Shown: piece after piece, positions 1 to 64,000 of the stretch
How positions within the stretch are numbered: position 1 is the first letter of the stretch
Layout of the letters: each line of letters opens with the position of its first letter
Source: Ktedonobacteraceae bacterium
Lineage (GTDB): Bacteria; Chloroflexota; Ktedonobacteria; Ktedonobacterales; Ktedonobacteraceae
Assembly (NCBI GenBank): GCA_035653615.1
Contig: DASRBN010000001.1
Span: 62,001-126,000 of the forward strand
DNA: 64,000 nt
Direction: 5' to 3'
Made by a program: the position numbers and the translations under genes
Notes under the pieces: model-generated
Told to the model about the DNA's origin: nothing
Databases searched by the model: none
The model's input: only the letters and a program-made list of their open reading frames with translations

Positions 1-501
1 GAACTCGCCCAGGCAGTGATTATGACCTGCCAGGGCATCGCCTTCCTGCATGGCGGCGAGGAGCTATTGCGTACCAAAGGCGGCAATTCCAACAGTTACA
101 ACGCCGGCGATACCGTCAACCAGTTCGACTGGTCGCGTAAAGAGCAGTATTTGAGGGTGTTCAGGTACTATACTTGCCTGATCCACCTGCGCCGGATGCA
201 TCCTGCCTTCCGCATGACACCGGCAAGCGCTATTCGCGATCACCTCACCTTTCACGACAGCCCCGAGAACACATTGATGTTTGAACTGCGGAACCATGCC
301 AATGGCGATGATTGGAAAAATATCCTCGTCATCTACAATCCCAACAGGGCCGATATAGTATGCGCATTGCCTCCCGGCAACTGGATCATTGTAGCTACTC
401 GGGACCGCGTAAGCGAAAGCTACCTGGGACAGGCTTCTCGGGAAGTAATCGTGCCGGCTATTTCGTGCGTGATGTTGTACCAGGATGGAGTATCTCAATA
501 A
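1..501 (+). CDS. Type I pullulanase, C-terminal fragment (runs off left edge)
   Basis: The reading frame is open from base 1, so only about the last 166 residues are present. The motif FLHGGEELLRTKGGNSNSY followed by NQFDWSRK is typical of the C-terminal part of the GH13 catalytic domain in type I pullulanases, which debranch alpha-1,6 links in pullulan, starch or glycogen. The remaining ~100 residues fit the C-terminal beta-sandwich. It converges with an alpha-glucosidase, and the two genes overlap tail to tail by 44 bp. A pullulanase next to an alpha-glucosidase suggests a small alpha-glucan utilisation locus. The subtype (pullulanase rather than glycogen debranching enzyme) is a recognition call on a fragment. 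Confidence 0.85.
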   Translation, partial: ELAQAVIMTCQGIAFLHGGEELLRTKGGNSNSYNAGDTVNQFDWSRKEQYLRVFRYYTCLIHLRRMHPAFRMTPASAIRDHLTFHDSPENTLMFELRNHANGDDWKNILVIYNPNRADIVCALPPGNWIIVATRDRVSESYLGQASREVIVPAISCVMLYQDGVSQ

Positions 502-2143
502 CACACCCCTCGTTCCCTCTCAAGCTCAGAGAAGTGAGTTCAACCGCCTCCTCATGATCAAGGTGTGTCGAAAGCAGGATACGGCCATTGCCCAACCCGG
601 CCAGCCGTATTCGCTGCTCGTTACTCGAAAAATTCAGCGCGATGAGAAACCGCTGATTTTCAGACTGCCGCGTGTAGACGAAACAGTCACCAGGAGCGCC
701 CTCGATAGCGGCGTAACTTCCTACCGAGAGAGCGGGAGTGGCACGGCGCAGCTGGAGCAACGCGCGTGTAAGCGCAAGCATCGAATGGCTATCTTCGCGC
801 TCGACGGCAACATTCGTTTGTTTATAATCGGCGGGAATGGGCAGCCAGGGTTTGATGGTGGGAGCGCAGAAGCCGGCGTTGGGAGAAGCGTCCCACTGCA
901 TGGGTGTGCGTTCAGGGTCGCGGCCCACTCCTTTACCTGGCTGGGCGATTTCCCATGGGTCCTGGATGTACTCGGGCGGTATCTCGCCATCGTGCATGCC
1001 GATTTCTTCGCCGTAATACACGGTTGGCGTGCCGCGTAATGTGAGTAGCAACAGCATGGCGATACGCGCCTGCTCAGCGCCCACGCGAGCCGCGATGCGT
1101 GGTTCGTCATGATTGCTCAACACGTAGTTCGGCCAGGCGCCCGCTGGCAGAGCGGATTCGACGGCGTTCACAAGTTTTTGTACAGCTGCGGCCTTCCAGG
1201 GAATGCTTAACAGTCCGAAGTTGAGCGGCATGTGCATTTCATCAAGCTGCAAGCCATAATAGCTGGCCCACTCCGGCCAGTCGAAGATATGCATCTCGCC
1301 AACCGACACGCGCGGCGACGTTTCACTATATGCATCCAGAAGCTGGCGCAGTTCGCGATACACCTCGTGGACATCTGGATGCGCCTTGTCATGAATATGC
1401 AACTGGGAATCATACTCGGTGACAGGTTTGTAACCCGTCTCTCCTGGATTGGGATTGGGTGGATTATCGCGCAATTGCGGGTCTTTCATGATGCGGTGCG
1501 CAGAGTCAATGCGCAGTCCGTCCACTCCGCGGTCGAGCCAGAAGCGCGCCACATCGAACATGGCCTCTTTGACGGCTGGATTGCGCCAGTTGAGGTCGGG
1601 CATAGCTTTGTGATAGGAATGAAGATAATACTGACCTGTCACGGCATCCCATTCCCAGGCCGAACTGCCCCAGCTTGCCAGCCAGTTGTTGGGCGGCGAG
1701 CCATCAGACTTGGGATCAGCCCATACATACCAGTCGCGCCTGGGATTGTCGCGCGAGGAACGCGATTCGATGAACCAGGGATGCCGGTCAGACGTATGAT
1801 TGGGTACGTAATCCATAATGATCTTCAAATTCCGTTGATGGGCCTCTTTCACGAGCATGTCGAATGCTGCCAGGTTGCCGAAAAGCGGATCGATATCCGT
1901 AAAGTTGCTGATATCGTAGCCGAAATCGACCATCGGCGAGGGATAAATGGGAGAAAGCCAGAGAGCATCGACTCCCAGCCAGCTCAGATAGTCCAGTTTC
2001 TCGATGATGCCGGCGAGGTCGCCAACGCCATCGCCATTGCTATCCTTGAAACTGCGCGGGTAGATTTGATAGATGACTCCTGATTGCCACCAGAGGGATT
2101 GGTGGGGGGAAATGTCGTGCGCTTTACTCATTGTTCTTGCCAT
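458..2143 (-). CDS. GH13 alpha-glucosidase (oligo-1,6-glucosidase-like)
   Basis: The protein (about 561 aa) begins with the GH13 hallmark WWQSGVIYQIYPRSF and contains the conserved regions DYVPNHTS, GLRIDSAHR (nucleophile Asp), SVGEMHIF (acid/base Glu) and LSNHDEPR (transition-state Asp). This order and the length fit the oligo-1,6-glucosidase/alpha-glucosidase subfamily, which releases glucose from the non-reducing ends of maltodextrins and isomalto-oligosaccharides. There is no signal peptide, so it is probably cytoplasmic. I chose the ATG giving MARTMSK. The frame is open up to 2194, but the extra residues look unlike the family, and no start has a strong ribosome site. It lies downstream of recJ on the same strand with a gap of about 125 bp. 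Its last 44 bp overlap the converging pullulanase gene. Confidence 0.9.
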   Translation of the reverse strand: MARTMSKAHDISPHQSLWWQSGVIYQIYPRSFKDSNGDGVGDLAGIIEKLDYLSWLGVDALWLSPIYPSPMVDFGYDISNFTDIDPLFGNLAAFDMLVKEAHQRNLKIIMDYVPNHTSDRHPWFIESRSSRDNPRRDWYVWADPKSDGSPPNNWLASWGSSAWEWDAVTGQYYLHSYHKAMPDLNWRNPAVKEAMFDVARFWLDRGVDGLRIDSAHRIMKDPQLRDNPPNPNPGETGYKPVTEYDSQLHIHDKAHPDVHEVYRELRQLLDAYSETSPRVSVGEMHIFDWPEWASYYGLQLDEMHMPLNFGLLSIPWKAAAVQKLVNAVESALPAGAWPNYVLSNHDEPRIAARVGAEQARIAMLLLLTLRGTPTVYYGEEIGMHDGEIPPEYIQDPWEIAQPGKGVGRDPERTPMQWDASPNAGFCAPTIKPWLPIPADYKQTNVAVEREDSHSMLALTRALLQLRRATPALSVGSYAAIEGAPGDCFVYTRQSENQRFLIALNFSSNEQRIRLAGLGNGRILLSTHLDHEEAVELTSLSLRGNEGCVIEILHPGTTSRTK

Positions 2144-2269
2144 CTTCGGACAGGTCACAGGCCTGTCCGGTCTCGTCCCAACCGCCAGGAGCAACGCGCC
2201 TGCTTTCGGGTGAAAGCGCCACAGTGGTTACGGAATACGTCTCATAGCTATGGCCTCGTCTGAATCGCA

Positions 2270-4189
2270 TTATCGCACTTGCTCCATGTGTAATATCTTC
2301 AGCCAGATATCCTGCCGGTCGTCATTATCCTGCGAATTCCAGGCCTGTTCCAGGCTAAAAATCACGTCTACGAGCGCGCCTTCCGGCAAGGACTCGATCT
2401 GTGACCCGCCGCGAATATAGGTGCCATTGAACTGGACAGTAGTGCCATTGGTAGTCGTTCTGAGGCGCACGCGCAGGTGGCGACCTTCCATACCGCTCTG
2501 CCAGCGACGATACAGGCGCAGGCGTTCCATCTTAAAAACAGGTTCTGGATTGCCCGCGCCATAGGGGGCCAGCATGCTCACTTTGTTATAGGCGTCATAA
2601 TTGAGATATTCCGGCTTCGTAATCAGCAGGTCAATCTTACGCGTGGTGGTTGGCGGTGCCAGTTCCTGCTCGATGACCGCACCAGGCTCAATCAATTGGG
2701 CCAATTCGGCGCCGCCGGTTATCCCAGATGTCTCCACGGCAGCTATTTCAATGCCGGGCGGGATAAGCGGGACCCCGTGAGATTCTGAAGCGGGCCGATC
2801 AATCGGCGCTGGGCGCGATGAATCGGCCCCTACGGTGTTTTCTTCGCGCCAGGCAAGTAGGTGGGCGTGCAGTTCCTCAATATTGGCATTGGCGATGGTG
2901 AAACCTGCGGCCTGGGCATGGCCCCCAAAACGCTCGAAAAGATCGGCGCGCTCGCGCAAGGCTAAAATAATATTGAAGCCATCGGCGCTGCGCGCGGAAC
3001 CACGGCTGGACTCGCTATCCTGGCTGAGGACGAAGACGGGACGGTGTATTTCTTCCGATAAACGGCCTGCTACCAGGCCGATAATACCCTCTGGCCAGGT
3101 CTCTTTATCGCCATATAGCAGCACGACCTGCTTGTCGGCCTGGCTCTGTGCCTGTTCTCGCACCAGCTTCATCAATTCCTCTGTCTGCTGCTGCCGCAGG
3201 AAGTTCAGTTCTTCCAGTTCTCTGGCGCGCTCTTGCGCAACGTTGGGATCGTCTGTCGTCAGCAGTTCAAAAGCGATGGCGGCATCCTTCATGCGCCCGG
3301 CGGCATTAATACGTGGTCCCAATACATATGAAATATCGCGCTCGCGCAGTTTGCCGGGCTGGAGGCGCGTAATGGTAATGAGCGCTTGCAGGCCAGGATT
3401 TTTCGTCGCATTGAGTTGTTGCAATCCCAGGCGCACCAGCGTGTGGTTTTCGCCGAGCATCTGCCCAACATCGCCGACAGTGCCGATTGCGACGAGATCA
3501 AGCAGATCGCGCTCTTCTGGCTCGCGACCATAGGCGCGAAAGAGCGCCTGCGCCAGTTTGAAGGCGATGCCTACGCCGCACAGGTAGCGTTCAGGATAGG
3601 TACAATCGGGCCGCCAGGGATTGATCATGGCACAGGCCTGTGGGAGCGGATCCGGGGGATTATGATGGTCGGTAATGATGATATCGATACCAAGACTTCG
3701 CGCATATTCAACGGCTGAAACATCCGAACTGCCACAATCGGTAGTAATGATCAGGCTGGTGCCGCGTCCGCGAATTCTGTCGATGCCCTCTTTGCTCAAT
3801 CCACGAATATCGCGCAGGCGGCTGGGTATGAAGCAATCCAGCGGAGCAGCGGGATGCTTGAGGGCACGCAGCGCGCGGATCAGTAGCGCGGCAGACGTAA
3901 CACCGTCGGCATCGAAATCCCCGAAAACCGTTATATGTTCCCCATTGGCAAGCGCGCGTTGAATGCGTTCCAGCGCCTTATCCATGTCGATTAATGTGAG
4001 TGGATCAGGAATCTGATCGTAGCGCGCATCGAGAAAGGCACGCATGGCGACCGGCGATTTGATGCCCCGATTGTAGAGCAATTGGGCGTGCAGGTATGCT
4101 ATCCCTGCCTGCTGGTATTCCAGCACTTGCTCTTTCGTCAGAAGATCATGCATGCCCCAGGACGATGTTGCAGAAGATGCTCTTTCCAC
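2270..4189 (-). CDS. recJ: Single-stranded-DNA-specific 5'-3' exonuclease RecJ
   Basis: RecJ degrades single-stranded DNA 5' to 3' in recombination and mismatch repair. The DHH phosphoesterase motifs are clear: DFDADG near residue 91, TTDCGSS, and ITDHH near residue 172. The DHHA1 motif GGHAQAAG lies near residue 410, followed by a C-terminal OB-like region. Length (639 aa) is normal or slightly long. The upstream-most start is a TTG at 4207, but a GTG at 4189 has AAGGA seven bases before it, so I prefer that. Residues about 452-466 are encoded by a copy of a dispersed 44-bp palindromic repeat, apparently tolerated in the linker after DHHA1. The gene follows hemW almost directly, so the two are probably cotranscribed. 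Confidence 0.93.
   Translation of the reverse strand: MERASSATSSWGMHDLLTKEQVLEYQQAGIAYLHAQLLYNRGIKSPVAMRAFLDARYDQIPDPLTLIDMDKALERIQRALANGEHITVFGDFDADGVTSAALLIRALRALKHPAAPLDCFIPSRLRDIRGLSKEGIDRIRGRGTSLIITTDCGSSDVSAVEYARSLGIDIIITDHHNPPDPLPQACAMINPWRPDCTYPERYLCGVGIAFKLAQALFRAYGREPEERDLLDLVAIGTVGDVGQMLGENHTLVRLGLQQLNATKNPGLQALITITRLQPGKLRERDISYVLGPRINAAGRMKDAAIAFELLTTDDPNVAQERARELEELNFLRQQQTEELMKLVREQAQSQADKQVVLLYGDKETWPEGIIGLVAGRLSEEIHRPVFVLSQDSESSRGSARSADGFNIILALRERADLFERFGGHAQAAGFTIANANIEELHAHLLAWREENTVGADSSRPAPIDRPASESHGVPLIPPGIEIAAVETSGITGGAELAQLIEPGAVIEQELAPPTTTRKIDLLITKPEYLNYDAYNKVSMLAPYGAGNPEPVFKMERLRLYRRWQSGMEGRHLRVRLRTTTNGTTVQFNGTYIRGGSQIESLPEGALVDVIFSLEQAWNSQDNDDRQDIWLKILHMEQVR
2792..2835. 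repeat. Dispersed 44-bp palindromic element, copy inside recJ
   Basis: This copy reads GGGCCGATCAATCGG, then GCTGGGCGCGATG, then AATCGGCCCCTACGG. Its two halves can fold into a hairpin. It is nearly identical to the copy at 58848-58891 and related to copies at 40915-40958, 43053-43199 and 18208-18255. Here it is in frame inside recJ. There is no sign of a gene on it. Confidence 0.85.
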
Positions 4190-4209
4190 GTGCCTATCCT
4201 TTTTCAAAT

Positions 4210-5424
4210 TTATTCGTCGGGAAGTAAGCGCAGGAAGACCTCGTTGCCGAGCAGGCGCCCGCGCTTACTGAGACGCAGCCAATCCCCCATTTGTTCCAGG
4301 AGTCCGGCTTCTTGCACCGGGCGCAAGCGGTCGCCCGCAAAATGGCTAAACGGCTCCCCGAAACGCTGCTCGAATGTTGGAAGATGCAGGCCCGATGCGG
4401 TACGCAGGCCAAGAAATGCCGTCTCCGACATTTCCTGCGCGCGTTCAACCCTTTCGCCTTCAGCCTCGGGCCGGCGCTGTTGCTTGAGCAGGCGCATATA
4501 CTCCCGCGGGTCCAGAATATTGGAGAAGCGCCTGCCGGCGAAAAAAGAATGCGCGCCCGCGCCCATGCCAAGGTAGGGAAGATTGCGCCAGTAGGTCAGA
4601 TTATGCTGGCTCTGGTGGCCGGGCAGCGCCCAGTTGGAGATCTCGTAATTCTCATATCCCTCGGCCTGCAGGCGCTCATCAGCATACTCGTACATATCCG
4701 CGCACAGGTCTTCATCACCGGGAGTAATACGTCCTTCCTGCGTCCAGGCATAGAACGGTGTGCCCTCCTCAATAATCAAGGAGTAGAGCGAAAAATGTTC
4801 GGGATGCAGTGCAAGCGCCGAATCGAGCGTTTCGCGCCAGTGGCGCATGGTCTGTCCTGGCAGGCCAAACATAAAATCGAGGTTGATGGATGTGAAGCCA
4901 GCAGCACGCGCATGTTGCAAGGCCTCGGTGATCTCTTCAGGTGAGTGGATGCGCCCCAGCGCCTTGAGCAGGCCGGCATCGAAGCTCTGAGCGCCCATAC
5001 TGAGGCGATTGACTCCGGCAGCACGCAGTTCTACCAGCTGCTCGCGACAAAGCGTACCAGGGTTGGCCTCGAGCGTAATTTCGGCATCCGCGTCAACGGC
5101 GAAAGACTGGTGACACGCAGCAAGCAGGCGCGTGACCTGTTCCACCGTCAGAAGGCTGGGTGTGCCACCGCCAAAAAAGATGGTGCGCGAGCGGCGCGGT
5201 GACCCATCATCATGCCGGGCCATCTCTCCTGCCAGCTCTATCTCCGTCAGCAGAGCGCGGACATACGGCTCGCGCAGGGGCAGAATACCGGCATAGGTGT
5301 TGAAATCACAATAGTAGCAGCGTGTATGGCAGAAAGGGATGTGCAGGTACAGAGAAACGGTCTCTAAAAGTTCCTGAACAGGTATTGTATCAATCTTATA
5401 AATGGATGGCGTCGCGATAGTCAT
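4210..5424 (-). CDS. hemW: HemW-type radical SAM heme chaperone
   Basis: Radical SAM protein with the cluster motif CHTRCYYC at Cys32, Cys36 and Cys39, preceded by LYLHIPF. This is the signature of the HemN/HemW family. The following GGGTPSLL and ANPGT motifs are the SAM-binding parts. The length (404 aa) and the C-terminal HemN domain fit HemW, a heme-binding chaperone, better than true coproporphyrinogen dehydrogenase HemN. That distinction is from family knowledge. I chose the ATG at 5424. The frame stays open to 5574 only because it reads through a dispersed repeat, giving a spurious CHSERSEES peptide twice. AAAGG lies just upstream of the chosen start. recJ follows after 20 bp. Confidence 0.9.
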   Translation of the reverse strand: MTIATPSIYKIDTIPVQELLETVSLYLHIPFCHTRCYYCDFNTYAGILPLREPYVRALLTEIELAGEMARHDDGSPRRSRTIFFGGGTPSLLTVEQVTRLLAACHQSFAVDADAEITLEANPGTLCREQLVELRAAGVNRLSMGAQSFDAGLLKALGRIHSPEEITEALQHARAAGFTSINLDFMFGLPGQTMRHWRETLDSALALHPEHFSLYSLIIEEGTPFYAWTQEGRITPGDEDLCADMYEYADERLQAEGYENYEISNWALPGHQSQHNLTYWRNLPYLGMGAGAHSFFAGRRFSNILDPREYMRLLKQQRRPEAEGERVERAQEMSETAFLGLRTASGLHLPTFEQRFGEPFSHFAGDRLRPVQEAGLLEQMGDWLRLSKRGRLLGNEVFLRLLPDE

Positions 5425-5454
5425 GGATGGCCTTTTTTTATATAAAGCTGGAGT

Positions 5455-5483
5455 GGATTCTTCGCTGCGCTCAGAATGACAGG
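5455..5483. repeat. Single arm of the TTCGCTGCGCTCAGAATGACA repeat family
   Basis: One half-site of the repeat that forms full palindromes at 5525-5600 and 30271-30368 and looser pairs at 47679-47746 and 49723-49792. When translated in one frame it gives the peptide CHSERSEES, which creates false N-terminal extensions of neighbouring genes. Confidence 0.85.
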
Positions 5484-5524
5484 CCCCAGGAAGGAAAACG
5501 AGCAAAAGGGCACCGGCTATTCCC

Positions 5525-5600
5525 GCGAGGGATTCTTCGCTGCGCTCAGAATGACATGGTGCGCACCATGTCATTCTGAGCGCAGCGAAGAATCCCTCGC
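5525..5600. repeat. 76-bp perfect palindrome
   Basis: Arms 5525-5562 and 5563-5600 are exact reverse complements with no loop; the centre is TGGTGC/GCACCA. The outer part is the dispersed repeat seen singly at 5455-5483. It lies between hemW and the foldase gene, both on the minus strand. There is no T-run on either side, so it is not a standard terminator, although it would stop or slow polymerase as RNA. Confidence 0.95.
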
Positions 5601-5639
5601 ACAGGTATCCCAGGTGCCCTTCCTGCGCACATTATTCGA

Positions 5640-7112
5640 TTACGGCCCGGAGCTTCCGCCACTGCCGGGGGCAGGCGCTCCAGGAACGCTACTGGCGGGC
5701 GCGGCGGCAGGCAATACCGAGGCCGGCGGCAGGTTCGACGGATCGGTCAGCATATTTTGATCAATAGGCGTGATCTTCGTTGTGGGCAGCGCCTCCTGCT
5801 CGAGCAGCCAATCCTGCAAGGCGTTGGCCTTCAACGTTTGTAGCGTTGACGCATCGATGGGACGGGATGGATCAATGCCCAGAATTTGCAGGATATGGGG
5901 GGAACCATTCTCCATCAAAATGGGGCTGATCTCGTTGATTGTGCGCCTGGGGTCAAACAGCCAGTTGTCGATAACACCATTGTCGTCCTGGTTGGCGAAT
6001 TGGCCGCGAGCCAGCCAGCCGAGATCGCCGCCCTTCGTATTGGTGTTGGTATCCTGCGAATACTTTTTCGCAAGAGCCGCGAAGCTCTGGCCCTTTTGCA
6101 AATCCGCGAGTACCTGTTTGGCAATAGCCATCGTCTGAAGCGTCATCGTGCGCGCCAGAACCTGGTAGGCGGGTGAAACGATCTGCGACGCGAGGTAATT
6201 CTGCATGTTATCGTGACGCAGTTGAATGGTGAGCATCGCGCGCAAATTATCATCGCTGATCCCCATCTGCTTGAGGAATCCGCTGTAGTTGCCCGAACCT
6301 GGCTCGTTGGCTTTCAGGTCATTTAACGCTTTATTGACAGCAGTGGCGCCAGGATTGATCTTATTCTGGATGGCCGGGCTTTGCGTCACGAGCCATTCAC
6401 GAATGAGTTCATCGTCTTGCAGCAGGTTAACGCTTTCGGTGCCGAGCGATGATTGTGTGAAACCCTGTTGCTCGATAGGAATGTCATTCTGCTGGATATT
6501 CGTGAACTGCGAGTTCAGGCTCTGGTGGGCCGTCTGAGCATTTTTCAGTATGAGCTGGTCGGCCTTCAACTCATTCTCGAGAATAGTGCGCTGAGTGCTG
6601 GGGCCGGCAGGGAGTGCCTTTATCTGCTTATTCAGGTTGGCAATCTGAGTCGTTTCCTTGCTAATGACCGCAAGTTGATCGGCATCCAGGCTCTCCAGGT
6701 GCTGGCTCTCGGCGGTCAGCCCATGCGGCCCGTAGAGCTTATTGACCTCAAGCTGTGTTTGTAGCGCCAGCATCTGGCGATACTCAGATTGTGGAATCGG
6801 GTGTCCGTTAACGCTGGTAATAGTAAGGCCGGGAATAATAATATTGTTATCAATCCAGAAGCCCGCGACGGTGCCTATCAGAACTAATATGATGAGGCCG
6901 GTAATAGCCCATGTAGCGCGGGTTTGAAATTTGACCTTTTCGGTATGGGACAGGTGCTTGCCCCATCCAAAAATAAGAGGCTTCCCATCACGCCTTGTAC
7001 TGATGTGGGCTGTTTGCCTGCGATATTTTTTCGATTTGGTTTTGGTTTTCGCTGAGCGCGGTGATCGCTGGCTTTCGGGCCGCTGCGCTGGACGCTCTGT
7101 CGAACTTTTCAT
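5640..7112 (-). CDS. Membrane-anchored parvulin-type peptidyl-prolyl isomerase (SurA/PrsA-like)
   Basis: 490 aa. A basic, Lys/Arg/Ser-rich N-terminal tail of about 65 residues precedes a single membrane segment (about residues 68-87). The rest is outside the membrane: a SurA_N-like helical region, then a PPIC/rotamase domain with FAALAKKYSQD and GGDLGWLARGQF, then a Pro/Ala/Gly/Ser-rich tail. Such proteins help fold exported proteins. The ATG at 7112 has AAAGGGGAG four bases upstream. The long cytoplasmic basic tail is unusual for PrsA, which is normally a lipoprotein. The gene is downstream of rpsR on the same strand but is separated by an inverted repeat (7167-7239). Confidence 0.85.
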   Translation of the reverse strand: MKSSTERPAQRPESQRSPRSAKTKTKSKKYRRQTAHISTRRDGKPLIFGWGKHLSHTEKVKFQTRATWAITGLIILVLIGTVAGFWIDNNIIIPGLTITSVNGHPIPQSEYRQMLALQTQLEVNKLYGPHGLTAESQHLESLDADQLAVISKETTQIANLNKQIKALPAGPSTQRTILENELKADQLILKNAQTAHQSLNSQFTNIQQNDIPIEQQGFTQSSLGTESVNLLQDDELIREWLVTQSPAIQNKINPGATAVNKALNDLKANEPGSGNYSGFLKQMGISDDNLRAMLTIQLRHDNMQNYLASQIVSPAYQVLARTMTLQTMAIAKQVLADLQKGQSFAALAKKYSQDTNTNTKGGDLGWLARGQFANQDDNGVIDNWLFDPRRTINEISPILMENGSPHILQILGIDPSRPIDASTLQTLKANALQDWLLEQEALPTTKITPIDQNMLTDPSNLPPASVLPAAAPASSVPGAPAPGSGGSSGP

Positions 7113-7166
7113 GGTACTCCCCTTTTACTCAAGGCGATGACTGGCATTCACCTGCAGAACGCATGA

Positions 7167-7239
7167 ATACAGTAAAGATAATGCCGCTCCTGGCCGGATT
7201 GTTTCATCCAGAAAGAGGACGGTCTTATCTTTACTGTAT
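7167..7239. repeat. 14-bp perfect inverted repeat flanking 45 bp, between rpsR and foldase gene
   Basis: ATACAGTAAAGATA (7167-7180) is exactly repeated in inverse at 7226-7239. The 45-bp interior is not obviously structured. It could be a terminator-like fold for the rpsF operon, a regulator site for the downstream foldase gene, or the terminal repeats of a very small mobile element. No T-run follows on the minus strand. Confidence 0.7.
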
Positions 7240-7266
7240 AGTACGTCATGTCGAACTGCTCTTACT

Positions 7267-7554
7267 CTACATACCGCGCATATGTTCGGCAGTGTAAGGC
7301 AACAGTGCCATATGCCGCGCTTGCTTCAGCGCCACGCTAAGGCGGCGCTGGTGTTTAGCGCAGGTTCCCGTCTTGCGGCGGGGTTCGATTTTGCCACGAT
7401 CAGAGATGTAGCGTTTCATGAAACGGCTCGCATCCTTGTAATCGATCTCGCGCACGTGATCGTGACAAAACTGGCATATTTTCCGGCGAGAAGTGCGCTC
7501 GCCACGCCCGCCCGCTCGCTCGCGGCGCGGAGCTCCTTCAGATCGTCTTTGCAC
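7267..7554 (-). CDS. rpsR: 30S ribosomal protein S18
   Basis: 95 aa. The core [19 protein letters not shown] and the C-terminal [26 protein letters not shown] are characteristic of S18, which binds S6 on the small-subunit platform. It has CQFC and a later CAKH, so it is the cysteine-containing (probably zinc-binding) form. I chose the GTG at 7554 because GAGGAG sits eight bases upstream. A TTG two codons earlier is too close to that site. The N-terminus is extended and Arg-rich. It is the last gene of the rpsF-ssb-rpsR cluster. Confidence 0.95.
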
Positions 7555-7603
7555 GAACAAATCTCCTCTATGTCTCCCCTAAAAAGGAATCTCCTCGGGG
7601 TCT

Positions 7604-8017
7604 CTAGGGAAGGTCGTCCGGGTAGTCGGGAAGAAAGGGATCGCGGTCGTCCGCGCTCCCTGCCGAATAGCTCTCCGCATTACCGGCTGCGGACTTCGAG
7701 TCAAGCATCTTCATATCGTTGGCGATTACATCGATTGCGGTACGCTCCACACCGTTTCTGTCGGTGTACTTGCGCGTCTGCAGACGACCCTCGATATACA
7801 CTTTAGAGCCTTTGTGCAGGTACCGCTCGCATGTTTCGGCAAGCCTGTTCCAGGCAACGATATTGAACCACTCGGTCTCTTCCTTACGCTCACCTGTACT
7901 TGTTTTCGTATACCGGTTAACAGCGAGCGAGAACTTCGTGACAGGAGTGCCTTCCTGGGTGACATTCAACTCGGGGTCTTTTCCCAGGTTCCCGATAAGC
8001 ATGATTTTGTTTAACAT
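7604..8017 (-). CDS. ssb: Single-stranded DNA-binding protein
   Basis: 137 aa. It starts MLNKIMLIGNLGKDPE and contains VTKFSLAVNR and TEWFNIVAWNRLAE, the OB-fold pattern of bacterial SSB. The tail ends PDYPDDLP, an acidic C-terminal tip like the DDIPF peptide that recruits partner proteins, with Leu-Pro in place of Pro-Phe. It sits between rpsF and rpsR, the common bacterial order, with AAAGGAA upstream. SSB coats single-stranded DNA in replication and repair. Confidence 0.96.
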   Translation of the reverse strand: MLNKIMLIGNLGKDPELNVTQEGTPVTKFSLAVNRYTKTSTGERKEETEWFNIVAWNRLAETCERYLHKGSKVYIEGRLQTRKYTDRNGVERTAIDVIANDMKMLDSKSAAGNAESYSAGSADDRDPFLPDYPDDLP

Positions 8018-8120
8018 GATCAGTCTATTCCTTTCAACGTTGTAAACGCTGAGACAACTCCTCCACTGAGATCGCTTGAACTACTCTTCTCCGCTCTACC
8101 CGGACGTTTCCCAATACTAA

Positions 8121-8672
8121 CTACGCTTCGCTGCTCTCTTCGTCTTCTTCCAAAGCGGGTGGCACGTATGTCAGATCCTCTTCAGTCAGCGCGGGCGCCT
8201 CTTCGTCGGGCGAGTACACTGCCATCTCATCCTCTGCTTCAACCGGGGCTGGCGTTGCTGCTTCCGCTTCGCTTTCCGCGCCCGCAGTTGCGCGAGCGGC
8301 GGCCTTCGCCTGGGCAGCTGCGGCTGCGGCAGCTTCTCGAGCCTCACGCTCCGCGCGCTCCTCGCGTTCCTTCTGTACGGCCTTGGGATCACGCCTCGTA
8401 ATTAAGTGCCGGAGGACCTCCTCAGAAACCCTGAGATTGCGATCCAGTTCAAGCACGGTCTCGGGGGCCAGAATCATATCGATGAACACGTAATTACCAT
8501 CACGATGGTGTTGGATGGGGTATGCCAGACGGCGCCGTCCCCACTGATTAATCTTCACTACCTGACCATCATGGCTGTTGATAATTTGTTCGATGCGCTC
8601 TAGAATAGAGCGTGTCTGTTCTTCGTTGACTTCGGGGTTGAGAATGAAACCCAGTTCATAATCACGCCTCAC
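8121..8672 (-). CDS. rpsF: 30S ribosomal protein S6 with long acidic C-terminal extension
   Basis: The first ~95 residues are a normal S6 (RRDYELGFILNPEV, GRRRLAYPI, VLRHLITR). The protein is 183 aa, nearly twice the usual length. The extra ~85 residues are rich in Ala and Glu, with low-complexity runs, and end very acidic (EEDEESSEA). Some bacteria have such tails, and their role is unclear. The GTG start at 8672 has GGAGG eight bases before it. Promoter hexamers lie at 8887-8915. First gene of rpsF-ssb-rpsR. Confidence 0.95.
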   Translation of the reverse strand: MRRDYELGFILNPEVNEEQTRSILERIEQIINSHDGQVVKINQWGRRRLAYPIQHHRDGNYVFIDMILAPETVLELDRNLRVSEEVLRHLITRRDPKAVQKEREERAEREAREAAAAAAAQAKAAARATAGAESEAEAATPAPVEAEDEMAVYSPDEEAPALTEEDLTYVPPALEEDEESSEA

Positions 8673-9066
8673 GAAGCCACCTCCTTCCTTTGGGTTTGCT
8701 TCCGGTCACGTCCGCTGGCGCGAATGCGATCAGGCATTCGACATTACGACGGCCGGAGCAGGTGGAGTACCGGCATTGCTTGCATGTTTGTTTGATATGA
8801 TGCCGGAACTGGTTTCTGCCGCAACATGCCGCGGCTTTTACGTTTATTGCATTGCGGCCACCTTTCTGGGGTGGAAACACCCCGCTATTATAGCATTATT
8901 GTTTACTTATGACAATAGAGCCGGCTATCTTCTAGTGAGATATTCACTTGCTCATTCTTTCTATACATCTCGAATGCGGAAATGCGGAACAACCGCGAAA
9001 TTTTGGGGGCAAGAGCGAGTCAGCATACTTCCGCATTGACAACTATCAATACAATAGCTCATACTT
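8673..9066. other. Divergent intergenic region between rpsF and the glycosyltransferase gene
   Basis: 394 bp with no gene I can support. It holds the rpsF promoter (8887-8915), giving a leader of about 210 nt before rpsF. No hairpin resembling the known S6:S18 leader could be assigned by eye. Confidence 0.6.
8887..8915 (-). promoter_or_regulatory. Promoter for rpsF-ssb-rpsR
   Basis: On the minus strand, TTGTCA (8915-8910) and TATAAT (8892-8887) are separated by exactly 17 bp. The -10 is a full consensus match. Predicted start near 8880, about 210 nt before rpsF. Confidence 0.85.
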
Positions 9067-10875
9067 GTGAATGAAAAAGATCAGCAGGTTACTGTGAGCG
9101 AGGAACACATGCAACGGCGGCCTGAGAATCACGCAGCACGCGCGATACGCACGCGAAGGACACAGCCTTCGCTTCCGGTAAACACATTACCCACGGCTCC
9201 GCAGGTCGTGCCAGAACAACAAAACCGCGCGACGCCACAACCGCCCATCAAGAAACGCCCTAATCTTGCCCGGCGTGTCGCCTGGAAACTGGCCGGTTGG
9301 GGAGTGCTGCTGGCCATACTCTATTTCGCCCTTTATCCGCTGCTGGCCGGAGCTATCCCGGGCCGCACAACGGCGAAACAGGCGTTGTATGCCATCTTTC
9401 CCTGGCTGCCGCGTCTTTACTGGACAACCCTGGCCCCCATTCTCGCGCAGGGCCTGAGCAGGCTTCCTCCATTCAATTTGACCAGCAATGGCCCTGGCAG
9501 CTATGCCAACCTGCTCCTCGCGGTGCTGGCGCTGGCTTTCATCATCCTGCTGTTCTGCGTGCGCGCCGGCAGTAGGGTGGCGAAGGAGAAACTTTCGCGC
9601 CAGGACGCCCAACGTATTTTCTTCGTGATATTCGCCTTCACAGTCCTCTTCAGCATCATTTTTGTCGTGGCTCCAGCTGTGCAATCGCAAGACGTATTTT
9701 TGTATAGCGCATACGGGCGCATAGTGGCAGTGGAGCGCCTGAATCCGTATGTACTCCAGGGGGCTATTGCCAGAACAGTTGGCGGCAGTGCTCCCTATGG
9801 CCCGCTCTGGATTGATTTAACGCTGCCGCCGGCCCTACTATCTCACGGTAATGCCGGCATTAGCCTGCTCGCATTTCGCCTGGTGGCGCTGCTGGCGCAC
9901 CTGGCAAATACGCTGCTGATATGGTCGATCCTCGCGCGGCTCAAGCCACAGACGCGCATTTCCGGCACGCTCCTGTATGCGTGGAACCCACTAATACTCC
10001 TGCTGGGCATCGGCGAGATGCATAGTATAATCGTGGTCGCGCTGTTCATCCTGCTCTCGGTTTACCTCTTGCAACGCAAATCCAACATGCTGAGCTGGGT
10101 ATTCCTGTTGCTGGCAGTGTTGATCAATCCGGTATGCCTGCTCCTGTTCCCGCTTGCCCTGCGCCTGCTATGGAAAGAATCGCGCGCGCTGGGACGCGGA
10201 CTGCGCGTGCTGTGGTGGCTTGCCCTGCTCTGCCTTTCGGCGCTCATTGTCGTGCTGGCCTATTTCCCTTACCGCCAGGGCTGGAGTATAAGCGGTATGC
10301 TGGCAAATATAGGGAGCAACTTCTGGCCCAATAGTGCCGCCAATTCGCTGGATGCTGTGTTGCTGCATCTTCCGATAGCCTCTTCACCCGCGCTGGCCTG
10401 GATTATCGCTCCCCATCACTGGATGATTCTGGCGCTGGTCATAGCGGGTATCATGCTGCTCTTCGGACTCTGGCTGGTGGACACGCTGGAACTGGCCCTG
10501 TTCTTTGATAGCTGGCTATTCCTGATCTTCTTGCTGCTCGCGCCCGTAAACGCGCCGGAGTATATCCTGTTACCGCTGGCGCTGGCGATTGTTAGCGCGA
10601 GTCGCCCCACCATCCTGCTGGCAATACTGCTCGCGATGGGAGCAGCCCTGGAGTACTATTTCTTGCTCTGGCCATCGCCCTGGCCCGCGCTGGCTCTGGT
10701 CACGCTAGGATTACCCCTCCTGGCCTGGGGTTGGACGCTCTTTATTACCTCTTCCTGGCACATGGCCCATCCCGAGAATGAGGAGCCGCCGGTCAAGCCA
10801 CCACCAGGGGGCTTCAGCTTCTCGCGTCCATCCTGGTCGCGTCCATCGCGCCCCTCCTGGCCCAGACGTGGTTAA
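9067..10875 (+). CDS. Polytopic membrane glycosyltransferase (GT87/DUF2029 or MptA/B-like)
   Basis: 602 aa. A hydrophilic N-terminus of ~70 residues with many Arg/Gln/Pro is followed by about 12-13 membrane segments and a Pro/Ser/Arg-rich tail. The loop QSQDVFLYSAYGRI followed by LNPYV and APYGPLWID is the pattern of polyprenol-phosphate-mannose-dependent mannosyltransferases, which use a lipid-linked sugar on the outer face. The start is a GTG at 9067 without a strong ribosome site. It is a single gene, divergent from rpsF. The family call is by motif, and the sugar and acceptor are unknown. Confidence 0.75.
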   Translation: MNEKDQQVTVSEEHMQRRPENHAARAIRTRRTQPSLPVNTLPTAPQVVPEQQNRATPQPPIKKRPNLARRVAWKLAGWGVLLAILYFALYPLLAGAIPGRTTAKQALYAIFPWLPRLYWTTLAPILAQGLSRLPPFNLTSNGPGSYANLLLAVLALAFIILLFCVRAGSRVAKEKLSRQDAQRIFFVIFAFTVLFSIIFVVAPAVQSQDVFLYSAYGRIVAVERLNPYVLQGAIARTVGGSAPYGPLWIDLTLPPALLSHGNAGISLLAFRLVALLAHLANTLLIWSILARLKPQTRISGTLLYAWNPLILLLGIGEMHSIIVVALFILLSVYLLQRKSNMLSWVFLLLAVLINPVCLLLFPLALRLLWKESRALGRGLRVLWWLALLCLSALIVVLAYFPYRQGWSISGMLANIGSNFWPNSAANSLDAVLLHLPIASSPALAWIIAPHHWMILALVIAGIMLLFGLWLVDTLELALFFDSWLFLIFLLLAPVNAPEYILLPLALAIVSASRPTILLAILLAMGAALEYYFLLWPSPWPALALVTLGLPLLAWGWTLFITSSWHMAHPENEEPPVKPPPGGFSFSRPSWSRPSRPSWPRRG

Positions 10876-10880
10876 AACTA

Positions 10881-10909
10881 TTGCGCAATCCGGTCGAGTG
10901 TGCTATACT
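10881..10909 (+). promoter_or_regulatory. Promoter for rpmI-rplT
   Basis: TTGCGC (10881-10886), a 17-bp spacer and TATACT (10904-10909), with TGC before the -10 (extended -10). It starts six bases after the stop of the preceding gene. Predicted start near 10916. Confidence 0.85.
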
Positions 10910-10915
10910 AGCTGC

Positions 10916-11132
10916 GCACGCGGGGTTTATTCCTGAAAAAGGCTTCTCTGCGCCTTTGACGGAACAAAAGTGGTGGCTCGAAATTGAGTTGGGGTCCATT
11001 CCTCCAATTACTCACCACCTGCACTGCCTCTCCTTTCTGCGTCTATGCACGCAAGCAGATGGATTTGCAGAAAATTACGAACTGATAGAAACCTGTGCCT
11101 TGCCCCGCCAGTTATGAAAGAGAAAGAAGAAC
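10916..11132 (+). promoter_or_regulatory. Long 5' leader of rpmI-rplT (possible L20 autoregulatory leader)
   Basis: About 217 nt of untranslated leader. It includes a hairpin with stem AAAGGC/GCCTTT (10938-10943 with 10952-10957) and further pairing such as GGTGG with CCACC around 10971-11022. In other bacteria the L20 protein represses this operon by binding its leader, usually in front of infC. Here infC is not adjacent. No clear terminator or T-run was found. Confidence 0.5.
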
Positions 11133-11336
11133 ATGAAGCAGAAACTGAAAACACACAAAGCTATGGCCAAGCGGGTCAAAGTGACCGGCTCCGGCAAATT
11201 CATGCGCCGTAAGGTTGCGCTCAACCACCTGCGCCGCAACAAATCACCTGAGGCCATCCGTTCGATGGACAAGAAGTTTCCACTGGCGACCGCCGATACG
11301 CGCCGCCTGAAACGCCTGCTCCCCTATTCTTTTTAG
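11133..11336 (+). CDS. rpmI: 50S ribosomal protein L35
   Basis: 67 aa, very basic. The pattern KQKLKTHKAMAKRVKVTGSG and the later LRRNKSPEA are typical of L35. The ATG at 11133 follows GAAAGAAGAAC, a weak purine-rich site. rplT follows after 64 bp. The usual upstream infC gene is missing here. Confidence 0.95.
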   Translation: MKQKLKTHKAMAKRVKVTGSGKFMRRKVALNHLRRNKSPEAIRSMDKKFPLATADTRRLKRLLPYSF

Positions 11337-11400
11337 TTAGTTGGTTAACTCATTTGAAGTTTGCAGATGAAATGATTCGAACGGAGGAAAGTAAAAGACT

Positions 11401-11757
11401 ATGCCAAGAGTAAAACGTGGCGTCCCAGCACACAAGAGGCATAAGAAAATTCTGAATATGGCCGAGGGCCACCGTGGTACGCGCAAGCGACTCTTCCGGC
11501 CCGCGCATGAATCCGTCATGCGCTCGATGGCCTACATGTATCGCGACCGCCGCAACCGCAAGCGCGACATGCGCCGCCTCTGGATCACGCGCATCAATGC
11601 CGCGGCTCGCATGCACGGCGTCAGCTACAGCAAGCTGATCCACGCCATCCATACCGCCAATATCGAGGTGGATCGCAAGATTCTCGCCGAGATGGCCGTC
11701 CGTGATGAAGCCGCTTTCACGGCGCTGGTAGAGAAGGCATTAGCAACAATCGTGTAG
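11401..11757 (+). CDS. rplT: 50S ribosomal protein L20
   Basis: 118 aa. [18 protein letters not shown] and the C-terminal [12 protein letters not shown] match L20, an early 23S rRNA assembly protein that also acts as repressor of its own operon in several bacteria. CGGAGGAAAG lies about 13 bases before the ATG. It is cotranscribed with rpmI, and a SpoU methyltransferase gene starts 21 bp after its stop. Confidence 0.97.
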
Positions 11758-11778
11758 CAACCTGGGAACGCAATTTTC

Positions 11779-12615
11779 ATGACACGGATTACCAGCCCTA
11801 CCAATCCGCGTATTCGCAAGCTGCACGACCTGGATACAACGAGAGGCCGCAAAAAAAGCGGCCTCTTCTTCATGGAGGGTCCGCACCTGCTCGCGTCGTT
11901 GCTCGACGCCGATATTATGCCCCGCGAGGTCTATTACGCGCCTGAGTTGCTCTCGCGTACAGCCCAGGGTAGATCGCTGCTCGCCCGCCTCCTGCACGCG
12001 CCCACCTTGCATGAAGACCAGCTTATAGAGGTCAGCGAACGGGTAATTGAAACGCTGGGTGAGGCCCAGACATCGCAGGGTGTGATCAGCGTTCTGCCCT
12101 TAGACGCGCTCGACCCTGATCTTTTGCGAGCCAGGCGCGCCCCGGCGAAACGGCCCATCTTGCTCATCCTGGACAGCCTGGCCGACCCGGGTAACCTGGG
12201 TACGATACTGCGCACCGCATTAGCGGCCAACGCAGACGAGGTATTGCTCAGCCTCAACTGCGCGGACTGCCTCAGCCCAAAGGTGGTGCGCGCGGCAGCG
12301 GGAGCGCACGTGGCCCTGCCCGTGCGAGCCGACCTTCCCTGGGAAGACATCGAAGAGCGCGCCATACATCATTGTGGCAAAGAGAAACGTATCTTGCTGG
12401 CCGAAGCCGGAAGCCCATACCTCTACTACGAGCAAGATTTGACGCAGCCGCTGGCCCTGATTATCGGCAGCGAGGCACACGGTCCCTCACCGGAAGCACG
12501 CAGGCTGGCGACACGTATGATTTCCATTCCACTAGCGAATGGCGTGGAGTCGCTGAACGCGGCGATGGCGGCGGGGATTATTTTGTTCGAGGGGGTGAGG
12601 CAACAGAGGCTATGA
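11779..12615 (+). CDS. SpoU/TrmH-family RNA 2'-O-methyltransferase
   Basis: 278 aa. The N-terminal substrate-binding part begins ITSPTNPRIRKLHDL and includes FMEGPHLL. The C-terminal knotted SPOUT domain has the three family motifs: LDSLADPGNLGTILRTA, IIGSEAHG and IPLANGVESLNAAMAAGI. Such enzymes methylate a ribose in rRNA or tRNA with SAM. This type (TsnR/RlmB-like without long extension) often sits next to rplT. An unusual 9-bp GC-rich stem with a seven-A loop lies inside codons ~22-29 (11842-11866). The last six bases overlap the converging HIT gene. Confidence 0.9.
   Translation: MTRITSPTNPRIRKLHDLDTTRGRKKSGLFFMEGPHLLASLLDADIMPREVYYAPELLSRTAQGRSLLARLLHAPTLHEDQLIEVSERVIETLGEAQTSQGVISVLPLDALDPDLLRARRAPAKRPILLILDSLADPGNLGTILRTALAANADEVLLSLNCADCLSPKVVRAAAGAHVALPVRADLPWEDIEERAIHHCGKEKRILLAEAGSPYLYYEQDLTQPLALIIGSEAHGPSPEARRLATRMISIPLANGVESLNAAMAAGIILFEGVRQQRL
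11842..11866 (+). promoter_or_regulatory. Strong hairpin within the start of the SpoU gene
   Basis: AGAGGCCGC pairs perfectly with GCGGCCTCT around a loop of seven A, followed by TCTT. It resembles a weak intrinsic terminator or attenuator located inside the coding sequence, about 85 nt after rplT. Confidence 0.55.
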
Positions 12616-13119
12616 TTCTTTCACCTTCTCCAGCGCCTCCTTCAACTGCTCGTACACCACATCCAGGTGTTCTGGCATCACCTTGACATCCGCCAGCACT
12701 GGCATGAAGTTGGTATCGCCGTTCCAGCGCGGAACGACGTGCAGGTGCATGTGTTCGGCATAGCCGGCCCCTGCGACTTTGCCCTCGTTGATGCCCATGT
12801 TGAAGCCGTCGGGCTTCATGGCATAACGCAGCGCCTTCAAAGCTAGCTGCGCCTGCTCCATCAACTCGCTGAGCGTCGCGCTATCCAGCTTCTCGATGCT
12901 GCCTACATGTTGATAGGGCGCGATCATCAGGTGGCCGTTGTTGTATGGATAGAGGTTCAACATCATATAGCAGCGCTCGCCGCGGTACAGGATATGGTAT
13001 TCGACATCGCGGTGAGCGGCAGGCTGCGCGCAAAAAATGCACTCGTGTTCTTTCTCGGTTGCCTGTGGTGTTTTGGGCGCGATATATTGCATGCGCCAGG
13101 GTGCCCATAAAGTTTCCAT
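12610..13119 (-). CDS. HIT-family nucleotide hydrolase (Ap4A-type)
   Basis: 169 aa from the ATG at 13119. It starts METLWAPWRMQYI, has a CIFC pair near the N-terminus, NLYPYNNGHLMIAP, and the histidine triad HMHLHVVPRW. This is the pattern of the Ap4A phosphorylase/hydrolase-like HIT proteins common in bacteria and archaea. They cleave dinucleoside polyphosphates or adenylated compounds. The frame is open six codons further up, but those overlap the promoter's -10 box. The best promoter would place the transcript start at or next to this ATG. It converges with the SpoU gene. Confidence 0.9.
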   Translation of the reverse strand: METLWAPWRMQYIAPKTPQATEKEHECIFCAQPAAHRDVEYHILYRGERCYMMLNLYPYNNGHLMIAPYQHVGSIEKLDSATLSELMEQAQLALKALRYAMKPDGFNMGINEGKVAGAGYAEHMHLHVVPRWNGDTNFMPVLADVKVMPEHLDVVYEQLKEALEKVKES

Positions 13120-13125
13120 AGTGCT

Positions 13126-13131
13126 AGTATA
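13126..13131 (-). promoter_or_regulatory. Extended -10 box giving a probably leaderless HIT mRNA
   Basis: On the minus strand TGCTATACT matches an extended -10 element (TGn then TATACT). The hexamer ends seven bases before the ATG, so transcription would start at about the A of the start codon. The same GTGCTATACTAGC string is used at the rpmI promoter. No good -35 is seen. Confidence 0.65.
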
Positions 13132-13188
13132 GCACAATTCGGTTGGAAAAATTCATCAGAGTGGGGAACCACGCCAGGTAATCAGCGG

Positions 13189-13554
13189 TCAGGCCCCGGT
13201 AGGATTTTCCGGCAGCGGAATCCAGGATTCTGCCCAGTTGTGAATGGCATCCACGACAGGCTTAAGGTCTTGCCCCTTCTCGGTCAGGCGGTACTCGACA
13301 CGCACGGGAATCTGGGGATAGACTGTGCGTTCAACGATGCCCTCTTCCTCCAATTCGCGCAGGCGGTCGCTCAGCACGCGGTCCGAAAGGCCGTCTACCG
13401 CGGAGGTAAGCTCGCAAAAGCGTTTTGGCCCGCTCATAAGAGCGTCCAGCAATAGTCCCGTCCAGCGCTTCCCTAATAGCTGAATAGCGTGTTCGTAGCG
13501 TGGGCACATCTGGTGCTGCGGTGATGTAGTTGTCTCTGTTGGCTTCGTCGCCAT
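13189..13554 (-). CDS. HxlR-family winged-helix transcriptional regulator
   Basis: 121 aa. CPRYEHAIQLLGKRWTGLLLDAL, FCELTSAVDGLSDRVLSDRLRELEEEGIVERTVY (read as consecutive segments) and VEYRLTEKG are the HxlR/DUF24 winged-helix pattern, including the N-terminal Cys used for redox or aldehyde sensing in some members. The ATG at 13554 has AAGGAG close upstream, and an upstream TTG (13581) is also in frame. It is divergent from the protease-exporter unit and is a reasonable candidate to regulate it, though that is inference from position. Confidence 0.88.
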   Translation of the reverse strand: MATKPTETTTSPQHQMCPRYEHAIQLLGKRWTGLLLDALMSGPKRFCELTSAVDGLSDRVLSDRLRELEEEGIVERTVYPQIPVRVEYRLTEKGQDLKPVVDAIHNWAESWIPLPENPTGA

Positions 13555-13611
13555 GGCTCCTTGTCTGCTCTTTCTGATCAAAAGTTGATCTTCTCAGCAT
13601 TAGCTACCTTA

Positions 13612-13640
13612 ACTATACCATATCTGCTGCTCTAACGCAA
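13612..13640 (-). promoter_or_regulatory. Promoter for the HxlR gene
   Basis: On the minus strand TTGCGT (13640-13635) and TATAGT (13617-13612) with a 17-bp spacer. The predicted start lies about 50 nt before the ATG. Confidence 0.75.
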
Positions 13641-13762
13641 GGGACGCTACTATTAAAAAGTAAGCAATGATGCGCAACCCTTTTCAACCTGCTAAACTGC
13701 TCATTTATCCAGGTCATTACTAGCCGAATGGGTGATGCTGGCCCCCTCCATCGCGGCATATA

Positions 13763-13833
13763 GTAGGGGCGGAAGTGGATGTGGCGGGGACAGAGTTCTT
13801 ACACGTGTAAGCCCCGCGGTCGTCCGCTCCTAC
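13763..13833. repeat. Nested hairpin structure upstream of the first HtrA gene
   Basis: Three nested inverted pairs: GTAGGGGCGGA (13763-13773) with TCCGCTCCTAC (13823-13833, one mismatch), GCGGGG (13784-13789) with CCCCGC (13812-13817), and the inner palindrome CTTACACGTGTAAG (13798-13811). It could be a repeat element or an operator with leader structure for the 13881 gene. The inner 14-bp palindrome would suit a dimeric regulator. Confidence 0.65.
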
Positions 13834-13880
13834 GAACCATTTTGTATATGCACATTCAGTGTTACGAAAGAGAAGAGAAA

Positions 13881-14801
13881 ATGGATCAATCAACCACAGC
13901 AACCTCTGAAACGAGCCTGTTGAAAACGCTTTCCGACCAGATGGCCGGTGCTGTCGCGCGCGTTGAGCCGGCACTGGTACTGGTCAATGGCCGCCCGCGC
14001 CAGCCAGCCAGTGGTATCGTCTACGCGCCTGACCTGGTGCTGACCGCCGATCACGTGCTTGAGCGCGAGGAAGACCTGACCATTCAGACGCACGATAAGC
14101 GCACCCTACCGGCGCAATTTGTGGGCCGTGACCTTGCTACCGACCTCGCGGTGTTACGCGTGACCGATCTCGGAATCGCAAAAGCCTCGTTCGCGGTGGA
14201 GACAGCGCGAGTCGGCCAGCTTGTGATGGCCGTTGGGCGTTCCGCGAGCGAGGGCACAATGGCAAGCGTGGGCATCGTCAGCGCGGTTGGTGGCCCGTTG
14301 CGCACCGGGCGCGGAGCCACGCTCGAACGCTTTATTCGTACCGACGCCACACCCTATCCTGGCTTCTCAGGAGGCCCCTTGATCGACTCGCAGGGAGACG
14401 TGCTGGGAGTCACTACCACCGGACTGGTGAACGGCATCGCGCTCGCCATACCTGCCTCCATCGCCACGAGCATTGCCGAAATCCTGGCGCAACAGGGCTA
14501 CATCAAACGAGGCTACCTGGGCATCAGCAGCCAGCAGGTACAGCTTCCGCCTTCACAACGAGCGGGACGAGCGCAGGAGCAGGGATTATTGATTGTAAAA
14601 GTCGATGATGACAGCCCGGCGCAAAAAGCTGGACTGCTGCTCGGCGATATCCTGGTGGCATTGGATGGTCAGGCAGTAGATGACGCCGAGGAGCTGCGCC
14701 TTCTCCTGTCAAGCAACCGCGTCGGAAAGACGATACCCGTAGAGGTCATTCGCGGCGGCCAGCTTCAAACATTGCAGGTCACGGTTGGACAACGCTCGTA
14801 A
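13881..14801 (+). CDS. HtrA-like serine protease with PDZ domain, no signal peptide
   Basis: 306 aa. A trypsin-like domain with His in LTADHVL, Asp in LATDLAVLRV and Ser in PGFSGGPLI is followed by one PDZ domain (GYLGISSQQV to VEVIRGG). This is the HtrA/DegP architecture. Those enzymes degrade or refold damaged exported proteins. No signal peptide or membrane segment is visible at the N-terminus, so the protein may act in the cytoplasm or leave by another route. GAAAGAGAAGAG precedes the ATG. First of four colinear genes (two proteases, a regulator, an exporter). Confidence 0.88.
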   Translation: MDQSTTATSETSLLKTLSDQMAGAVARVEPALVLVNGRPRQPASGIVYAPDLVLTADHVLEREEDLTIQTHDKRTLPAQFVGRDLATDLAVLRVTDLGIAKASFAVETARVGQLVMAVGRSASEGTMASVGIVSAVGGPLRTGRGATLERFIRTDATPYPGFSGGPLIDSQGDVLGVTTTGLVNGIALAIPASIATSIAEILAQQGYIKRGYLGISSQQVQLPPSQRAGRAQEQGLLIVKVDDDSPAQKAGLLLGDILVALDGQAVDDAEELRLLLSSNRVGKTIPVEVIRGGQLQTLQVTVGQRS

Positions 14802-14929
14802 TTGCAGTACCCTTGACATCGCAGTACCCTCGAAAGGTCGTGGAAGGACATCGCTCCTGTCCCTCCTGGAGGGAGAGCATACACATCAGTTCCGAAACGG
14901 TCAAGCGGAAATGCAATAAGGACAAAAGC

Positions 14930-15880
14930 ATGACACAAACAATTTTCGATACGACAGCGCCCGGGCCGCTATTGCCCGATGTGTTTTCCGCCGAGCTCAT
15001 GCGGCTCATTGAGCGCGTGAAGCCCGGCATCGTGCAGGTGCGCAACGAGGGGCGTGGCGCTGGCACCGGCATTATCTGGCGCTCGGATGGCACGATTATC
15101 ACCAATCATCACGTCGTGCCCAATGATGAGACTGGTATCCAGGTACATCTCGCGGACAATCGCGTGCTTGAGGCGAAGGTAATCGACCGCAATCCTAGAT
15201 TAGACCTGGCAGCGCTCAAGGTGACCGCGGATAACCTGACCGCCTTGCCCGCGGGCGTTTCCTCGCGGCTGCGCGTGGGCGAGCTGGTCTTCGCGATTGG
15301 TCACCCATGGGGACAGCGCTGGGTTGCCACCGCCGGTATTGTGAGCGGCGTTGGCACACTTCAGGCAACCGGAGACGCTAAAACCCCGCAACATATCAAA
15401 TCGGATGTACGCATCGCGCCGGGCTATTCGGGCGGTCCATTGCTCGATGCCTCGGGCCACGTCGTCGGCATCAACGCCATGATTTTCGGCGGCGACCTCG
15501 CGGTCTCCATCCCTGGCGATGTAGTCAGCAACTGGATCGGCGTTCAACGGCGCCAGATCGAGCTGAATTTTGAGGTGATGCCTGTCGAAATTCCGGCTAA
15601 TTTGCGCAAGGGGATCGCCGCCGGTCGCGAAGCAGGCCTGCTGGTAGTCGGCTCCAATTTCAATGGCGCATCGGAACATGCCGGTTTATTCATTGGAGAT
15701 GTGCTGCTCGGTGTACTGGATGGCAAAGTGGACATGCAACCCCTTGATGATGTAACCTCCCTGGTAGAAGGTCTGGCGCATCTCGATTCTGAAGCAAAGG
15801 TCGGATTCCAGATCATTCGTGGAGGCAACATTACCATGATCGAAGTACCGTTAAAGACTTTGGAGCGTACCCACGCATGA
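14930..15880 (+). CDS. Second HtrA-like serine protease with degenerate PDZ, no signal peptide
   Basis: 316 aa. The triad residues are in ITNHHVVP (His), NPRLDLAALKV (Asp) and PGYSGGPLL (Ser). A C-terminal PDZ-like domain (AGREAGLLVVGSNFNG, HAGLFIGDVLLGVLDG) is recognisable but less regular. It also lacks a signal peptide. AATAAGGACAAAAGC precedes the ATG, nearly the same leader as that of the exporter gene two genes down. It is divergent in sequence from the first protease, so not a recent duplicate. Its stop overlaps the start of the regulator gene by four bases (ATGA), implying coupled translation. Confidence 0.88.
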   Translation: MTQTIFDTTAPGPLLPDVFSAELMRLIERVKPGIVQVRNEGRGAGTGIIWRSDGTIITNHHVVPNDETGIQVHLADNRVLEAKVIDRNPRLDLAALKVTADNLTALPAGVSSRLRVGELVFAIGHPWGQRWVATAGIVSGVGTLQATGDAKTPQHIKSDVRIAPGYSGGPLLDASGHVVGINAMIFGGDLAVSIPGDVVSNWIGVQRRQIELNFEVMPVEIPANLRKGIAAGREAGLLVVGSNFNGASEHAGLFIGDVLLGVLDGKVDMQPLDDVTSLVEGLAHLDSEAKVGFQIIRGGNITMIEVPLKTLERTHA

Positions 15881-16521
15881 TTCGCGTCTTCGTTCTCGCG
15901 CCGGCGCCTATGATGCGGGCAGGCTTGCAGACGATGCTCACAACCGCGGACATACAGGTGGTGGGCGAGTCCGCTGAGCCTGCCGGCCTCCTTGGCACTC
16001 TGCCGGATATCGATGTGCTTGTCGTGGCGGATGAAAAGACACTGGAAGACGTAGCACGCGCCATACGTTCAAGCCGGAGCGGAGATATAATAGCTATCGT
16101 CGCGCTATCGAATAGCGACGAGTATGCTGCATCGATACTGCGTTCCCTGTCACTATCTGGCTGGAGCATCGTACCGCTGGATGTTTCTACCGCGCAGCTG
16201 CAGGCGGTGATTGTGGCAGCCGCGCAGGGATTTGTTACATTGCCAGCGCCTGCCGCGGAGCGCATACTGGGGCAGTCAGGCCAGCGCGTACCCGTTGAGG
16301 CGATGCATATCGATGCTCCAGATGAGCCGCTCACATCGCGCGAACGAGAAGTACTGGAGATGCTAAGCCGCGGATTATCGAATAAGATGATCGCGCGCCG
16401 GCTTTCGATCAGCGAACACACGGTGAAATTTCACGTCTCATCGATTTATACCAAACTCGGTGCGGCAAGCCGGACAGATGCTGTCAGCCGTGGTGTGCGG
16501 CGCGGCTTGATCACCCTTTAG
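15877..16521 (+). CDS. LuxR/NarL-type regulator with degenerate receiver domain
   Basis: 214 aa. The C-terminus is a clear LuxR helix-turn-helix: LTSREREVLEMLSRGLSNK, then IARRLSISEHTVKFHV. The N-terminal ~130 residues look like a response-regulator receiver, but the usual phosphoacceptor (a motif like DxxLLDxxMP) is replaced by PDIDVLVVADE with no Asp at the expected place. It may therefore be controlled by protein contacts or ligand rather than phosphorylation. It sits in the operon of two HtrA-like proteases and a drug exporter and probably regulates it or a wider stress response (inference). Confidence 0.85.
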   Translation: MIRVFVLAPAPMMRAGLQTMLTTADIQVVGESAEPAGLLGTLPDIDVLVVADEKTLEDVARAIRSSRSGDIIAIVALSNSDEYAASILRSLSLSGWSIVPLDVSTAQLQAVIVAAAQGFVTLPAPAAERILGQSGQRVPVEAMHIDAPDEPLTSREREVLEMLSRGLSNKMIARRLSISEHTVKFHVSSIYTKLGAASRTDAVSRGVRRGLITL

Positions 16522-16579
16522 TCGATTTACTGAGATTCGCGAGAGTTGCGTGACACTACAGCACAATAAGGATCAAAAC

Positions 16580-18223
16580 ATGTCCCACATCCTGAAGCCG
16601 CCATGTGAAGACGGGGTTATCCAGGCTGCGCCGGAACCGAAAACCGTATCTGGCCGGCTAACCAGCACGGGGGCGGTGGCAACCGCTCTCGAGCGAACCG
16701 GCAATATCGGCCCCTGGGTTCTGCTAGCCACCATCCTGGGGTCGAGTATGGCCTTCATTGACGGCACCGTAGTCAATGTGGCGTTGCCGGTGCTGCAAAC
16801 AGACTTGAGGGCAACAGTCGCGGACGTGCAGTGGGTTGTGGAAGCATATTCGCTCTTCCTCTCGGCCCTGATTCTGGTGGGAGGGTCGCTGGGCGATCTG
16901 TATGGACGCAAGCGCATCTTCGCCGCCGGCATCACGCTTTTCACCCTGGCCTCGGTAGTATGCGGCGTGGCTCCAACTATCACCTTCCTGATTATCGCGC
17001 GAGCAATTCAGGGTATTGGCGGCGCATTGCTGGTGCCCGGTAGCCTGGCCATCATCAGCGCGACGTTTGATAGCAAGCAGCGCGGGCAGGCGATAGGCAC
17101 GTGGTCAGGCTTCACGTCGATCACTACGGTGCTGGGGCCGGTGCTGGGAGGATGGCTGGTGCAGAACGCTTCGTGGCGCTGGGTGTTCTTTATCAATGTG
17201 CCGGTGGCGGTGATTGTGTTGACCATTTTGTTCTGGCGCGTGCCGGAAAGCTACGGCGAGGAAACCAGCCGCCGGCTCGACTATCCCGGCGCGTTGCTGG
17301 CAACGTTGGGCCTGGGAGGCATTGTTTTCGGGCTGATCCAGGCCGGTAGCACCGGCTTCGGCGATCCCGAGGTACTGGTTGCCCTGGCAGTCGGCGCAAT
17401 CGCGCTGGTTGCGTTCCTCACTGTGGAGGCGCGCAGCCGCGCTCCTATGGTACCCTTGAGTCTGTTCCGCTCGCCAACGTTCAGTGGCGCCAACCTGTTG
17501 ACGCTCCTGCTGTATGCTGGACTGGGAGGGGCATTGTTCTTCGTACCGTTCAACCTTATCCGCGTGCAGGGCTATACTCCCACGGAAGCGGGAGCCGCTA
17601 CCCTGCCTATGATCATCATCTTGTTCCTGCTATCGCGCTGGTCGGGCGGCCTTGTGAGTCGCTACGGCGCGAAGATCCCGTTGGTCGTCGGCCCGGTAAT
17701 CGCGGCAGCAGGTTTCGCGCTTTTCGCGCGCCCCGATATTGGGGGCAGTTACTGGACAACGTTCTTTCCTGCCGCGGTCGTGCTGGGCCTGGGCATGGCA
17801 ATCGCCGTTGCGCCGCTGACGACGGCGGTGATGGGCTCGGTGGGGCCGCAGCGGGCCGGCGTAGCCTCCGGCATCAATAATGCTGTATCGCGCACAGCCG
17901 GGCTGATCGCCATCGCTGTACTGGGGCTTGTGGTCCTGGCCGTCTTCGGTAACAGTCTCGACAGCCATCTGGCAACGCTCAGCGGCTCCATCTCACAGCA
18001 GGTTCTGCAAACGATTCACGCCCAACGAACCTTGCTGGTTGGCATACAAATACCATCCGGCATCAGTCGCCAATCGCACGCTGCTTTGCAGCAGGCTATC
18101 AATGAATCGTTCGTAGCGAGTTTTCGCGTCGCTATGTTCATTGCCTCCGGCCTTGCCCTGGCAAGTGCGCTGAGCGCCCTATTGCTGATCGAAGGGAAGC
18201 CAAAGAGCAACGTCCGCCCATAG
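16580..18223 (+). CDS. MFS multidrug exporter, DHA2 (EmrB/QacA) type, 14 TM
   Basis: 547 aa. The N-terminal SMAFIDGTVVNVALP is the DHA2 motif in TM1. GGSLGDLYGRKRIF is the MFS loop 2-3 motif and GPVLGGWLV is antiporter motif C. About 14 membrane segments are visible, with a longer loop between TM13 and TM14. Such proteins export drugs by proton antiport. I chose the ATG after AATAAGGATCAAAAC. The last codons and the stop TAG belong to a dispersed repeat (18208-18255). Last gene of the four-gene unit. Confidence 0.9.
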   Translation: MSHILKPPCEDGVIQAAPEPKTVSGRLTSTGAVATALERTGNIGPWVLLATILGSSMAFIDGTVVNVALPVLQTDLRATVADVQWVVEAYSLFLSALILVGGSLGDLYGRKRIFAAGITLFTLASVVCGVAPTITFLIIARAIQGIGGALLVPGSLAIISATFDSKQRGQAIGTWSGFTSITTVLGPVLGGWLVQNASWRWVFFINVPVAVIVLTILFWRVPESYGEETSRRLDYPGALLATLGLGGIVFGLIQAGSTGFGDPEVLVALAVGAIALVAFLTVEARSRAPMVPLSLFRSPTFSGANLLTLLLYAGLGGALFFVPFNLIRVQGYTPTEAGAATLPMIIILFLLSRWSGGLVSRYGAKIPLVVGPVIAAAGFALFARPDIGGSYWTTFFPAAVVLGLGMAIAVAPLTTAVMGSVGPQRAGVASGINNAVSRTAGLIAIAVLGLVVLAVFGNSLDSHLATLSGSISQQVLQTIHAQRTLLVGIQIPSGISRQSHAALQQAINESFVASFRVAMFIASGLALASALSALLLIEGKPKSNVRP

Positions 18224-18255
18224 GGGCCAATTCATCGGGCCAGCGCCGGTGATGA
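18208..18255. repeat. Dispersed palindromic element supplying the exporter's stop codon
   Basis: CAACGTCCGCCCATAGGGG begins the element, which continues CCAATTCATCGGGCCAGCGCC. It matches the reverse complement of the copies near 58848-58900 apart from a 4-bp insertion and point changes. The TAG that ends the exporter gene is inside TAGGGGCC. acpS ends in the same way. Confidence 0.75.
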
Positions 18256-18394
18256 GTTTTCACCAGCAAAATCGGGAAGCAGCAGTGAATCGTGCGATTA
18301 TCGGGAAGGAGCATGACACGACTGAGGCTGCCCGGATGACCGTTTCTGGGTGGTTAAATTCATTTACCGGCCACAACACACAAAGGAGATTTCT

Positions 18395-18652
18395 ATGGCA
18401 AAGCAATGTACGCATCTTAACGAGATACGCGACGTCACACCGAGCGCTAATGGTTGTGAGGACTGTTTGAAAACGGGTGATACCTGGGTACACCTGCGCA
18501 TCTGCCTGGAGTGCGGGCATGTTGGCTGCTGCGATTCCTCCAAAAATAAGCACGCCACCAAACATTTTCATGCCACACACCATCCCATTATCCAATCATT
18601 CCAGCCAGGCGAAGACTGGCGCTGGTGCTACGTTGACGAGATGATGGTTTAG
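18395..18652 (+). CDS. UBP-type zinc-finger protein
   Basis: 85 aa. The spacing of Cys and His (CTHL, GCEDC, LRICLECGHVGCCDSSKNKHATKH in segments, then HPIIQSF) and the closing WRWCYVDEM match the free-standing ZnF-UBP domain. In eukaryotes this domain binds the C-terminal Gly-Gly of ubiquitin. Small bacterial homologues are common, but their target is not known. AAAGGAG sits seven bases before the ATG. It is followed at once by a 56-bp perfect palindrome. Confidence 0.9.
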   Translation: MAKQCTHLNEIRDVTPSANGCEDCLKTGDTWVHLRICLECGHVGCCDSSKNKHATKHFHATHHPIIQSFQPGEDWRWCYVDEMMV

Positions 18653-18658
18653 GTTTTA

Positions 18659-18714
18659 GCCTGAAAATGGATGAAAAAATTTCTGCGCAGAAATTTTTTC
18701 ATCCATTTTCAGGC
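18659..18714. terminator. 56-bp perfect palindrome, probable bidirectional terminator
   Basis: Arms 18659-18686 and 18687-18714 are exact reverse complements with no spacer. It lies between two converging genes (stops at 18652 and 18723). The arms carry an internal run of six T on each strand (AAAAAATTTCTGC/GCAGAAATTTTTT), so RNA from either side would fold strongly. It is not a member of the TTCGCTGCGCTC repeat family. Confidence 0.75.
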
Positions 18715-18722
18715 CGCTCAAG

Positions 18723-19226
18723 CTAATCGTGAACGGTCTCGCTCTTCCACTCGCACGTTTCAGGAATGGCTTTCTTGAGCGCCTCGGCAAGGCTGTCGAT
18801 ATCCGTCACATCATCGCGATAGACTGCCCACGCCTTCGTCTTCTGTTCGGGAGTCGCGGGTTTGCGGTACACAATCACGCTGATGCGCTTCCCATTAGGA
18901 AAAAACTCCTCTTTGATGCGCGTTAAATCCTCCCAGCGCACCTCGATTACCTCGCCATTCTCACTCCGCTTCACAAGGGCCTCCGGTTCCAGGGTAATGG
19001 TGAATGGAACGGGAGCGATCATGCGCAGGAAGAGAATGAATCCAATAATGAGCAGCATCGCGACGATAGTACTGCCTATGGCGCCAGTCCCCTGGTGAAT
19101 AGCGATTGCCAGCACGACGATGATGATGCCCGCGACGGCAATGATGGTGATATTTCGTTTGAGCGGGCTCAGACCTGGCCCGACAAAAACCTGGCCCTGC
19201 CCTTCTGTTGCAGCCTGTGTTGCCAT
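18723..19226 (-). CDS. Small membrane protein with PH-like domain, unknown function
   Basis: 167 aa from the ATG at 19226. Two membrane segments (around residues 28-50 and 52-75) are followed by a soluble ~90-residue region. Its pattern (FTITLEPEALVKRSENGEVIEVRWEDL read in parts, then RISVIVYRKP) resembles the bacterial PH/YcxB-like domain found next to paired helices. I do not recognise a specific family or function. The frame is open to 19385, but the promoter at 19267-19295 lies in that stretch, which excludes the longer form. Confidence 0.75.
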   Translation of the reverse strand: MATQAATEGQGQVFVGPGLSPLKRNITIIAVAGIIIVVLAIAIHQGTGAIGSTIVAMLLIIGFILFLRMIAPVPFTITLEPEALVKRSENGEVIEVRWEDLTRIKEEFFPNGKRISVIVYRKPATPEQKTKAWAVYRDDVTDIDSLAEALKKAIPETCEWKSETVHD

Positions 19227-19266
19227 ACTACCTACCCTATCTGCTGTGCCTTTCACTGTGTTATGT

Positions 19267-19295
19267 ATTGTAGCAAGAGGGAGTATGCAATGCAA
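19267..19295 (-). promoter_or_regulatory. Promoter for the PH-like membrane protein gene
   Basis: On the minus strand TTGCAT (19295-19290) and TACAAT (19272-19267) with a 17-bp spacer. The predicted start is about 35 nt before the ATG at 19226. Confidence 0.75.
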
Positions 19296-19502
19296 TAGTC
19301 CGGTGGCTGGTGATTCCCCAGGACTATTCGTATGAGACTGCAATATGATATACTGTTGCCGTTGTCCCAGTAGGACGTTATCCACCTTAGAGGCAGACGG
19401 TATAGTGCTAGTAGGAAATGCCAGGCCGGGAGTAAAAGGCTACATAGGCCAGACATGCTCTTGATTCCCATTCCAGGTATGGTAAAGATGGAGGTTAGCT
19501 TC

Positions 19503-20603
19503 GTGACTACACAGCAAGGGATGTTCCCACATCTACATGGAACTGTTGCCGGGAATTCTGGCCCTCTATCATCGCCTGCTACCAGGATTACCGGAAAGTT
19601 GCTGGCGACGCAGGGATACGTAGTAGGAATAGAGATCAGCGGTAGTGGCTCGCATCAATCACTTGCCCTGGCGGACCTGCAAGGCCAGATATTGCATAAG
19701 GTGCGTCTCCCACTCGACTACGTGCCGGATACGCAGACGGTGCTGGACATGATCGATAGCATGTACAACGAGGTAATAACGCCTGAAAAGCTGCAAGAGG
19801 GGCGTATCCTGCGTGTGGGTGTGGCCGTCGGCGGCCTGGTGGATGCCTCGCGTGGGATTGTTCGCACGTTGCATCACGCCCATTCGTGGAACGATTTCCC
19901 TTTACAGGATTACCTGGAGCAAAAGCTCGACATCCCTTGCATCATCGATAACAATGCCAACGCGGCTGCGCTGGCGGAGACACGAGCTGGCGCGCTGTAT
20001 GAAGAAGGGGAATCCCCTCGTAAGACCGAACGCATAGTACTTTATGTTGGATTGGGACGCGGTATTGGCGGTGGATTAGTCGTCAACGGCAACATCTATC
20101 ATGGCGCCACCTGTACAGCCGGGGAAATCGGGCATATGATCGTCAAAGAGAATGGCCCGAAGTGTTCGTGCGGAGGCTACGGCCATCTTGAAGCCATTGC
20201 CTCGGCGCAGGCAATTGCGCGCGCAATGATCGGACTTTCCGTTGAGTATCCAGAGACCGAGGCCGCTATCCGGCGTGTCACAGGCTCCAGGGCCGAACGT
20301 ATTACTGTCGAACAGGTATTTCTCCTGGCAGGCGAGGGTGACAAAGTTGCGCAGCGCATCGTTAATGATGTACATGAGTCTCTGGCAATTGCGCTGGCAA
20401 ATATCGTTCATTTAATAAACCCGGGTGTTATTATTCTGGGCGGCCAGGTAGCCCAGGCTGGCGATCTCTTGATCACCCCCTTGCAAGCGCGATTAGACGA
20501 CCTGTGTTTGCCGGCGAGCCAGCCGGTGCGTATTATCCAGGGTACATTGGGTTCCAATGCGAACATTACGGGTGCGGTTATGCTAGCTTTACAAGATATA
20601 TAG
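19503..20603 (+). CDS. ROK-family protein lacking the catalytic Asp (probable sensor or pseudo-sugar-kinase)
   Basis: 366 aa. The ROK fold is clear: VGIEISGSGSHQSLALAD (ATP-binding-like), GVAVGGLVD, VGLGRGIGGGLVVNG and GEIGHMIV, then GPKCSCGGYGHLEAIAS. In active ROK sugar kinases the loop reads (E)NDAN, with Asp as catalytic base; here it is DNNANAAAL. The zinc motif CxCGxxGC has His for the last Cys. There is no N-terminal helix-turn-helix, so it is not a NagC/Mlc-type repressor. I chose the GTG at 19503 because GGAGG lies eight bases upstream; the frame is open from 19455. A pseudokinase gene follows after 16 bp. Confidence 0.85.
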   Translation: MTTQQGMFPHLHGTVAGNSGPLSSPATRITGKLLATQGYVVGIEISGSGSHQSLALADLQGQILHKVRLPLDYVPDTQTVLDMIDSMYNEVITPEKLQEGRILRVGVAVGGLVDASRGIVRTLHHAHSWNDFPLQDYLEQKLDIPCIIDNNANAAALAETRAGALYEEGESPRKTERIVLYVGLGRGIGGGLVVNGNIYHGATCTAGEIGHMIVKENGPKCSCGGYGHLEAIASAQAIARAMIGLSVEYPETEAAIRRVTGSRAERITVEQVFLLAGEGDKVAQRIVNDVHESLAIALANIVHLINPGVIILGGQVAQAGDLLITPLQARLDDLCLPASQPVRIIQGTLGSNANITGAVMLALQDI

Positions 20604-20619
20604 ATGTACGAGGCTCATT

Positions 20620-21783
20620 GTGGAAACCGGACGGGTTATTAGTAGGCGCTATTTGCTGGAACATCCCATTCAGCAGGGGCAGATTTGCGCGGTGTTTTCA
20701 GGTATGGACCAGGTATTGCAACGCCGCGTTGCGGTGAAAGTTGTGCCTGCTGCTTACATCCCTACCTACCAGCTCGCTATCAAAATGACAGCCTCTTTCT
20801 CGCACCCCAACATTGTGGGCATCTACGACATCGTCCCTGAGTCTGAGGCGTTCTATATTGTGCAGGAATATGTAACGGGCGAGGATTTTCCCGCGTTATT
20901 GAGAGCACAACTTTCGCCTTACGAGGTCGCGGACCTCGGCTGTCAAATTTGCAAGGCGCTGATCTATGCAGCCAGCCCGTCGCGCCATACCTGTCATGGC
21001 GATCTCACACCCGGCGCAATTATGCGCGAGCGCAGCGGCCTCGTCCGCGTGAACAACTTTGCGCTGCCGAGCGACCTTAGCTACTTCGAAAGCTGGTCTC
21101 CTGTGGGCGGAAGTGGGGTAGCGATCTCAGACCGGGACCAGTCATGGGGGCAGCTGACCGAAGGACGCCGCGACGATGATACGCGCGCGGTTGGATTATT
21201 GCTTTACCAACTGCTCACTTCGCGACCGGCCGGGGCCACGACAGTCGAGCCGCCGCCGGATGGAGGTTTGCGTTTCGCGCGCGGTAACCCGCCAGAATTA
21301 TGTGAAACCGTCGCGCGCGCAGTGGTACGCCTGCACCCACAACACATCAGCACTCCTGAAGCACTCTATGAAAACCTGAAGATACTCGCGGACCGTTTTG
21401 AGCCGCCGATTCTCGCTCCGGCACATATCAATAGCACCTATGCCCATGAGGAGCCGCTTGTCGCGGGTTATCACGCACCCGCGAACCCTGGCATTGCTCC
21501 CCGGCTCGCAACAAGAGATACCGAACAACCGGTACAGGGACTTTCAAGCCATCACCCGGAACAACAAAGTATCAAACTCCCTGCTCCGCCCGCGCTCGCT
21601 GCCTCACCAACGGTCGCTGACTTCTCGCATAACCCACAACTCGCGCATCAAGCGGCCTACCCGGAACTCGTTGTCAAAAAGAAAGGTGCTTCACCGGCGC
21701 TCTTGATCCTGGTGATGGGGCTGGTCGCATTCGCGCTGTTCTTCCTGGTCGGTTACTTCGCGGGACAATTCTTCTTTCATTGA
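20620..21783 (+). CDS. Membrane-anchored Ser/Thr pseudokinase
   Basis: 387 aa, GTG start 16 bp after the ROK gene. The N-terminal ~260 residues follow a PknB-type kinase fold (VAVKVVP with the beta-3 Lys, FSHPNIVGIYDI, YIVQEYVTGED). However, the glycine loop is absent, HRDLKPxN is CHGDLTPGA, and the DFG motif is replaced by NNFALP. It should not phosphorylate. A ~100-residue Pro/Ala/His linker leads to one C-terminal membrane segment (about 365-385), so the kinase-like domain is cytoplasmic. This resembles scaffold-type pseudokinases such as MviN/FhaA partners in other phyla, only in layout. The end overlaps the converging mazG-like gene by seven bases. Confidence 0.85.
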   Translation: METGRVISRRYLLEHPIQQGQICAVFSGMDQVLQRRVAVKVVPAAYIPTYQLAIKMTASFSHPNIVGIYDIVPESEAFYIVQEYVTGEDFPALLRAQLSPYEVADLGCQICKALIYAASPSRHTCHGDLTPGAIMRERSGLVRVNNFALPSDLSYFESWSPVGGSGVAISDRDQSWGQLTEGRRDDDTRAVGLLLYQLLTSRPAGATTVEPPPDGGLRFARGNPPELCETVARAVVRLHPQHISTPEALYENLKILADRFEPPILAPAHINSTYAHEEPLVAGYHAPANPGIAPRLATRDTEQPVQGLSSHHPEQQSIKLPAPPALAASPTVADFSHNPQLAHQAAYPELVVKKKGASPALLILVMGLVAFALFFLVGYFAGQFFFH

Positions 21784-22130
21784 TTCTGGTCGGATGTCCA
21801 GCGTTGTGCATCGCGACGACGATATTTCGCCATCACTTCAGTGAACGCGCTATCGAGGTCGACGCCTACAGAATTTGCCAGCGAAGCTACGATATAGAGG
21901 ATATCGCCCAGTTCAGCACTCAGGTTGCTTTCGTCCTCAACGGCCTTTTTTGGTTTTTCACCGTAGCGGTGATTGATCTCACGCGCCAGTTCGCCCACCT
22001 CCTCGGCGAGCCGCGCCAGGCTTGAGAGCGGGTGCCAATAATGGCTGTGCCACTCTTCTTTGACAAGATGATCTACTTCTTGCTGAACCTCTACGAGCGT
22101 GCGCACGCGATAACTCCTCTCTTTCCTCAT
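21777..22130 (-). CDS. MazG-like nucleotide pyrophosphohydrolase
   Basis: 117 aa, all helical. LARLAEEVGELAREINHR and LSAELGDILYIVASLANSVGVDL carry the EExxE and ExxD metal-binding motifs of the MazG/dUTPase superfamily. These hydrolyse NTPs to NMP and pyrophosphate and clean nucleotide pools. It is a single-domain form. Its ATG overlaps the stop of the upstream isoaspartyl peptidase gene (ATGA), so the two are translated together. Confidence 0.88.
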   Translation of the reverse strand: MRKERSYRVRTLVEVQQEVDHLVKEEWHSHYWHPLSSLARLAEEVGELAREINHRYGEKPKKAVEDESNLSAELGDILYIVASLANSVGVDLDSAFTEVMAKYRRRDAQRWTSDQNQ

Positions 22131-23050
22131 ATACCTGCGACAGGCTCTTCCAGGCCCTCGACCATATAGGCATGCGACATATTGCGCGAGTTCCAGGCGA
22201 AGCCCAGATTGCCTAGCCGGTCCACGATGATCAAGCCTCCCCTGCCGGTAGCTTTCTCGCCCAGCACCGCGATGGCAGCTTCTGCCGCTTCGCGCGCAGT
22301 AGCGCCGCGCGCGACAAAATCGGCGGCCCGTTTCGCGAGCAGCAGGCGCACAAAATCTTCACCATCGCCCGTACAGGATATCGCGGCCTGCTCATCAGCA
22401 TAGAAACCACAGCCCACCAGCGGCGAATCGCCTACGCGGCCAGGGTATTTATTAAAAATGCCACCGGTCGAGGTTGCCGCCGCCAGCCTGCCTGACATGT
22501 CGAGCGCTACCGCCCCGACTGTGCCATGTTTCTCTTCCTGGTGCGTTATCGATCCCACCTCACGCCGGTGATAGCGTGGCTCCTGGCCTCCACGAGCTTC
22601 TTGCTGCGATTTCCAGATCTGGAATTGGCGTTCTGTCAGCAAATCTTCGAATGCACACTGCGATATTCCGTGCTCGCGCGCAAATTCTATAGCTCCCTTG
22701 CCCACCAGCAAAACATGCGGACTCTCAAGCACTTTGCGCGCCAGGCGAATAGGATTTTTGATCAGTTCGACACCGGCAATAGCCCCGACCGCCAGTGCCT
22801 GACCATCCATTATACCGGCATCCAGTTCGATATTTCCCTCGGTATTCAAGCAGGCGCCCGTGCCCGCGTTAAAATCGGGGTTATCTTCGAGGGCGCGTAC
22901 CGCCGCTTCCACAGCATCCAGCGCCGTGCCGCCAGATTGCAAAATACGCCATCCTACACGTGCCGCCTCTTTACATCCGGCCTGAAGAATCTCTACGCGC
23001 TCGGGCGCGGCAGTACCGGCACCGCCATGAACAAGAATTGCGATTGGCAT
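22127..23050 (-). CDS. Isoaspartyl peptidase / L-asparaginase (Ntn-hydrolase, type III)
   Basis: 307 aa. MPIAILVHGGAGT and DAVEAAVRALEDNPDFNAGTGA (in parts) start the alpha chain. The autocleavage site is before Thr in HGTVGAVALD, which becomes the catalytic nucleophile. STGGIFNKYPGRVGDSPLVG and SCTGDGE complete the active-site pattern. The enzyme removes isoaspartyl residues from damaged peptides and has asparaginase activity. The ATG at 23050 begins exactly at the family's N-terminus. It is divergent from the zinc-ribbon gene and coupled to the MazG-like gene. Confidence 0.92.
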   Translation of the reverse strand: MPIAILVHGGAGTAAPERVEILQAGCKEAARVGWRILQSGGTALDAVEAAVRALEDNPDFNAGTGACLNTEGNIELDAGIMDGQALAVGAIAGVELIKNPIRLARKVLESPHVLLVGKGAIEFAREHGISQCAFEDLLTERQFQIWKSQQEARGGQEPRYHRREVGSITHQEEKHGTVGAVALDMSGRLAAATSTGGIFNKYPGRVGDSPLVGCGFYADEQAAISCTGDGEDFVRLLLAKRAADFVARGATAREAAEAAIAVLGEKATGRGGLIIVDRLGNLGFAWNSRNMSHAYMVEGLEEPVAGI

Positions 23051-23122
23051 ACGTCTATTATCTCCTCTTTTTTTCAAGTGTTTTGCAGCAATTGTATCAC
23101 GAATTTCGCGCAAATTGCCCTA

Positions 23123-23151
23123 TTGTATACGCTCGCGGTTTGTGGTACTCT
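23123..23151 (+). promoter_or_regulatory. Promoter for the zinc-ribbon membrane protein gene
   Basis: TTGTAT (23123-23128), 17-bp spacer, TACTCT (23146-23151), with TGG before the -10 (extended -10). Predicted start about 25 nt before the ATG at 23183. Confidence 0.75.
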
Positions 23152-23182
23152 CTGGAAAAATTTACCGGCAGGAGAAAGTCAT

Positions 23183-24202
23183 ATGCAACGTTGTCAATTT
23201 TGTGGAGCAGAGTTATCAGATGATGCGCGTTTTTGTGGAAATTGCGGGCGCTCGCCGGCACCCGCGAACTCGCCCGGCGTCTCAATGGCGCAAGGAGCAC
23301 CGCAGGCGAGTGGTCTGGGGCGTGCAAATCCAACATCACCTTTTCCAGCACCGGCATCGTCCCAACCATCTTCACCCTCATCACAATTTCAAACGCCCTT
23401 TCCACAGGCCCCACAGTTCCGGCCATCACCGCAGTCGCCAGCGCAGGACGCTCAGCCGCCATTTCCGGCTCAATTCCAGTCGTCGCCTCAACAGCCCCAA
23501 CAATCTCCCCAGCAGTTCCGGCAGTTTCCGCAGCCTGGAACTCCTCCCCCATTCTCGCCGGCGCAGCCGCAACAGTTCCAGCAGTCCCCTCAACCTGGGA
23601 CACCCTCACAATTTCCACAGCAGGCCAGCAGACCCTCCAGGGGCGCCATTCCTCCCTGGCTGCTGATAGCTATCGTGGCCATTATTGTAATCGCGATTGG
23701 TGGGGGCGCATTTGCCTTGCTGCACCATAGCACCTCTCCCTCGTCTCAATCGAATTCTTCAGGCGCTTCGTCCAACCCGGCGACGAAATTCACACCCGTT
23801 TCGTCCTGCATAGCCAATGCCAGCCATTCAGCCAATCTCACCTTCTCTGGCGCAGTGAGCGGAAATATGGTGATCTCATCGTTTATGGGCTGCGGTCCTC
23901 TCACCTACCAGGGCCAGCAGGGCTACGTGGGCAATGCCAGCGGCTCCATCGGCCATGCAAACTACAACTTTCTATTCGCGGCGCTTGGCTATACGGGTCC
24001 CGGCACGTATACCTTTCCTAAGGTTGCAACGACATTAGATCAGCAGGGAGGCAACACGCCGAAGAGCTGGGTAATTGATCCAACTGCCAGCAACACGATC
24101 ACCATTAATAGCGATGGGAAGTCAGGCACGTTAAGTCTTCACCTGATCGATCCCACAGATATCGCCGCTAAAGTCGGCGTAACCGGCAGTTGGTCAAGCT
24201 AA
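23183..24202 (+). CDS. Zinc-ribbon protein with Pro/Gln linker, one TM and an extracytoplasmic domain
   Basis: 339 aa. It starts with a double zinc ribbon, MQRCQFCGAELSDDARFCGNCG in two CxxC pairs. A ~130-residue linker very rich in Pro, Gln, Ser and Phe follows, then one membrane segment (about 155-180), then a ~150-residue outer domain that I do not recognise. The arrangement suggests a cytoplasmic zinc ribbon linked to a surface domain. AGGAG lies eight bases before the ATG. The linker region causes long open frames on other reading frames, which are artefacts. Confidence 0.8.
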   Translation: MQRCQFCGAELSDDARFCGNCGRSPAPANSPGVSMAQGAPQASGLGRANPTSPFPAPASSQPSSPSSQFQTPFPQAPQFRPSPQSPAQDAQPPFPAQFQSSPQQPQQSPQQFRQFPQPGTPPPFSPAQPQQFQQSPQPGTPSQFPQQASRPSRGAIPPWLLIAIVAIIVIAIGGGAFALLHHSTSPSSQSNSSGASSNPATKFTPVSSCIANASHSANLTFSGAVSGNMVISSFMGCGPLTYQGQQGYVGNASGSIGHANYNFLFAALGYTGPGTYTFPKVATTLDQQGGNTPKSWVIDPTASNTITINSDGKSGTLSLHLIDPTDIAAKVGVTGSWSS

Positions 24203-24208
24203 GAGGAA

Positions 24209-24556
24209 TCAAAGGTCCATAGCAAACCGTTCTGGATGGTTGGGGTCAATCAGAACTGGAACCAGGCTTCCTTTTTCGTAATTTGGAACCCGGTCTATCA
24301 TCCATGTCCAGAAGGTGTAGGTTTTGCCGGTTCTGGGATGAGTCCACGTGGCCGTGACATAGTAATTATCCCGTGTAAAACCGGCTGAGGTTTTTCCCAT
24401 TTCATGTCGTATTGATGTCACCATCGCAACAATGCGTCTTCCATGATGCTTCAACCACTGCATTTGATGTATTTGATAGGCGACAAACGCGATTATGAGG
24501 GCCATAGTTCCGGCTGTTAAGCTCACAGCCGTCAATAGTGATGTATTCATGGCCAT
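24209..24556 (-). CDS. DUF3592-like small membrane protein
   Basis: 115 aa. One N-terminal membrane segment (about residues 10-30) is followed by a small domain: GRRIVAMVTSIRHEMGK, TATWTHPRTGKTYTFWT and SLVPVLIDPNHPERFAM. The closing VLIDPxxPxxFxM pattern is typical of DUF3592 proteins. Function is unknown. Six bases separate its stop from that of the converging zinc-ribbon gene. It has a near-perfect consensus promoter at 24618-24646. Confidence 0.75.
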   Translation of the reverse strand: MAMNTSLLTAVSLTAGTMALIIAFVAYQIHQMQWLKHHGRRIVAMVTSIRHEMGKTSAGFTRDNYYVTATWTHPRTGKTYTFWTWMIDRVPNYEKGSLVPVLIDPNHPERFAMDL

Positions 24557-24617
24557 TTTCCCTTTTTCACTCGAGAAGAAAAACGACTTAACTACCTAAT
24601 TTCAGTATGATGGTTAT

Positions 24618-24646
24618 ATTATACGGTTTTAATTGTAACCTGTCAA
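24618..24646 (-). promoter_or_regulatory. Full-consensus promoter (TTGACA-17-TATAAT) with spacer dyad
   Basis: On the minus strand TTGACA (24646-24641), 17 bp, TATAAT (24623-24618). The spacer starts GGTT and ends with AACCG, giving an imperfect dyad (GGTT-ACAATTAA-AACC) that could bind a repressor. A promoter this strong in front of a small unknown membrane protein suggests that it is normally held down. Confidence 0.85.
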
Positions 24647-24684
24647 GTCATATTTGCCGGTTACTTAAGTGTTTTAAACATTGC

Positions 24685-24726
24685 GCACGGCCCGGAAGCC
24701 GATTTCAGGCTGTTTCCGGGCCGTGC
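24685..24726 (-). terminator. Hairpin after the VWA gene
   Basis: GCACGGCCCGGAA (24685-24697) pairs perfectly with TTCCGGGCCGTGC (24714-24726). The loop can extend the stem with GCC/GGC. It starts 30 bp after the VWA stop in its direction of transcription, followed by GCAATGTTTAAAA, a weak T-run. Probable terminator of the pspA-VWA cluster. Confidence 0.7.
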
Positions 24727-24755
24727 AGTCTTGTGTGTGAGACGGAAGATTGCTG

Positions 24756-25412
24756 CTATTCGATCATATGGAAGAGCGCGTTAGCAATCTTTTCGGGGTC
24801 GGTCTCGCCCCCAAATGACATCACCTTGACGTGCGCATTTTGCGCCTCGACCTGCTGGTAGGCTCGCAGCGCCCGGTCGTGTTCGGGTCCATAGCCAATA
24901 ATCGCCAGCACCACGTACATGCTCCCTGCTGCTCGTGCCACCGTACTCTGGAAGGTATCGGTATCGTCAGCCTCACCATCGGTGATAACGAGGGCTAACA
25001 GGAGCGGGCGTTCTGCCGCCGGTTCCGACCCGAATTCATCGGTATAGGTCTTGAGCAACTGGTTGAAGCCCGGCATGATGCGTGTTCCACCGGCCCAGCG
25101 AATCTGGCTCCACTTCTGCTGCAAGTTATTGGGATTCAGATCACCGATATCGAATGCCCGTCCATCGGCGAACGTGACGGTGCGCAGGCCGCCGCCTTCT
25201 TCCTCCTTCGCGGCCTGGCTATCGGCCGCGGCCAGGCGAGCCACGATAATACTGATTGCCTCTCGGATGGTATCTTTGCGTGGCGTCGGATCGTTCTCTG
25301 AAGTACCGTAATTCATAGAACCCGTCGTGTCGAGCAGGAGCATTGGCTCCTTCTCTTGCTCGGTTGGGGCGGGCTGATTTGAGGCTGAATTCGGGCCGCT
25401 ATTCGTATACAT
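24756..25412 (-). CDS. VWA-domain protein with intact MIDAS
   Basis: 218 aa, essentially one von Willebrand factor A domain. The metal site is complete: LLLDTTGSMN (DxTxS), GGTRIMPGF (Thr) and VITDGEADDTD (Asp). No signal peptide or TM is seen, so it is probably cytoplasmic. I chose the ATG at 25412 with AGGAG upstream; an in-frame TTG two codons earlier is too close to it. It is the last gene of a same-strand cluster with a PspA homologue and an unknown repeat-motif protein. Bacterial VWA proteins often serve as docking partners of ATPases or stress complexes. Confidence 0.88.
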   Translation of the reverse strand: MYTNSGPNSASNQPAPTEQEKEPMLLLDTTGSMNYGTSENDPTPRKDTIREAISIIVARLAAADSQAAKEEEGGGLRTVTFADGRAFDIGDLNPNNLQQKWSQIRWAGGTRIMPGFNQLLKTYTDEFGSEPAAERPLLLALVITDGEADDTDTFQSTVARAAGSMYVVLAIIGYGPEHDRALRAYQQVEAQNAHVKVMSFGGETDPEKIANALFHMIE

Positions 25413-25475
25413 ATGCAATTTCTCCTTTTGTCACTTCAGTTTGATGTTATTCTATACCATGCACTACAAACAACA

Positions 25476-25502
25476 TGTACAGGGGCATGGTTTCCCTGTA
25501 CA
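25476..25502 (-). terminator. Hairpin between pspA and the VWA gene
   Basis: TGTACAGGG (25476-25484) pairs with CCCTGTACA (25494-25502). It is followed on the minus strand by TGTTGTTTG. It could be a weak or partial terminator that lowers VWA expression relative to pspA. Confidence 0.5.
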
Positions 25503-25535
25503 TCTAGACGATGAGAAATCCGCGAAGCTGGAAGA

Positions 25536-26294
25536 TCATTCTCCCTTCGAGGATGATTCTGTCAAAAGCCCCTGTTGAGCAGATGGCCCTCCGATTTGCT
25601 GGCGCATGGCGGCCAGTTCCGCTTCGACGTTGTGCTGAGAAGAGATTTGCGCCAGCTGGTGATCGAGGTCGGTTGAGCTACCGCCGCCAAGCAAGCCCTG
25701 ATCGCCAAGCGCGCCGGAATCCAGCAGCGCATCGATGGCATCGGCGCGTGATTGCATCTGTAAGACATGCTCCTGGGCGCGCTGCATGGCTAGATTCATC
25801 TCGGCAGATTCTTTCGATATGCCAGTCGCGACCTCACTGATATGGACAGAGGCTTTTGCCGCCTGGTACTGAGCCTCGACCATCTCTTTCTGAGTGCCAA
25901 AATTCGAGACTCTCTGTTCCGCTTGCTGCACAAGTTGCTCGATTTTTTGGTGTTGCGCCTGGAGTTGCGCAAGTTGCTGCTTGTATCCGTCAACCTGGGC
26001 AGACAACGCCTCCTTACGCTGGAGTGCCAGGCGGGCCAGGTCTTCACGTCCTTGCTGCATGGCCTGCTGGGCCTGCTGTTGCAGGCGATTCTGTTGCGCC
26101 TCAACCTGTGCTTCAAGCAACTCGATATGCTTCTCGTTCTGCACGATGGTTACAAGTCCCTGGCGCAACTGCTGGAGCTGCTCCAATTGTTTGGTGTAGC
26201 TGTAATTGAACACCTCGGCCGGGTCTTCAGCCTTTTGCAAAGCATTTTCAGCCTTCATCCCGGTTACAAATTTCAAATGATCAAACAAACCCAT
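25536..26294 (-). CDS. pspA: PspA/IM30 (Vipp1) family membrane-stress protein
   Basis: 252 aa, almost wholly coiled coil. It starts MGLFDHLKFVTGMKAENALQ, then EDPAEVFNYSY, in line with the PspA/IM30 start (MGLFxRxxxxxxAxxNxxLDKAEDP). Long Gln/Glu-rich helices run to about residue 190, followed by a looser C-terminus. PspA proteins form ESCRT-III-like rods that bind and protect the cytoplasmic membrane. AGAAAGGACAG lies upstream. It is flanked by a VWA gene and an unknown gene on the same strand, probably forming one functional group. Confidence 0.85.
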   Translation of the reverse strand: MGLFDHLKFVTGMKAENALQKAEDPAEVFNYSYTKQLEQLQQLRQGLVTIVQNEKHIELLEAQVEAQQNRLQQQAQQAMQQGREDLARLALQRKEALSAQVDGYKQQLAQLQAQHQKIEQLVQQAEQRVSNFGTQKEMVEAQYQAAKASVHISEVATGISKESAEMNLAMQRAQEHVLQMQSRADAIDALLDSGALGDQGLLGGGSSTDLDHQLAQISSQHNVEAELAAMRQQIGGPSAQQGLLTESSSKGE

Positions 26295-26331
26295 TTGGAA
26301 CTGTCCTTTCTTCTCTGAATATTTACTGGTT

Positions 26332-27690
26332 TTATCTATTGGTATCCTGCTGTTCTCCGCAAACCTCGGAGAGCAGGTCCAGTACGCTACTTTCCGTGGT
26401 TGGTTCGTTCGGAGGCTGTTTGTGGTCTTCTAAGGGAGACCTTTTCTGCGCAGGCAGGTTAGATGTATTCTGGATGGTATCAGGCCCGGATATTACCTGG
26501 CTTAGCAGGTCGGGAGCGTCAGGAACAGGTGGCGCTGGCGTCTCCTGAACTGCGCCTGGCGTGGCAATCACCTGATTCAACATATTTGAAACATCAGGGG
26601 CCGGTTGTGCTTGCGCGCTCCTGCCTGCCTCAGATTCGGTTACAATCTGGTTCAGCATTTGTGATACATTGGGCGACGGCTGCTCAGGTGGTCTCTGAGG
26701 CACAGCTGGCTCGGCAATCACCGCATTAAACAGATCAGCTACATCCGGTTCGGGCGGTGCAGGTGCTGGCGCAGGAGACACCTGCGGTGTGGGTGAATCA
26801 GGCGGTGCGGGTGTTCTCCTGATTGGTTCCTGGTAGAAATCTTGTTTGTCGTAATTTTGCTGCCTGTAACTTTCTGCTTGGGGAACCTTGTAAGCTGGCC
26901 GCGCATGTAATGCCGGGTTCGCGACCAGCTGGCTTATCTTGAAAAAGCTTTCCATTGCCTCCCAGAGGAATCCCTCGGCTTTATCACTCAGCTCATCCGT
27001 AACCTGCCCCTGGCTGATCTGCCCTACCATATCGATGCCGGTGCGCAGGTGGAAGTCTCCGAGTCGTAATTCGCCTTTCATCTGCTCAAGATGTGCCGAG
27101 ATCGCGGGTGGCACGGGCAATTTGGCCGCATCCAGCGCAAGTTCATATTTCGCCAGCAATCCGGCGGCCCAGTCTCGCATTTCCTGAGCCGCCCCGATGA
27201 TTCCCTGCAAGTGTGGAAGTGGAAATCGCTCGCTCGCGCCCCGGACATGCGGACCGAATGGAAGCGGCAAGGAGTAGGAGAGAGGAATGTAGTCAGGATT
27301 CGACGATGCTTTAATGGCCTCCTCAAGGTATGGCTCGATATGTTCGCACAGTGCCAATGCCTGATCGTAACTCACACGGGGCAAATAGTTCGTAGCGCCA
27401 GCGTTCGCCGTGGCATAGGCTTTCAGCAATTCCTGCACAAATACGATGTTTGTACGGCAGGCGCGCACGAATGCCAGCGCATACCCCATCCTGGCATAGG
27501 CATCCCATGGCGCCATTCCCTGCATGATAAGCGTATCTACTTCGTCGTCGATCTGCTGCCAGACCTCTTCGATCTGGCTTGCCGAGCGTAAATATCCCTG
27601 TATCGTGGCATCGCTCACCTCACCATAGATATTGCTCGCGATGAATCTCTGCAGCCATTGGCCCATATCTCGCTCGATTCTCCTTTTCAT
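26332..27690 (-). CDS. Unknown helical protein with repeated C-terminal short motifs
   Basis: About 452 aa; I do not recognise the family. The first ~270 residues are predicted helical with conserved-looking aromatic and acidic patches (MGQWLQRFIASNIYG, PWDAYARMGYALAFVRACR). The C-terminal ~160 residues are Pro-rich and contain at least four copies of a short motif spaced ~30 residues: VADLFNAVIAEP, VSQMLNQIVTES, VSNMLNQVIATP, APDLLSQVISGP, and a final VLDLLSEVCGE. These look like amphipathic short linear motifs in a disordered tail, as used for docking. ATG choices are 27690 or 27666. pspA starts 37 bp after its stop. Confidence 0.75.
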   Translation of the reverse strand: MKRRIERDMGQWLQRFIASNIYGEVSDATIQGYLRSASQIEEVWQQIDDEVDTLIMQGMAPWDAYARMGYALAFVRACRTNIVFVQELLKAYATANAGATNYLPRVSYDQALALCEHIEPYLEEAIKASSNPDYIPLSYSLPLPFGPHVRGASERFPLPHLQGIIGAAQEMRDWAAGLLAKYELALDAAKLPVPPAISAHLEQMKGELRLGDFHLRTGIDMVGQISQGQVTDELSDKAEGFLWEAMESFFKISQLVANPALHARPAYKVPQAESYRQQNYDKQDFYQEPIRRTPAPPDSPTPQVSPAPAPAPPEPDVADLFNAVIAEPAVPQRPPEQPSPNVSQMLNQIVTESEAGRSAQAQPAPDVSNMLNQVIATPGAVQETPAPPVPDAPDLLSQVISGPDTIQNTSNLPAQKRSPLEDHKQPPNEPTTESSVLDLLSEVCGEQQDTNR

Positions 27691-27768
27691 CGCACTTTTT
27701 GGTCTCTTTCTCACTGCCCAACGGTAAACGTGGCAGACCTGGATTTTTGAGAGATAAAAATCCGCCCG

Positions 27769-27798
27769 TTGACAACCCCTATCTTTGCCTGTTACCCT
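27769..27798 (+). promoter_or_regulatory. Promoter for the CoA-transferase-M20 peptidase pair
   Basis: TTGACA (27769-27774), 18-bp spacer, TACCCT (27793-27798). The leader to the ATG at 27870 is about 65 nt. Confidence 0.7.
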
Positions 27799-27869
27799 AT
27801 CATACAACAGACAATGGTTTTTAGCGGCACCTGTGCAGGATACCGTGACCCCTCTTGAAGGAGATGTGC

Positions 27870-29060
27870 ATGAGCCAGCCTCTCAATGGAATTCGTGTTC
27901 TCGACCTCTCGCGCCTGCTCCCTGGCGCCTATGCATCGCAGATGCTGGCGGATTTCGGCGCCGACGTCATCAAAGTCGAGGAGCCGGGCAGCGGCGATTA
28001 TGGACGTTTTATGCCACCCCATGGTGCGGGCGGCATGAGCCTGTACTACCTGGCCATCAACCGTAATAAACGCAGTATCACCCTCAATCTCAAATCGGCT
28101 GAGGGACGCGAGATATTCCTGCGCCTGGTGCGCGACGCCGATGTGCTGCTGGAAAGCTTCCGTCCCGGTGTGCTGGAACGCCTGGGCCTGAGCTACGAAC
28201 AACTTCAGGAAGTGAAACCGGGCCTGATCTACTGCGCCATCAGCGGCTACGGGCAGGATGGCCCCTATCGCCTGCGCGCCGGACACGACCTGAACTATGC
28301 TGGCTATGCCGGCCTGCTCCACTACAATCGCGCGCCCAATGGCGAACCTGTCATGCCTGCTACACAGTTCGGCGACCTGGCCGGAGGGAGTTTTATGGCC
28401 GTTATCGGCATTTTGACCGCGCTGCTGGGCCGCAATCAGACGGGCGAGGGACGCATGATCGATGTCTCCATGACCGAGGGCGTCATGGCGCTGCTGCCAC
28501 TCTTTGCCACTGCCTATTTAAATACCGGGGAGGCTCCCTATCCAGGGCGGTCCGCGCTTGATGGCGGACTTCCTTGCTACAATATCTATGAAACGGCGGA
28601 TGGCAAGCACGTTACGCTGGCCGCGCTCGAATATAAATTCTGGCATACCTTCTGCACCCGTGTTGGACACCTGGAATTGCTGCCGTTTCACACCCCTGCC
28701 GGTCCCGGCGAGCGCGAGCAGGCCATGGACATGCTGCGCGCCATCTTCAAGACTAAAACACGCGACGAATGGATCGCGGAACTGGCCGATATCGATGCCT
28801 GTGTTGGTCCCGTCTACAGCATCGACGAGGCGCTCAACGACCCGCATGCCCAGGCGCGCGGCACCAGCGTCACTGGCGCAAAACTGCCCGAAACAGGCGA
28901 AACGTTCCGCACGCTACCAACGTTTCCCCGCGTATCTGGTGTCGCGGACGAGCAACGTTACCCGCCACCCGGGTTGGGCGAGCATACCAACGAGTTGTTG
29001 CATGAAGCCGGTTACAGCGATGAAGAGATCGCGCAATTTCGAGCGGCAGGAGTGATATGA
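27870..29060 (+). CDS. Family III (CaiB/BaiF) CoA-transferase
   Basis: 396 aa. LNGIRVLDLSRLLPGAYASQ, LADFGADVIKVEEPG and NRNKRSITLNLKS are the N-terminal family signatures. The catalytic Asp that forms the acyl anhydride is in TQFGDLAGGSF (about residue 172). Members move CoA between carboxylic acids (formyl-CoA:oxalate, carnitine, bile acids) or racemise alpha-methylacyl-CoA. The substrate here cannot be told. GAAGGAG sits eight bases before the ATG. The stop overlaps the next start (ATGA), so it works with or is at least coupled to the M20 peptidase. Confidence 0.9.
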   Translation: MSQPLNGIRVLDLSRLLPGAYASQMLADFGADVIKVEEPGSGDYGRFMPPHGAGGMSLYYLAINRNKRSITLNLKSAEGREIFLRLVRDADVLLESFRPGVLERLGLSYEQLQEVKPGLIYCAISGYGQDGPYRLRAGHDLNYAGYAGLLHYNRAPNGEPVMPATQFGDLAGGSFMAVIGILTALLGRNQTGEGRMIDVSMTEGVMALLPLFATAYLNTGEAPYPGRSALDGGLPCYNIYETADGKHVTLAALEYKFWHTFCTRVGHLELLPFHTPAGPGEREQAMDMLRAIFKTKTRDEWIAELADIDACVGPVYSIDEALNDPHAQARGTSVTGAKLPETGETFRTLPTFPRVSGVADEQRYPPPGLGEHTNELLHEAGYSDEEIAQFRAAGVI

Positions 29061-30223
29061 GCAAACACCGCGACATCGAACAGGCCGAGCGCACGATGGT
29101 GCCTTACCTCGACGACCTGAAAACCATCGTCAATATCGACTCCGGCACCTATACTAAGTCCGGCATAGATCGCGTCGCATCGTACTTACAGGAGCGTTTC
29201 TCGGCCTTCGGCTTCTCAACGCACATCGAGAAGCAGCAAGAATACGGAAACCACCTCATCGCCACCCATACCGGTAAGGCGCCGCATGGTCCGCGCATCC
29301 TGCTGATCGGGCATATCGATACCGTCTTCGCCGAAGGTGAGGCCGAGCGCCGCCCTTTTACCATCATGCAGCGCGACGGGAAACGCATCGCTACAGGTCC
29401 GGGGGTCCTCGATATGAAATCGGGCGTCCTGATCGGTATGTACGGGCTGCATCTCTTGATAGATGCGCAGGAGGACAACTATTCCAGCGTGACCTTCCTC
29501 TGTAATAGCGACGAAGAGATCGGCTCGCCGAGCAGCCGGCCAATCGTGCAGGAACTGGCGCGGCAATCCGACGCCGTCTTAGTGCTGGAGCCGGGACGCG
29601 CGGAAGGAACCGTTGTTTCTTCGCGCAAAGGCTGCGGCCAGTACCGTGTAGAGGTGCATGGTCTATCCGCCCACGCGGGCGTCGAACCTGAAAAGGGGCG
29701 CAATGCCATCCTGGAGCTTTCTTACCAGGTGCAAAAGATGCAGGCGCTCAACGGCACCATTCCGGGAGCCACGCTCAGCGTGGGCATCATTCGCGGCGGC
29801 GAGCGCACCAACGTCGTACCGGACTACGCCTATTTTGATATGGACGTGCGCGTAAGCGACCAGGCCGGTCTCGAAGCGTTGGAAGCAGCCATGCGCAACG
29901 TAACGAAGCAAAACGTGCTGCAAGGCACGCGCATCACGCTCAGCGGCAGCGTCCTGGTTCCCCCGTTTGAGCGCAATACAGCCAACGCCCGGCTCGTCGA
30001 ACTGGTCAAGGAGGCCGGTCGCGAACTCGGCCTGAAGATACAGGACGTGGGCAGCGGAGGCGCATCGGATGCCAACACCTCCGCCGCACTGGGCATACCA
30101 ACGCTGGATGGCTTAGGCGCCGGTGGCGGCCTCGCGCACAATCCCGGCGAATATATCGAGCTGGATTATTTGCCGAAGCGTATTGCATTGCTGGCAGGAC
30201 TGGTGAAGAAGATCGGCGCGTAA
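29057..30223 (+). CDS. M20 metallopeptidase (carboxypeptidase G2-like)
   Basis: 388 aa. Zinc ligands and catalytic residues are in place: IGHIDTVF (His, catalytic Asp), GPGVLDMKSG (bridging Asp), CNSDEEIGS (catalytic Glu and Glu ligand), LEPGRAEG (Asp position replaced by Glu-Pro as in CPG2-like enzymes) and LAHNPGEYIEL (His). The dimerisation domain lies between them (VHGLSAHAGVEPEKGRNA). Such enzymes remove C-terminal glutamate or other amino acids from N-acyl amino acids. It has no signal peptide. Translation is coupled to the CoA-transferase. Confidence 0.9.
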   Translation: MSKHRDIEQAERTMVPYLDDLKTIVNIDSGTYTKSGIDRVASYLQERFSAFGFSTHIEKQQEYGNHLIATHTGKAPHGPRILLIGHIDTVFAEGEAERRPFTIMQRDGKRIATGPGVLDMKSGVLIGMYGLHLLIDAQEDNYSSVTFLCNSDEEIGSPSSRPIVQELARQSDAVLVLEPGRAEGTVVSSRKGCGQYRVEVHGLSAHAGVEPEKGRNAILELSYQVQKMQALNGTIPGATLSVGIIRGGERTNVVPDYAYFDMDVRVSDQAGLEALEAAMRNVTKQNVLQGTRITLSGSVLVPPFERNTANARLVELVKEAGRELGLKIQDVGSGGASDANTSAALGIPTLDGLGAGGGLAHNPGEYIELDYLPKRIALLAGLVKKIGA

Positions 30224-30270
30224 AATCGTGTTCTGGCCCGGTGATTCCCAAAAGAAGCCATAGAAATTTG

Positions 30271-30368
30271 GCCAGGGATTCTTCGCTGCGCTCAGAATGA
30301 CAGGCCCCCGCAGACAGCCGGCTGTCTGCGGGGGCCTGTCATTCTGAGCGCAGCGAAGAATCCCTGGC
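30271..30368. repeat. 98-bp perfect palindrome
   Basis: Arms 30271-30319 and 30320-30368 are exact reverse complements with no spacer. The outer 30 bp are the TTCGCTGCGCTCAGAATGACA repeat, and the inner 18 bp (CCCCCGCAGACAGCC) differ from the centre of the copy at 5525-5600. It lies between the M20 gene and the Rpn-like nuclease gene. Confidence 0.95.
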
Positions 30369-30452
30369 GCGAAGTCGTCGATTCGCCCTGAGCACTCGAC
30401 AGGCCGTTTCCGATATGCTACACTTGAGAAAAAGGGCAGGAGGAAACTCAAT

Positions 30453-31433
30453 GTGGCCGGGCAATACGATGATAACGTCAAAAAGTTGATCGAGGCGAAC
30501 CCACAAGATTTTGTGGCGCTGGCAGTCAAAGGAGGACAATTCGAGGCGATACTCGATAAAGAACTGAAGACTACCCATATCTTTGCTGACGCTTTGCTCA
30601 AGGTGAGACAAAATGGGAAACCCATGCTGGTGCATTTTGAATTCCAGAGCGGCGAGGATCCTCATATGCCGGAGCGACTCCTGGAATACAATACGCTAGC
30701 ATCGCGGGAACACGATTACTGGCCGGTCTCGTCATGCGTCATTTACTTGAGGAAGGTAAACAATTCGCCAACCTCACCTTTTATTCGCAAGTTACCGGAC
30801 AGCGAAGAGGTGGTAATCTTCCACTTTAAGAGTATAGAACTGGCGAAAATATCAGCAGATGAATTTCTGCAATCGGGTGGGATTGGCCTCTCACCACTTG
30901 TGACGCTGACGCAGGGTGGGACAGAACATAACGTAGTCAGAAAGATGATTGCGGGGCTTCAGTCCTCTGGAAAAACAAATCTACTCGTGATCGCATCGGC
31001 AATTGCGTCACTAGCCTTTGAAGGTAAAAGTGTAGCCGAGCAGGAATGGCTGGAAAGGACATTCGCAATGCTAAACGACACACTACGCAGTACAAAATTC
31101 TATCAAAAAATTTTGAAGGAGGGCCGTGAAGAGGGCCGTGAAGAGGGTCGCGAAGAGGGTCGTGAAGAGGGTCGCGAAGAGGGTCGCGAAGAGGAGCGCC
31201 GGCGAGAGCTTCAATTGCAACGAGATGCGCTGGTAGATATTGTTCGTGACCGCTTCCCGGACCTGGTTCGCCTGTTCAAGAAGCAGGCAGTAACCATCGA
31301 AGATCCGGTACTTCTGATGCACCTGATTGTTAAAATAAGCACTGCGCAAACCGCTGAAGAGGCAGAGCAGCAACTATTCGCCATTCTGCGGCAAGATAGT
31401 GAACACGAAGACGAGCGACGTGAACTACGGTAA
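30453..31433 (+). CDS. Rpn-like PD-(D/E)XK nuclease / transposase-like protein
   Basis: 326 aa, GTG start with AGGAGG nine bases upstream. The N-terminus (DNVKKLIEANPQDFVALAV, then VRQNGKPMLVHFEFQSG and MPERLLEYNTLA) follows the Rpn/YhgA-like family of recombination-promoting nucleases. HFEFQSG would be the E-x-Q/K active-site strand. The middle part is helical. A Gly-Arg-Glu-Glu tandem repeat (residues ~223-246) forms a charged helix before the C-terminal region, which ends as in DUF4351-type proteins. It sits just after the 98-bp palindrome. The start of the aminotransferase gene overlaps its end. Confidence 0.8.
   Translation: MAGQYDDNVKKLIEANPQDFVALAVKGGQFEAILDKELKTTHIFADALLKVRQNGKPMLVHFEFQSGEDPHMPERLLEYNTLASREHDYWPVSSCVIYLRKVNNSPTSPFIRKLPDSEEVVIFHFKSIELAKISADEFLQSGGIGLSPLVTLTQGGTEHNVVRKMIAGLQSSGKTNLLVIASAIASLAFEGKSVAEQEWLERTFAMLNDTLRSTKFYQKILKEGREEGREEGREEGREEGREEGREEERRRELQLQRDALVDIVRDRFPDLVRLFKKQAVTIEDPVLLMHLIVKISTAQTAEEAEQQLFAILRQDSEHEDERRELR
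31119..31190 (+). repeat. Six tandem 12-bp units encoding Glu-Gly-Arg-Glu
   Basis: GAGGGYCGYGAA is repeated six times with only third-position C/T changes, within the Rpn-like gene. The protein reads (EGRE) six times. The unit number can change by slippage while the frame is kept. Confidence 0.95.
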
Positions 31434-32616
31434 GCAGCACATCCACGACCTGCCGATCAACGACATCACCACGCTTGGCCTCTATGCACAGCAGGTGCAG
31501 CGAGAGGCGGAGGCGCGCGGAGAAGTATTGCCGCCGGCCGTGCGGTTGCAAATAGGGGAGCCAAGTTTCCGCACGCCGGAGCATATTCGCCAGGCTGCCA
31601 TCGAATCCATCAACAACGAGCCAATCACTTATGGCCCACCTGTTGGCTGGCCCTGGCTGCGCGAATTGATCGCCGCCAAGATTGCGCGCGTCGATGGTTA
31701 TGAAGTCGGCCCGCAAAATGTCGCCATCGCCCTGGGCGGTACGGGCGCGATTATGACGACGCTGCTCGCGACGGTGGGCGTGGGCGACGAAGTGCTTATT
31801 CCAGACCCGCACTGGCCGCACTATAGCATCCAGCTCGCTACCTGCGGCGCCACCGCCGTTTCATATCCGCTCGACTCTCATAGTGAATGGCTGCCGGATA
31901 TCGCGCGCCTGGAGCAACTCGTCACACCTCGCACGCGCATGCTGATCATCAACAGTCCCGGCAATCCCACCGGCGCGGTATTTCCTCGCCAGGTCATCGC
32001 CGGCCTGCTCGACTTTGCCCGCCGCCATGACCTCTACCTGCTCTCAGACGAAAGCTACGACGAAATTATCTTCGAGGGGCAGCATACCAGCCCGGCATCG
32101 CTGATGTCACGCGACGAGTTTGAATCCGGGCGCGTTATCTGCGTCTACACTTTTTCCAAATCCTACTCCATGACCGGCTGGCGCATCGGCTACATCGCAG
32201 CCGGTTCGGAACTGATCAAGACCATCTCCTATGTGCTTGACGGCAGCTACACCAATGTCAGCACGATTGTGCAGCGAGCGGCAGCCGCGGCCTTAAGCGG
32301 CCCGCAAGACTGCGTTGCCGGGATGCGTGATGCCTATCACCGCCGTCGTGACCTGGTAGTGCGCCTGCTCAAAGAGCATGGTCGCTATCTCTACACTCCT
32401 CACGGCGCATTTTACGCCCTGATCGATGTCACGAATCGCGGCCAGAAGCCAGGAAGGCAATTTGCGCTTGATCTCTTGCGCGAGCGCAACGTCGCCGTGG
32501 CTGCCGGAAGCAACTTCGGCTCGGTAGCGGAAAATTATGTGCGTATCTCGATGGCCGCTTCAGAAGAGGAGATCGAGCGCGGCGTGCGCGAGATTTGCGA
32601 GTTCGCGGACCGCTGA
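31399..32616 (+). CDS. PLP-dependent class I/II aminotransferase
   Basis: 405 aa from the GTG at 31399; a second GTG at 31420 is equally possible. YGPPVGWPWLRELIA, NSPGNPTGAVF (substrate/PLP Asn), LLSDESYDEIIFEG (Asp that pairs with the pyridine N) and TFSKSYSMTGWRIGY (Schiff-base Lys, Arg) are the fold-type I aspartate aminotransferase signatures. It resembles subgroup I-gamma AATs. The amino donor is not determined. It overlaps the end of the Rpn-like gene by 35 bp in another frame. Confidence 0.9.
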   Translation: MNTKTSDVNYGKQHIHDLPINDITTLGLYAQQVQREAEARGEVLPPAVRLQIGEPSFRTPEHIRQAAIESINNEPITYGPPVGWPWLRELIAAKIARVDGYEVGPQNVAIALGGTGAIMTTLLATVGVGDEVLIPDPHWPHYSIQLATCGATAVSYPLDSHSEWLPDIARLEQLVTPRTRMLIINSPGNPTGAVFPRQVIAGLLDFARRHDLYLLSDESYDEIIFEGQHTSPASLMSRDEFESGRVICVYTFSKSYSMTGWRIGYIAAGSELIKTISYVLDGSYTNVSTIVQRAAAAALSGPQDCVAGMRDAYHRRRDLVVRLLKEHGRYLYTPHGAFYALIDVTNRGQKPGRQFALDLLRERNVAVAAGSNFGSVAENYVRISMAASEEEIERGVREICEFADR

Positions 32617-32633
32617 GGAATAGGACAAAATCC

Positions 32634-33512
32634 TTATTTATATGCCACGACTCCGAACGCCTCCGGCCTGCGCGTGACACGCGCAAAACCGGCCTCCTGC
32701 AGGCGTCGCAGCGCGCCTTTCGTCACGCCCCCGCTGGCCTTGCTGTTGGGATCGCCGATATAGTGAAACAGGCGGCCACCGCGTTTGAGAACGCGGTAGA
32801 GCTGGCGGTAAAACGCGCCCGAATAGAGATCGCCCGCCAGGCTGAACGTGGGCGGGTCGTGAATAATGCGCGCAAAACTCTCATCCTCGAATGCCTGTAC
32901 GACTTCGTAGGCATCGCCTATGATCTGCTCGATCTTAGGATTATCGAACAGGGCCTGAGACCAGGGATTGAGCCGTGCAATCTCCTGCGCCCCAGGATCA
33001 AGCTCTATCGTCACCACCTGCTCAGCAGTTTTAGCCGCCTCGATGGCCGTGTAACCGAGGCCCGTCGCCGTATCCAGCACGCGCCCCACTACAGGCGTAA
33101 TGCTGGCAATCTTCCTCGAGGTATCCTGCATCGGGTCGATATCCTTGATGCGGTGCATGACAAACCCGGCGATCAGCATGCTGGGCGCGCCTTTTGTCGG
33201 CATCAGGCCGCACACGCGGTTCGTGTACTCCGAGAATACCTGTATGCTTTTGACCGCATCCTCCTCGACCAGGAAGCAGTTGACCTCCGATTTACGAATC
33301 TTCTCCAGATTTTGCCAGCTCACCCTCTCGCCGCCGGGAAACACGACACCTTCAGGGGTAAGCGCTACCATCACCCTCGAAAGCCCTAAATCGGGCGAGA
33401 TTTCGGCTGCATCCAGCCCTTTTTGCCGCGCCATGAAGAGCGGCTCAACCTGGATATAGGATAAAATGATGCGTGTCATTTTTGTGAAGTATTCGCCTTT
33501 CGTCACATCCAT
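32634..33512 (-). CDS. Class I SAM-dependent methyltransferase-like protein
   Basis: 292 aa. The C-terminal half has [20 protein letters not shown] (SAM motif I), [14 protein letters not shown] (motif II) and the DPPTF tetrapeptide in [12 protein letters not shown] (motif IV), with [15 protein letters not shown] (motif VI). The ~110-residue N-terminal part is unassigned. DPP(F/Y) motifs usually mark nucleic-acid or amino-group N-methyltransferases, and this one is close to a group of archaeal and bacterial proteins of unknown target. The ATG shares its A with the TGA of the WD40 gene upstream (TGATG), so translation is coupled. Confidence 0.8.
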
Positions 33513-34588
33513 CACATCGCCGCCCACACCTGCACCGTATTATCGCTTCCCCCCGACGCAATGCGTTTGCCGTCCGGCGACCACGCTACGGCGTCTACGG
33601 ATGCCCCTGATGTGAAATGGCCCCAGTAGTAGTCGGCGTGGCCGCGATAGATGTAGGCGTGGTTGCCTGTGAGCGCGTCCCAGACCTGCACGGTGCCATC
33701 GGAGCTGGCGGAGGCGATACGCTTGCCGTCCGGTGACCAGGCTACGGCAAGTACGTCGGCGGTGTGGCCGGTGTAGTTGAAGACGTTATTTCCGCTGGTC
33801 ATATCCCATAGCTCGACGGTAGTGTTGGAACTGCCCACAGCCAGGTATCTGCCGTCCGGTGACCATGCCAGGGCATGCACAATGCCGCCCTGGTGGCCGA
33901 GATAGCCCAGCACCCTTGCTGTTGTCGCATCCAGCAGCATTACATCACCATTTCCGCCCACCGCGATGCGTTTGCCGTCCGGCGACCATGCCACAGCGTT
34001 AAAGGGCGCTGCCTGGCCCCTGCCGTTAGATTGATTGCTGTAACTGGCAACATTTTTCCCTGTCAGCGCGTCCCAGACCTGCACGGTGCCATCGTTGCTG
34101 GCCGAGGCAATGCGCCTGCCATCCGGCGACCACACAACGTCATAAACCGCGTCGGTGTGCCCGTGATATGTAGAGACATGGGCGCCTGTGGTAGCGTTCC
34201 AGACCTGCACGGTTGTATCAAGCCCGCCGGAAGCGATGTATTGCCCATCGGGCGACCATGCCATGGTTAGCACATCCCCGGAATGACCGCGATAGGTCAG
34301 GACATGCCCACCGTTGGAGGCATCCCAGACCTGCACGGTGCCATCGCCGCTCGCCGACGCGATGCGCTTGCCGTCCGGTGACCAGCCCACGGCACTGACG
34401 TAATTGGAATGGCCATTGTAGGTGAAGTGGTTGGGAGCCGTCACAAAGTGCTGTACAAAAGTAACATCATTGCCAACATTGGTAAATAGCAGCAGGATAA
34501 GGATCAATACAATTACGATGCCCAGGATGATAAAGGGGCGTTTTGAACGCTCGGGCCGCGGTGTTAGAGGCTTGTCAAGTATTGACAT
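33512..34588 (-). CDS. WD40-repeat protein with N-terminal membrane anchor
   Basis: 358 aa. One membrane segment (about residues 18-38) is followed by seven WD40 repeats, each with [12 protein letters not shown] and VQVWDA-like strands, which would close one beta-propeller outside the membrane. WD40 propellers serve as protein-binding platforms. The repeats are very alike at the DNA level, so recombination among them is possible. The same propeller type is fused to a Ser/Thr kinase at 45340-47499. It overlaps the methyltransferase start by one base. Confidence 0.9.
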
Positions 34589-34731
34589 AGTTGTTCCTCT
34601 TATCTATGCATGTTTGTATCTGCTCTGGTGTCTATTTTATCACTTCTGTTCTAATCATTTTAGTCCGTTACGAGCATTGTAAGCTTTACAAGAAAGCTGC
34701 CAGTTCTTTCCTCTGGATAACCCTCACTCCC

Positions 34732-34760
34732 TTGCCCCGCATCCCAAAGTACACTATAAT
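34732..34760 (+). promoter_or_regulatory. Promoter for the PadR-family gene
   Basis: TTGCCC (34732-34737), 17-bp spacer, TATAAT (34755-34760). Predicted start about 35 nt before the ATG at 34801. Confidence 0.8.
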
Positions 34761-34800
34761 AACGCTGTCGTGATGTTCCGATGATGTGTGAGAGAAACGT

Positions 34801-35346
34801 ATGCAAATCAGCGAACCCGCGGAATATGCCATCCTGGGGCTGCTTGAAGGGCAACCGATGCATGGCTACGAGATGTTCCAGCAATTCCAGACCGGTACCC
34901 TGCGCCAGATCGTTCACCTGGAAATGAGCCAGATGTACGCCTTCCTGAAGAAACTCGAACAACTCAAATATATTGAGGCGGACCTGGAAGCGCAGGGCGC
35001 TCGACCGCCGCGCAAGGTCTTCCACCTGACAGGCGCGGGCCGCGAGACCTTTTTTGACTGGCTCAGCAAACCGGTCGAGCGCCCGCGCGAGATTCGCATC
35101 GTCTTTCTCATCAAACTCTATTTCACGCAGCGTATTCGCCCGGACCAGATTACGCGGCTCATCGACGATGAAGTGCTGGCCTGCCAGAAATTCCTGGACT
35201 ATCTTGAGGCGCAGCGGCTCCCCGACGCCCGGACCAGCGACACCGCCTTCTTCGACCATGTCGTCCTGCGCAGCCGCATTCACCAGACGCGCGCCGTCCT
35301 GGACTGGCTCCATGAACTGCAAAGCGAGTTCGCCGGCATCTATTGA
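34801..35346 (+). CDS. PadR-family transcriptional regulator
   Basis: 181 aa. EYAILGLLEGQPMHGYEMFQQF, HLEMSQMYAFLKKLEQLKYIEA and PPRKVFHLTGAGRETFFDWL (read in parts) are the PadR winged helix, followed by a C-terminal helical dimerisation domain (Vir/PadR-C type). These usually repress a neighbouring gene for a transporter or detoxification enzyme, but no such neighbour is evident here. It is divergent from the WD40 gene and upstream of ccsB. Confidence 0.9.
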   Translation: MQISEPAEYAILGLLEGQPMHGYEMFQQFQTGTLRQIVHLEMSQMYAFLKKLEQLKYIEADLEAQGARPPRKVFHLTGAGRETFFDWLSKPVERPREIRIVFLIKLYFTQRIRPDQITRLIDDEVLACQKFLDYLEAQRLPDARTSDTAFFDHVVLRSRIHQTRAVLDWLHELQSEFAGIY

Positions 35347-35445
35347 TTTTTGTTTGACGCTCTTCCTTAGCTATGCTACTATCTATTTGAGGATAATCAT
35401 TGACCAGTTATATGATCATTTACCACCCTACAATAGAGGTTCATC

Positions 35446-36507
35446 ATGCTACTTTTATTTATAGCCGCAACCACATCGCCTGGAACACAGGAGCTTGGTA
35501 GCCTGTCTAACTATTTGTTCACATCAGCGGTCGTCATGCTCGTCGTCATGACGCTGGCCTACCTGTGGTACACGCTTGGCTCGGCCCGCTTCGCGAAGGA
35601 ACTGGCAGTCGAGGGCGCGCAGGCCAGGAGCGCTAGCAAGGCCAGAGCCGGTAAAGCGGCGCTTGCCGGGGGTGGCGTCACGACGCTGGTGCGCAGCGAT
35701 GTCGTCCTGCATGAGCAGCCGGACGGCGAGCAGCCCATCGCGCTCAACCGCGGCCTGATTGCCATCGGACGCATCGGTACCATCGTGGGATGGATGGCCG
35801 TCTTCATGCTGTTCCTGTCATTGCTCTTCCGCACTATTGTGGAGCAGCACGCACCATGGAGCAACCTGTACGAGTTCAGTCTGAGCTTCACCACGGCCCT
35901 GCTGCTCTGCTACCTGATCTTCGAGGCGCGTTTCCACGAACGCGTGCGTGCCTGGGGCCTCTACGTCTGCGTCCTGGCAGTTGTCACGCTCGGCATAGCC
36001 ATCTATCTCGGCATTACTTATAACATGATCAGCGACTCGTCGCAGCTGATCCCCGCGCTGCAAGACCAGCCCATCCTGACCGTTCATGTTTCGATGGCTA
36101 TTTTCGCCTACGCGCTCTTCAGCGTGGCATTTGGCGCGGGCCTCATCATCCTGGTACAGGGCGGCGAAGGACAACGTTTCACGTGGCTTCCATCGGCAGA
36201 GGCCGCCGACGAGCTGGGATACAAAGCCGTCATCGTCGGTTTCCCATTATTGGCCCTCACCCTCATTCTTGGCGCGTACTGGGCAAACTACGCCTGGGGA
36301 CATTACTGGAGCTGGGATCCGAAAGAGACGTCGGCCCTCATCACCTGGCTGATCTACGCCGTCTACCTGCACGCGCGCGGCATCCGCAACTGGCGCGGCA
36401 AACGCGCCGGCTGGCTTCTGACCATCGGTTTCATCGCGACGCTGTTCACCTATTATGGCGTGAGCTTCTTTGTGCCCAGCCTACATAGCTACGCGACACC
36501 GAAATAA
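35446..36507 (+). CDS. ccsB: Cytochrome c biogenesis protein CcsB/ResC (CcmC-like)
   Basis: 353 aa with about eight membrane segments. The heme-handling WWD-type motif is in WGHYWSWDPKETSALI, and the partner His residues lie in the surrounding loops (VEQHAPWSN, LTVHVSMAI). CcsB moves or presents heme for attachment to apocytochromes c on the outer face in system II. The CcsA/CcsB naming is mixed across databases. A soluble loop of ~60 residues after TM1 is Ala-rich. AGAGGTTC lies upstream. No ccs1/resB partner is seen in the window. Confidence 0.88.
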   Translation: MLLLFIAATTSPGTQELGSLSNYLFTSAVVMLVVMTLAYLWYTLGSARFAKELAVEGAQARSASKARAGKAALAGGGVTTLVRSDVVLHEQPDGEQPIALNRGLIAIGRIGTIVGWMAVFMLFLSLLFRTIVEQHAPWSNLYEFSLSFTTALLLCYLIFEARFHERVRAWGLYVCVLAVVTLGIAIYLGITYNMISDSSQLIPALQDQPILTVHVSMAIFAYALFSVAFGAGLIILVQGGEGQRFTWLPSAEAADELGYKAVIVGFPLLALTLILGAYWANYAWGHYWSWDPKETSALITWLIYAVYLHARGIRNWRGKRAGWLLTIGFIATLFTYYGVSFFVPSLHSYATPK

Positions 36508-36512
36508 AGACG

Positions 36513-36782
36513 TTACTGCGAAAATCTGCGCGCAGATCGCGCTTTCGCTTTGACGGCCTCTTCTTCCCGATCCTTCGGTGGCGCATTTGTCTGAAGCGAG
36601 GCGAGAAGCTCTCTGGAAGCTGCCTCTATCGTATCGACGGCGGCAAAGAACGCGGCTTCATTGGCCTGCGAGGGCTTGTTGAAGCCGCTTATTTTGCGCA
36701 CATATTGTAACGCGGCTGCCCGTATCTCTTCCCCGGTCACGGGCGGCTCGAAGTTGTAGAGCGTCTTGATGTTTCTACACAT
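36513..36782 (-). CDS. DUF2277-family small protein
   Basis: 89 aa. It starts MCRNIKTLYNFEPPVTGEEI and continues ALQYVRKISGFNKPSQANE, the DUF2277 pattern. The function of the family is unknown. A short Ala/Lys/Arg-rich tail follows. Its stop lies six bases from that of the converging ccsB. Confidence 0.92.
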   Translation of the reverse strand: MCRNIKTLYNFEPPVTGEEIRAAALQYVRKISGFNKPSQANEAAFFAAVDTIEAASRELLASLQTNAPPKDREEEAVKAKARSARRFSQ

Positions 36783-36968
36783 ATCTTTCTACGTCTCCGT
36801 TTGGCATAGCATACTTCTGGTCATATAGCTCTTACGGCCAGGGAACAGCAAAAAAACCTTCTTCTACCCTATTCTTTCTTTATTCGCAGAAAAGGAACAG
36901 TAGTATCTTTGCTAAGAACTACTGCCGCGTTTCCATTTTCACAAACGCAATCACCGACTGCGTTCGTA

Positions 36969-37673
36969 TTAGTCGCGCAGGGACAACTTGTACAATGGAT
37001 TATACCGCTTATCGCAGCTGCTGCATGAGACTGCCTGCGAGTAACGGCGCGCGCGTGGATATTGTTTGCCGCAGTTGGGGCATTCGTACAGGTAGCGGAT
37101 AGGACGGCGCTGGCGGCGCAACTGTTCGCGGCGGGCGCTCTCCTCATGCAGCAGGTGACGCAGTTCCTCCAGGCTGTAGCCGGTAACAGCCGCCTCGTCA
37201 TCGGCAATCGCATCATAGCCGTGATGCTGATGGCGGCGCGGTGTTCCATTCACGCGGTCCGCCAAGTGAATAAGCTCGTGCGCTACCGTGACCTCGATTG
37301 ACTTTGGCTGCATATCCGGCTCGATGAAGATCAGGTGCCGGTGACCTCGCGCCTGCCGTTGCTGTTGCGCGTCGCTAAAACCCGGCAGCACCGGCGCGGG
37401 CGAAGTGAGCTTGCCCGGACGAGCGCGCCTGCTAGAGGGAGCCGGAAGATAACAATAGCAGCCCAATGCCATAATGTTGAGCCGCTTCCCCGTCCAGCGC
37501 ATAAACTCCTGGCGATCTTGAGTAATCGCCAGGCGGCTCAATTCCTGAGCCGGAAGCTGCAATCTCGGCCAGTAATGATTCAACCAGCGTTCGATACTGG
37601 GACTACCGTGTATAATGGGGCCTGCTTGCACAGGAGGAGGCGCAGGCGCATTCATTCTACGCACGGCTACCAT
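36969..37673 (-). CDS. SprT-like zinc metallopeptidase domain protein
   Basis: 234 aa. VTVAHELIHLADRVNG holds the HExxH-type zinc site (written HELIH), with HHGYD supplying the third ligand. A C-terminal zinc ribbon (ECPNCGKQYPRA ... CSSCDKRY) completes the SprT/SPRTN layout. Eukaryotic SPRTN cleaves DNA-protein crosslinks; bacterial roles are little known. The N-terminal ~70 residues are Pro-rich. Start at ATG 37673, with MNAPAP (37655) as an alternative. Confidence 0.85.
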   Translation of the reverse strand: MVAVRRMNAPAPPPVQAGPIIHGSPSIERWLNHYWPRLQLPAQELSRLAITQDRQEFMRWTGKRLNIMALGCYCYLPAPSSRRARPGKLTSPAPVLPGFSDAQQQRQARGHRHLIFIEPDMQPKSIEVTVAHELIHLADRVNGTPRRHQHHGYDAIADDEAAVTGYSLEELRHLLHEESARREQLRRQRRPIRYLYECPNCGKQYPRARRYSQAVSCSSCDKRYNPLYKLSLRD

Positions 37674-38011
37674 AACCGCTTTTTACTCCTAACCAGGAAA
37701 AGGAATTACGCAAAAGTTCCAAACGCTGGCAGTATATCAGGCAGAAACGGTAAAGGCAAGAGCAAAAGGTAAAATTTTGGTATTGACATGCCGCTGCTCA
37801 GCAGTTTATACTGATCATAGAAACGTTGAGTTTCACCCCAACATATGGCTTACTATCGCCAGCCATATGCCACTATGCCAACATAGACGCATACAGGGGG
37901 TATGCGTGGTGCCGACCTTTTCTGCATGTCGCTACAACATTGCGCAAGCGCAGATGCTGTTCCCCGTGCTGACCGGTCTATGTAGCATTATTTATTTTAG
38001 AGGAGATTTCA
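37674..38011 (+). promoter_or_regulatory. Promoter region and structured leader of the sedolisin gene
   Basis: 338 bp without a gene. TTGACA (37783-37788), 18-bp spacer, TATACT (37807-37812). The following ~190-nt leader has several perfect stems: CATATGGC/GCCATATG (37842-37849 with 37862-37869), ACGCATAC/GTATGCGT (37887-37894 with 37900-37907, loop AGGGG), and GCTACA paired with TGTAGC near 37930 and 37981. AGGAG at 38001 is just outside the last stem. I do not recognise a known riboswitch class. Confidence 0.6.
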
Positions 38012-39190
38012 TTGAAGAAACTCGCCTGTACCCTCTCTTTTATTGCTCTGTGGGCGCTCGTCTCCCTCGGCGCAACGCCCGGAGCTCTCGCGAAAAGCTC
38101 TGCCCCGGCCGCAACGCCCTACGTGCATGTATGCGCGTCCGCTCCACTCGACTATGCCAGCTGCATGGCCATCCTGGCGGTGAACTCGCAGTTCCGCCCG
38201 GACTCAGGCCCGGCCGGCTATCATCCCGCCGATCTGCAATCGGCCTACAATCTGCCCTCCGCTTCGCAGGGCAACGGCCAGACCGTCGCCATCGTTGATG
38301 CTTTCGACGACCCGAATGCCGAAGCCGACCTGGGCGTCTATCGTTCAACGTTTGGTCTACCCGCCTGCACCACCGGCAACGGCTGCTTCAAAAAGGTGAA
38401 CCAGCAGGGCCAGCAGGGCAACTACCCGACCCCCAATGCCGGCTGGGCCGCGGAAATCTCGCTCGACCTCGACATGGTCAGCGCCATCTGCCCGAACTGC
38501 CATATTCTGCTGGTCGAAGCCGACAACAACCACTTCAGGAACCTTGGCAAGTCGGTTAATGAGGCCGTAAAGCTGGGAGCCAACGCGGTCAGCAACAGCT
38601 ACAGCGGCAACGAGGCCAAAAAGGAAATCAAGATTCAGGCCAACGACTACAATCATCCCGGCGTTGCCATCACCGCCAGCTCTGGCGACAGTGGGTATGG
38701 CACAGGCGCCCCGGCCGTCTTCAATACGTTGACTGCCATCGGCGGAACTCATCTGACCAGGGGCGGCGGCAGCCGTGGCTGGTCAGAGACGGCATGGAGT
38801 GGTTCGGGTAGCGGATGCAGTAAATACATCTCCAAGCCCAGCTGGCAGACAGACCCGGACTGCAGCAACAGGACAGTTTCTGATGTATCAGCCGATGCCG
38901 ATCCCGCGACCGGCGTTTCTGTCTACGATACCTTCCAGGCACCCGGCTGGCAGGTCTATGGTGGCACCAGCGTCTCCTCGCCGATTATTGCCAGCGTCTA
39001 CGCGCTCGCCGGCAACGAGGGCAGCATCAACTACGGTTCATATCCCTACCTGAACTACAATTACAGCACCAATATGAACGACGTAACGTCAGGCAGCAAC
39101 GGCAACTGCGGCAACTACATCTGCAACGCCGGCCCTGGCTATGATGGCCCTACCGGACTTGGCACGCCAGAAGGGACAGGAGCTTTCTAG
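38012..39190 (+). CDS. Secreted S53 (sedolisin-type) serine peptidase
   Basis: 392 aa, TTG start with AGGAG upstream. A classic signal peptide (KKLACTLSFIALWALVSLG, cut near ALAKS) begins it. The sedolisin triad is in GWAAEISLDLDM (Glu, Asp) and GGTSVSSPI (Ser), with the oxyanion Asp in SSGDSGYG. Several Cys pairs suggest disulfides. It lacks the long N-terminal prodomain of most S53 enzymes, having only ~60 residues before the catalytic domain. The C-terminal NAGPGYDGPTGLGTPEG is the usual end of the fold. These peptidases act at acid pH outside the cell. A strong terminator follows. Confidence 0.88.
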   Translation: MKKLACTLSFIALWALVSLGATPGALAKSSAPAATPYVHVCASAPLDYASCMAILAVNSQFRPDSGPAGYHPADLQSAYNLPSASQGNGQTVAIVDAFDDPNAEADLGVYRSTFGLPACTTGNGCFKKVNQQGQQGNYPTPNAGWAAEISLDLDMVSAICPNCHILLVEADNNHFRNLGKSVNEAVKLGANAVSNSYSGNEAKKEIKIQANDYNHPGVAITASSGDSGYGTGAPAVFNTLTAIGGTHLTRGGGSRGWSETAWSGSGSGCSKYISKPSWQTDPDCSNRTVSDVSADADPATGVSVYDTFQAPGWQVYGGTSVSSPIIASVYALAGNEGSINYGSYPYLNYNYSTNMNDVTSGSNGNCGNYICNAGPGYDGPTGLGTPEGTGAF

Positions 39191-39227
39191 TTCTTTCGTT
39201 CATATTCCTCGCCAGTTTAAATCACCG

Positions 39228-39256
39228 GGGTCCTGGAGCAATCCAGGACCCTTTTT
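39228..39256 (+). terminator. Intrinsic terminator of the sedolisin gene
   Basis: GGGTCCTGGA (39228-39237), GCAA loop, TCCAGGACCC (39242-39251), then TTTTT. A textbook rho-independent terminator. Confidence 0.95.
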
Positions 39257-39297
39257 CATAAGGGCTCATATGTAGACCTCTCAGCAAAAAAGTCAGC

Positions 39298-39326
39298 TTG
39301 ACACCACTCACATCTGAGCGTAAGAT
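39298..39326 (+). promoter_or_regulatory. Promoter for the unknown 161-aa protein gene
   Basis: TTGACA (39298-39303), 17-bp spacer, TAAGAT (39321-39326). The leader of about 125 nt can form an outer stem AACCTGC/GCAGGTT (39358-39364 with 39411-39417) enclosing GTGC-TTC-GCAC. Confidence 0.75.
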
Positions 39327-39456
39327 GAAGCCACATACATACAAGGCGTTTGAAGAAAACCTGCCTTGTAATGCGAGCCTGCAACGTGCTTCGCACTACA
39401 CTACGTGTCAGCAGGTTCGATACGTAGTACCTTCGTATCTCCAGAAGGAGTTCTTT

Positions 39457-39942
39457 ATGTCGTTTCAAGTCTGTATCAAAACAGATAAGTCCCTGCAACA
39501 ACTCGCCACCGAGATACGCGACCTCTTCTCCCTACCCCCGTTCCGGCAAAACGCTTTTTCCGGTGAGCCTTACTGCCAGTTCGAAATGTTGGGTATGCTT
39601 ATTCTCATCCATCGAGCCGATGAGGAGGACCGCGACCCGGAAGTGATGGATTACCCCTATTGCTTCGACCTGCAGTTATCGTTTGCCGATCATGAGTTAG
39701 ATACCGATTCGATGGAGTACCAGCTCCAGCCCTATTACGCTCAATTGCTCAGCTTCCAGCTTGGCCTTGAAACTGCCTATCATGAGAAGCAGAAGGCCGA
39801 GCGAGGCTATAAGATACGCTATCGTTTCTGTTATAAAAACCCCGCGTGGAATGCAAATATTTTATACGGCGAGCCGGGTTGGGAACCTGCCGTCCGCGAG
39901 CAGTCTCCCAGCCCCTGGCGCTCTATGCGCCCGGTTTTTTAG
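39457..39942 (+). CDS. Protein of unknown function, 161 aa
   Basis: I do not recognise this protein. It is acidic and aromatic-rich (for example PEVMDYPYCFDLQLSF and EYQLQPYYAQLLSFQLGL), with no signal peptide or TM, and looks like a compact alpha/beta fold. AAGGAG sits seven bases before the ATG, and a consensus promoter lies upstream, so it is likely expressed. Its size and composition would fit an immunity-type or adaptor protein, but nothing in the neighbourhood supports that. The next operon has its own promoter. Confidence 0.7.
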   Translation: MSFQVCIKTDKSLQQLATEIRDLFSLPPFRQNAFSGEPYCQFEMLGMLILIHRADEEDRDPEVMDYPYCFDLQLSFADHELDTDSMEYQLQPYYAQLLSFQLGLETAYHEKQKAERGYKIRYRFCYKNPAWNANILYGEPGWEPAVREQSPSPWRSMRPVF

Positions 39943-39949
39943 CCCGCCC

Positions 39950-39978
39950 TTGTAGATTATTCAGAATAATGCTACTCT
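39950..39978 (+). promoter_or_regulatory. Promoter with perfect 15-bp operator palindrome for the MaoC-ligase-R2lox operon
   Basis: TTGTAG (39950-39955), 17-bp spacer, TACTCT (39973-39978), with TGC before the -10. The spacer holds ATTATTCAGAATAAT (39956-39970), a perfect 7-1-7 palindrome. A dimeric repressor bound there would block polymerase. Confidence 0.8.
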
Positions 39979-40009
39979 TAGAAGAAGATTTTTTGGAGGT
40001 AACTTTTCC

Positions 40010-40456
40010 ATGAGCATTGTCGACGCAGCAGTTGGAGACACGCTTTCACCGCTGGTCAAGCCGCCGATCACATTGGAGCAACTCCAGCGCTATGCGGAAG
40101 CGTCGGGCGACCATAATCCTATCCATATCGATGAGGAGGCTGCGCACCGCGTCGGGTTGGACAGCATCATCGCTCACGGCATGCTCAGTATGGCCTTTCT
40201 CGGTCAATTCGTGATGCAGCAGATCGCCGGGATCGAGCATGCGGAATTTTCACAACTGAAAGTGCGCTTCGTCAACATGGTGCGCCTGGGCGATACGCTC
40301 ACCTGCCTGGGTGTGGTCAAGGCCCGCGAGTCTAATGGTACGCGAGATGCTATTACCCTGGAATGCTGGGCACAGAACCAGAAAGGCGAGAAAGTCACCA
40401 CCGGGGAAGCGGTCGTCTTTGTTCCATTGCTGCAAAGAAACGAGGTTGGCGCATGA
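40010..40456 (+). CDS. MaoC-like (R)-specific enoyl-CoA hydratase
   Basis: 148 aa. The hydratase-2 motif is complete: YAEASGDHNPIHIDEEAA (catalytic Asp34 and His39) and IIAHGMLSMAFLG. These hot-dog enzymes add water to trans-2-enoyl-CoA to give (R)-3-hydroxyacyl-CoA. Their broader relatives act on other CoA thioesters. GGAGG lies ten bases before the ATG. First gene of a compact operon; its stop overlaps the ligase start by four bases. Confidence 0.9.
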   Translation: MSIVDAAVGDTLSPLVKPPITLEQLQRYAEASGDHNPIHIDEEAAHRVGLDSIIAHGMLSMAFLGQFVMQQIAGIEHAEFSQLKVRFVNMVRLGDTLTCLGVVKARESNGTRDAITLECWAQNQKGEKVTTGEAVVFVPLLQRNEVGA

Positions 40457-42078
40457 CAGGCGAGAAACGCATAACAGACCTGCAGGATATCCAGGTGCTG
40501 TACGATCTTGCCATCTACAATTATGAACATTTCGGCATCTACAAGATGCTGATTTACGAAGACGCGCAGCACGAAGAGGTACGCGAGTATACAAATCTGG
40601 AGGTTGCGCGAGAGGCTACGCAGCTTGCCGCCGGTCTGCGGGCGCTTGGCATCCAGAAAGGCGACCGCGTCATCGTAATGATGATCAATTCGCCGGAGGT
40701 CATCATTGCGTACCAGGCGATTGCGCGGGCCGGAGCTATCATCGTTCCCGTCCTTCCCCTGCTCAAGGGACCCGAAGTGCGCTACATCGCCGAAAACTCT
40801 GCTGCTAAAGCCATTATTACCAGCGCGATCCTGCTGCCCCTCCTGCAAAATGCCCTCGCGGAGGTATCCACGATGGAACATATCATTGCGACGGGTATTG
40901 AGGCACGGGACGCGGAAGCCGATCAATCGGCGGTGGGCGCGGTAAACCGGCCCCTACGGGCTTATCGTGATGTTTTGGCGATGGGAACAGCATACGCGGA
41001 TCGTTTTCTTGAGGATCTCGAGGGCGTCTCGCTTTCGCCTGGTGATACATCTGTCACCATTTATACCTCTGGCACGACCGGGCGGCCCAAGGGTGTGATG
41101 CTTTCGCATCGCAACCTGGTCTCCAACGCGCTCAGTGGGCTTGGCACAGATAGGGCGGAACGCCGGGGGCAGCACCAGCTGACCGTTTTGCCCCTGGCGC
41201 ATAGCTATGGCCTGCTGGTCTCGAATGTCAGCTATTTAAGCGGCGCTACAATCGTGATGCACCCGCGCTTTGACACCGGCGCCGTGCTTGCGGCCATCGA
41301 ACGCTACCGCATTCGGGGTTTCGCGGGCGTACCGGCCATGTACGTGGCCCTGCTCTATGCGCCGGATGCTGACAAATATGATACCAGCAGCCTGGAGGAT
41401 TGCGTCTGCGGTTCGGCTCCGCTGCCCGTCGCGGTTCTGGAGGCTTTCGAGCAAAAATATGGCTGTCGCATCCTCGAGGGCTATGGCCTGACCGAGGCGA
41501 GTACCGTACTCACCGGCCATGGTGTGGATATGGTGCGCAAGCCCGGCTCCGTCGGCAAGCCGGTTGAGGGCGTCGAACTCATGATTGTGGATGACAATGA
41601 CCAGCCCGTGCCTACAGGCGAAGTGGGCGAGATTGTCGCGCGCGGGCCTAATATCATGCAGGGCTACTACAACATGCCTGAGGAGACGCGGGTGGCCCTG
41701 CGCAACGGCTGGCTGCATACGGGGGATATGGGACGACTCGACGAAGACGGCTACCTGTACATCGTCGAACGCAAAAAAGACCTGATCATTCGCGGTGGAT
41801 TCAATATCTACCCGCGTGACGTTGAAGAGGTACTCAACCGCCATCCGGCAGTGATCGAATCGGCGGTCATCGGCATCCCGTCCGAGCGTATGGGCGAGGA
41901 GGTCAAGGCCTTCGTCGTGACTCGCGAAGAGGTCGATGCAGAGACCCTCAAAGCCTTTTGTCGCGAATCGCTGGCGAACTACAAAACACCCAGCGAGATC
42001 GAATTTGTACGCGCGTTGCCGCGCAACCTGGTTGGCAAGATCGACAAGAAAGAACTGAGGAGAGGCCATGTCCATTGA
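40453..42078 (+). CDS. Acyl-CoA ligase (AMP-binding, long/medium-chain fatty acid type)
   Basis: 541 aa. TIYTSGTTGRPKGVMLSH (P-loop), GYGLTEAS, TGDMGRLDEDGYLYIV and RKKDLIIRGGFNIYPRD are the adenylate-forming core motifs. The catalytic C-terminal Lys is in NLVGKIDKKEL. The enzyme activates a carboxylic acid through acyl-AMP to the CoA thioester. Best guess for substrate is a fatty acid, from the FadD-like pattern. Residues ~155-169 (EADQSAVGAVNRP) come from a dispersed palindromic repeat inserted in frame. The start overlaps the MaoC stop, and the end overlaps the R2lox gene by 11 bp. Confidence 0.9.
   Translation: MTGEKRITDLQDIQVLYDLAIYNYEHFGIYKMLIYEDAQHEEVREYTNLEVAREATQLAAGLRALGIQKGDRVIVMMINSPEVIIAYQAIARAGAIIVPVLPLLKGPEVRYIAENSAAKAIITSAILLPLLQNALAEVSTMEHIIATGIEARDAEADQSAVGAVNRPLRAYRDVLAMGTAYADRFLEDLEGVSLSPGDTSVTIYTSGTTGRPKGVMLSHRNLVSNALSGLGTDRAERRGQHQLTVLPLAHSYGLLVSNVSYLSGATIVMHPRFDTGAVLAAIERYRIRGFAGVPAMYVALLYAPDADKYDTSSLEDCVCGSAPLPVAVLEAFEQKYGCRILEGYGLTEASTVLTGHGVDMVRKPGSVGKPVEGVELMIVDDNDQPVPTGEVGEIVARGPNIMQGYYNMPEETRVALRNGWLHTGDMGRLDEDGYLYIVERKKDLIIRGGFNIYPRDVEEVLNRHPAVIESAVIGIPSERMGEEVKAFVVTREEVDAETLKAFCRESLANYKTPSEIEFVRALPRNLVGKIDKKELRRGHVH
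40915..40958. repeat. Dispersed palindromic element, copy inside the acyl-CoA ligase gene
   Basis: GAAGCCGATCAATCGG, then CGGTGGGCGCGGTA, then AACCGGCCCCTACGG. It is the same family as the recJ copy and closest to the one at 43053. It is in frame and adds no stop codon. Confidence 0.8.
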
Positions 42079-43018
42079 AATGTCGCTGGAAAACGCTTCG
42101 TTGACACAGTTGCAGCAGACTCCTATTGATAGCGTTTTGCATATTATTGACGAGGGGCTGGTTCATTTGCCCACCTATCGCGAACTCTACTATCGCTGGG
42201 AGCGCCAGCAATGGCGTGCCCAGGATATTGATTTCAGCGAGGACCGCGAGCAGTGGGCGAATATGTCCGAGGATGAACGCATGATGCGCATCTATGGACT
42301 ATCGGCCTTCTTCCAGGGCGAGGCCTGCGTCACCGACACACTCAGTCCTTATGTCTTCGCCATGCCGGACGAGGAGATGCGCATCTTCCTGACCACGCAG
42401 CTGGTCGACGAGGCCAGGCACACCGTCTTCTTCGCCCGTTTTTTCCGGGATGTGATGGGCATCGAAAAGCCCAACATGGAAGAAATGCTCGCCTTCGCGC
42501 GCCAGTACATGAACACCGGGCTGAAATTTATCCTGATCGAGTCGCTTTCAGAAGTAGCAGATCGCATCCGGCGCGAGCCTGGCAACCTCGCGCACCTGGT
42601 CGAGGGTATCACGCTCTATCACGTGATCGTCGAGGGCACGATGGCGCTGGCGGGACAGCGCGGCATCCTGGAAGCCTACCGCCAGTTCAACCTCTTCCCG
42701 GCTTTCCGCGGCGGCTTCACGGCGGTCGCACGCGACGAATCGCGGCACGTCGTCTTCGGCGTCAAATTCTTGCGCGAGATGATCCAGCAGGACAAGGCCA
42801 ATGCTCAAGTCGTGCATGACGCGCTCAAAAAATACGCGCAAACGGCCATCGAAGCCATTACGCCCGCTCCCGAGCAAATCAAGAATATGCTTGCACAGGG
42901 CATGGATCCCTGGGTCACGCCGCGCTACGCCCAGGATTCGCTGCGTAAGAAATTGAAGGTGATCGGCCTGGAGATGGAGCTGCCGGCAGTCCCACCCCCA
43001 CCGATCCTCGGAGTATAA
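42068..43018 (+). CDS. R2-like ligand-binding oxidase (R2lox), Mn/Fe type
   Basis: 316 aa, ferritin-like. The six metal ligands fit the R2lox spacing: Glu85, Glu115 and His118 (DEARHTVFF), Glu189, Glu224 and His227 (RDESRHVVF). Two residues that form the unusual Val-Tyr ether crosslink in characterised R2lox proteins are also present: Val88, three after Glu85, and Tyr184, five before Glu189. This separates it from ribonucleotide reductase R2, and no R1 gene is near. R2lox proteins bind a long-chain fatty acid at a Mn/Fe site; their physiological reaction is unknown. GAGGAG precedes the ATG. It overlaps the ligase gene by 11 bp. Confidence 0.9.
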   Translation: MSIEMSLENASLTQLQQTPIDSVLHIIDEGLVHLPTYRELYYRWERQQWRAQDIDFSEDREQWANMSEDERMMRIYGLSAFFQGEACVTDTLSPYVFAMPDEEMRIFLTTQLVDEARHTVFFARFFRDVMGIEKPNMEEMLAFARQYMNTGLKFILIESLSEVADRIRREPGNLAHLVEGITLYHVIVEGTMALAGQRGILEAYRQFNLFPAFRGGFTAVARDESRHVVFGVKFLREMIQQDKANAQVVHDALKKYAQTAIEAITPAPEQIKNMLAQGMDPWVTPRYAQDSLRKKLKVIGLEMELPAVPPPPILGV

Positions 43019-43052
43019 CTATAACGTGTTTGAGTGAGTCAGGCCAGAGACG

Positions 43053-43199
43053 TGGGGCCGATCAATCGGCGGTGGGCGCGGTATGCCTGTCCCCCAGACA
43101 GGACTGCCCGGCCCCTACGGCACAGCCGTGGGGGATGCATTGCCCGGCGGAGCCGTAGGCCCCGATTTATCGCGGGCACCGCCGATTGATCGGCTCCTG
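43053..43199. repeat. Composite palindromic repeat between R2lox and the Lrp-type gene
   Basis: A copy of the GGGGCCGATCAATCGGCGG element starts at 43054, and an inverted copy (CACCGCCGATTGATCGG) ends near 43195. Between them lie other small palindromes such as CCTGTCCCCCAGACAGG (43086-43102). The whole region can fold into one long structure. It fills most of the 227-bp gap in an otherwise gapless operon. Confidence 0.8.
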
Positions 43200-43245
43200 G
43201 GGTTGGACGATCACTTCATCAACCAATAACATAAGGAGCCAGATT

Positions 43246-43524
43246 ATGGTATCTGCTGTCGTCCTCATCAATGTCCAGCGCGGGCAGGTGAACGAAACGG
43301 CCCAGAGCCTTTTAGAGATCGATGGCGTGGCGGAGGTCTACTCGGTCACGGGCGAGTACGATCTGGTCGCTCTGCTGCGACTGCAACACTACGAAGACCT
43401 GGCCGAGGTCGTCACCACCCGCATGGTCAAAATTCCGGCCATCACGAAGACGAATACGCTGATGGCTTTCCAGTGTTATTCGCGGGCGGATTTGCAGCAG
43501 GCATGGGATATCGGAATTGAGTGA
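43246..43524 (+). CDS. Stand-alone Lrp/AsnC ligand-binding (RAM) domain protein
   Basis: 92 aa. AVVLINVQRGQVNETAQSLLEIDGVAEVYSVTGEYDLVALL (read in parts) and ITKTNTLMAFQCYS match the C-terminal effector-binding domain of Lrp/AsnC regulators. The DNA-binding domain is missing. Such single-domain proteins form oligomers that sense amino acids or related small molecules and may act on a partner protein. AAGGAG lies ten bases before the ATG. It sits inside the R2lox operon, directly before the ThDP enzyme. It cannot itself bind the operator at 39956. Confidence 0.88.
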   Translation: MVSAVVLINVQRGQVNETAQSLLEIDGVAEVYSVTGEYDLVALLRLQHYEDLAEVVTTRMVKIPAITKTNTLMAFQCYSRADLQQAWDIGIE

Positions 43525-43541
43525 GTGAAACGGAGTTCATC

Positions 43542-45191
43542 ATGGGCCTCATCCACGGCGGCTGGCTGGTCGCCAGAACCCTCAAGCGCGAGGGCGTCGA
43601 AGTCGTCTTTACACTGAGCGGTGGACATATTGCCGCTATTTACGATGGCTGCGTGCGCGAAGGCATTCGCGTGGTAGATACGCGCCACGAACAGGCGGCA
43701 GTACATGCCGCCGAGGGCTGGGCCAAATGCATGCGCAAACCCGGTGTCGCCTTACTGACTGCCGGTCCGGGCGTAACCGACGGCGTGACAGGCGTGGCCA
43801 ACGCCTATCTCGCGGGCAGTCCTGTGCTCGTCATTGGTGGAGCAGCTCCCCTCGGCCTGTGGGATCGCGGCGCGTTGCAGGAAATGAACCAGATCGACCT
43901 GCTGCGCCCCATCACCAAATGGGCGCGCACCGTGCATGAAACCTCGCGCCTCGCCGAATACACTGCCGCGGCTTTCCGCCAGATGCTAAGCGGCAAGCCC
44001 GGCCCGACCTTCTTAGAGATGCCGATGGATGTCCTGAACAACTTCGCCGATACCGATACGCTCTTCGACCCCGGCGACCCCGCGAACTACCGCTTTTCAG
44101 GCCGCACCGCTCCCGACCCGGACATGGTGGAGAAAGCCGCGGCGCTACTAGATGCCGCCGAACGCCCGGTGATTATGGCGGGAACGGCCGTCTGGTGGTG
44201 CGATGCCGCCGAACCCCTGCGCCAACTGGCCGAACGCATTTCGGCCCCTGTCTACCTCAATGGCGCCGGGCGCGGTTGCCTGCCGCCCACGCATCCCCTC
44301 TTTTTCTCGGCATCGCGGCGCAAGGCGCTGGAGGGCGCAGATACCATCCTGGCGATTGGCACGCGCATGGACTTTCGCCTCAATCACGGCCAGCCGCCGC
44401 TCATTCCCGCGGAGGCGAAGGTGATCTGGTTCGACCTGGCAGCCGAGGATATCGGCATCAATCGCGGCGCGGCGGTTGGACTGGCGGGCGATGTCGGACT
44501 GAGCATGAGCCAGGTGGCCGCGGCTACCAAACAGAAGCCGGCAGAAGGCGAATGGCTCGCCTACATTCGCGAGCAGGAGAACGCGGCCATGGAACGCGAT
44601 ACGAAGCTGATGAGTTCAGACGCGGTACCCATTCACCCCATGCGCTTCTGCCGCGAGATACGCGACTTTATCGACGAGGATACGACGGTAGTGGGCGATG
44701 GCGGCGATATCGTCAGTTATGCCGGGCGCGTCGTCAACGTCTGCAAACCGGGCTACTGGCTCGATCCCGGTCCCATGGGTTGCCTGGGAACCGGCACCGG
44801 CTTCGCCATGGCCGCGCAAATCGCTCGCCCCGGCCAGAAGGTCTTGATTATTCACGGTGACGGCGCGTTTGGCCTGAACGGCATGGAGTTTGAAAGCATG
44901 GTACGCCAGAAACTGCCCGTGGTCTCGATTATCGGCAACGACGGCGCCTGGGGCCAGATCAAGCATCCCCAGAAGGCGATTATCGGACACGCGACGGCGG
45001 CGGAACTCACCCCCGGCATCCGCTACGACAAAATGGTCGAGGCGCTGGGAGGCTACGGCGAACTGGTGGAGCGCCCCGAAGACATTCGCCCGGCACTCGA
45101 ACGCGCCTTCGCGTCTGGACTACCTGCCTGCGTCAATGTGCTGATCGACCCGGAGAAGCCGTATAGCCGGTCGACGAATGTGGCAGTATAA
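43542..45191 (+). CDS. ThDP-dependent 2-hydroxyacyl-CoA lyase / oxalyl-CoA decarboxylase-like enzyme
   Basis: 549 aa, three-domain ThDP enzyme. Catalytic Glu50 is in DTRHEQAAVHAAEG. The ThDP/Mg motif is GDGAFGLNGMEFES, ending with NDGAWG near residue 467. The FGxxGMExE string is characteristic of the oxalyl-CoA decarboxylase/2-hydroxyacyl-CoA lyase branch rather than acetolactate synthase. GALQEMNQIDLLRPITKWA also fits that branch. Lyases of this group split 2-hydroxyacyl-CoA to formyl-CoA and an aldehyde. I chose the ATG at 43542 (GGAG six bases before); a GTG at 43521 overlaps the previous stop. Exact reaction is inferred. Confidence 0.82.
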   Translation: MGLIHGGWLVARTLKREGVEVVFTLSGGHIAAIYDGCVREGIRVVDTRHEQAAVHAAEGWAKCMRKPGVALLTAGPGVTDGVTGVANAYLAGSPVLVIGGAAPLGLWDRGALQEMNQIDLLRPITKWARTVHETSRLAEYTAAAFRQMLSGKPGPTFLEMPMDVLNNFADTDTLFDPGDPANYRFSGRTAPDPDMVEKAAALLDAAERPVIMAGTAVWWCDAAEPLRQLAERISAPVYLNGAGRGCLPPTHPLFFSASRRKALEGADTILAIGTRMDFRLNHGQPPLIPAEAKVIWFDLAAEDIGINRGAAVGLAGDVGLSMSQVAAATKQKPAEGEWLAYIREQENAAMERDTKLMSSDAVPIHPMRFCREIRDFIDEDTTVVGDGGDIVSYAGRVVNVCKPGYWLDPGPMGCLGTGTGFAMAAQIARPGQKVLIIHGDGAFGLNGMEFESMVRQKLPVVSIIGNDGAWGQIKHPQKAIIGHATAAELTPGIRYDKMVEALGGYGELVERPEDIRPALERAFASGLPACVNVLIDPEKPYSRSTNVAV

Positions 45192-45201
45192 GGGGATTTG
45201 C

Positions 45202-45229
45202 TCAGGAGCGCAAGAAACAGCGCTCCTGA
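45202..45229 (+). terminator. Terminator hairpin of the R2lox operon
   Basis: TCAGGAGCGC (45202-45211) pairs perfectly with GCGCTCCTGA (45220-45229) around AAGAAACA. It is followed by CTCTCTAGCTCTCTAC, which is only weakly T-rich. Confidence 0.7.
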
Positions 45230-45339
45230 CTCTCTAGCTCTCTACATCCCCTACTTTGAAAGCCAGTTTTTCAATGGCAGATGGGTGATTGGCCCGGCGC
45301 ATAATGGCATCAGCCTCCGCTAATAGTTTTTCCTCAGCC

Positions 45340-47499
45340 CTACATCGCCTTCCATACCTGCGCCGTCTTATCGCTGCTGCCCGAGACGATCTGGGCGCCA
45401 CTGACAGACCACGCAAGCGCGTTGATCGAGCCGGTCTGCCCATCGTGAAAGAAGGCTTGCTGGCCGCTAGCAGCATCCAGCACCCGAATATAGCCGCTGT
45501 TGCTTCCGACGGCTACGAACTGGCCGTTGGGTGACCAGGTCACGGAATGTACGACCCCCAGGTGCTCCTGGTAGCTCCACATGACCTGCCCCGAAGTGGC
45601 TTCCCATACCCTGGCCGTTTGATCGTTGCTACCGGAAACGATCCATTTGCTGTCCAGCGACCAGGCAATGCTTCGTATCGCGTCCGTGTGCTGGTTAAAC
45701 GTGTAAATGAGTTTTCCCGCCATTACATCCCAGACTTTTATCACGTGATCACCCCCACCGGAGGCGATGTATTTGCCATTGGGCGACCAGGCGACGGTAT
45801 TTATCGGACTCAAATCGTGATACAGCATCATGGCATTATTTCCTGTCAGGGCATCCCAGACTTTGACTTCTTTATCCGAGCCGGCGGATACAATCGTTTT
45901 GCTATCGGGCGACCAGGATACGGCATTAACGGGACCTTTATTGGCTGTAATGGTATGCAGCAGTTTCCCATTGCCGGCATCTCTCACCTGGATGGTCTTG
46001 TCCTTGCTCGTGGAGGCGATATATTTGCCATTGGGCGACCAGGCGACGGCTTTTACCACCTGCCCATGCCGGTAGAGAAAGAGAGGATTGCTGCCACTCG
46101 TATTCCATACCTGCACCAAAAAATCATTGCCGCCGGAGACGACGCGAGTGCCATCGGGCGACCAGTCGATCCCGTTAATCGCACCCATATGCCCGTGATA
46201 CGTAAACAGAGTCGGCTGCCCGACTGTATTGGGTGCGGGCGTTGCTGTAGCTATATGTTGCTTCACGACATTTTTTGTTTGTTTGAAAAGCTGCGGCAGG
46301 TAGATAATCGAGCCTCCGGCTGCCGCCGCGACCACGGCTACCCCTGCCAGGCCCACCACGACCGAACGGCGCGAAATCTGGCCTTTTTTGCCGGTCGATG
46401 CTGGAGGCGCGGAAGGCATTTGAACGCCTATCGATGAAAGCACAGGCGTAATAGCCGGTGCCGCTCCTGATGGATCGACTTCTGATGATGAAGGTGTAGA
46501 TACCGGCAGCGGCGTACTTTTTTCCGATAAGGATGGGGGTAATATGGCCGTATTGTAAACGTCGGAGTTGTTCTGATCGAGGGTGGTGAAAGATACCGAA
46601 TCGGGCTTATTTTTCTGGGAGGGTACTTCTGCGGCTAGCAGTGGTTGAGACGGCGGCACATATGGAGGCGCGCTGATAGTAGGCTGCTCTATCAGGCATG
46701 CCTGTTCCAGGGCATTGGCGAAAGCCTTGACGCTGCCAAAACGCTGCGCCGGGTCCTTCGCCAGCGCGGTCATGACAACCTGCTCGACATCAGCCGGAAT
46801 AGAAGGAATCTTCGCGCGCAAGGACGGGGGATTCGCCGTCATATGCTGGCTGAACAATTCGACGAATGAGCCACGAAAAGGACACTCGCCACACAACCAC
46901 TCGTACACCATGACGGCCAGTCCGTACTGATCGCTTGCCGGGCGAGGCTTGCCCTGAATCTGCTCCGGGGCCATATAGGTGACCGTACCGGCCATTTCGT
47001 GCAGGCTTTCATTATGCACGGTCTGAACGAGCAGGGCCGTGCCAAAATCGCTGAGCAGGATTTCATTATTTGCTCCCAATAACAGGTTTTCTGGCTTGAT
47101 GTCGCGATGAATGAGTTTCCTGCTGTGCGCATACTGCAAGGCTTCCGCGATTTGACGGGTATAGGAGACAATCGTCAACAAGGGCAGGATGGTGCCGCGT
47201 GGATGGCGCTGGCGCAGTGTGCCATTGGGAGCGTAGTCCATTACCAGGTACGGTGTATTATCAGCTATGCCGAAATCGAGTACGCGCACAATATGAGGAT
47301 GAACCAGGCTGGCGATGATGCGGGCCTCCGTCAAAAAGCTCTCCTCATCACCCGCTGCCAGGCGCACACGCAATATTTTAATGGCGGTATTGGTATTGAG
47401 ATAGGTATGCTTTGCCAGGTAGACTTCCGCGAAGCCTCCCCTGCCCAACAAGCGAATCAGGTGATAATTCCCCAGTTGTTGTCCAGACCAGTCGGCCAT
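45340..47499 (-). CDS. Ser/Thr protein kinase with TM and extracellular WD40 propeller
   Basis: 719 aa. The N-terminal PknB-type kinase is intact: LLGRGGFAEVYLAKH (glycine loop), TAIKIL (Lys), KLIHRDIKPENLLLG (catalytic loop), LLSDFGTALL (DFG) and MAGTVTYMAPEQ. A Pro/Ser linker leads to one membrane segment (about residues 372-395) and then seven WD40 repeats, which would lie outside. Kinase plus propeller suggests a receptor that binds a protein ligand. Its propeller resembles the one at 33512-34588. Promoter at 47564-47592. It converges with the R2lox operon. Confidence 0.92.
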   Translation of the reverse strand: MADWSGQQLGNYHLIRLLGRGGFAEVYLAKHTYLNTNTAIKILRVRLAAGDEESFLTEARIIASLVHPHIVRVLDFGIADNTPYLVMDYAPNGTLRQRHPRGTILPLLTIVSYTRQIAEALQYAHSRKLIHRDIKPENLLLGANNEILLSDFGTALLVQTVHNESLHEMAGTVTYMAPEQIQGKPRPASDQYGLAVMVYEWLCGECPFRGSFVELFSQHMTANPPSLRAKIPSIPADVEQVVMTALAKDPAQRFGSVKAFANALEQACLIEQPTISAPPYVPPSQPLLAAEVPSQKNKPDSVSFTTLDQNNSDVYNTAILPPSLSEKSTPLPVSTPSSSEVDPSGAAPAITPVLSSIGVQMPSAPPASTGKKGQISRRSVVVGLAGVAVVAAAAGGSIIYLPQLFKQTKNVVKQHIATATPAPNTVGQPTLFTYHGHMGAINGIDWSPDGTRVVSGGNDFLVQVWNTSGSNPLFLYRHGQVVKAVAWSPNGKYIASTSKDKTIQVRDAGNGKLLHTITANKGPVNAVSWSPDSKTIVSAGSDKEVKVWDALTGNNAMMLYHDLSPINTVAWSPNGKYIASGGGDHVIKVWDVMAGKLIYTFNQHTDAIRSIAWSLDSKWIVSGSNDQTARVWEATSGQVMWSYQEHLGVVHSVTWSPNGQFVAVGSNSGYIRVLDAASGQQAFFHDGQTGSINALAWSVSGAQIVSGSSDKTAQVWKAM

Positions 47500-47563
47500 C
47501 CTCTAGTTCCTCCTTTATAAGCGCTTTCCCCTCAGCATGCCTCAGCTTAATAAGTCGATTATA

Positions 47564-47592
47564 ATTCTAGATGAATGGAACGCGAAAGTCAA
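47564..47592 (-). promoter_or_regulatory. Promoter for the WD40 kinase gene
   Basis: On the minus strand TTGACT (47592-47587), 17-bp spacer, TAGAAT (47569-47564). Predicted leader about 60 nt. AGGAGG precedes the start codon. Confidence 0.75.
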
Positions 47593-47678
47593 GCATACAA
47601 CCTGGCAGGCTGTGAAACTGGTTGAAACATTTTTGACCCGCAATGGATACTTTTGCCTATCGAAAAATCAGTAAGTCG

Positions 47679-47746
47679 TGTCATGCTGAGCGCAGCGAAG
47701 AATCTCACTCGCCACCGAAGGATTCTTCGCTGCGCTCAGCATGACA
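47679..47746. repeat. Inverted pair of the TTCGCTGCGCTCAG repeat (26-bp arms)
   Basis: Arms 47679-47704 and 47721-47746 are exact reverse complements with a 16-bp spacer. This copy has CATGCTGAG where others have CATTCTGAG, with the same change in both arms. It lies in the 383-bp gap (47500-47882) between the divergent kinase and glycosyltransferase genes, which otherwise shows only the kinase promoter. Confidence 0.92.
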
Positions 47747-47882
47747 GGCCCGATTTTGATAGTGAAATTTCCTAAATTTAGGAAAGAAGTCATCATTCGT
47801 TAAGTTATGCTTTCTTGCTACGTACATATATATAGCTACGTCAAACTCTAAAGACAGTAATTCTTACATCACACACATCCTT

Positions 47883-49652
47883 ATGCTAGTACGTATTCGG
47901 AAAATTACAATTGGGTCATATGGCCTGTGCGCCATCGCGTTGATAGCTCTGGCCGTCATACTCCGGGTGGTGCTGATCGCTCTCGGCTGGCCCCAGCACA
48001 ATAGCGATGAATCGGTTATGGGCTTGATGGCCCTTCACATCGCCAACCGGGGTGAGCTACCCATCTTTTTTTATGGGCAGTCTTATATGGGCGTGATTGA
48101 GGCCTATATGGCCGCGGCGTTGTTTCACCTGTTCGGCGCCTCAGTTTTCACCCTGCGACTCGTTCCATTGCTCTTCTTCACCTGTTTCCTGGCCTGTATG
48201 TACCTGCTAACCAGCCTGCTCTATTCAAAGCAGCTGGCGCTGGTGACGTTGGGATTGCTGGTTCCTGGCTCAAACATTGTGCTGCAAACAGAAGTCGTCG
48301 CACTCGGCGGTTATCCTGAAATGCTGGCATTTGGCGCGCTGGGATTTTTGCTGGCCAGCTGGCTGGCGCTCGCCAACGATCAGTTTGCCGCAGGTCATCG
48401 CCGCTGGCGTTTCTCCCTCTGCTATGCGCTATGGGGACTGGCGATGGGCCTGGGCACCTGGAGCGATTACCTTTTCGTCGTATTTGTGTTCACCTCCGGC
48501 TTGCTGCTACTGGTATTTTGCTGGCGTACCCTGCTGTCTATCAGAGTATGGCCTTTCCTGCTGCTCGGCCTGCTTTTAGGACTGCTACCTGTCATTATCT
48601 TCAACATAACCAATCCGGCGCAGAATTCGTTGGTTACGCTCTTGAGCCTGCATAGCAGAGATCATCGATTGCTGTTGCTGCCTCACCTCTTTGGGCGCTA
48701 TCCATATGAATCCGGCATTGCCGGAACCCTATTAGTAAGTCTGCCTTCCATAACAGGCGCGCCTCCGTTATGCTACGACTCTAGCCTGATCCTCTACGGC
48801 CTGCCCACCATCAATGCATTCCAATGCTTGAACGCAACCTATAATGCCTGGCAGGAGAGCTTTACCCTGCTCTGGAGCATCTTTTTGCTGATCTTGTGGG
48901 CCATTGCCGTGCTGCAAACCCTTGTCATCCTTAACCGGCTCAGGCAGCTTGCTCCCCGGCGCGAACAGCCAGCTGAAACGAGGCGCGCGGTCATACGTCA
49001 CGTTGTCCGCCTGGCGCTGCTTTTGAACGCCGCCCTTTTCTTCATCCAGTTTGTCCTCAGTCCCGTCGCGGCAGTCTTTCCAACCAACGCGCGTTATTTA
49101 ACCGGCCTGCTCGTCTCTACGCCTGCCGTGATTGCTCCACTCTGGAACATATGGTTTGAAAGCGAGAAACCGGCTGCAGCCGGCAGTAATCAAGATTTGC
49201 GGCGGTTTAATGCCGACCGGTTGATGCTTCTTATAGGGAGAGCCGTTCTCCTGCTCGCGGCGCTGGTTCTGTTATGGGGCAGCATCAGCGTCTTTCGAGA
49301 TATACCAACCATCCAGGCCAGCCGCGAGCAAGAAAACTCGCTGATGCACGATCTCCTGCGTATCCACGCCACCCATATCTATACCGATTACTGGACGTGT
49401 TATCGCCTGACCTTTGACAGCAACGAGAAGATCACCTGCGTCGTACTCGACCAGTATCTCTACCGTGGTGACCACGACCGCTACCCGGCCTACGACGGTC
49501 CGGTCCTGGCCGATCCCCACGCGGCCTACGTCTTCGTGCCCAACGCGCCCAACGCGCCCCAGATTCCAGATGTCGAGCGCATGGCCGCCACGAAGGGCAT
49601 ACGCTTGCAACGATTCACGTTCGATGGTATTGTGGTCTTACAACCCATATAG
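47883..49652 (+). CDS. GT39/ArnT-like polytopic glycosyltransferase
   Basis: 589 aa with about 12 membrane segments. After TM1 the loop reads QHNSDESVMGLMALHI, with the acidic pair typical of GT-C transferases, and FFYGQSYMGVIEAYMAA. A soluble C-terminal region of ~110 residues ends the protein. GT-C enzymes move sugars from polyprenyl phosphate carriers on the outer face of the membrane. A second protein with the same layout follows at 50040, and the two are paralogues (DE...GQSYMGVIEAY versus DE...AQPYMGSLEAY). Acceptor unknown. Confidence 0.75.
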   Translation: MLVRIRKITIGSYGLCAIALIALAVILRVVLIALGWPQHNSDESVMGLMALHIANRGELPIFFYGQSYMGVIEAYMAAALFHLFGASVFTLRLVPLLFFTCFLACMYLLTSLLYSKQLALVTLGLLVPGSNIVLQTEVVALGGYPEMLAFGALGFLLASWLALANDQFAAGHRRWRFSLCYALWGLAMGLGTWSDYLFVVFVFTSGLLLLVFCWRTLLSIRVWPFLLLGLLLGLLPVIIFNITNPAQNSLVTLLSLHSRDHRLLLLPHLFGRYPYESGIAGTLLVSLPSITGAPPLCYDSSLILYGLPTINAFQCLNATYNAWQESFTLLWSIFLLILWAIAVLQTLVILNRLRQLAPRREQPAETRRAVIRHVVRLALLLNAALFFIQFVLSPVAAVFPTNARYLTGLLVSTPAVIAPLWNIWFESEKPAAAGSNQDLRRFNADRLMLLIGRAVLLLAALVLLWGSISVFRDIPTIQASREQENSLMHDLLRIHATHIYTDYWTCYRLTFDSNEKITCVVLDQYLYRGDHDRYPAYDGPVLADPHAAYVFVPNAPNAPQIPDVERMAATKGIRLQRFTFDGIVVLQPI

Positions 49653-49722
49653 CGAACCCGAAAGAGGGCGACTACAAGGGCTGGCATGGGGAGGTGTTTG
49701 GCCTGGCAGCACCCCCTTGGGC

Positions 49723-49792
49723 CCTGTCATTCTGAGTGCAACGAAGAATCCGTGTGCCACCAGAGATTCTTCGCTGCGCTCAGAATGACAGG
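49723..49792. repeat. Imperfect inverted pair of the TTCGCTGCGCTCAG repeat
   Basis: Arms 49723-49750 and 49765-49792 match except for two positions (TGAGTGCAACGAAG against the usual TGAGCGCAGCGAAG), with a 14-bp spacer. It lies in the 387-bp gap 49653-50039 between the two paralogous glycosyltransferase genes. Nothing else was recognised in the gap. Confidence 0.88.
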
Positions 49793-50039
49793 AAAGGGAT
49801 TAGAATGACATGGCCCGGAGCCGAGGATTCCCGATTTTGTTTAGTAAAGCCCATGAATTGAAGTATAGTAATTCACGGATAAATAATTTGGAGAGCAGGA
49901 AGTACCACAACGGGTTACCTGTAGTGTTTGACAGAGTTCTTGATAGTAGGATAGGGAAAATAGTAAGAAAACCGGTGACTACTCAAGATTTCTCGTCGTC
50001 CATAGTGTATGTGCATACAGTGTTTTTAGGAGCAGGATC

Positions 50040-52001
50040 ATGAGGGCAGCAGGCGCTGTCTCTACAGAACAAGCGGTGACTTCCACGACCACTTTGAGTC
50101 GGTCTAGCAGGTTAAAGCTGCTTTATTCTCCTGTATGGCTTTTATGGTTTTGTTTTCTACTCGCGATACTCACGCGGGTCTGGTTGATTGTGCATACAAA
50201 TGGCACTATGGCCGGGGACGAAATGATGGTAGGGCTGCAAGCCGAGCATATTTTGCAGGGCGAGCGCCCTGTCTACTACTACGCCCAGCCGTATATGGGC
50301 AGCCTGGAAGCCTATTTAGCCGCGTTCATCTTTCTGTTTACGGGCCCTGCCGTCTGGGCTATGCGCCTGGAAACCATTCCCATGAGCCTGCTGATGGTCT
50401 ATCTTGCCTGGCGCTTCGCCGGTTCCCTGGCCGAAACCGCGCACCTTTCCAACCGCCTAAAAACGACGTTCATGACCATCGCCGCCCTGGTAGCCGCTTT
50501 CCCACCCCTGTACGACATGGCTGAGGAGATGCGCGTACAGGGAGGGTATATGGAAGCGTTTATCATTATGCTCTGGCTGCTCTTTTGCGCGTTTCGCCTG
50601 ACGCAGCGCCTGAGCCAGCGGGCACCCTTACGCGAGATTGCCTTGCGCTGGGCCGGTATTGGCTTCCTCGTCGGCCTGGGTTTATGGATTGATCCGCTGA
50701 TTGTGTATGCCTGTGCAGCCATCGCGATCTGGATCGGTGGATATTTTATCTTAACGCTGCTCAGGCCGGGTCGCGAGGTTGCCGGACAGTCCTGGCGAGA
50801 TCTCATCGAAGCAGGCATACTCATAGTCTACGCGCTGCCTGCCGCGCTGGTTGGTTTTCTCCCCGGCATCATCTGGGGCCTGCAAAATCATTGGGCGAAT
50901 GTCTTCTACCTGCTCCATGGGGGAACAGCGATCGCGGGCAATCGCCTGGTGATGATCAAGGAAGTGGCGCAACTGTACATCACCTGTATTGTTCCACACA
51001 CGCTAGGCGGGTCCTTGCCGACGCAGCAAGATGTGACAGTAGCGAATCCGCATCTTGTAACCTTCGGGCTGTTTGTTGTTTGCGCGGCTATTGTGCTAAG
51101 CTTAGCCGGGCTTTTATTCGGCGGGCTGCACCCGGTCTTTATGCGCGTCAGGCAGCTTACCCTGCTACCTATGCTCTTCATTTTCTGCGCATCAATTATC
51201 TTCTGCGTCACCCCTAATACTGCCGCCGCGCTCGGAATCGGCCCCAACTCTGTACCGGCGCCGTGCGGTCCTTACGATGGCGCCGGGCGTTACGCGGTGC
51301 CGCTGGTGGACGCGCTGCCATTTCTGATTGCCACGCTCATCATTTTTCCCGGCCTGATCCTGCTCGAAAGGCAGCAGAGGCAATCGAGCCAGGTACCCGA
51401 GCAAGGACAGGAGCCAGCCTTGTCCCTACAGCATACAAATGCCCTGCCTGTGCGTAGATTCGCTTCTTCAAGAAAATTGCTCGCATTCCTCTCAACCGGC
51501 CTGTTAGTAGTGCTGGCCGCCTATTTCGTTTTCCAGGGGATTGCCTACGCGCAGGCCGACCCGAACTATACCTTCCAGGCTACCGGTTGCCGCTCGCGCA
51601 ATCCAACAAACGTTGATCCTATTGTGAACTACCTCAAGAGCGAGCATATTCACTACGTCTGGGCAACCGGTTGGGTTGGGGATCATATCACATTCGAGAC
51701 CGATGGTTCTATTATAGCGACGCAACCGAATGGGCGCATCGTGTCCAACGATGAAGCTTTGTTGCATGCAGATCGTGCCAGTATGCTGCTATTGGACTGG
51801 CACATCGATCCTCACCCTGCTTTCTTGCAGGTGTTAGATGCCAATCATGTCACCTACCGCGTCGCGCGTTTCTACTCCGCTCCTGGCGTTGACGCGGTCA
51901 TTGTAACTCCGCTGAATCGCACTCTTTCACCATCTGACCGCACCTTCGCCAAACTGTTTGGGCGCGTATTTGATCCCTGCCTGCCGGGACAAACTATCTA
52001 A
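50040..52001 (+). CDS. Second GT39/ArnT-like polytopic glycosyltransferase
   Basis: 653 aa with about 12-13 membrane segments. The first outer loop has AGDEMMVGLQAEHI and AQPYMGSLEAYLAAF, matching the paralogue at 47883. A soluble ~130-residue C-terminal domain contains HYVWATGWVGDHITFE, which resembles the C-terminal domain of related transferases. AGGAGCAGGATC precedes the ATG. The pair may build or decorate a surface glycan together with the UDP-glucose dehydrogenase product, but that is only inference. Confidence 0.75.
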   Translation: MRAAGAVSTEQAVTSTTTLSRSSRLKLLYSPVWLLWFCFLLAILTRVWLIVHTNGTMAGDEMMVGLQAEHILQGERPVYYYAQPYMGSLEAYLAAFIFLFTGPAVWAMRLETIPMSLLMVYLAWRFAGSLAETAHLSNRLKTTFMTIAALVAAFPPLYDMAEEMRVQGGYMEAFIIMLWLLFCAFRLTQRLSQRAPLREIALRWAGIGFLVGLGLWIDPLIVYACAAIAIWIGGYFILTLLRPGREVAGQSWRDLIEAGILIVYALPAALVGFLPGIIWGLQNHWANVFYLLHGGTAIAGNRLVMIKEVAQLYITCIVPHTLGGSLPTQQDVTVANPHLVTFGLFVVCAAIVLSLAGLLFGGLHPVFMRVRQLTLLPMLFIFCASIIFCVTPNTAAALGIGPNSVPAPCGPYDGAGRYAVPLVDALPFLIATLIIFPGLILLERQQRQSSQVPEQGQEPALSLQHTNALPVRRFASSRKLLAFLSTGLLVVLAAYFVFQGIAYAQADPNYTFQATGCRSRNPTNVDPIVNYLKSEHIHYVWATGWVGDHITFETDGSIIATQPNGRIVSNDEALLHADRASMLLLDWHIDPHPAFLQVLDANHVTYRVARFYSAPGVDAVIVTPLNRTLSPSDRTFAKLFGRVFDPCLPGQTI

Positions 52002-52129
52002 TTTCAGGGGAATGTCCGCAAAGACCTGGTGTGGTAAAGGTTCTTCTACCGCTACAACTCCTTGCTGTCTATCCAGATGGTAACGAGTCTATCATTTACA
52101 GCATGACCTGATCTTTCACTTCCCGTTTT

Positions 52130-52483
52130 CTACTTCTCGCCTTGCAGCCTGCGTCGACGTTGTTCGGGACTCCAGCGCGTTAGCAATAAGGTTTCGCCGT
52201 CATTTTTTTGTTCGTAGTAAACGATCGCGACATCAAAGTCCGTCTGATAACCGAGATGCACGTAATCGGGGCTCTCAGCGCATTGCAGCCACTCCGCCAG
52301 CTTCTTCTGTGCGCATTCTTCACACAGATAGCTAAAGACAGGCCGGTTCTGTTCATCCTGCTGTTCGTACTCGAAGGCCGGTGTCTTCTGCTTACATCTC
52401 TGGCAGGTACGGTCCCACAAGTTCTGGTTTCTGGTATATCGACTCAGGCTCCAGATAACGACTCCACCTGGTATCCGTCTCAT
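52130..52483 (-). CDS. Small protein with two CxxC pairs, unknown function
   Basis: 117 aa. CQRCKQKTPAFEYE and LCEECAQKKLAEWL form a likely zinc-binding treble-clef or ribbon in the middle. The flanks have no pattern I recognise. AAGGAG lies eight bases before the ATG. First of several small unassigned genes between 52 and 55 kb, an accessory-looking stretch with little overlap to known families. Confidence 0.65.
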   Translation of the reverse strand: MRRIPGGVVIWSLSRYTRNQNLWDRTCQRCKQKTPAFEYEQQDEQNRPVFSYLCEECAQKKLAEWLQCAESPDYVHLGYQTDFDVAIVYYEQKNDGETLLLTRWSPEQRRRRLQGEK

Positions 52484-53054
52484 CGCTTACTCCTTTTCTG
52501 TGAAAGAGCCTCTCTGTACCGATTGTTCGGTGTTCCTCATCTTTTCGGCAGATTGGCACGCATCTGTATCATCCGACCATACGTCTGCCTCAACAGAGGG
52601 AGTATGACGAGAAGGAGAGATACATCACCGTGTGGTGCATTTCATGAGAGACTGACGAGAAGAAAATGGAGACAATACTGGAAGCTGGCCCACTGTTTCG
52701 ACAATGAGATTGCTTGTTCACCTCACTTTTCCCGAAACGCCTACCAGTTTCGTCACAACACGTTCTCAACATGAAGATAGTATACCATAAAAAGTGGATG
52801 ATCTGGCGGCTGAAAACCAGGTCACCCGCTTCTTTCGAAGCCAGAGAGACCGGTGGGAGCCAACCCGAACAACGATTTCACAGGACAGGGTAGGAAAAAT
52901 CGGATTCTCACAGGCGGAAAGTATGCTTTTGGGGGGGAGATGTGATATACTTGCACATGCTGTATGGTGCATTGTCGCTATGAGTAGGATGTCTATTGGA
53001 AGCTGCGCAATACAGGAGTGTATACCGGGCTTGAAGCCTGGGAATAGAGAAAGT
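52484..53054 (+). promoter_or_regulatory. 571-bp gap with an extended -10 before the zinc-ribbon gene
   Basis: No gene supported here. TATACT at 52946-52951 with TGA before it forms an extended -10; the predicted leader to 53055 is about 97 nt. On the minus strand a TATACT box near 52772 points to the left, but no convincing gene follows within 250 bp. Confidence 0.5.
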
Positions 53055-53405
53055 ATGATGGAATTTACCGACCGCATCTTGTATTGCCGCGACTGTAATC
53101 AGGAATTTACCTTCACGGCTGGCGAACAGGAATTTTTCGAGAGCCGGGGCCTCACCAATGCGCCGAGTCGTTGCCCCTCGTGCCGTGCCGCGCGCAAGCA
53201 GTCAGGTGGCGGACGTTCAAATAGAGGGCAGGGGACAGGGTATCGCGAACGCGAATCACGCCCCATGTATACTATTACCTGTGCCAGTTGTGGCAATGAG
53301 GCACAGGTTCCTTTCCAGCCACGCGATGACCGGCCCGTTTATTGTAGCGATTGTTATCGCCCGCAAGATTCTGGCCGCTCCCACAACCAGCACGAGCGCT
53401 GGTAA
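53055..53405 (+). CDS. Double zinc-ribbon protein (CxxC-x-CxxC type)
   Basis: 116 aa. LYCRDCNQEFTFTAGEQEFF and RCPSCRAARK form the first ribbon, the 'probable zinc-ribbon' domain seen in many environmental bacteria. TCASCGNEAQVPFQP and VYCSDCYRP form the second, typical of the CxxC_CxxC_SSSS-like group. A Gly/Arg/Ser linker joins them. Function is not known; nucleic-acid binding is plausible. It lies five bases before rpsU, so the two are likely cotranscribed, which hints at a link to the ribosome. Confidence 0.82.
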   Translation: MMEFTDRILYCRDCNQEFTFTAGEQEFFESRGLTNAPSRCPSCRAARKQSGGGRSNRGQGTGYRERESRPMYTITCASCGNEAQVPFQPRDDRPVYCSDCYRPQDSGRSHNQHERW

Positions 53406-53410
53406 TCGTC

Positions 53411-53593
53411 ATGAGTCACATTCACATCAATCCCGGGGACTCCTTTGAGATAGCACTCAAACGATTCAACCGCAAAGTACAGGAAGCCGGGATCCTGGCG
53501 GAGTCGCGCCGCCGCAGGCACTATGAAAGCCCGCAGGTACGCCGCAAGCGGAAAGCAGAGGCACAGCGTCGCAGGCGTCGTCGCTCTCGTTAA
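53411..53593 (+). CDS. rpsU: 30S ribosomal protein S21
   Basis: 60 aa. SFEIALKRFNRKVQEAGIL and ESRRRRHYESPQVRRKRK are the S21 pattern, ending in a run of Arg. S21 helps base-pairing between the 16S 3' end and mRNA. The ATG is five bases after the stop of the zinc-ribbon gene. I took the short form; the upstream extension of the frame overlaps that gene. Confidence 0.92.
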   Translation: MSHIHINPGDSFEIALKRFNRKVQEAGILAESRRRRHYESPQVRRKRKAEAQRRRRRRSR

Positions 53594-53605
53594 TTCTATT
53601 CACTT

Positions 53606-53647
53606 CAGCGAGAAGCAGCTGGCCGATGCGCCAGCCGCTTCTCGCTG
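53606..53647. terminator. Long hairpin between rpsU and the converging gene
   Basis: CAGCGAGAAGCAGCTGGC (53606-53623) pairs with GCCAGCCGCTTCTCGCTG (53630-53647) with one mismatch and a 6-base loop. No T-run follows on either side. Probable shared terminator of two converging genes. Confidence 0.65.
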
Positions 53648-53656
53648 TCTGCCGCC

Positions 53657-54058
53657 TCACTCTTGCTCAGACCTCGCATCGATAAGCCGGACGATGGAAA
53701 GAATTTCCCTGCTGCTCTGCTCGCTGAGTTCCTGGCCGTGCGCCGAGTAGAGCGCCTTACGATAATCCCCCTCGATCTCTACGATTCTCACCTCAAGTTG
53801 CTCCCTTTCCAGGAGTTCAATGTAGGCGGTAGCTCCTGCCTCAGAGCGAGTAAAAGCAATCTCTCTTGCTGCCGCGTTGCGGTAGGTATGCTCACCTGTC
53901 ACTCGGATGGAGAGGTGTGCAGATGCCATCAGATGGCTGATGCTACACGCCACTTCATAGAGGTAGCTCTTCGCTTCTCGTGATCGTTCCCGTAAGATAC
54001 ATTCATAGGAGATCTGAATCATGGGTTTAGTGTTGACACCATTCGTTGGTGCTGGCAT
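53657..54058 (-). CDS. Unknown protein, 133 aa
   Basis: Not recognised. It reads as an alpha/beta or all-helix soluble protein with a Glu/Arg-rich second half (YIELLEREQLEVRIVEIEGDYRKALY in parts) and no signal or TM. AAAGGAA sits about nine bases before the ATG. Together with the next two minus-strand genes it forms a group of short unassigned proteins. Confidence 0.6.
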   Translation of the reverse strand: MPAPTNGVNTKPMIQISYECILRERSREAKSYLYEVACSISHLMASAHLSIRVTGEHTYRNAAAREIAFTRSEAGATAYIELLEREQLEVRIVEIEGDYRKALYSAHGQELSEQSSREILSIVRLIDARSEQE

Positions 54059-54207
54059 GGAAATGATTCCTTTCTTGACTTAAAACCGGTTGGAGAGGAC
54101 GTTTCCACGAAGAAGCAGCCTGCCATGTGCTTCTTCATGGAAAAACAGCAAGGTCCTTGTATCAGAAGACCATATTGAAGTAATACAAGGCGAGCAACAA
54201 GAAGCCA

Positions 54208-54444
54208 TCAGATGTGAACGCGGCAATAGCGTCCTATCTTCTCCCACACCCTCTGGTCTGGAAACAAGCCATCTTTGTGCTCTGGCACTAAGCTTCCCCG
54301 TTGAATGAGCAATCGGCAGTTATCGCGATGAGATCTTTCACTCAAGGTCGTACCAGGAAACACCTCTTGCACGTAATGGTATCCCTGGCCATTGGTGCGC
54401 CCAATCCATATCCCTTCTGTCTGGTCTAAGGTCGGTAGTGCCAT
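54208..54444 (-). CDS. Unknown small protein, 78 aa
   Basis: Not recognised. The sequence (LPTLDQTEGIWIGRTNGQGY, then LPEHKDGLFPDQRVWEKIG-like tail) looks like a real folded peptide with Trp/Tyr/Gly, but the gene is short and the ribosome site weak (GATGAGATAAAAAC). It could be part of a larger decayed gene. Confidence 0.4.
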   Translation of the reverse strand: MALPTLDQTEGIWIGRTNGQGYHYVQEVFPGTTLSERSHRDNCRLLIQRGSLVPEHKDGLFPDQRVWEKIGRYCRVHI

Positions 54445-54557
54445 GTTTTTATCTCATCTTTCAATTATCTAAGCCCTATCGCATAAAGACGAAAATGCCT
54501 CCTCAAGACATGAAGCCTTCAACAAGGTTCCCTGCTATTTGTAGATGTGCTATGGAA

Positions 54558-55028
54558 TCACGCGTGAGGAATCGTCTTTGTCCTCAATTCATCGCTGCGC
54601 TGGCGAGCGGGAGCGCGTCTCTGGCGCAGATAGTAGGCAAGATGGGCATTAAAGGTCGAACCATCTCCCCATTCAGGATATAGCGCATGAAGTGACTGAA
54701 AGGCAAGGGCAATCACGACGTGGGCAAATTGCTTGCCATCCATCTCACTTAACAAGCGGCGGAGATGAGATGGCGAAGGCGCAGACCAGTACTCAGCCAT
54801 CTCTGGCTCGGCTTCGGGGTTAGAGCGATAGGAAGGCTGTCCGGTTTCTGCGCAAAGCCGCTGATATCCCAGTACAAGCCATATCTCTTCCTGTGGATCA
54901 GGAGAGCCTGCCGGTGCTTCTCTCCCTGGCCCCCACTGCTCGATGGTGTGTAGAAGGTCGTCATCAGAGAGCGCAAGCAAATCAATCTGGACTTGTTTGA
55001 CAAAGGACTGAGCTGAATATCCCATCAT
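54558..55028 (-). CDS. Unknown protein, ~156 aa
   Basis: Not recognised. The first half is helical and acidic (VQIDLLALSDDDLLHTIEQW). The second half contains EMDGKQFAHVVIALAFQSLHAL, again helical. No signal peptide. I took the ATG at 55028; an in-frame TTG at 55049 would add seven residues. The reading frame is long enough and its composition regular enough to be coding. Confidence 0.6.
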   Translation of the reverse strand: MMGYSAQSFVKQVQIDLLALSDDDLLHTIEQWGPGREAPAGSPDPQEEIWLVLGYQRLCAETGQPSYRSNPEAEPEMAEYWSAPSPSHLRRLLSEMDGKQFAHVVIALAFQSLHALYPEWGDGSTFNAHLAYYLRQRRAPARQRSDELRTKTIPHA

Positions 55029-55379
55029 GAATGAATGCTTTCTGTTCAATCATCGAGAACCAATACGGTGAACTGTGTATACACGTTACCAGGGCCAGAG
55101 AAGAAGGTCTTTGAAAAGAGTAATCCGTGCATGATCTCTCACATCCTTTTTGAGGAGGAGAATGGCTCATGTGCTTCAGCAAATTGATAGCTCATATATT
55201 TTTCCTTCTTCGGGAAACGAAATGCTTTCCCTCAATTATATTATGTCACATATCACGTTCTCATACATGCGAAGAACGCAAAGTCAGCTTCCTACTGAGG
55301 CAAATACGCGAAATGAGGCCGGATGTCGCTGGACACCTTTTTCCACTAGCGCGAAACATTTGGAGAGACTCACTTCTGG
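55029..55379. other. Intergenic gap before dtd
   Basis: About 350 bp in which I see no gene with support. It is lower in GC than the surroundings. Short open frames on the plus strand overlap the dtd end and have poor composition. Confidence 0.5.
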
Positions 55380-55823
55380 CTATTCCTTTGTATCAAGCCA
55401 GATGGTGACCGGACCGTCATTCAGCAATTCAACGTGCATATGCGCGCCGAAGATACCTTCGGCGACCCGCAGTCCATGAGCAGCGATGGCTTCTTTGAAG
55501 CGTTCGACCAGTGGCACCGCCAGCGATGGTGAGGCCGCACCTGTGAAGCTGGGACGCCGCCCTCTACGCGTATCGGCATACAGGGTAAACTGTGAGATAA
55601 CCAGAGCTTCGCCACCGATATCAAGTAGTGACAGGTTCATCTTCCCTTGATCGTCGCTAAAAATACGAAGATGAACGATTTTGTCAGCCAGGGTTTTCAC
55701 CTCCATCTCACTATCATTCTGCCCGACACCAAGCAGGATCAGCAGCCCCTGACCGATCTGGCCCACCAGCTTTTCGTCTACGGTGACACTGGCATGGCTT
55801 ACTCGTTGCAATATGGCTCGCAT
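55380..55823 (-). CDS. dtd: D-aminoacyl-tRNA deacylase
   Basis: 147 aa. [16 protein letters not shown] starts it. The active-site motifs are [21 protein letters not shown] (SQFTL) and [14 protein letters not shown] (NxGPVT, with the cis Gly-Pro that rejects L-amino acids). It removes D-amino acids from mischarged tRNA. GAGGATGATAGT precedes the ATG. Normal length. Confidence 0.97.
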
Positions 55824-55891
55824 ACTATCATCCTCTAGCTTTTTATTTTCTCCAGTGTAGCACCGGCGAATGAATGCAGCAATGATAGTTT

Positions 55892-57574
55892 CTACCCGCC
55901 CTTACCGGTCGCCAGGCCATAGAAAAGTAGAATAGTGGCAGCGAACATGACGAGCGCGGTCAGCACCATACCGATATTCGTAATCAGGTTCAGGCGGTGT
56001 TCGCCCATAATTTTACGGTTGTTGCCGATAATGATCAGGTACACGACCAGCGGCGGCGCTAATACGCCATTGAGGACGTTGGCCCAGAACATCAGCTGGA
56101 TGGGGTCTATGCGCAAAAATGCGATACCGATGCTGATAATACTACAGGCAGATAGAATCAGGTAAAACCCCTCGTTTTGCCAGGGCTTCTTCGAGAGTCC
56201 CGCCGGCCAGCCAAATGTGCCCGCTATGGCATACGAAGTGCTGGCCAGCAGAACGGGGATGGCCACAATGCCCGCGCCGATAAAGCCGATAGCGAAAAGA
56301 TATTCGGCAAATGGGCCGAGCAAGGGCTGCAAGGCTTTCGCGGCATCTGCCGCCGTCTGAATACCTTGATGATGCGCGTAGAGTGTAGCGGCGGTACACA
56401 CGATGATAAAGAATGAGACCAGGTTGCCACTGACCACACCGCTCGCAATATCCAGGCCGGCTTCGCGCAGTTGCTTTCTGGTCGAGCCTGTGCGTTTCTC
56501 CTCTTTCTCGCCCTGCACCTGCCAGAACATCGTATAGGGTGAGATAGTCGCGCCAAGCAGGGCTACGGCGCTGCTGATGCTGGCGAATCCGAAGTCGATC
56601 TGTGGCACAAAGGTATGTAGCAGCACAGCGCCCCAATTGGCTCCTGAAAAAATGGCCGTGATGATGTAGACGACAAAGACGAGGCTCATAGCGATGAAGA
56701 TCTTTTTCAGCGCCTCAAAGTTGCGGTAGACGGTAATGTACCACAAGCTGGCCCCGACAGGCAGCACGAACCAGATCCAGGAGATGTGTGTAATCAACTC
56801 CAGGCCGCTGCCTACGGCGACGAGGTCGGCAGCGATCAAGGCCATATTCGCCAGGATGAGAATACAGGCAGCGATGATAGCAACGCCCCGGCTGTAATGC
56901 TCCCGCAGCACGTCGGCCAGTCCCTTTTGAGTGACGCGGCCTACTTTGGCGCACGCGAATTGCACCGATTGATAGAGTGGGGTCGAGAGGAGCAACAACC
57001 ACAAATGGGCATAGCCGTTTGTCGCTCCATCTACCGAATAGGAAGTGACAGCCGAGGAGTCATTGCCCGCCATCCCGCTCAAGAAACCAGGGCCAAGCAC
57101 GCGCAAGAAGATATTGCGACTACCTCTGGTCGAAGCCGGCGCCTGCTCCTCGTCAGCGGGTGGCGGCGGACTGGCTTCCAATTCGCGTAGACCCTCAGCG
57201 GTAGGAATCGTTCGCTCTACACGGTCAAGAATGTCTTCTTTATGCCGCTTTTCGGGGGCAAGGGCCTCTTCTCCGACAGGCGCCAGGTCGGCAATTTCCT
57301 GTTTGCCGGCATCGACGATCACCTTGCCCGGTTGCCCGTTTGTGCCAGGCTCCTGCTCGACCGCTTGAACGCGGTCGGCAGGAATTTCGAGTTTTTTCTT
57401 GAAGACAACGCCCTTCTCGACCTCAAATTTCTTGACGTTGCCTTGCCGGTCTTCAACCACACCGGTGACCTTCGGCTTGCTGACATCGTCTTCGCCGAGA
57501 TCACCCTTGGTTGCCTCCACCACCATCCCAGCCTCGATATCCTGCTCCGGGTCAGGACGTTGTTTTTTCGCCAT
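55892..57574 (-). CDS. NRAMP-superfamily metal transporter with N-terminal soluble extension
   Basis: 560 aa. About 150 hydrophilic residues precede an 11-12 TM core. The extension contains [27 protein letters not shown] (in parts), which has the look of a PRC-barrel or small beta-barrel, then an acidic Pro-rich linker. In TM1 the NRAMP metal motif DPGN is replaced by [12 protein letters not shown], and the TM6 region has [10 protein letters not shown] in place of MPHN. This fits the divergent DPSG-like NRAMP group in many soil bacteria; ion choice is unclear. AAAGG lies upstream. The core order and [10 protein letters not shown] start support the superfamily. Confidence 0.82.
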
Positions 57575-57925
57575 AGAAACCTTTTATTTTGTATGTTTGT
57601 TTCATGAAGCGAGAACCTCCTGGAGGGCGACCGCCAGGGTATGCCCTTACCATGTTTTCGGCTATATCTAAGGCAACCAGAGACACAGCCCTGGAGGGCG
57701 ATCACCAGGGTACGCCCTTACTATATCTCCGCTTCATACTATTCATAAATAGCCGCTATATGGAGCACGTTATACAAAAGGAAAAGGTTACATTGGCTGT
57801 TCTCTTGCCTTCACACCATCCTGAAATTGTATCGAACAGCATGTGATCGCGAAGGTGTGAAGGCAATTTTTGCGGCGAAGGCAAGCGAGTAGAGGCCCGT
57901 GGAGGGCGGCCACAAGGGGACGTAC
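57575..57925. repeat. Repeat-rich gap: two 32-bp direct repeats 71 bp apart
   Basis: CCTGGAGGGCGACCGCCAGG starts the unit at 57619-57650, repeated at 57690-57721 with three differences; each unit ends GCCCTTAC and is partly palindromic (CCTGG ... CCAGG). A related string, GTGGAGGGCGGCCACAAGG, is at about 57900. No gene is supported in these 351 bp. Confidence 0.75.
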
Positions 57926-58693
57926 CTACCTTGGGTTTTGCGCGTACTTCACGATGCCCAGCAAAACGGGCAGATTAGGCACTTCCGTCACCTTCACCCT
58001 TGCGAAGTTTGAATTCTGCCCAATCTGTTTGACGATGAGGAAGCCGCGTTGCAGGATGATCGGCTGTATCATGTTCCAGGGAAGGACGCCTCTGCCATTG
58101 CCAATGCCCTGGTAATTGACGGTCAAGGGGCCAAAGGATAGGGTATTTCCGGCTTTAAAGGCTTGCAGTGCCTGGGGCATGTGACGCCTGACCACCTCTG
58201 ATTGCACCGTCGATCCAAGCGTATTTATATACTGGATGGTGTTGCTAATTTTGAACCTCGCGCCATCGCTGCGCACCAGCGTGAGCGTATAGGAGACCGT
58301 GCCATAACTACCTTTACGCGAGATGAAGAAGACCTGCGCGACCTGGTCATAGCGGATGACATCCAGCGCTTTGCCTTTGGCGCGTATCAAACCCTCAGTG
58401 AAGGTGTAGACGCGCAAATTGGCGTCTATTATCCCCCTGATCGCATAAACGAGGGCCACAAAAGGAAGCGCGACGAACACATAGACAATCCAGCCTGTTT
58501 GAAGGATTGCGATAAGGATTGCGATATCGACAACGATGGCCACAATGGTCATGCCGATAATAAAGAGTGGATTGGTAAAACGAGGCTTGTAGACCCCCGT
58601 CAATGCTCCCAAATTGTAGATACCGGCCTGCTGCTGCACTTCGAATGGTAAAGGTTGCTGAAAGGTGTTTGTCTGTAATGGTTGTTGGATCAC
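57926..58693 (-). CDS. DUF6585/PH-like membrane protein
   Basis: 255 aa. A Gln-rich N-terminus is followed by two membrane segments (about residues 45-67 and 70-90). A soluble part includes NLRVYTFTEGLIRAKGKALDVIRYDQVAQVF, a PH-like beta pattern where the 'glycine-loop' strand asks about cell-surface-like helices, and a C-terminal KVTEVPNLPVLLG. The GTG start at 58693 is set by a perfect AGGAGG five bases upstream; the longer open frame would read through that site. Function unknown; such proteins are frequent in Ktedonobacteria-like genomes by recollection. Confidence 0.75.
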   Translation of the reverse strand: MIQQPLQTNTFQQPLPFEVQQQAGIYNLGALTGVYKPRFTNPLFIIGMTIVAIVVDIAILIAILQTGWIVYVFVALPFVALVYAIRGIIDANLRVYTFTEGLIRAKGKALDVIRYDQVAQVFFISRKGSYGTVSYTLTLVRSDGARFKISNTIQYINTLGSTVQSEVVRRHMPQALQAFKAGNTLSFGPLTVNYQGIGNGRGVLPWNMIQPIILQRGFLIVKQIGQNSNFARVKVTEVPNLPVLLGIVKYAQNPR

Positions 58694-58781
58694 AGCATCC
58701 TCCTTTTTTTTCCTGGACAGGCCCAGGGCACTGTCCCTCCTTTTAGATGTTTGAAGATTCCTCTGGAATAAGCTAATGAAG

Positions 58782-58810
58782 AGTGTAGCTAAACTGGTCG
58801 GTGTTGTCAA
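58782..58810 (-). promoter_or_regulatory. Promoter for the PH-like membrane protein gene
   Basis: On the minus strand TTGACA (58810-58805), 17-bp spacer, TACACT (58787-58782). Leader about 80 nt. Confidence 0.8.
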
Positions 58811-58847
58811 TTTTTCCCAGGTTTTTTTGATAGAGGTAATGGACGCG

Positions 58848-58982
58848 GGGCCGATGAATCGGCGCTGGGCGCGATCAATCGGCCCCTACGGACGTTGTGC
58901 CTGAATAGCCACTGTTAGCTGCTTTTTGCGAGCGCGAGCAGGTATCAATCGGCCCCTACGGACGTTGTGTCTGAATAGCCAC
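58848..58982. repeat. Dispersed palindromic element plus 39-bp direct duplication at the acpS 3' end
   Basis: A full element copy (GGGGCCGATGAATCGGCG to CGGCCCCTACGG) is at 58848-58891. Bases 58874-58912 are repeated at 58944-58982 with one difference, offset 70 bp. The second copy holds the last codons and the stop (TAG, 58958-58956) of acpS. Confidence 0.85.
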
Positions 58983-59459
58983 GGCCACGGCAATGGAGAA
59001 GGCATTGAGGTCGGCTATGCTGACATCGAAAGCGCTGATGCCGAGCAGTTCGGCACGCCGCCTGGCGTTGCCGTGGAGCGTGACGGTGGGGCGTCCGCTG
59101 CGCAATTGCACGACTTCCATTTCGCGCCACGCAACGCCATGGATGCCGGTGCCAAGCGCCTTGCTGATAGCTTCTTTGGCGGCAAAGCGACCGGCCAGGC
59201 GCGTGGGCTTGCCACGGCATTGGCGCACCTCCATCTCGGTATACACACGTTTGAGGAAGCGCTCGCCGTGATGTTCGTAGACCTTGCGGACGCGATCCAC
59301 CTCGATGATATCGATGCCAACGGCAACGTTTACACCCTGCGTTGGGATCAATGGCGCGGGCAAGCCGGCTTTCCCACGCGGCCCGAAAAGCCAGTCAGGA
59401 ATCTCTACTCCCGGCTGGCGAACCAGTGGCGTAAAAAGCATCGGCAAATCGTCGTCCAT
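58956..59459 (-). CDS. acpS: Holo-[acyl-carrier-protein] synthase
   Basis: 167 aa. VGIDIIEVDRVRKVYEHHGERFLKRVYT (in parts) and RLAGRFAAKEAISKALGTG carry the Asp and Glu that bind Mg and CoA. AcpS attaches 4'-phosphopantetheine to acyl carrier protein. Two oddities: a ~45-residue N-terminal extension before the usual start, and a C-terminal VSIADLNAFSIAVAVA, where the family has a SISH-like string. The final residues (QTQRP) and the stop lie in a dispersed repeat that is also duplicated just downstream. The start is 11 bases after the UDP-glucose dehydrogenase stop. Confidence 0.88.
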   Translation of the reverse strand: MDDDLPMLFTPLVRQPGVEIPDWLFGPRGKAGLPAPLIPTQGVNVAVGIDIIEVDRVRKVYEHHGERFLKRVYTEMEVRQCRGKPTRLAGRFAAKEAISKALGTGIHGVAWREMEVVQLRSGRPTVTLHGNARRRAELLGISAFDVSIADLNAFSIAVAVAIQTQRP

Positions 59460-59470
59460 TGTATACCTAC

Positions 59471-62287
59471 CTATTTCCCGTCTCCTTCTATACCGATGAC
59501 CGATTGCTGTTGTATCAGGCTTGTGCTATCGCCTGATGGCAGCACCGAGGGGGCGGGACCTGTAGCTCGCCCGATACCGCGATAGACAAAGCCGAGGCGG
59601 CCCATCTCCGCCGGCTCGTAAATATTGCGGCCATCGATAAGGACGGGACGATGCATGGTGGCGCGAATCTGGAGCATATCGAGCGATTTGAATTCGTTCC
59701 ACTCGGTAACGATGACCAGGGCGTCCGCGCCTTCGGCAACTTCATAAGCGTTCTGGCAGAATGTAATCATATCCATGCGTATGCCTTCGCGCTCAAGCGC
59801 CTCGCGCCCGGTCTGCATGGCGACCGGATCATAGACGCGCACTTCGGCCCCCTGGCTTGTGACCCAGCGAATGATATCAACAGATGCAGCTTCGCGCATA
59901 TCGTCAGTGTTGGGCTTGAAGGCCAGGCCGAGGATGCCGACGGTGCAGCCGCGCAGGGAGCCAAGAATAGAGGTCAGCTTCGTTACGACGAGGCGGCGCT
60001 GGTCATGGTTGATATCCATGACGGCGTGCAGCAACTGCGGGTGCAGACCGGCCTCGTCGGCCATATGGGCGAGGGCGCGCACGTCCTTGGGGAAACAGTT
60101 ATGGCTAATCAGACCCGACGATGCGATCAGCGTTCCCGTACTCGTCTCCATGCTGTAGACAGTCGTTTCAACGTCTTTATGCTCGACTTCGCGCACGCTG
60201 AGCGTCGCGAATGCCCCATGACGATTGTAACCATGGGACTGTATATGCCCTTGATAGCCCGCTAGCAGCGCCTCTATCTGCGCAAGACGCTTGCCGCCGG
60301 ATGCCTCTTTGAGCGCCGCTACCTGTTCGTAGCCGCTCACCCGCAGAATATAGGCCTCCTGTTTCGATTTGTTCATCCGGCGCGTGTGAAGAGAGGGAAT
60401 AATCCCTAGCGTTTGCAGCAGCAGCGCCATACCATCCACCAGCGCCTTGCTGGCGGTTGCATATTCGAGCACCAGGTTTTGCCCATCCTGCACAGTTGTA
60501 ACCGGGCCATCGCAGCTGAAAGCGCCGCGTATCAATTCGCGCCGCAAATCCGGCGCTACATTAAATGCCAGGCGAGGCAGCGCCTTGTCTTCCAAGCGCG
60601 CACCGCAGCGCAGGATATCGCGCAGCAGCCAGCAGAAGATGCGTGAGGAGACAAGAGTTGTCAGGACATTGGTAGAGCGCCGTTCAATAAACTTGAGTCC
60701 CAGACGATGCAGGATGCGCTGCACATCGGCGATGTATTCGGCTTCCTGCTCGTGGAAGGTGAATCCTGCGCGCCCCGTATCCTGGGCAATATAGCCTTCC
60801 GCCAGATAATAGCCGCATAAACGCAGCAGGTCGGCATCGATTGGAATGACGGCATTGATCATCGTAGCCGCGCCCTTAGCCGTGTACAGCCGCAGCTTCT
60901 CCGCGGGAACATCGAGCACCTGTAACTGGCTCAGGTAGCGGAACAGGCGCAGCGACATGCGGTTATAACGCTTGATATCATGAGGATGCTTGAGCATATC
61001 CCGCGGTATCGCGGCAGCGAAGCTCTCATACTGATCGCTGAAGCTGTTATCGATGGGCCTGACATAGACATCGGCCTCCAGCGCAGTATTCGCCAGCAGT
61101 TCGACCAGGTTGAGGGTCATGGCCTGCTCGACGGCGGGCAACTCGCATAAGGCGAGCAACTGATCTCCCGGTACAACCGCTTCAGCCGCTAAAATATTGA
61201 ACTGTTGATCCTTGTAGACGATAACCGGATGGTCGGCGGTCACGCGCAGCACTCGTCCCATGCTGGTATTGATCTTCACCATCTTCCCCTTGTAGGGTCG
61301 TCGTGTGATGGCTTTTACACCGGCAAGGGTAGATTGTCCTGTCTCTAAGTCAAAGGCCAGCACGCGCTGATCTTCCGGCTGCAGGAGTTCCACAATATCG
61401 CCCTGAAATGGTTTGCCGCTTTTAGCAAACAACTTGTCGAAGCGCTCCGCTGCCACATTGGGGCTGTTGAGGGTGAAAACCGTTTCACCCGCCTCAAAGC
61501 AACTCCCGCCATAGCCCAGCCCAGCATCCAGGAACGCCCGCCCGATGCGCTTATCATAGCCCATACCGGCGGCCACTTCCTTCACATCTGCTCCGAGGCG
61601 CTCGCAGATTTGCGCAATCTCGTTGATGAAGGATATTTTGGTGGCCAGAAATGCGTTAGAGGCATATTTGATCATCTCGGCAGTATAAAGATCGGTGATG
61701 ACCGTGGGAGCGCGCAGCGGCAAATAGAGCGTCGCGACCTGGCAGGCGGCATCGTGATCCGCTGAACCCAGCACCACGCGATCAGGATTCTGGAAATCTT
61801 GCACCGCCGAGCCTTCACGCAAGAATTCGGGGTTGGAGACGACCGCGAACGGGACATCCGGCCGTTTCAGATTTTTACGGATGATGCGCGAGACCACATC
61901 TCCACTGCCCACGGGGACGGTACTCTTATTGATGATGATGGCGTAGTGATCGAGTTCTTCGGCAATGCCACGTGCCGCGCTTTCGACGTAGCGCATGTCC
62001 GCGCCTCCCTGGCTGGTGCCGGTGGGAGTGTTGACGGCAATAAAAATAAATTGGACATTGTCGAGCCCTTCGCTGTAGCTGGTGGTAAAATGCAGGCGGC
62101 CCGCGCGCACGTTGCGCTCGACCAGCTCTTCCAGGCCCGGCTCGTAAATAGGGAGAATGCCCTGTTTGAGACGCTCAATTTTTTCCGCAACAATATCGAC
62201 GCAGGTGACGCGATTGCCCATATCGGCAAAACAGGTACCCGTCACCAATCCTACATAACCTGTTCCTATTACACAAATGTTTGCCAC
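59471..62287 (-). CDS. ugd: UDP-glucose 6-dehydrogenase interrupted by an intein
   Basis: 938 aa precursor. The N-extein (residues 1-262) has [19 protein letters not shown] (NAD site), [24 protein letters not shown] and [11 protein letters not shown]. At the active site GLGYGGSC the sequence breaks into an intein (residues 263-730) and resumes as [17 protein letters not shown]. Splicing gives a 470-aa enzyme with the catalytic Cys restored in GGSCFPKD. The enzyme oxidises UDP-glucose twice to UDP-glucuronate for surface polysaccharide. The GTG start directly follows the MBL gene's stop (GAGGAG eight bases upstream). acpS follows. Until spliced, the enzyme must be inactive. Confidence 0.95.
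60098..61501 (-). mobile_element. Intein with LAGLIDADG homing endonuclease, inserted at the Ugd catalytic Cys
   Basis: 468 residues. Block A is [13 protein letters not shown] with Cys1 as the splicing nucleophile. Block B is VTADHPVIV (Thr88 and His91 of the intein). Blocks F and G are [14 protein letters not shown] and GLISHN, ending His467-Asn468, and the +1 residue is Cys. Two endonuclease motifs are present: [12 protein letters not shown] (225-236) and [10 protein letters not shown] (323-332), each with its acidic residue (Glu235, Asp331). All parts needed for splicing and probably DNA cleavage are intact. Inteins at this enzyme are known from archaea (Methanocaldococcus, from memory). 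Confidence 0.93.
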
Positions 62288-62968
62288 TTATAGCTCCTCT
62301 ACGTTGACAAATGGATTTTCATATTTCTCTTCTACTATTGTGGTCGGCGAGCCATGCCCCGGAAAGACGACCAGGTCATCCTCAAGCGTATAGAGCTTTT
62401 CCCGGATCGACCGCTCAATTTGTTCATAATTTCCCCCTTCAAGATCGGTGCGTCCGATGCCTCGATAGAAAAGGGTGTCGCCACTGAATACACAATAAGG
62501 ACGGCTGACAAAGCAGACTCCGCCGCGCGTATGACCTGGAGTATGCAGCACTTCAAGCGTAAGCGTGCCGAAGGAGATCTCGTCACCTTCTTTGAGCAGC
62601 ATATCCGGTTTGCGCTTGACCAGCGGCGCTTTCCTGCCAAACATGCTCGCCATATTTTCATCGGTATACATATGGACATCAGCGGCGTGAATCGCCAGCG
62701 GCACAGGATAAACTGCGCTGACAGCATCAATGGCCGAGATATGGTCGATATGTCCATGCGTGTTGAGGATGTATTTGGGGATCAGCTGTAATTCTTGAAT
62801 GTGTTCTATGATGCGCTCCGCCTCGTCGCCCGGATCGATAATGACCGCTTCGAGTGTCTGAGGACAGGCATACAGGTAACAATTTTCTTGAAATGCTCCA
62901 ACCGTGATACACGCGACAATTGGTGCTTGTTCTTGTTCTAGCTCCTCTTCGGGCATGCTCTCTTTCAT
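62288..62968 (-). CDS. Metallo-beta-lactamase-fold hydrolase (glyoxalase II-like)
   Basis: 226 aa. NTHGHIDHISAI (HxHxDH), HTPGHTRGG, SGDTLFYRGIGRTDL and FPGHGSPTT supply all metal ligands of the MBL fold. VGAFQENCYLYACP at the start is typical of hydroxyacylglutathione-hydrolase-like proteins of the YcbL/GloB type. These hydrolyse thioesters such as S-lactoylglutathione, but the thiol used here is unknown. I chose ATG 62968 with AAGGAAGGG upstream. Longer starts overlap the -10 box at 63003-63008. The stop is adjacent to the ugd start, so the two are cotranscribed. Confidence 0.87.
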   Translation of the reverse strand: MKESMPEEELEQEQAPIVACITVGAFQENCYLYACPQTLEAVIIDPGDEAERIIEHIQELQLIPKYILNTHGHIDHISAIDAVSAVYPVPLAIHAADVHMYTDENMASMFGRKAPLVKRKPDMLLKEGDEISFGTLTLEVLHTPGHTRGGVCFVSRPYCVFSGDTLFYRGIGRTDLEGGNYEQIERSIREKLYTLEDDLVVFPGHGSPTTIVEEKYENPFVNVEEL

Positions 62969-63002
62969 CCCTTCCTTCGGCAGAAACCTGACATTGCGAT
63001 AC

Positions 63003-63008
63003 ATTATA
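63003..63008 (-). promoter_or_regulatory. Extended -10 box for the MBL-ugd-acpS unit
   Basis: On the minus strand TGTTATAAT matches an extended -10 (TGn then TATAAT). Predicted start near 62996, about 28 nt before the ATG at 62968. The region of a -35 falls into the inverted repeat at 63026-63110. Confidence 0.65.
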
Positions 63009-63025
63009 ACACAGAGGCTCAAGCA

Positions 63026-63110
63026 GGGTGAGCACACAGGTAGGCCCCTATCCTACACGCAGCACCATGCCAGGTCTGTGCAGGATAGGGGCCTATCTGT
63101 GTGCTCACCC
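63026..63110. repeat. 33-bp inverted repeat, 19-bp spacer
   Basis: Arms 63026-63058 and 63078-63110 pair with two mismatches (GGGTGAGCACACAGGTAGG against its complement). It lies between the MBL gene and a small gene on the same strand. TTTTAGGG follows at 63111 on the plus strand. It may end transcription from the right, or be a repeat element of its own family. It is unlike the other two families in the window. Confidence 0.85.
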
Positions 63111-63123
63111 TTTTAGGGCCGTA

Positions 63124-63333
63124 TTAAGGTTTCGAAGGATTTCCAGTTTCCTGGTTGTATTCGATTTCGACCACCTGCTCGGTACGGGTCGGCATGCGCC
63201 TCTGCCCAGGCGGTGGTTCTGTCACGAACGGCCCCGGTTTAGATGTGGGCCACTCGGGAAGCGGTGGAATCGGAAAGCCCGGTTTCGCTTTTTTCTCGAC
63301 CTGCTCCAGTTCTTGCTGCGTTTCTTGTTCCAT
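63124..63333 (-). CDS. Small Pro/Glu-rich protein, unknown function
   Basis: 69 aa: an acidic helix (QETQQELEQVEKKAK) followed by a Pro-rich part (FPIPPLPEWPTSKPGP) and a polar end. Probably unstructured. AAAGGAGGTGATG lies upstream, a strong ribosome site though rather far (about 12 bases) from the ATG. No family recognised. Confidence 0.6.
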   Translation of the reverse strand: MEQETQQELEQVEKKAKPGFPIPPLPEWPTSKPGPFVTEPPPGQRRMPTRTEQVVEIEYNQETGNPSKP

Positions 63334-63450
63334 ACAGGTGCATCACCTCCTTTTTTCTTATTGTATCATGCCGATAAGCATATCATCATGTCAGGCTGGG
63401 CGCAATGAGCCGAAGCCCTGATGAACGTAGGAAAAGCATCTCTGGCCATC

Positions 63451-64000
63451 TTATCGGGAATCATCGGAGGAAGCACCCGGCAGCGTAAAGCAGAAGCAGC
63501 TTCCTTCCCCAGGTATACCTGAGCTTTCGACCCAGATATGCCCATTCATCGCCTCTACCAGTTGCTTGCAGATATAAAGACCCAGGCCGCTGCCTCTTAC
63601 AGCGCCGGAAACATCACGTTGCAGGCGCACAAACTTGCCGAAGAGCAAAGGAATTTCATCTTGTGGAATGCCCGGGCCTGCATCTTTCACACAGATACGC
63701 ACATAAGATTGCCTGGAAGCCTGGCCGTCCTCGCCTGCCCGCAAACCGGCGCTGATAGTGATAGGAGTATGCTCGGGAGCATATTTAAAGGCATTGGAGA
63801 GCAAATTGCGCAGCACCTGGCGCAGCGATTGCTCGTCACCCCATACCGCCAGGTTTTCAGCAATATCCAGGTGTACAGAGTAAGTTTCGATCTTACGCGG
63901 ATCGAATAGTTCAAGCACATACGCAACTTCCCGGGCAACGTTTAATCTCTCTATGCGAAGAGTCTTCATCTTCTTATCGGATTGTACCGCGTCCAGCACA
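63451..64000 (-). CDS. Sensor histidine kinase, C-terminal ATPase domain (runs off right edge)
   Basis: The frame is open to the window end, so only about 183 C-terminal residues are seen. They form a HATPase_c domain: LRNLLSNAFKYAP (N box), VKDAGPGIP (G1), LFGKFVRLQR (F box) and RGSGLGLYICKQL (G2). The end GEGSCFCFTLPG is the usual final strand. It belongs to a two-component histidine kinase of the PhoR/HPK1 type. The sensor part and His box are outside the window. Confidence 0.92.
   Translation of the reverse strand, partial: VLDAVQSDKKMKTLRIERLNVAREVAYVLELFDPRKIETYSVHLDIAENLAVWGDEQSLRQVLRNLLSNAFKYAPEHTPITISAGLRAGEDGQASRQSYVRICVKDAGPGIPQDEIPLLFGKFVRLQRDVSGAVRGSGLGLYICKQLVEAMNGHIWVESSGIPGEGSCFCFTLPGASSDDSR

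Follow-up and report, generated by a model that had tools for sequence, protein, structure and literature searches.

The 64-kb stretch of DNA analysed here, hereafter the window, comes from the draft genome of a Ktedonobacteraceae bacterium and carries the same short repeat unit between genes and inside two coding regions. One of these is recJ (2270-4153, minus strand), which encodes a single-stranded-DNA-specific exonuclease of 627 amino acids counted from the ATG (TIGR00644, 477 bits, above cut-off) and holds a unit at 2792-2835, on the minus strand together with its GTAG tag, that fits a degenerate consensus pattern without mismatch and is read in frame O2 as VGADSSRPAPIDRP. The other encodes a long-chain fatty-acid-CoA ligase of 541 amino acids (40453-42078, plus strand; AMP-binding Pfam domain, NF004837 above cut-off), in which a pattern-matching unit at 40916-40959 on the plus strand is read in frame S0 as EADQSAVGAVNRPLR, the coding strand here being opposite to the strand of the GTAG tag. 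A preliminary description of this DNA had claimed that one element recurs between genes and in both of these genes, and that it never breaks their frame; with zero mismatches allowed, the degenerate consensus matches the window at exactly three places (2794-2835, 40918-40959 and 58850-58891) and at none in 100 shuffles of the window, and both genic copies are read through as claimed.

Between genes, the third of these matches belongs to a unit at 58848-58891 (GTAG strand minus), to the left of which 'GGTAATGGACGC' is the remnant of a larger flanking palindrome. Close by, a partial unit (58944-58961, minus) overlies the 3' end of an acpS-like holo-ACP synthase gene (58956-59459, minus; TIGR00516 above cut-off), which takes its TAG stop codon from GTAG. 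A 39-nt stretch across the tail of the neighbouring unit is repeated 70 bp downstream with 97% identity (58874-58982), a local duplication that supplies the acpS end. The element reported earlier at 43053-43199 does consist of units, but as a pair of variants in opposite orientation rather than as a plain copy: one at 43054-43120 (GTAG strand minus), with its first hairpin extended by 20 or more nucleotides, and one of a GCCC/GGGC subfamily at 43153-43197 (GTAG strand plus), inverted relative to the first such that the two GTAG tags face each other (a TT dimer).

Other features of the window deserve mention in their own right. A second repeat family (GGATTCTTCGCTGCGCTCAGAATGACA) is present at 5455-5487, 5525-5600, 30271-30368, 47673-47752 and 49719-49796, the copy at 30271-30368 being a perfect 98-bp palindrome. 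This repeat translates to CHSERSEESL and makes up the beginning of the longest hemW ORF (4210-5574, minus), in which HemW homology begins only at amino acid 74. Elsewhere in the genome, homoserine kinase and threonine synthase are fused in one thrB-thrC ORF (C35:94512-96977, or L116:14512-16977, minus), and the linker of this fusion holds both a REP unit and the CHSERSEESL repeat. Finally, a UDP-glucose dehydrogenase ORF of 938 amino acids (59471-62287, minus) appears to hold an intein: the TIGR01445 intein N-terminal region matches above cut-off at amino acids 263-357, and dehydrogenase profiles match the ORF in two stretches, the first of which ends near amino acid 266.

Aligned over 111 copies, the repeat unit has a 45-nt consensus, GGGGCCGATNAATCGGCGSTGGGCGCGATNAATCGGCCCCTACGG, which on the opposite strand reads CC-GTAG-GGGCCGATTNATCGCGCCC-ASC-GCCGATTNATCGGC, that is, a GTAG tag and two hairpins; the conserved two-hairpin core measures 42 nt, or 14 codons. 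The genome-wide consensus search that had been proposed as a check revealed a sizeable family: in the 6.59 Mb of the draft genome (44 contigs, 95% complete), the 14-nt tail ATCGGCCCCTACGG has 173 matches with up to one mismatch, compared with 6 for the reversed control. Under a stricter pattern, five of 400 genomes of the phylum contain matches, 152 of them in the source genome, and the four other genomes all belong to the same family, with 9 and 19 matches in the two richest (genus g4). Where units cluster, they are mostly arranged tag-inward or in tandem (15 TT, 13 HT and 1 HH).

The GTAG tag, at columns 40-43, is conserved in 96-98% of the 111 copies; in the predicted fold it remains unpaired at one end of the unit, where a stem-loop has its foot. 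Compensatory variation in hairpin 1 is seen among 101 distinct copies, with pair 8-24 changed from G-C to C-G in 14 copies and to T-A in 2, pair 9-23 present as C-G in 16, and pair 13-18 changed from A-T to G-C in 13, counts that do not equal independent events, the copies being mutually related. Hairpin 2 is nearly invariant. We also considered folding of the whole unit into a single long hairpin, which gives a good fold in some copies, but the subfamily changes break that structure and keep hairpin 1. In some units hairpin 1 has a long extension (AGTCCTGTCTGGGGGACAGGCAT; window 43054-43120, the C44:8769 and C37:315934 regions, and others), resembling the long-loop REP variants of the literature.

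A tagged, hairpin-forming repeat of this kind brings to mind the REP-associated HUH tyrosine transposases, or RAYTs. Searches of the source genome (draft, 95% complete) with Pfam, NCBIfam and a relative's protein found no RAYT. The only Y1 transposase of this genome, considered as a candidate mover, was set aside as an IS605-type tnpA beside tnpB, with no unit nearby. Of the family's 29 genomes, 18 have RAYT relatives. In the related genome G013, one RAYT gene (L332:1471-2004, minus; NF047646, 65 bits; both scanned RAYTs of relatives score under the curated NF047646 cut-off) stands between inverted pairs of CCGTAGGGACAAGATTTATCCTGTCCAGCGGCGATTTATCGCC, one pair on either side. The flanking repeat has the plan CCGTAG-GGACAAGATTTATCCTGTCC-AGC-GGCGATTTATCGCC, and its pattern is matched 24 times in G013, the matches mostly coming in pairs with a spacing of about 115 bp. 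It shares with the Ktedonobacteraceae unit the order of tag, hairpin, A[GC]C and a hairpin with GATTTATC cores, and folds into the same two-hairpin shape as the ligase copy. The stems, on the other hand, differ in sequence, so that homology between the two rests on architecture and short identities, and nhmmer scores are weak (13-17 bits). Two other near RAYTs have GTAGGGGCG repeats on both sides in inverted orientation; the RAYT genes of genomes G013 and G015 (L300/L314, L302/L312) lie amid several GTAGGGGCG hairpin repeats. The same-plan repeat around a relative's RAYT supports identification of the unit as a REP and, by inference, points to past mobilisation by a RAYT.

How the units are distributed relative to genes was assessed in 2.06 of the 6.59 Mb, some of it picked for holding copies, genes being called with a home-made program (coding density 0.77). 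There, 115 near-full units were placed, of which 80 are intergenic, 5 lie across gene ends and 30 lie inside 26 predicted genes. The unit is thus mainly extragenic, and the genic count is far below the ~88 expected at random (P = 1e-30), a strong depletion which indicates that genes have been largely purged of units. Contiguous contigs totalling ~1.82 Mb hold 22 near-full genic copies, which by rough extrapolation gives ~80 for the whole 6.59 Mb. Host genes include those for RecJ, RecD2, DNA polymerase III delta (holA), a HerA-like ATPase, an amidohydrolase, a glycogen debranching enzyme and the homoserine kinase-threonine synthase fusion, among others. In addition, the TAG of the tag serves as the stop codon of six genes, acpS in the window included.

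The surroundings of the intergenic units raise the possibility that a DDE transposase moves a larger palindrome with ~30-bp ends (ATNATGnnTTTnACAAAATAnTCCGGCAA), a MITE of which the unit is just the core, and that the solitary units in genes are remnants of it. Palindromes of ~130-170 bp with ATNATGnnTTTnACAAAATAnTCCGGCAA ends do exist around some intergenic units, and 21 of the 80 have one such end within 60 bp. None of the 30 genic near-full units, however, has a detected TIR-like end (0/30 versus 21/80, p = 7e-4). Nor is a convincing target-site duplication seen around the unit: for k = 3-9 none occurs above control, the one exception being a slight excess among intergenic units at k = 5 (6 versus a mean of 1.8). 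Moreover, in a sister genus the unit is found between different ends (GTGTATGAAA...CAATTCATACAC), so that the unit, rather than the ends, is the common part. We therefore regard the MITE scenario as unlikely. As a separate observation, in relatives G015 and G019 (L195, L200, L203, L206) terminal inverted repeats of two different kinds enclose the unit, and these loci look as if one module were common to several palindromic backbones.

Reading frames within genes are restricted. Depending on the copy, the unit is open in up to five frames; of the six, one almost invariably contains the TAG of the GTAG tag as a stop. Of the 30 genic copies, 29 use just three frames, giving peptides of the GADQSAVGAINRPLR (15 copies), VGADSSRPAPIDRP (8) and RRGRLIAPTADLSA (6) types. 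In intergenic copies, frame S1 is open in 46% and frame S2 in 50%, yet only one degenerate genic copy uses either (P = 1.8e-4; 7e-4 when each gene is counted once). The earlier statement that both reading directions are free of stops in the frames used is borne out, with the refinement that one frame is closed and two open ones are essentially unused. One might take this restriction (three of five open frames, P about 2e-4), along with the recurrence of DNA metabolism genes (recJ, recD2, holA, the herA-like gene) among the hosts, as a sign that the genic copies of this REP are beneficial and their peptides kept because they help the proteins. The depletion from genes points instead to purged harm, the frame restriction can also be explained by rejection of the two other peptides, and the gene-class recurrence is a small raw count. 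We consider benefit to the host proteins quite unlikely.

Comparison with relatives' proteins shows that the inserted residues are absent from them. The clearest case is the amidohydrolase (C19:245334), where a block of 104 residues corresponds to 86-88 residues in 24 of 24 relatives, a clean gain of 16 amino acids. The HerA-like ATPase has 106 residues against 71 in 6 of 6 relatives, the unit accounting for 16 of the additional 35, and a pullulanase-like gene (C1:60475) has 96 against 84 in 5 of 6 relatives (+12). HolA, RecD2 and the debranching enzyme also exceed their relatives in length, in variable linkers. In RecJ, the insert (amino acids ~439-454) falls between the DHHA1 (345-435) and RecJ_OB (513-606) domains by Pfam positions, in an inter-domain linker longer than that of relatives; homology to solved RecJ ends at amino acid 439 and returns only weakly at 504, and the nearest named RecJ relative in the genome collection scan is that of Ktedonobacteria bacterium brp13. 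The ligase unit (amino acids ~154-169) sits within a hypervariable loop and adds no net length over 15 orthologues, and the copy in a glycosyltransferase likewise brings no gain in length over relatives. In these two proteins insertion perhaps went with loss of neighbouring host codons, or the loops were replaced or arose by some other process. Because the RecJ and ligase copies both sit in variable regions, their alignments lack an exact empty site. AlphaFold models of modest quality (mean pLDDT 72 and 63), used for loop location only, put the amidohydrolase insert where a helix ends and in a loop of low confidence (362-381). The ligase insert comes out in an inter-strand region of partly low confidence (159-164). 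The preliminary description's estimate of about 15 added residues thus holds for RecJ, as a longer linker only, and finds no support in the ligase, where repeat-less relatives have loops just as long; presence against absence is clean in the amidohydrolase, the HerA-like and pullulanase-like genes also show a net gain, and in the ligase no net insertion is demonstrable. In no aligned gene do repeat-less homologues have the same residues.

The occurrence of in-frame copies in unrelated genes had earlier prompted comparison with the palindromic elements of Rickettsia (RPEs), and the likeness is genuine as far as behaviour goes, with loops and linkers as the sites, 30 near-full genic copies and relatives free of the residues. 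As to family the comparison does not hold, since RPE-4 and RPE-6 carry CGTC (PMC3733652). That an RPE-type element of the CGTC superfamily resides in this other phylum is very improbable considering the GTAG tag, the length of 42-45 nt, the occurrence of matches, out of 400 genomes of the phylum, in only a few from a single Ktedonobacteria family, and the agreement of the unit's plan with a RAYT-flanking REP. No more credible is that ordinary hypervariable loops resemble the repeat by convergence, or that genes were mis-called, for all that the ligase and glycosyltransferase loops show no net gain and the gene caller was home-made: at the DNA level, genic and intergenic copies are nearly identical along 42 nt, Pfam families are matched by 18 of the 20 host genes scanned, and the uniform-length orthologues of the amidohydrolase, HerA-like and pullulanase-like genes lack the residues.

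The scenario we favour, with a probability of roughly 0.83, is that the unit is a GTAG-tagged REP, most likely spread by a RAYT-type transposase, and that its genic copies are most likely neutral passengers. The unit would be a short non-autonomous mobile DNA, one strand of which folds into GTAG, hairpin 1, A[GC]C and hairpin 2, and it would have spread as single-stranded DNA by the action of a RAYT that has since been lost from the lineage or resides in the unassembled part of the genome. Because the 42-nt core is a multiple of three, has no target-site duplication and is open in up to five frames, the frame of a gene can survive its insertion. Insertions into indel-tolerant loops or linkers would then keep the frame, insertions that break genes would be removed by selection, and what is left in genes would probably be passengers in surface loops and linkers. 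Let us also consider a bolder version, in which the REP has turned into a coding-compatible cassette: its 14-codon core and three usable frames would owe their form, or their retention, to residence in genes, new protein loops would arise from it again and again, and its present mover might not be a RAYT at all; this we hold to be rather unlikely.

Irrespective of such details, the GTAG-tagged REP described here shows, with good controls, how mobile hairpins enlarge the proteins of a bacterium other than Rickettsia, one insertion being clean against 24 orthologues. From the frame restriction one can read directly which inserted peptides are tolerated by proteins, and the RAYT link in a relative supplies a tractable pair of transposase and substrate for asking how REPs enter genes.

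Lastly, the unit needs to be placed among known systems. A literature search for REPs in Ktedonobacter found nothing. GTAG REPs, those of Chloroflexi included, were described by Di Nocera et al. 2013 (PMC3733652), with the GTAG-23 family of Thermomicrobium roseum among them; in-frame copies occur there, often in replication and repair genes, and the tag supplies TAG stops. The present element is of this known kind and its family is new, likened to the 24 families of that study by description rather than by comparison of consensus sequences. It resembles them in having the tag at the foot of a stem-loop, high copy number, a mostly intergenic location, compensatory subfamilies, long-loop variants, inverted dimers, TAG stops donated to genes, and in-frame copies often in replication and repair genes. 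It departs from them in having two hairpins, in a core slightly above the 20-40 bp stated for a GTAG-tagged REP unit (PMC3733652), in dimers that are mostly TT with 1 HH, in the RAYT not found in the genome, and in how many copies are in frame (26 genes within 31% of the genome). With REPIN-RAYT systems such as those of Pseudomonas (PMC3116915), the likeness consists of the G013 RAYT between two inverted pairs of same-plan repeats, whereas in the source genome no RAYT was detected and most units are not paired in that way. Like RPEs, the unit is inserted in frame in unrelated genes and tolerated in loops; it differs in phylum, sequence and tag, and in its 42-45 nt compared with the ~150 bp of RPEs (PMC10969869). 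Some intergenic units are, like MITEs, contained within palindromes with long terminal inverted repeats, in contrast to the genic units, which lack those ends, and to the unit itself, which has no target-site duplication around it. The fit to the GTAG REPs of Di Nocera et al. is close, and this Ktedonobacteria family is one that is unusually often inside genes.

Follow-up and report, generated by a model that had tools for sequence, protein, structure and literature searches.

The HEL-PspA-VWA locus

Three genes lie on the minus strand of the 64,000-nt stretch of Ktedonobacteraceae DNA analysed here (hereafter, the window), in the order HEL, PspA, VWA (Table 1). The first encodes a protein without a family assignment, which we call HEL, the second a PspA/IM30 protein and the third a VWA protein, so the description in the first-pass annotation of three same-strand genes is confirmed. 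The gap between pspA and vwa is 117 bp if VWA starts at TTG 25418, or 123 bp if it starts at ATG 25412. The latter is probably the true start, since AGGAG, read by eye, lies directly upstream. The inverted repeat in this gap does not fold unusually well (z -1.66; 13 of 200 shuffles fold equally well), and the longer one after the VWA gene may mark where the unit ends. A perfect TTGACA-17-TATAAT promoter-like site (window 24618-24646, minus strand) is found upstream of a DUF3592 gene (24556-24209), which is therefore probably outside the unit. Elsewhere in the window, the protein encoded at 30453-31433 has consecutive EEGREEGREEGR repeats and matches no Pfam family at 0.001. We regard the HEL, PspA and VWA genes as one real unit, pairwise linked in other lineages and presumably co-transcribed.

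Table 1. Features of the HEL-PspA-VWA locus (window coordinates)
Feature	Residues	Position	Strand	Remarks
HEL gene		27690-26332 (26332..27690)	minus	452 aa, no known family; N-terminal domain helical, Pro-rich tail disordered
HEL N-terminal helical domain	1-263	26902..27690	minus	part common to other HEL proteins
HEL Pro-rich tail	264-452	26335..26901	minus	18% Pro after residue 255; bears five motifs
Tail motif 1, PDVADLFNAVI	315-325	26716..26748	minus	
Tail motif 2, PNVSQMLNQIV	340-350	26641..26673	minus	
Tail motif 3, PDVSNMLNQVI	365-375	26566..26598	minus	
Tail motif 4, PDAPDLLSQVI	390-400	26491..26523	minus	
Tail motif 5, SSVLDLLSEVC	434-444	26359..26391	minus	weakest copy
PspA/IM30 gene		26294-25536	minus	starts 37 bp after HEL
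10-bp perfect inverted repeat		25475..25503		between pspA and vwa; read by eye
VWA gene		25418-24756	minus	MIDAS residues; likely start ATG 25412
MIDAS motif DTTGS	30-34	25317..25331	minus	from 8-protein alignment
13-bp inverted repeat GCACGGCCCGGAA/TTCCGGGCCGTGC		24685..24726		3' of VWA gene; by eye; without T run; absent from the scan's list

The HEL protein and its tail

HEL has no match in Pfam, NCBIfam or PADLOC up to an E-value of 1, nor in PHROG up to 0.01. AlphaFold2 models residues 31-260 as a helical bundle (block pLDDT about 70-96) and the tail as mostly disordered (pLDDT < 50), in keeping with the initial description of a helical protein of no recognised kind. Searching the PDB with this model by Foldseek gave no match at E 0.001 or better, and the best VIA-align hits (Z 8.8, 5.2 A rmsd, 143 aligned) were helical bundles of no consistent kind; the same was true of a HEL relative (L065, best Z 8.6), and the HEL profile retrieved a single match among PDB sequences, at E 0.91 only. 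A missing fold match does not show novelty. The N-termini of the HEL proteins tried have hydrophobic moments of 0.51-0.71, i.e., they are amphipathic, a survey of little weight because it had only one control.

The motif copies in the tail are 11 residues long, are spaced by 25, 25, 25 and 44 residues, and end in an amphipathic, LLxxVI-like stretch. The five copies counted in the first-pass annotation hold up as a set, with a score of 123 versus 79 +/- 7 in 500 shuffles of the tail, none of which exceeded 103. However, the P-[DN]-[VA] head is present in only four of them, being absent from the fifth copy (SSVLDLLSEVC). Where two copies share a residue, the codons for it are identical in 0-67% of cases (ten pairs, few codons each). 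No orthologue with a tail of the window type was found.

VWA and PspA

The VWA protein matches PF00092 at E 6.5e-4, with 20.4 bits (cut-off 23.8), and is thus a diverged VWA; this family is matched at E 0.1 or better by 6 of the 8 VWA proteins aligned. Its MIDAS reads DxTxS...T...TDG, made up of D30, T32, S34, T112 and T146-D147-G148 (220-aa frame), and these residues are invariant in 8/8 aligned proteins. The MIDAS is complete, as first annotated, in that every metal-site residue is present, with Thr at the first Ser of the DXSXS consensus. Compared with its own homologues, the window VWA is not unusually diverged, with 58-70% identity to six of seven and 48% to the VWA of G102. By profile, this VWA was found in 8 of 400 Chloroflexota genomes (a rerun centred elsewhere gave 7 of 399, all among the 8), and in 3 of the 47 genomes of the class, one of these being a fragment. 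It was not found in plasmid and phage records, and the profile had no match among PDB sequences. Relatives of the VWA are present on six IMG/VR viral contigs (L131-L136), which carry no HEL, PspA or array.

The window PspA matches PF04012 at 6.2e-25 (88.5 bits, cut-off 33.9). PspA is found in 43 of the 47 class genomes, and the genome under study has another copy on contig C36 (G000:C36) with neighbours resembling those in G020, G021 and G035, so the window PspA looks like an extra copy. It is the second, diverged copy in the genome. The hydrophobic moment of the N-terminus is 0.43 for the window copy and 0.63 for the C36 copy. A PspA tree left the window copy unplaced, on a long branch with unsettled bootstrap.

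HEL relatives and their neighbours

HEL is present in 7 of the 47 genomes of the class, all listed as the same order, at 8 places including the window. A contig search with the single window HEL protein gave no match; a profile search gave 7 loci, all among these. The same-order proteins have 39-50% identity over the matched part and 32-38% overall, and carry a conserved C-terminal domain where the window protein has its Pro-rich tail. The tail motifs, which the first-pass annotation had expected to be conserved, are therefore not a feature of these relatives. Nor is a PspA or VWA gene found near the seven other same-order places, within the 4.9-21 kb covered, some contigs being short.

In the 400 Chloroflexota genomes, the profile detects HEL in 15 (12 with an earlier profile), and narrower searches found it in 2 of 110 genomes of the class of G250 and in 2 of 7 of the class of G094. 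The 16 places in the 400 comprise three beside PspA (G000, which is the genome of the window, G114 and G250) and five adjoining or clustered with VWA (G000, G012, G047, G069 and G094). Both partners are present at one place, the window, and neither at nine: seven of the window's order, G245 and G061. The last has a VWA-type gene of another type about 2 kb away and is counted among the nine. Thus, the trio was not found in relatives, but its pairs, HEL-PspA and VWA-HEL, recur in distant Chloroflexota.

In the first of these pairs, HEL is directly upstream of PspA on the same strand, at a distance of 37 bp in the window, 16 bp in G250 and 33 bp in G114. The G250 HEL is the 248-aa domain alone, followed by a PspA-PspAA fusion, whereas the G114 HEL retains the C-terminal domain and is followed by a fusion of the same type, its PspA being detected by tblastn. 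The HEL-linked PspA of both genomes carries the PspAA domain (PF22743); a PspA-PspAA fusion is reported for Chloroflexi in the accessible text of a PSP survey (PMC11237479). In G404, which is not one of the 400, HEL is split between contigs: one contig ends inside it, leaving its C-terminal end immediately ahead of pspA, and its start closes another contig.

In the second pair, VWA is directly upstream of a HEL gene, which has an array tail in G047, G069 and G094 and is decayed in G012; the gene order of the window differs from this. In the window's order, the VWA-HEL locus at L050:7153-8032 is decayed, which points to a formerly intact pair in that order. HEL and VWA occur together in 5 of the 400 genomes, for which P is 1.9e-6, or 5e-4 without the window's own genome and G012, under the assumption of independent draws, which genomes are not. 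In all five they are in one cluster.

Outside Chloroflexota, the HEL domain with a C-terminal domain is encoded on Chroococcidiopsis and Leptolyngbya plasmids (3 plasmid records), among universal-stress and metal-transport genes. Two such cyanobacterial homologues (L137:7980-9230 and L138:7986-9236) have a C-terminal domain of the CPWAPIY type and lie in a cluster with universal-stress, P-type ATPase and glucan phosphorylase genes.

Motif arrays beside VWA

The tails next to VWA in other genomes contain arrays of a motif, [LMI]P[DEAVTQ]I, in eight copies in G078, four each in G102, G094 and G069, and three in G047; the decayed HEL of G012 has two. The residue after the proline, the third of the motif, is acidic in 19 of the 25 copies, G012's two included, and not acidic in 6. 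The gene that follows VWA in G078 and G102 encodes an array ([LMI]P[DE]I; eight copies in the former, four in the latter) with no HEL domain detectable by profile. No shuffle out of 10,000 reached the observed count in any of the five intact arrays, a test that is not independent because the pattern was drawn up with these tails in view. A self-similarity score was not significant for G069, G047 and G102 (reached by 26/100, 53/100 and 16/100 shuffles, respectively), and is a weak test here since Pro runs dominate the score.

Among 5,314 locus ORFs (loci > 3 kb; ORFs of at least 60 aa, those of 700 aa or more being left out; overlapping loci counted repeatedly), an array of at least three copies was found in five distinct proteins, all directly after VWA. 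The window itself has a 589-aa ORF at 47883 with three scattered matches to the pattern. The nine VWA genes of the eight genomes comprise five with an intact array next to them, one with a decayed array, that of the window with its own tail type, and two with none (G027:C477 and G094:C260). By contrast, neither G114 nor G250 has an array in the HEL protein beside PspA. A Fisher test of array versus no array gave 1.6e-4 for 5 proteins beside VWA against 12 without, a value that predates the G078 array, includes related rows that are not independent, and excludes the window, whose motif differs, and G061, whose VWA is of another type. The array pattern has 0 matches in the window HEL tail.

The array proteins without a HEL domain (L108:3375-4112 and L109:4463-5002) share a similar N-terminal segment, GWVKAP...EWVDSMAEVVDG, possibly a further partner domain. 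Cys-rich proteins that look similar by eye are also encoded near VWA in G078 (L108:964-1632) and near the VWA-type gene in G061 (L111:633-1343); the former has no Pfam match at 0.01.

Comparison with known systems

The PSP systems, including those with PspA-PspAA, resemble the window in having a PspA/IM30 gene with co-directional partners, as far as the accessible text of PMC11237479 describes them, but the partners it names include neither HEL nor this VWA. A Pfam scan of HEL, VWA, the DUF3592 protein and 10 flanking proteins found no PspB, PspC, PspF, PspAA, PspAB, Lia or Toastrack, so the window differs from the canonical PSP operon types in having none of their partner genes among the scanned neighbours. 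The term vWA is absent from the main text of two PSP surveys (PMC11237479, PMC9239133) and of an ESCRT survey (PMC10936438). The vWA-MoxR ternary (VMAP) systems, in the accessible text of PMC7159879, also place a vWA next to a helical, architecturally variable partner; PspA is not mentioned in the main text. Unlike these, the window VWA is a 220-aa protein without an added effector domain, and no MoxR/AAA+ gene is found among the 10 flanking proteins scanned.

Integrin I domains, and the Rea1 MIDAS with Rsa4 and Ytm1, offer a likeness in the VWA-type metal site and in candidate ligands that present D or E (PMC6624252, accessible text). There, the sixth ligand of the metal is a D or E contributed by the MIDAS ligand. 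The difference is that the putative ligands here would be repeated short motifs in disordered tails. Full-text searches of the open-licence literature, also by the accessions of the cyanobacterial HEL homologues, listed no paper on such a unit, which agrees with the initial remark that no system of this composition had been described.

ESCRT adaptors are helical proteins that bind an ESCRT-III-like protein, and the window resembles this in layout only. The absence of a Foldseek PDB match for HEL neither supports nor excludes such kinship.

HEL as a possible bridge between PspA and VWA

In the relatives, the HEL domain goes with PspA and the array goes with VWA; the window protein, having a HEL domain and a repeat tail, therefore joins both. 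These relatives, in which the pairs exist apart, suggest that HEL links PspA and VWA. The gene linkage of the pairs is well supported; binding is what we infer from it. The best-supported mechanism is that HEL is a bridging scaffold, the tail of which gathers several VWA molecules onto PspA at the membrane, a reading we hold tentatively, at a little short of even chances. The helical domain would work with PspA at the membrane, while the disordered tail would display five short ligand motifs and gather several VWA molecules, most likely by Mg2+-dependent binding to their MIDAS. At a stressed membrane, the PspA coat would then become a platform dense in VWA domains, and the clustered domains might hold or present further clients. 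The part assigned to the acidic residue, the triggering by membrane stress and the function of VWA are all presumptive. The P-[DN]-[VA] of the window copies may be the same core as in the array motif, the rest of the motif being different. Counting against the scaffold are the occurrence of the whole trio in the window alone, the absence of the array pattern from the window tail despite a VWA of ordinary divergence, the six array copies without an acidic third residue, the VWA genes with no array beside them (the two named above and those of the six viral contigs), and the nine HEL places with neither partner.

The first-pass annotation had left it open whether the motif binds PspA or VWA, and this interpretation is partly supported. 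VWA is favoured, as the arrays adjoin VWA, and PspA is disfavoured, because HEL is found beside PspA in G114 and G250 without any array. The alternative in which PspA is the target of the tail motifs, these being helical ligands of its polymer, and VWA is a separate partner can draw on the amphipathic ending of the window motif, which is unlike the array motif elsewhere, and on the fact that only the window joins such a tail with a PspA neighbour. We consider it quite unlikely, since to the array-less HEL proteins beside PspA must be added the five distinct arrays of at least three copies, 5/5 of which are directly after VWA, with no PspA in the DNA covered at those loci.

It could also be that two functional pairs are neighbours by chance, with VWA a later passenger that is driven by a promoter of its own and does not work with HEL. 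In line with this, the unit has its longest gap (117-123 bp), with an inverted repeat in it, before VWA, the gene order is unlike that of the VWA-HEL pairs elsewhere, and the trio was not found twice. However, the clustering of HEL and VWA in 5/5 genomes holding both, and the absence of the window's repeat tail from the aligned same-order HEL proteins, make a passenger unlikely. Finally, HEL may be a stress-type protein of unrelated function, its tail a low-complexity linker and the repeats the remains of a short internal duplication. This would account for the regular spacing of the first four copies, 25 residues apart, and would suit the cyanobacterial plasmid homologues, which lie among universal-stress and metal-transport genes. 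It is nonetheless very improbable, as the copies have diverged in DNA yet kept the motif core, and arrays with another motif recur beside VWA.

With the bridging scaffold as the preferred reading, the locus could represent an undescribed docking module, in which a free-standing MIDAS VWA and a ligand-array protein are brought onto PspA coats via the HEL domain, a generalisation that is possible but about which we have considerable doubt. On this view, this VWA would usually be paired with an array, whether or not a HEL domain is attached to it, and PspA would repeatedly have the HEL domain as its partner. Such a module would amount to an adaptor in bacteria by which integrin-like domains are clustered on a polymer resembling ESCRT-III.

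If HEL does bridge PspA and multivalent VWA, bacteria would have an adaptor logic of this kind that is testable with purified proteins. The VWA-array pair, apart from PspA, would make a new and simple model of how a MIDAS recognises peptides within bacterial cells, the location being presumably cytoplasmic.
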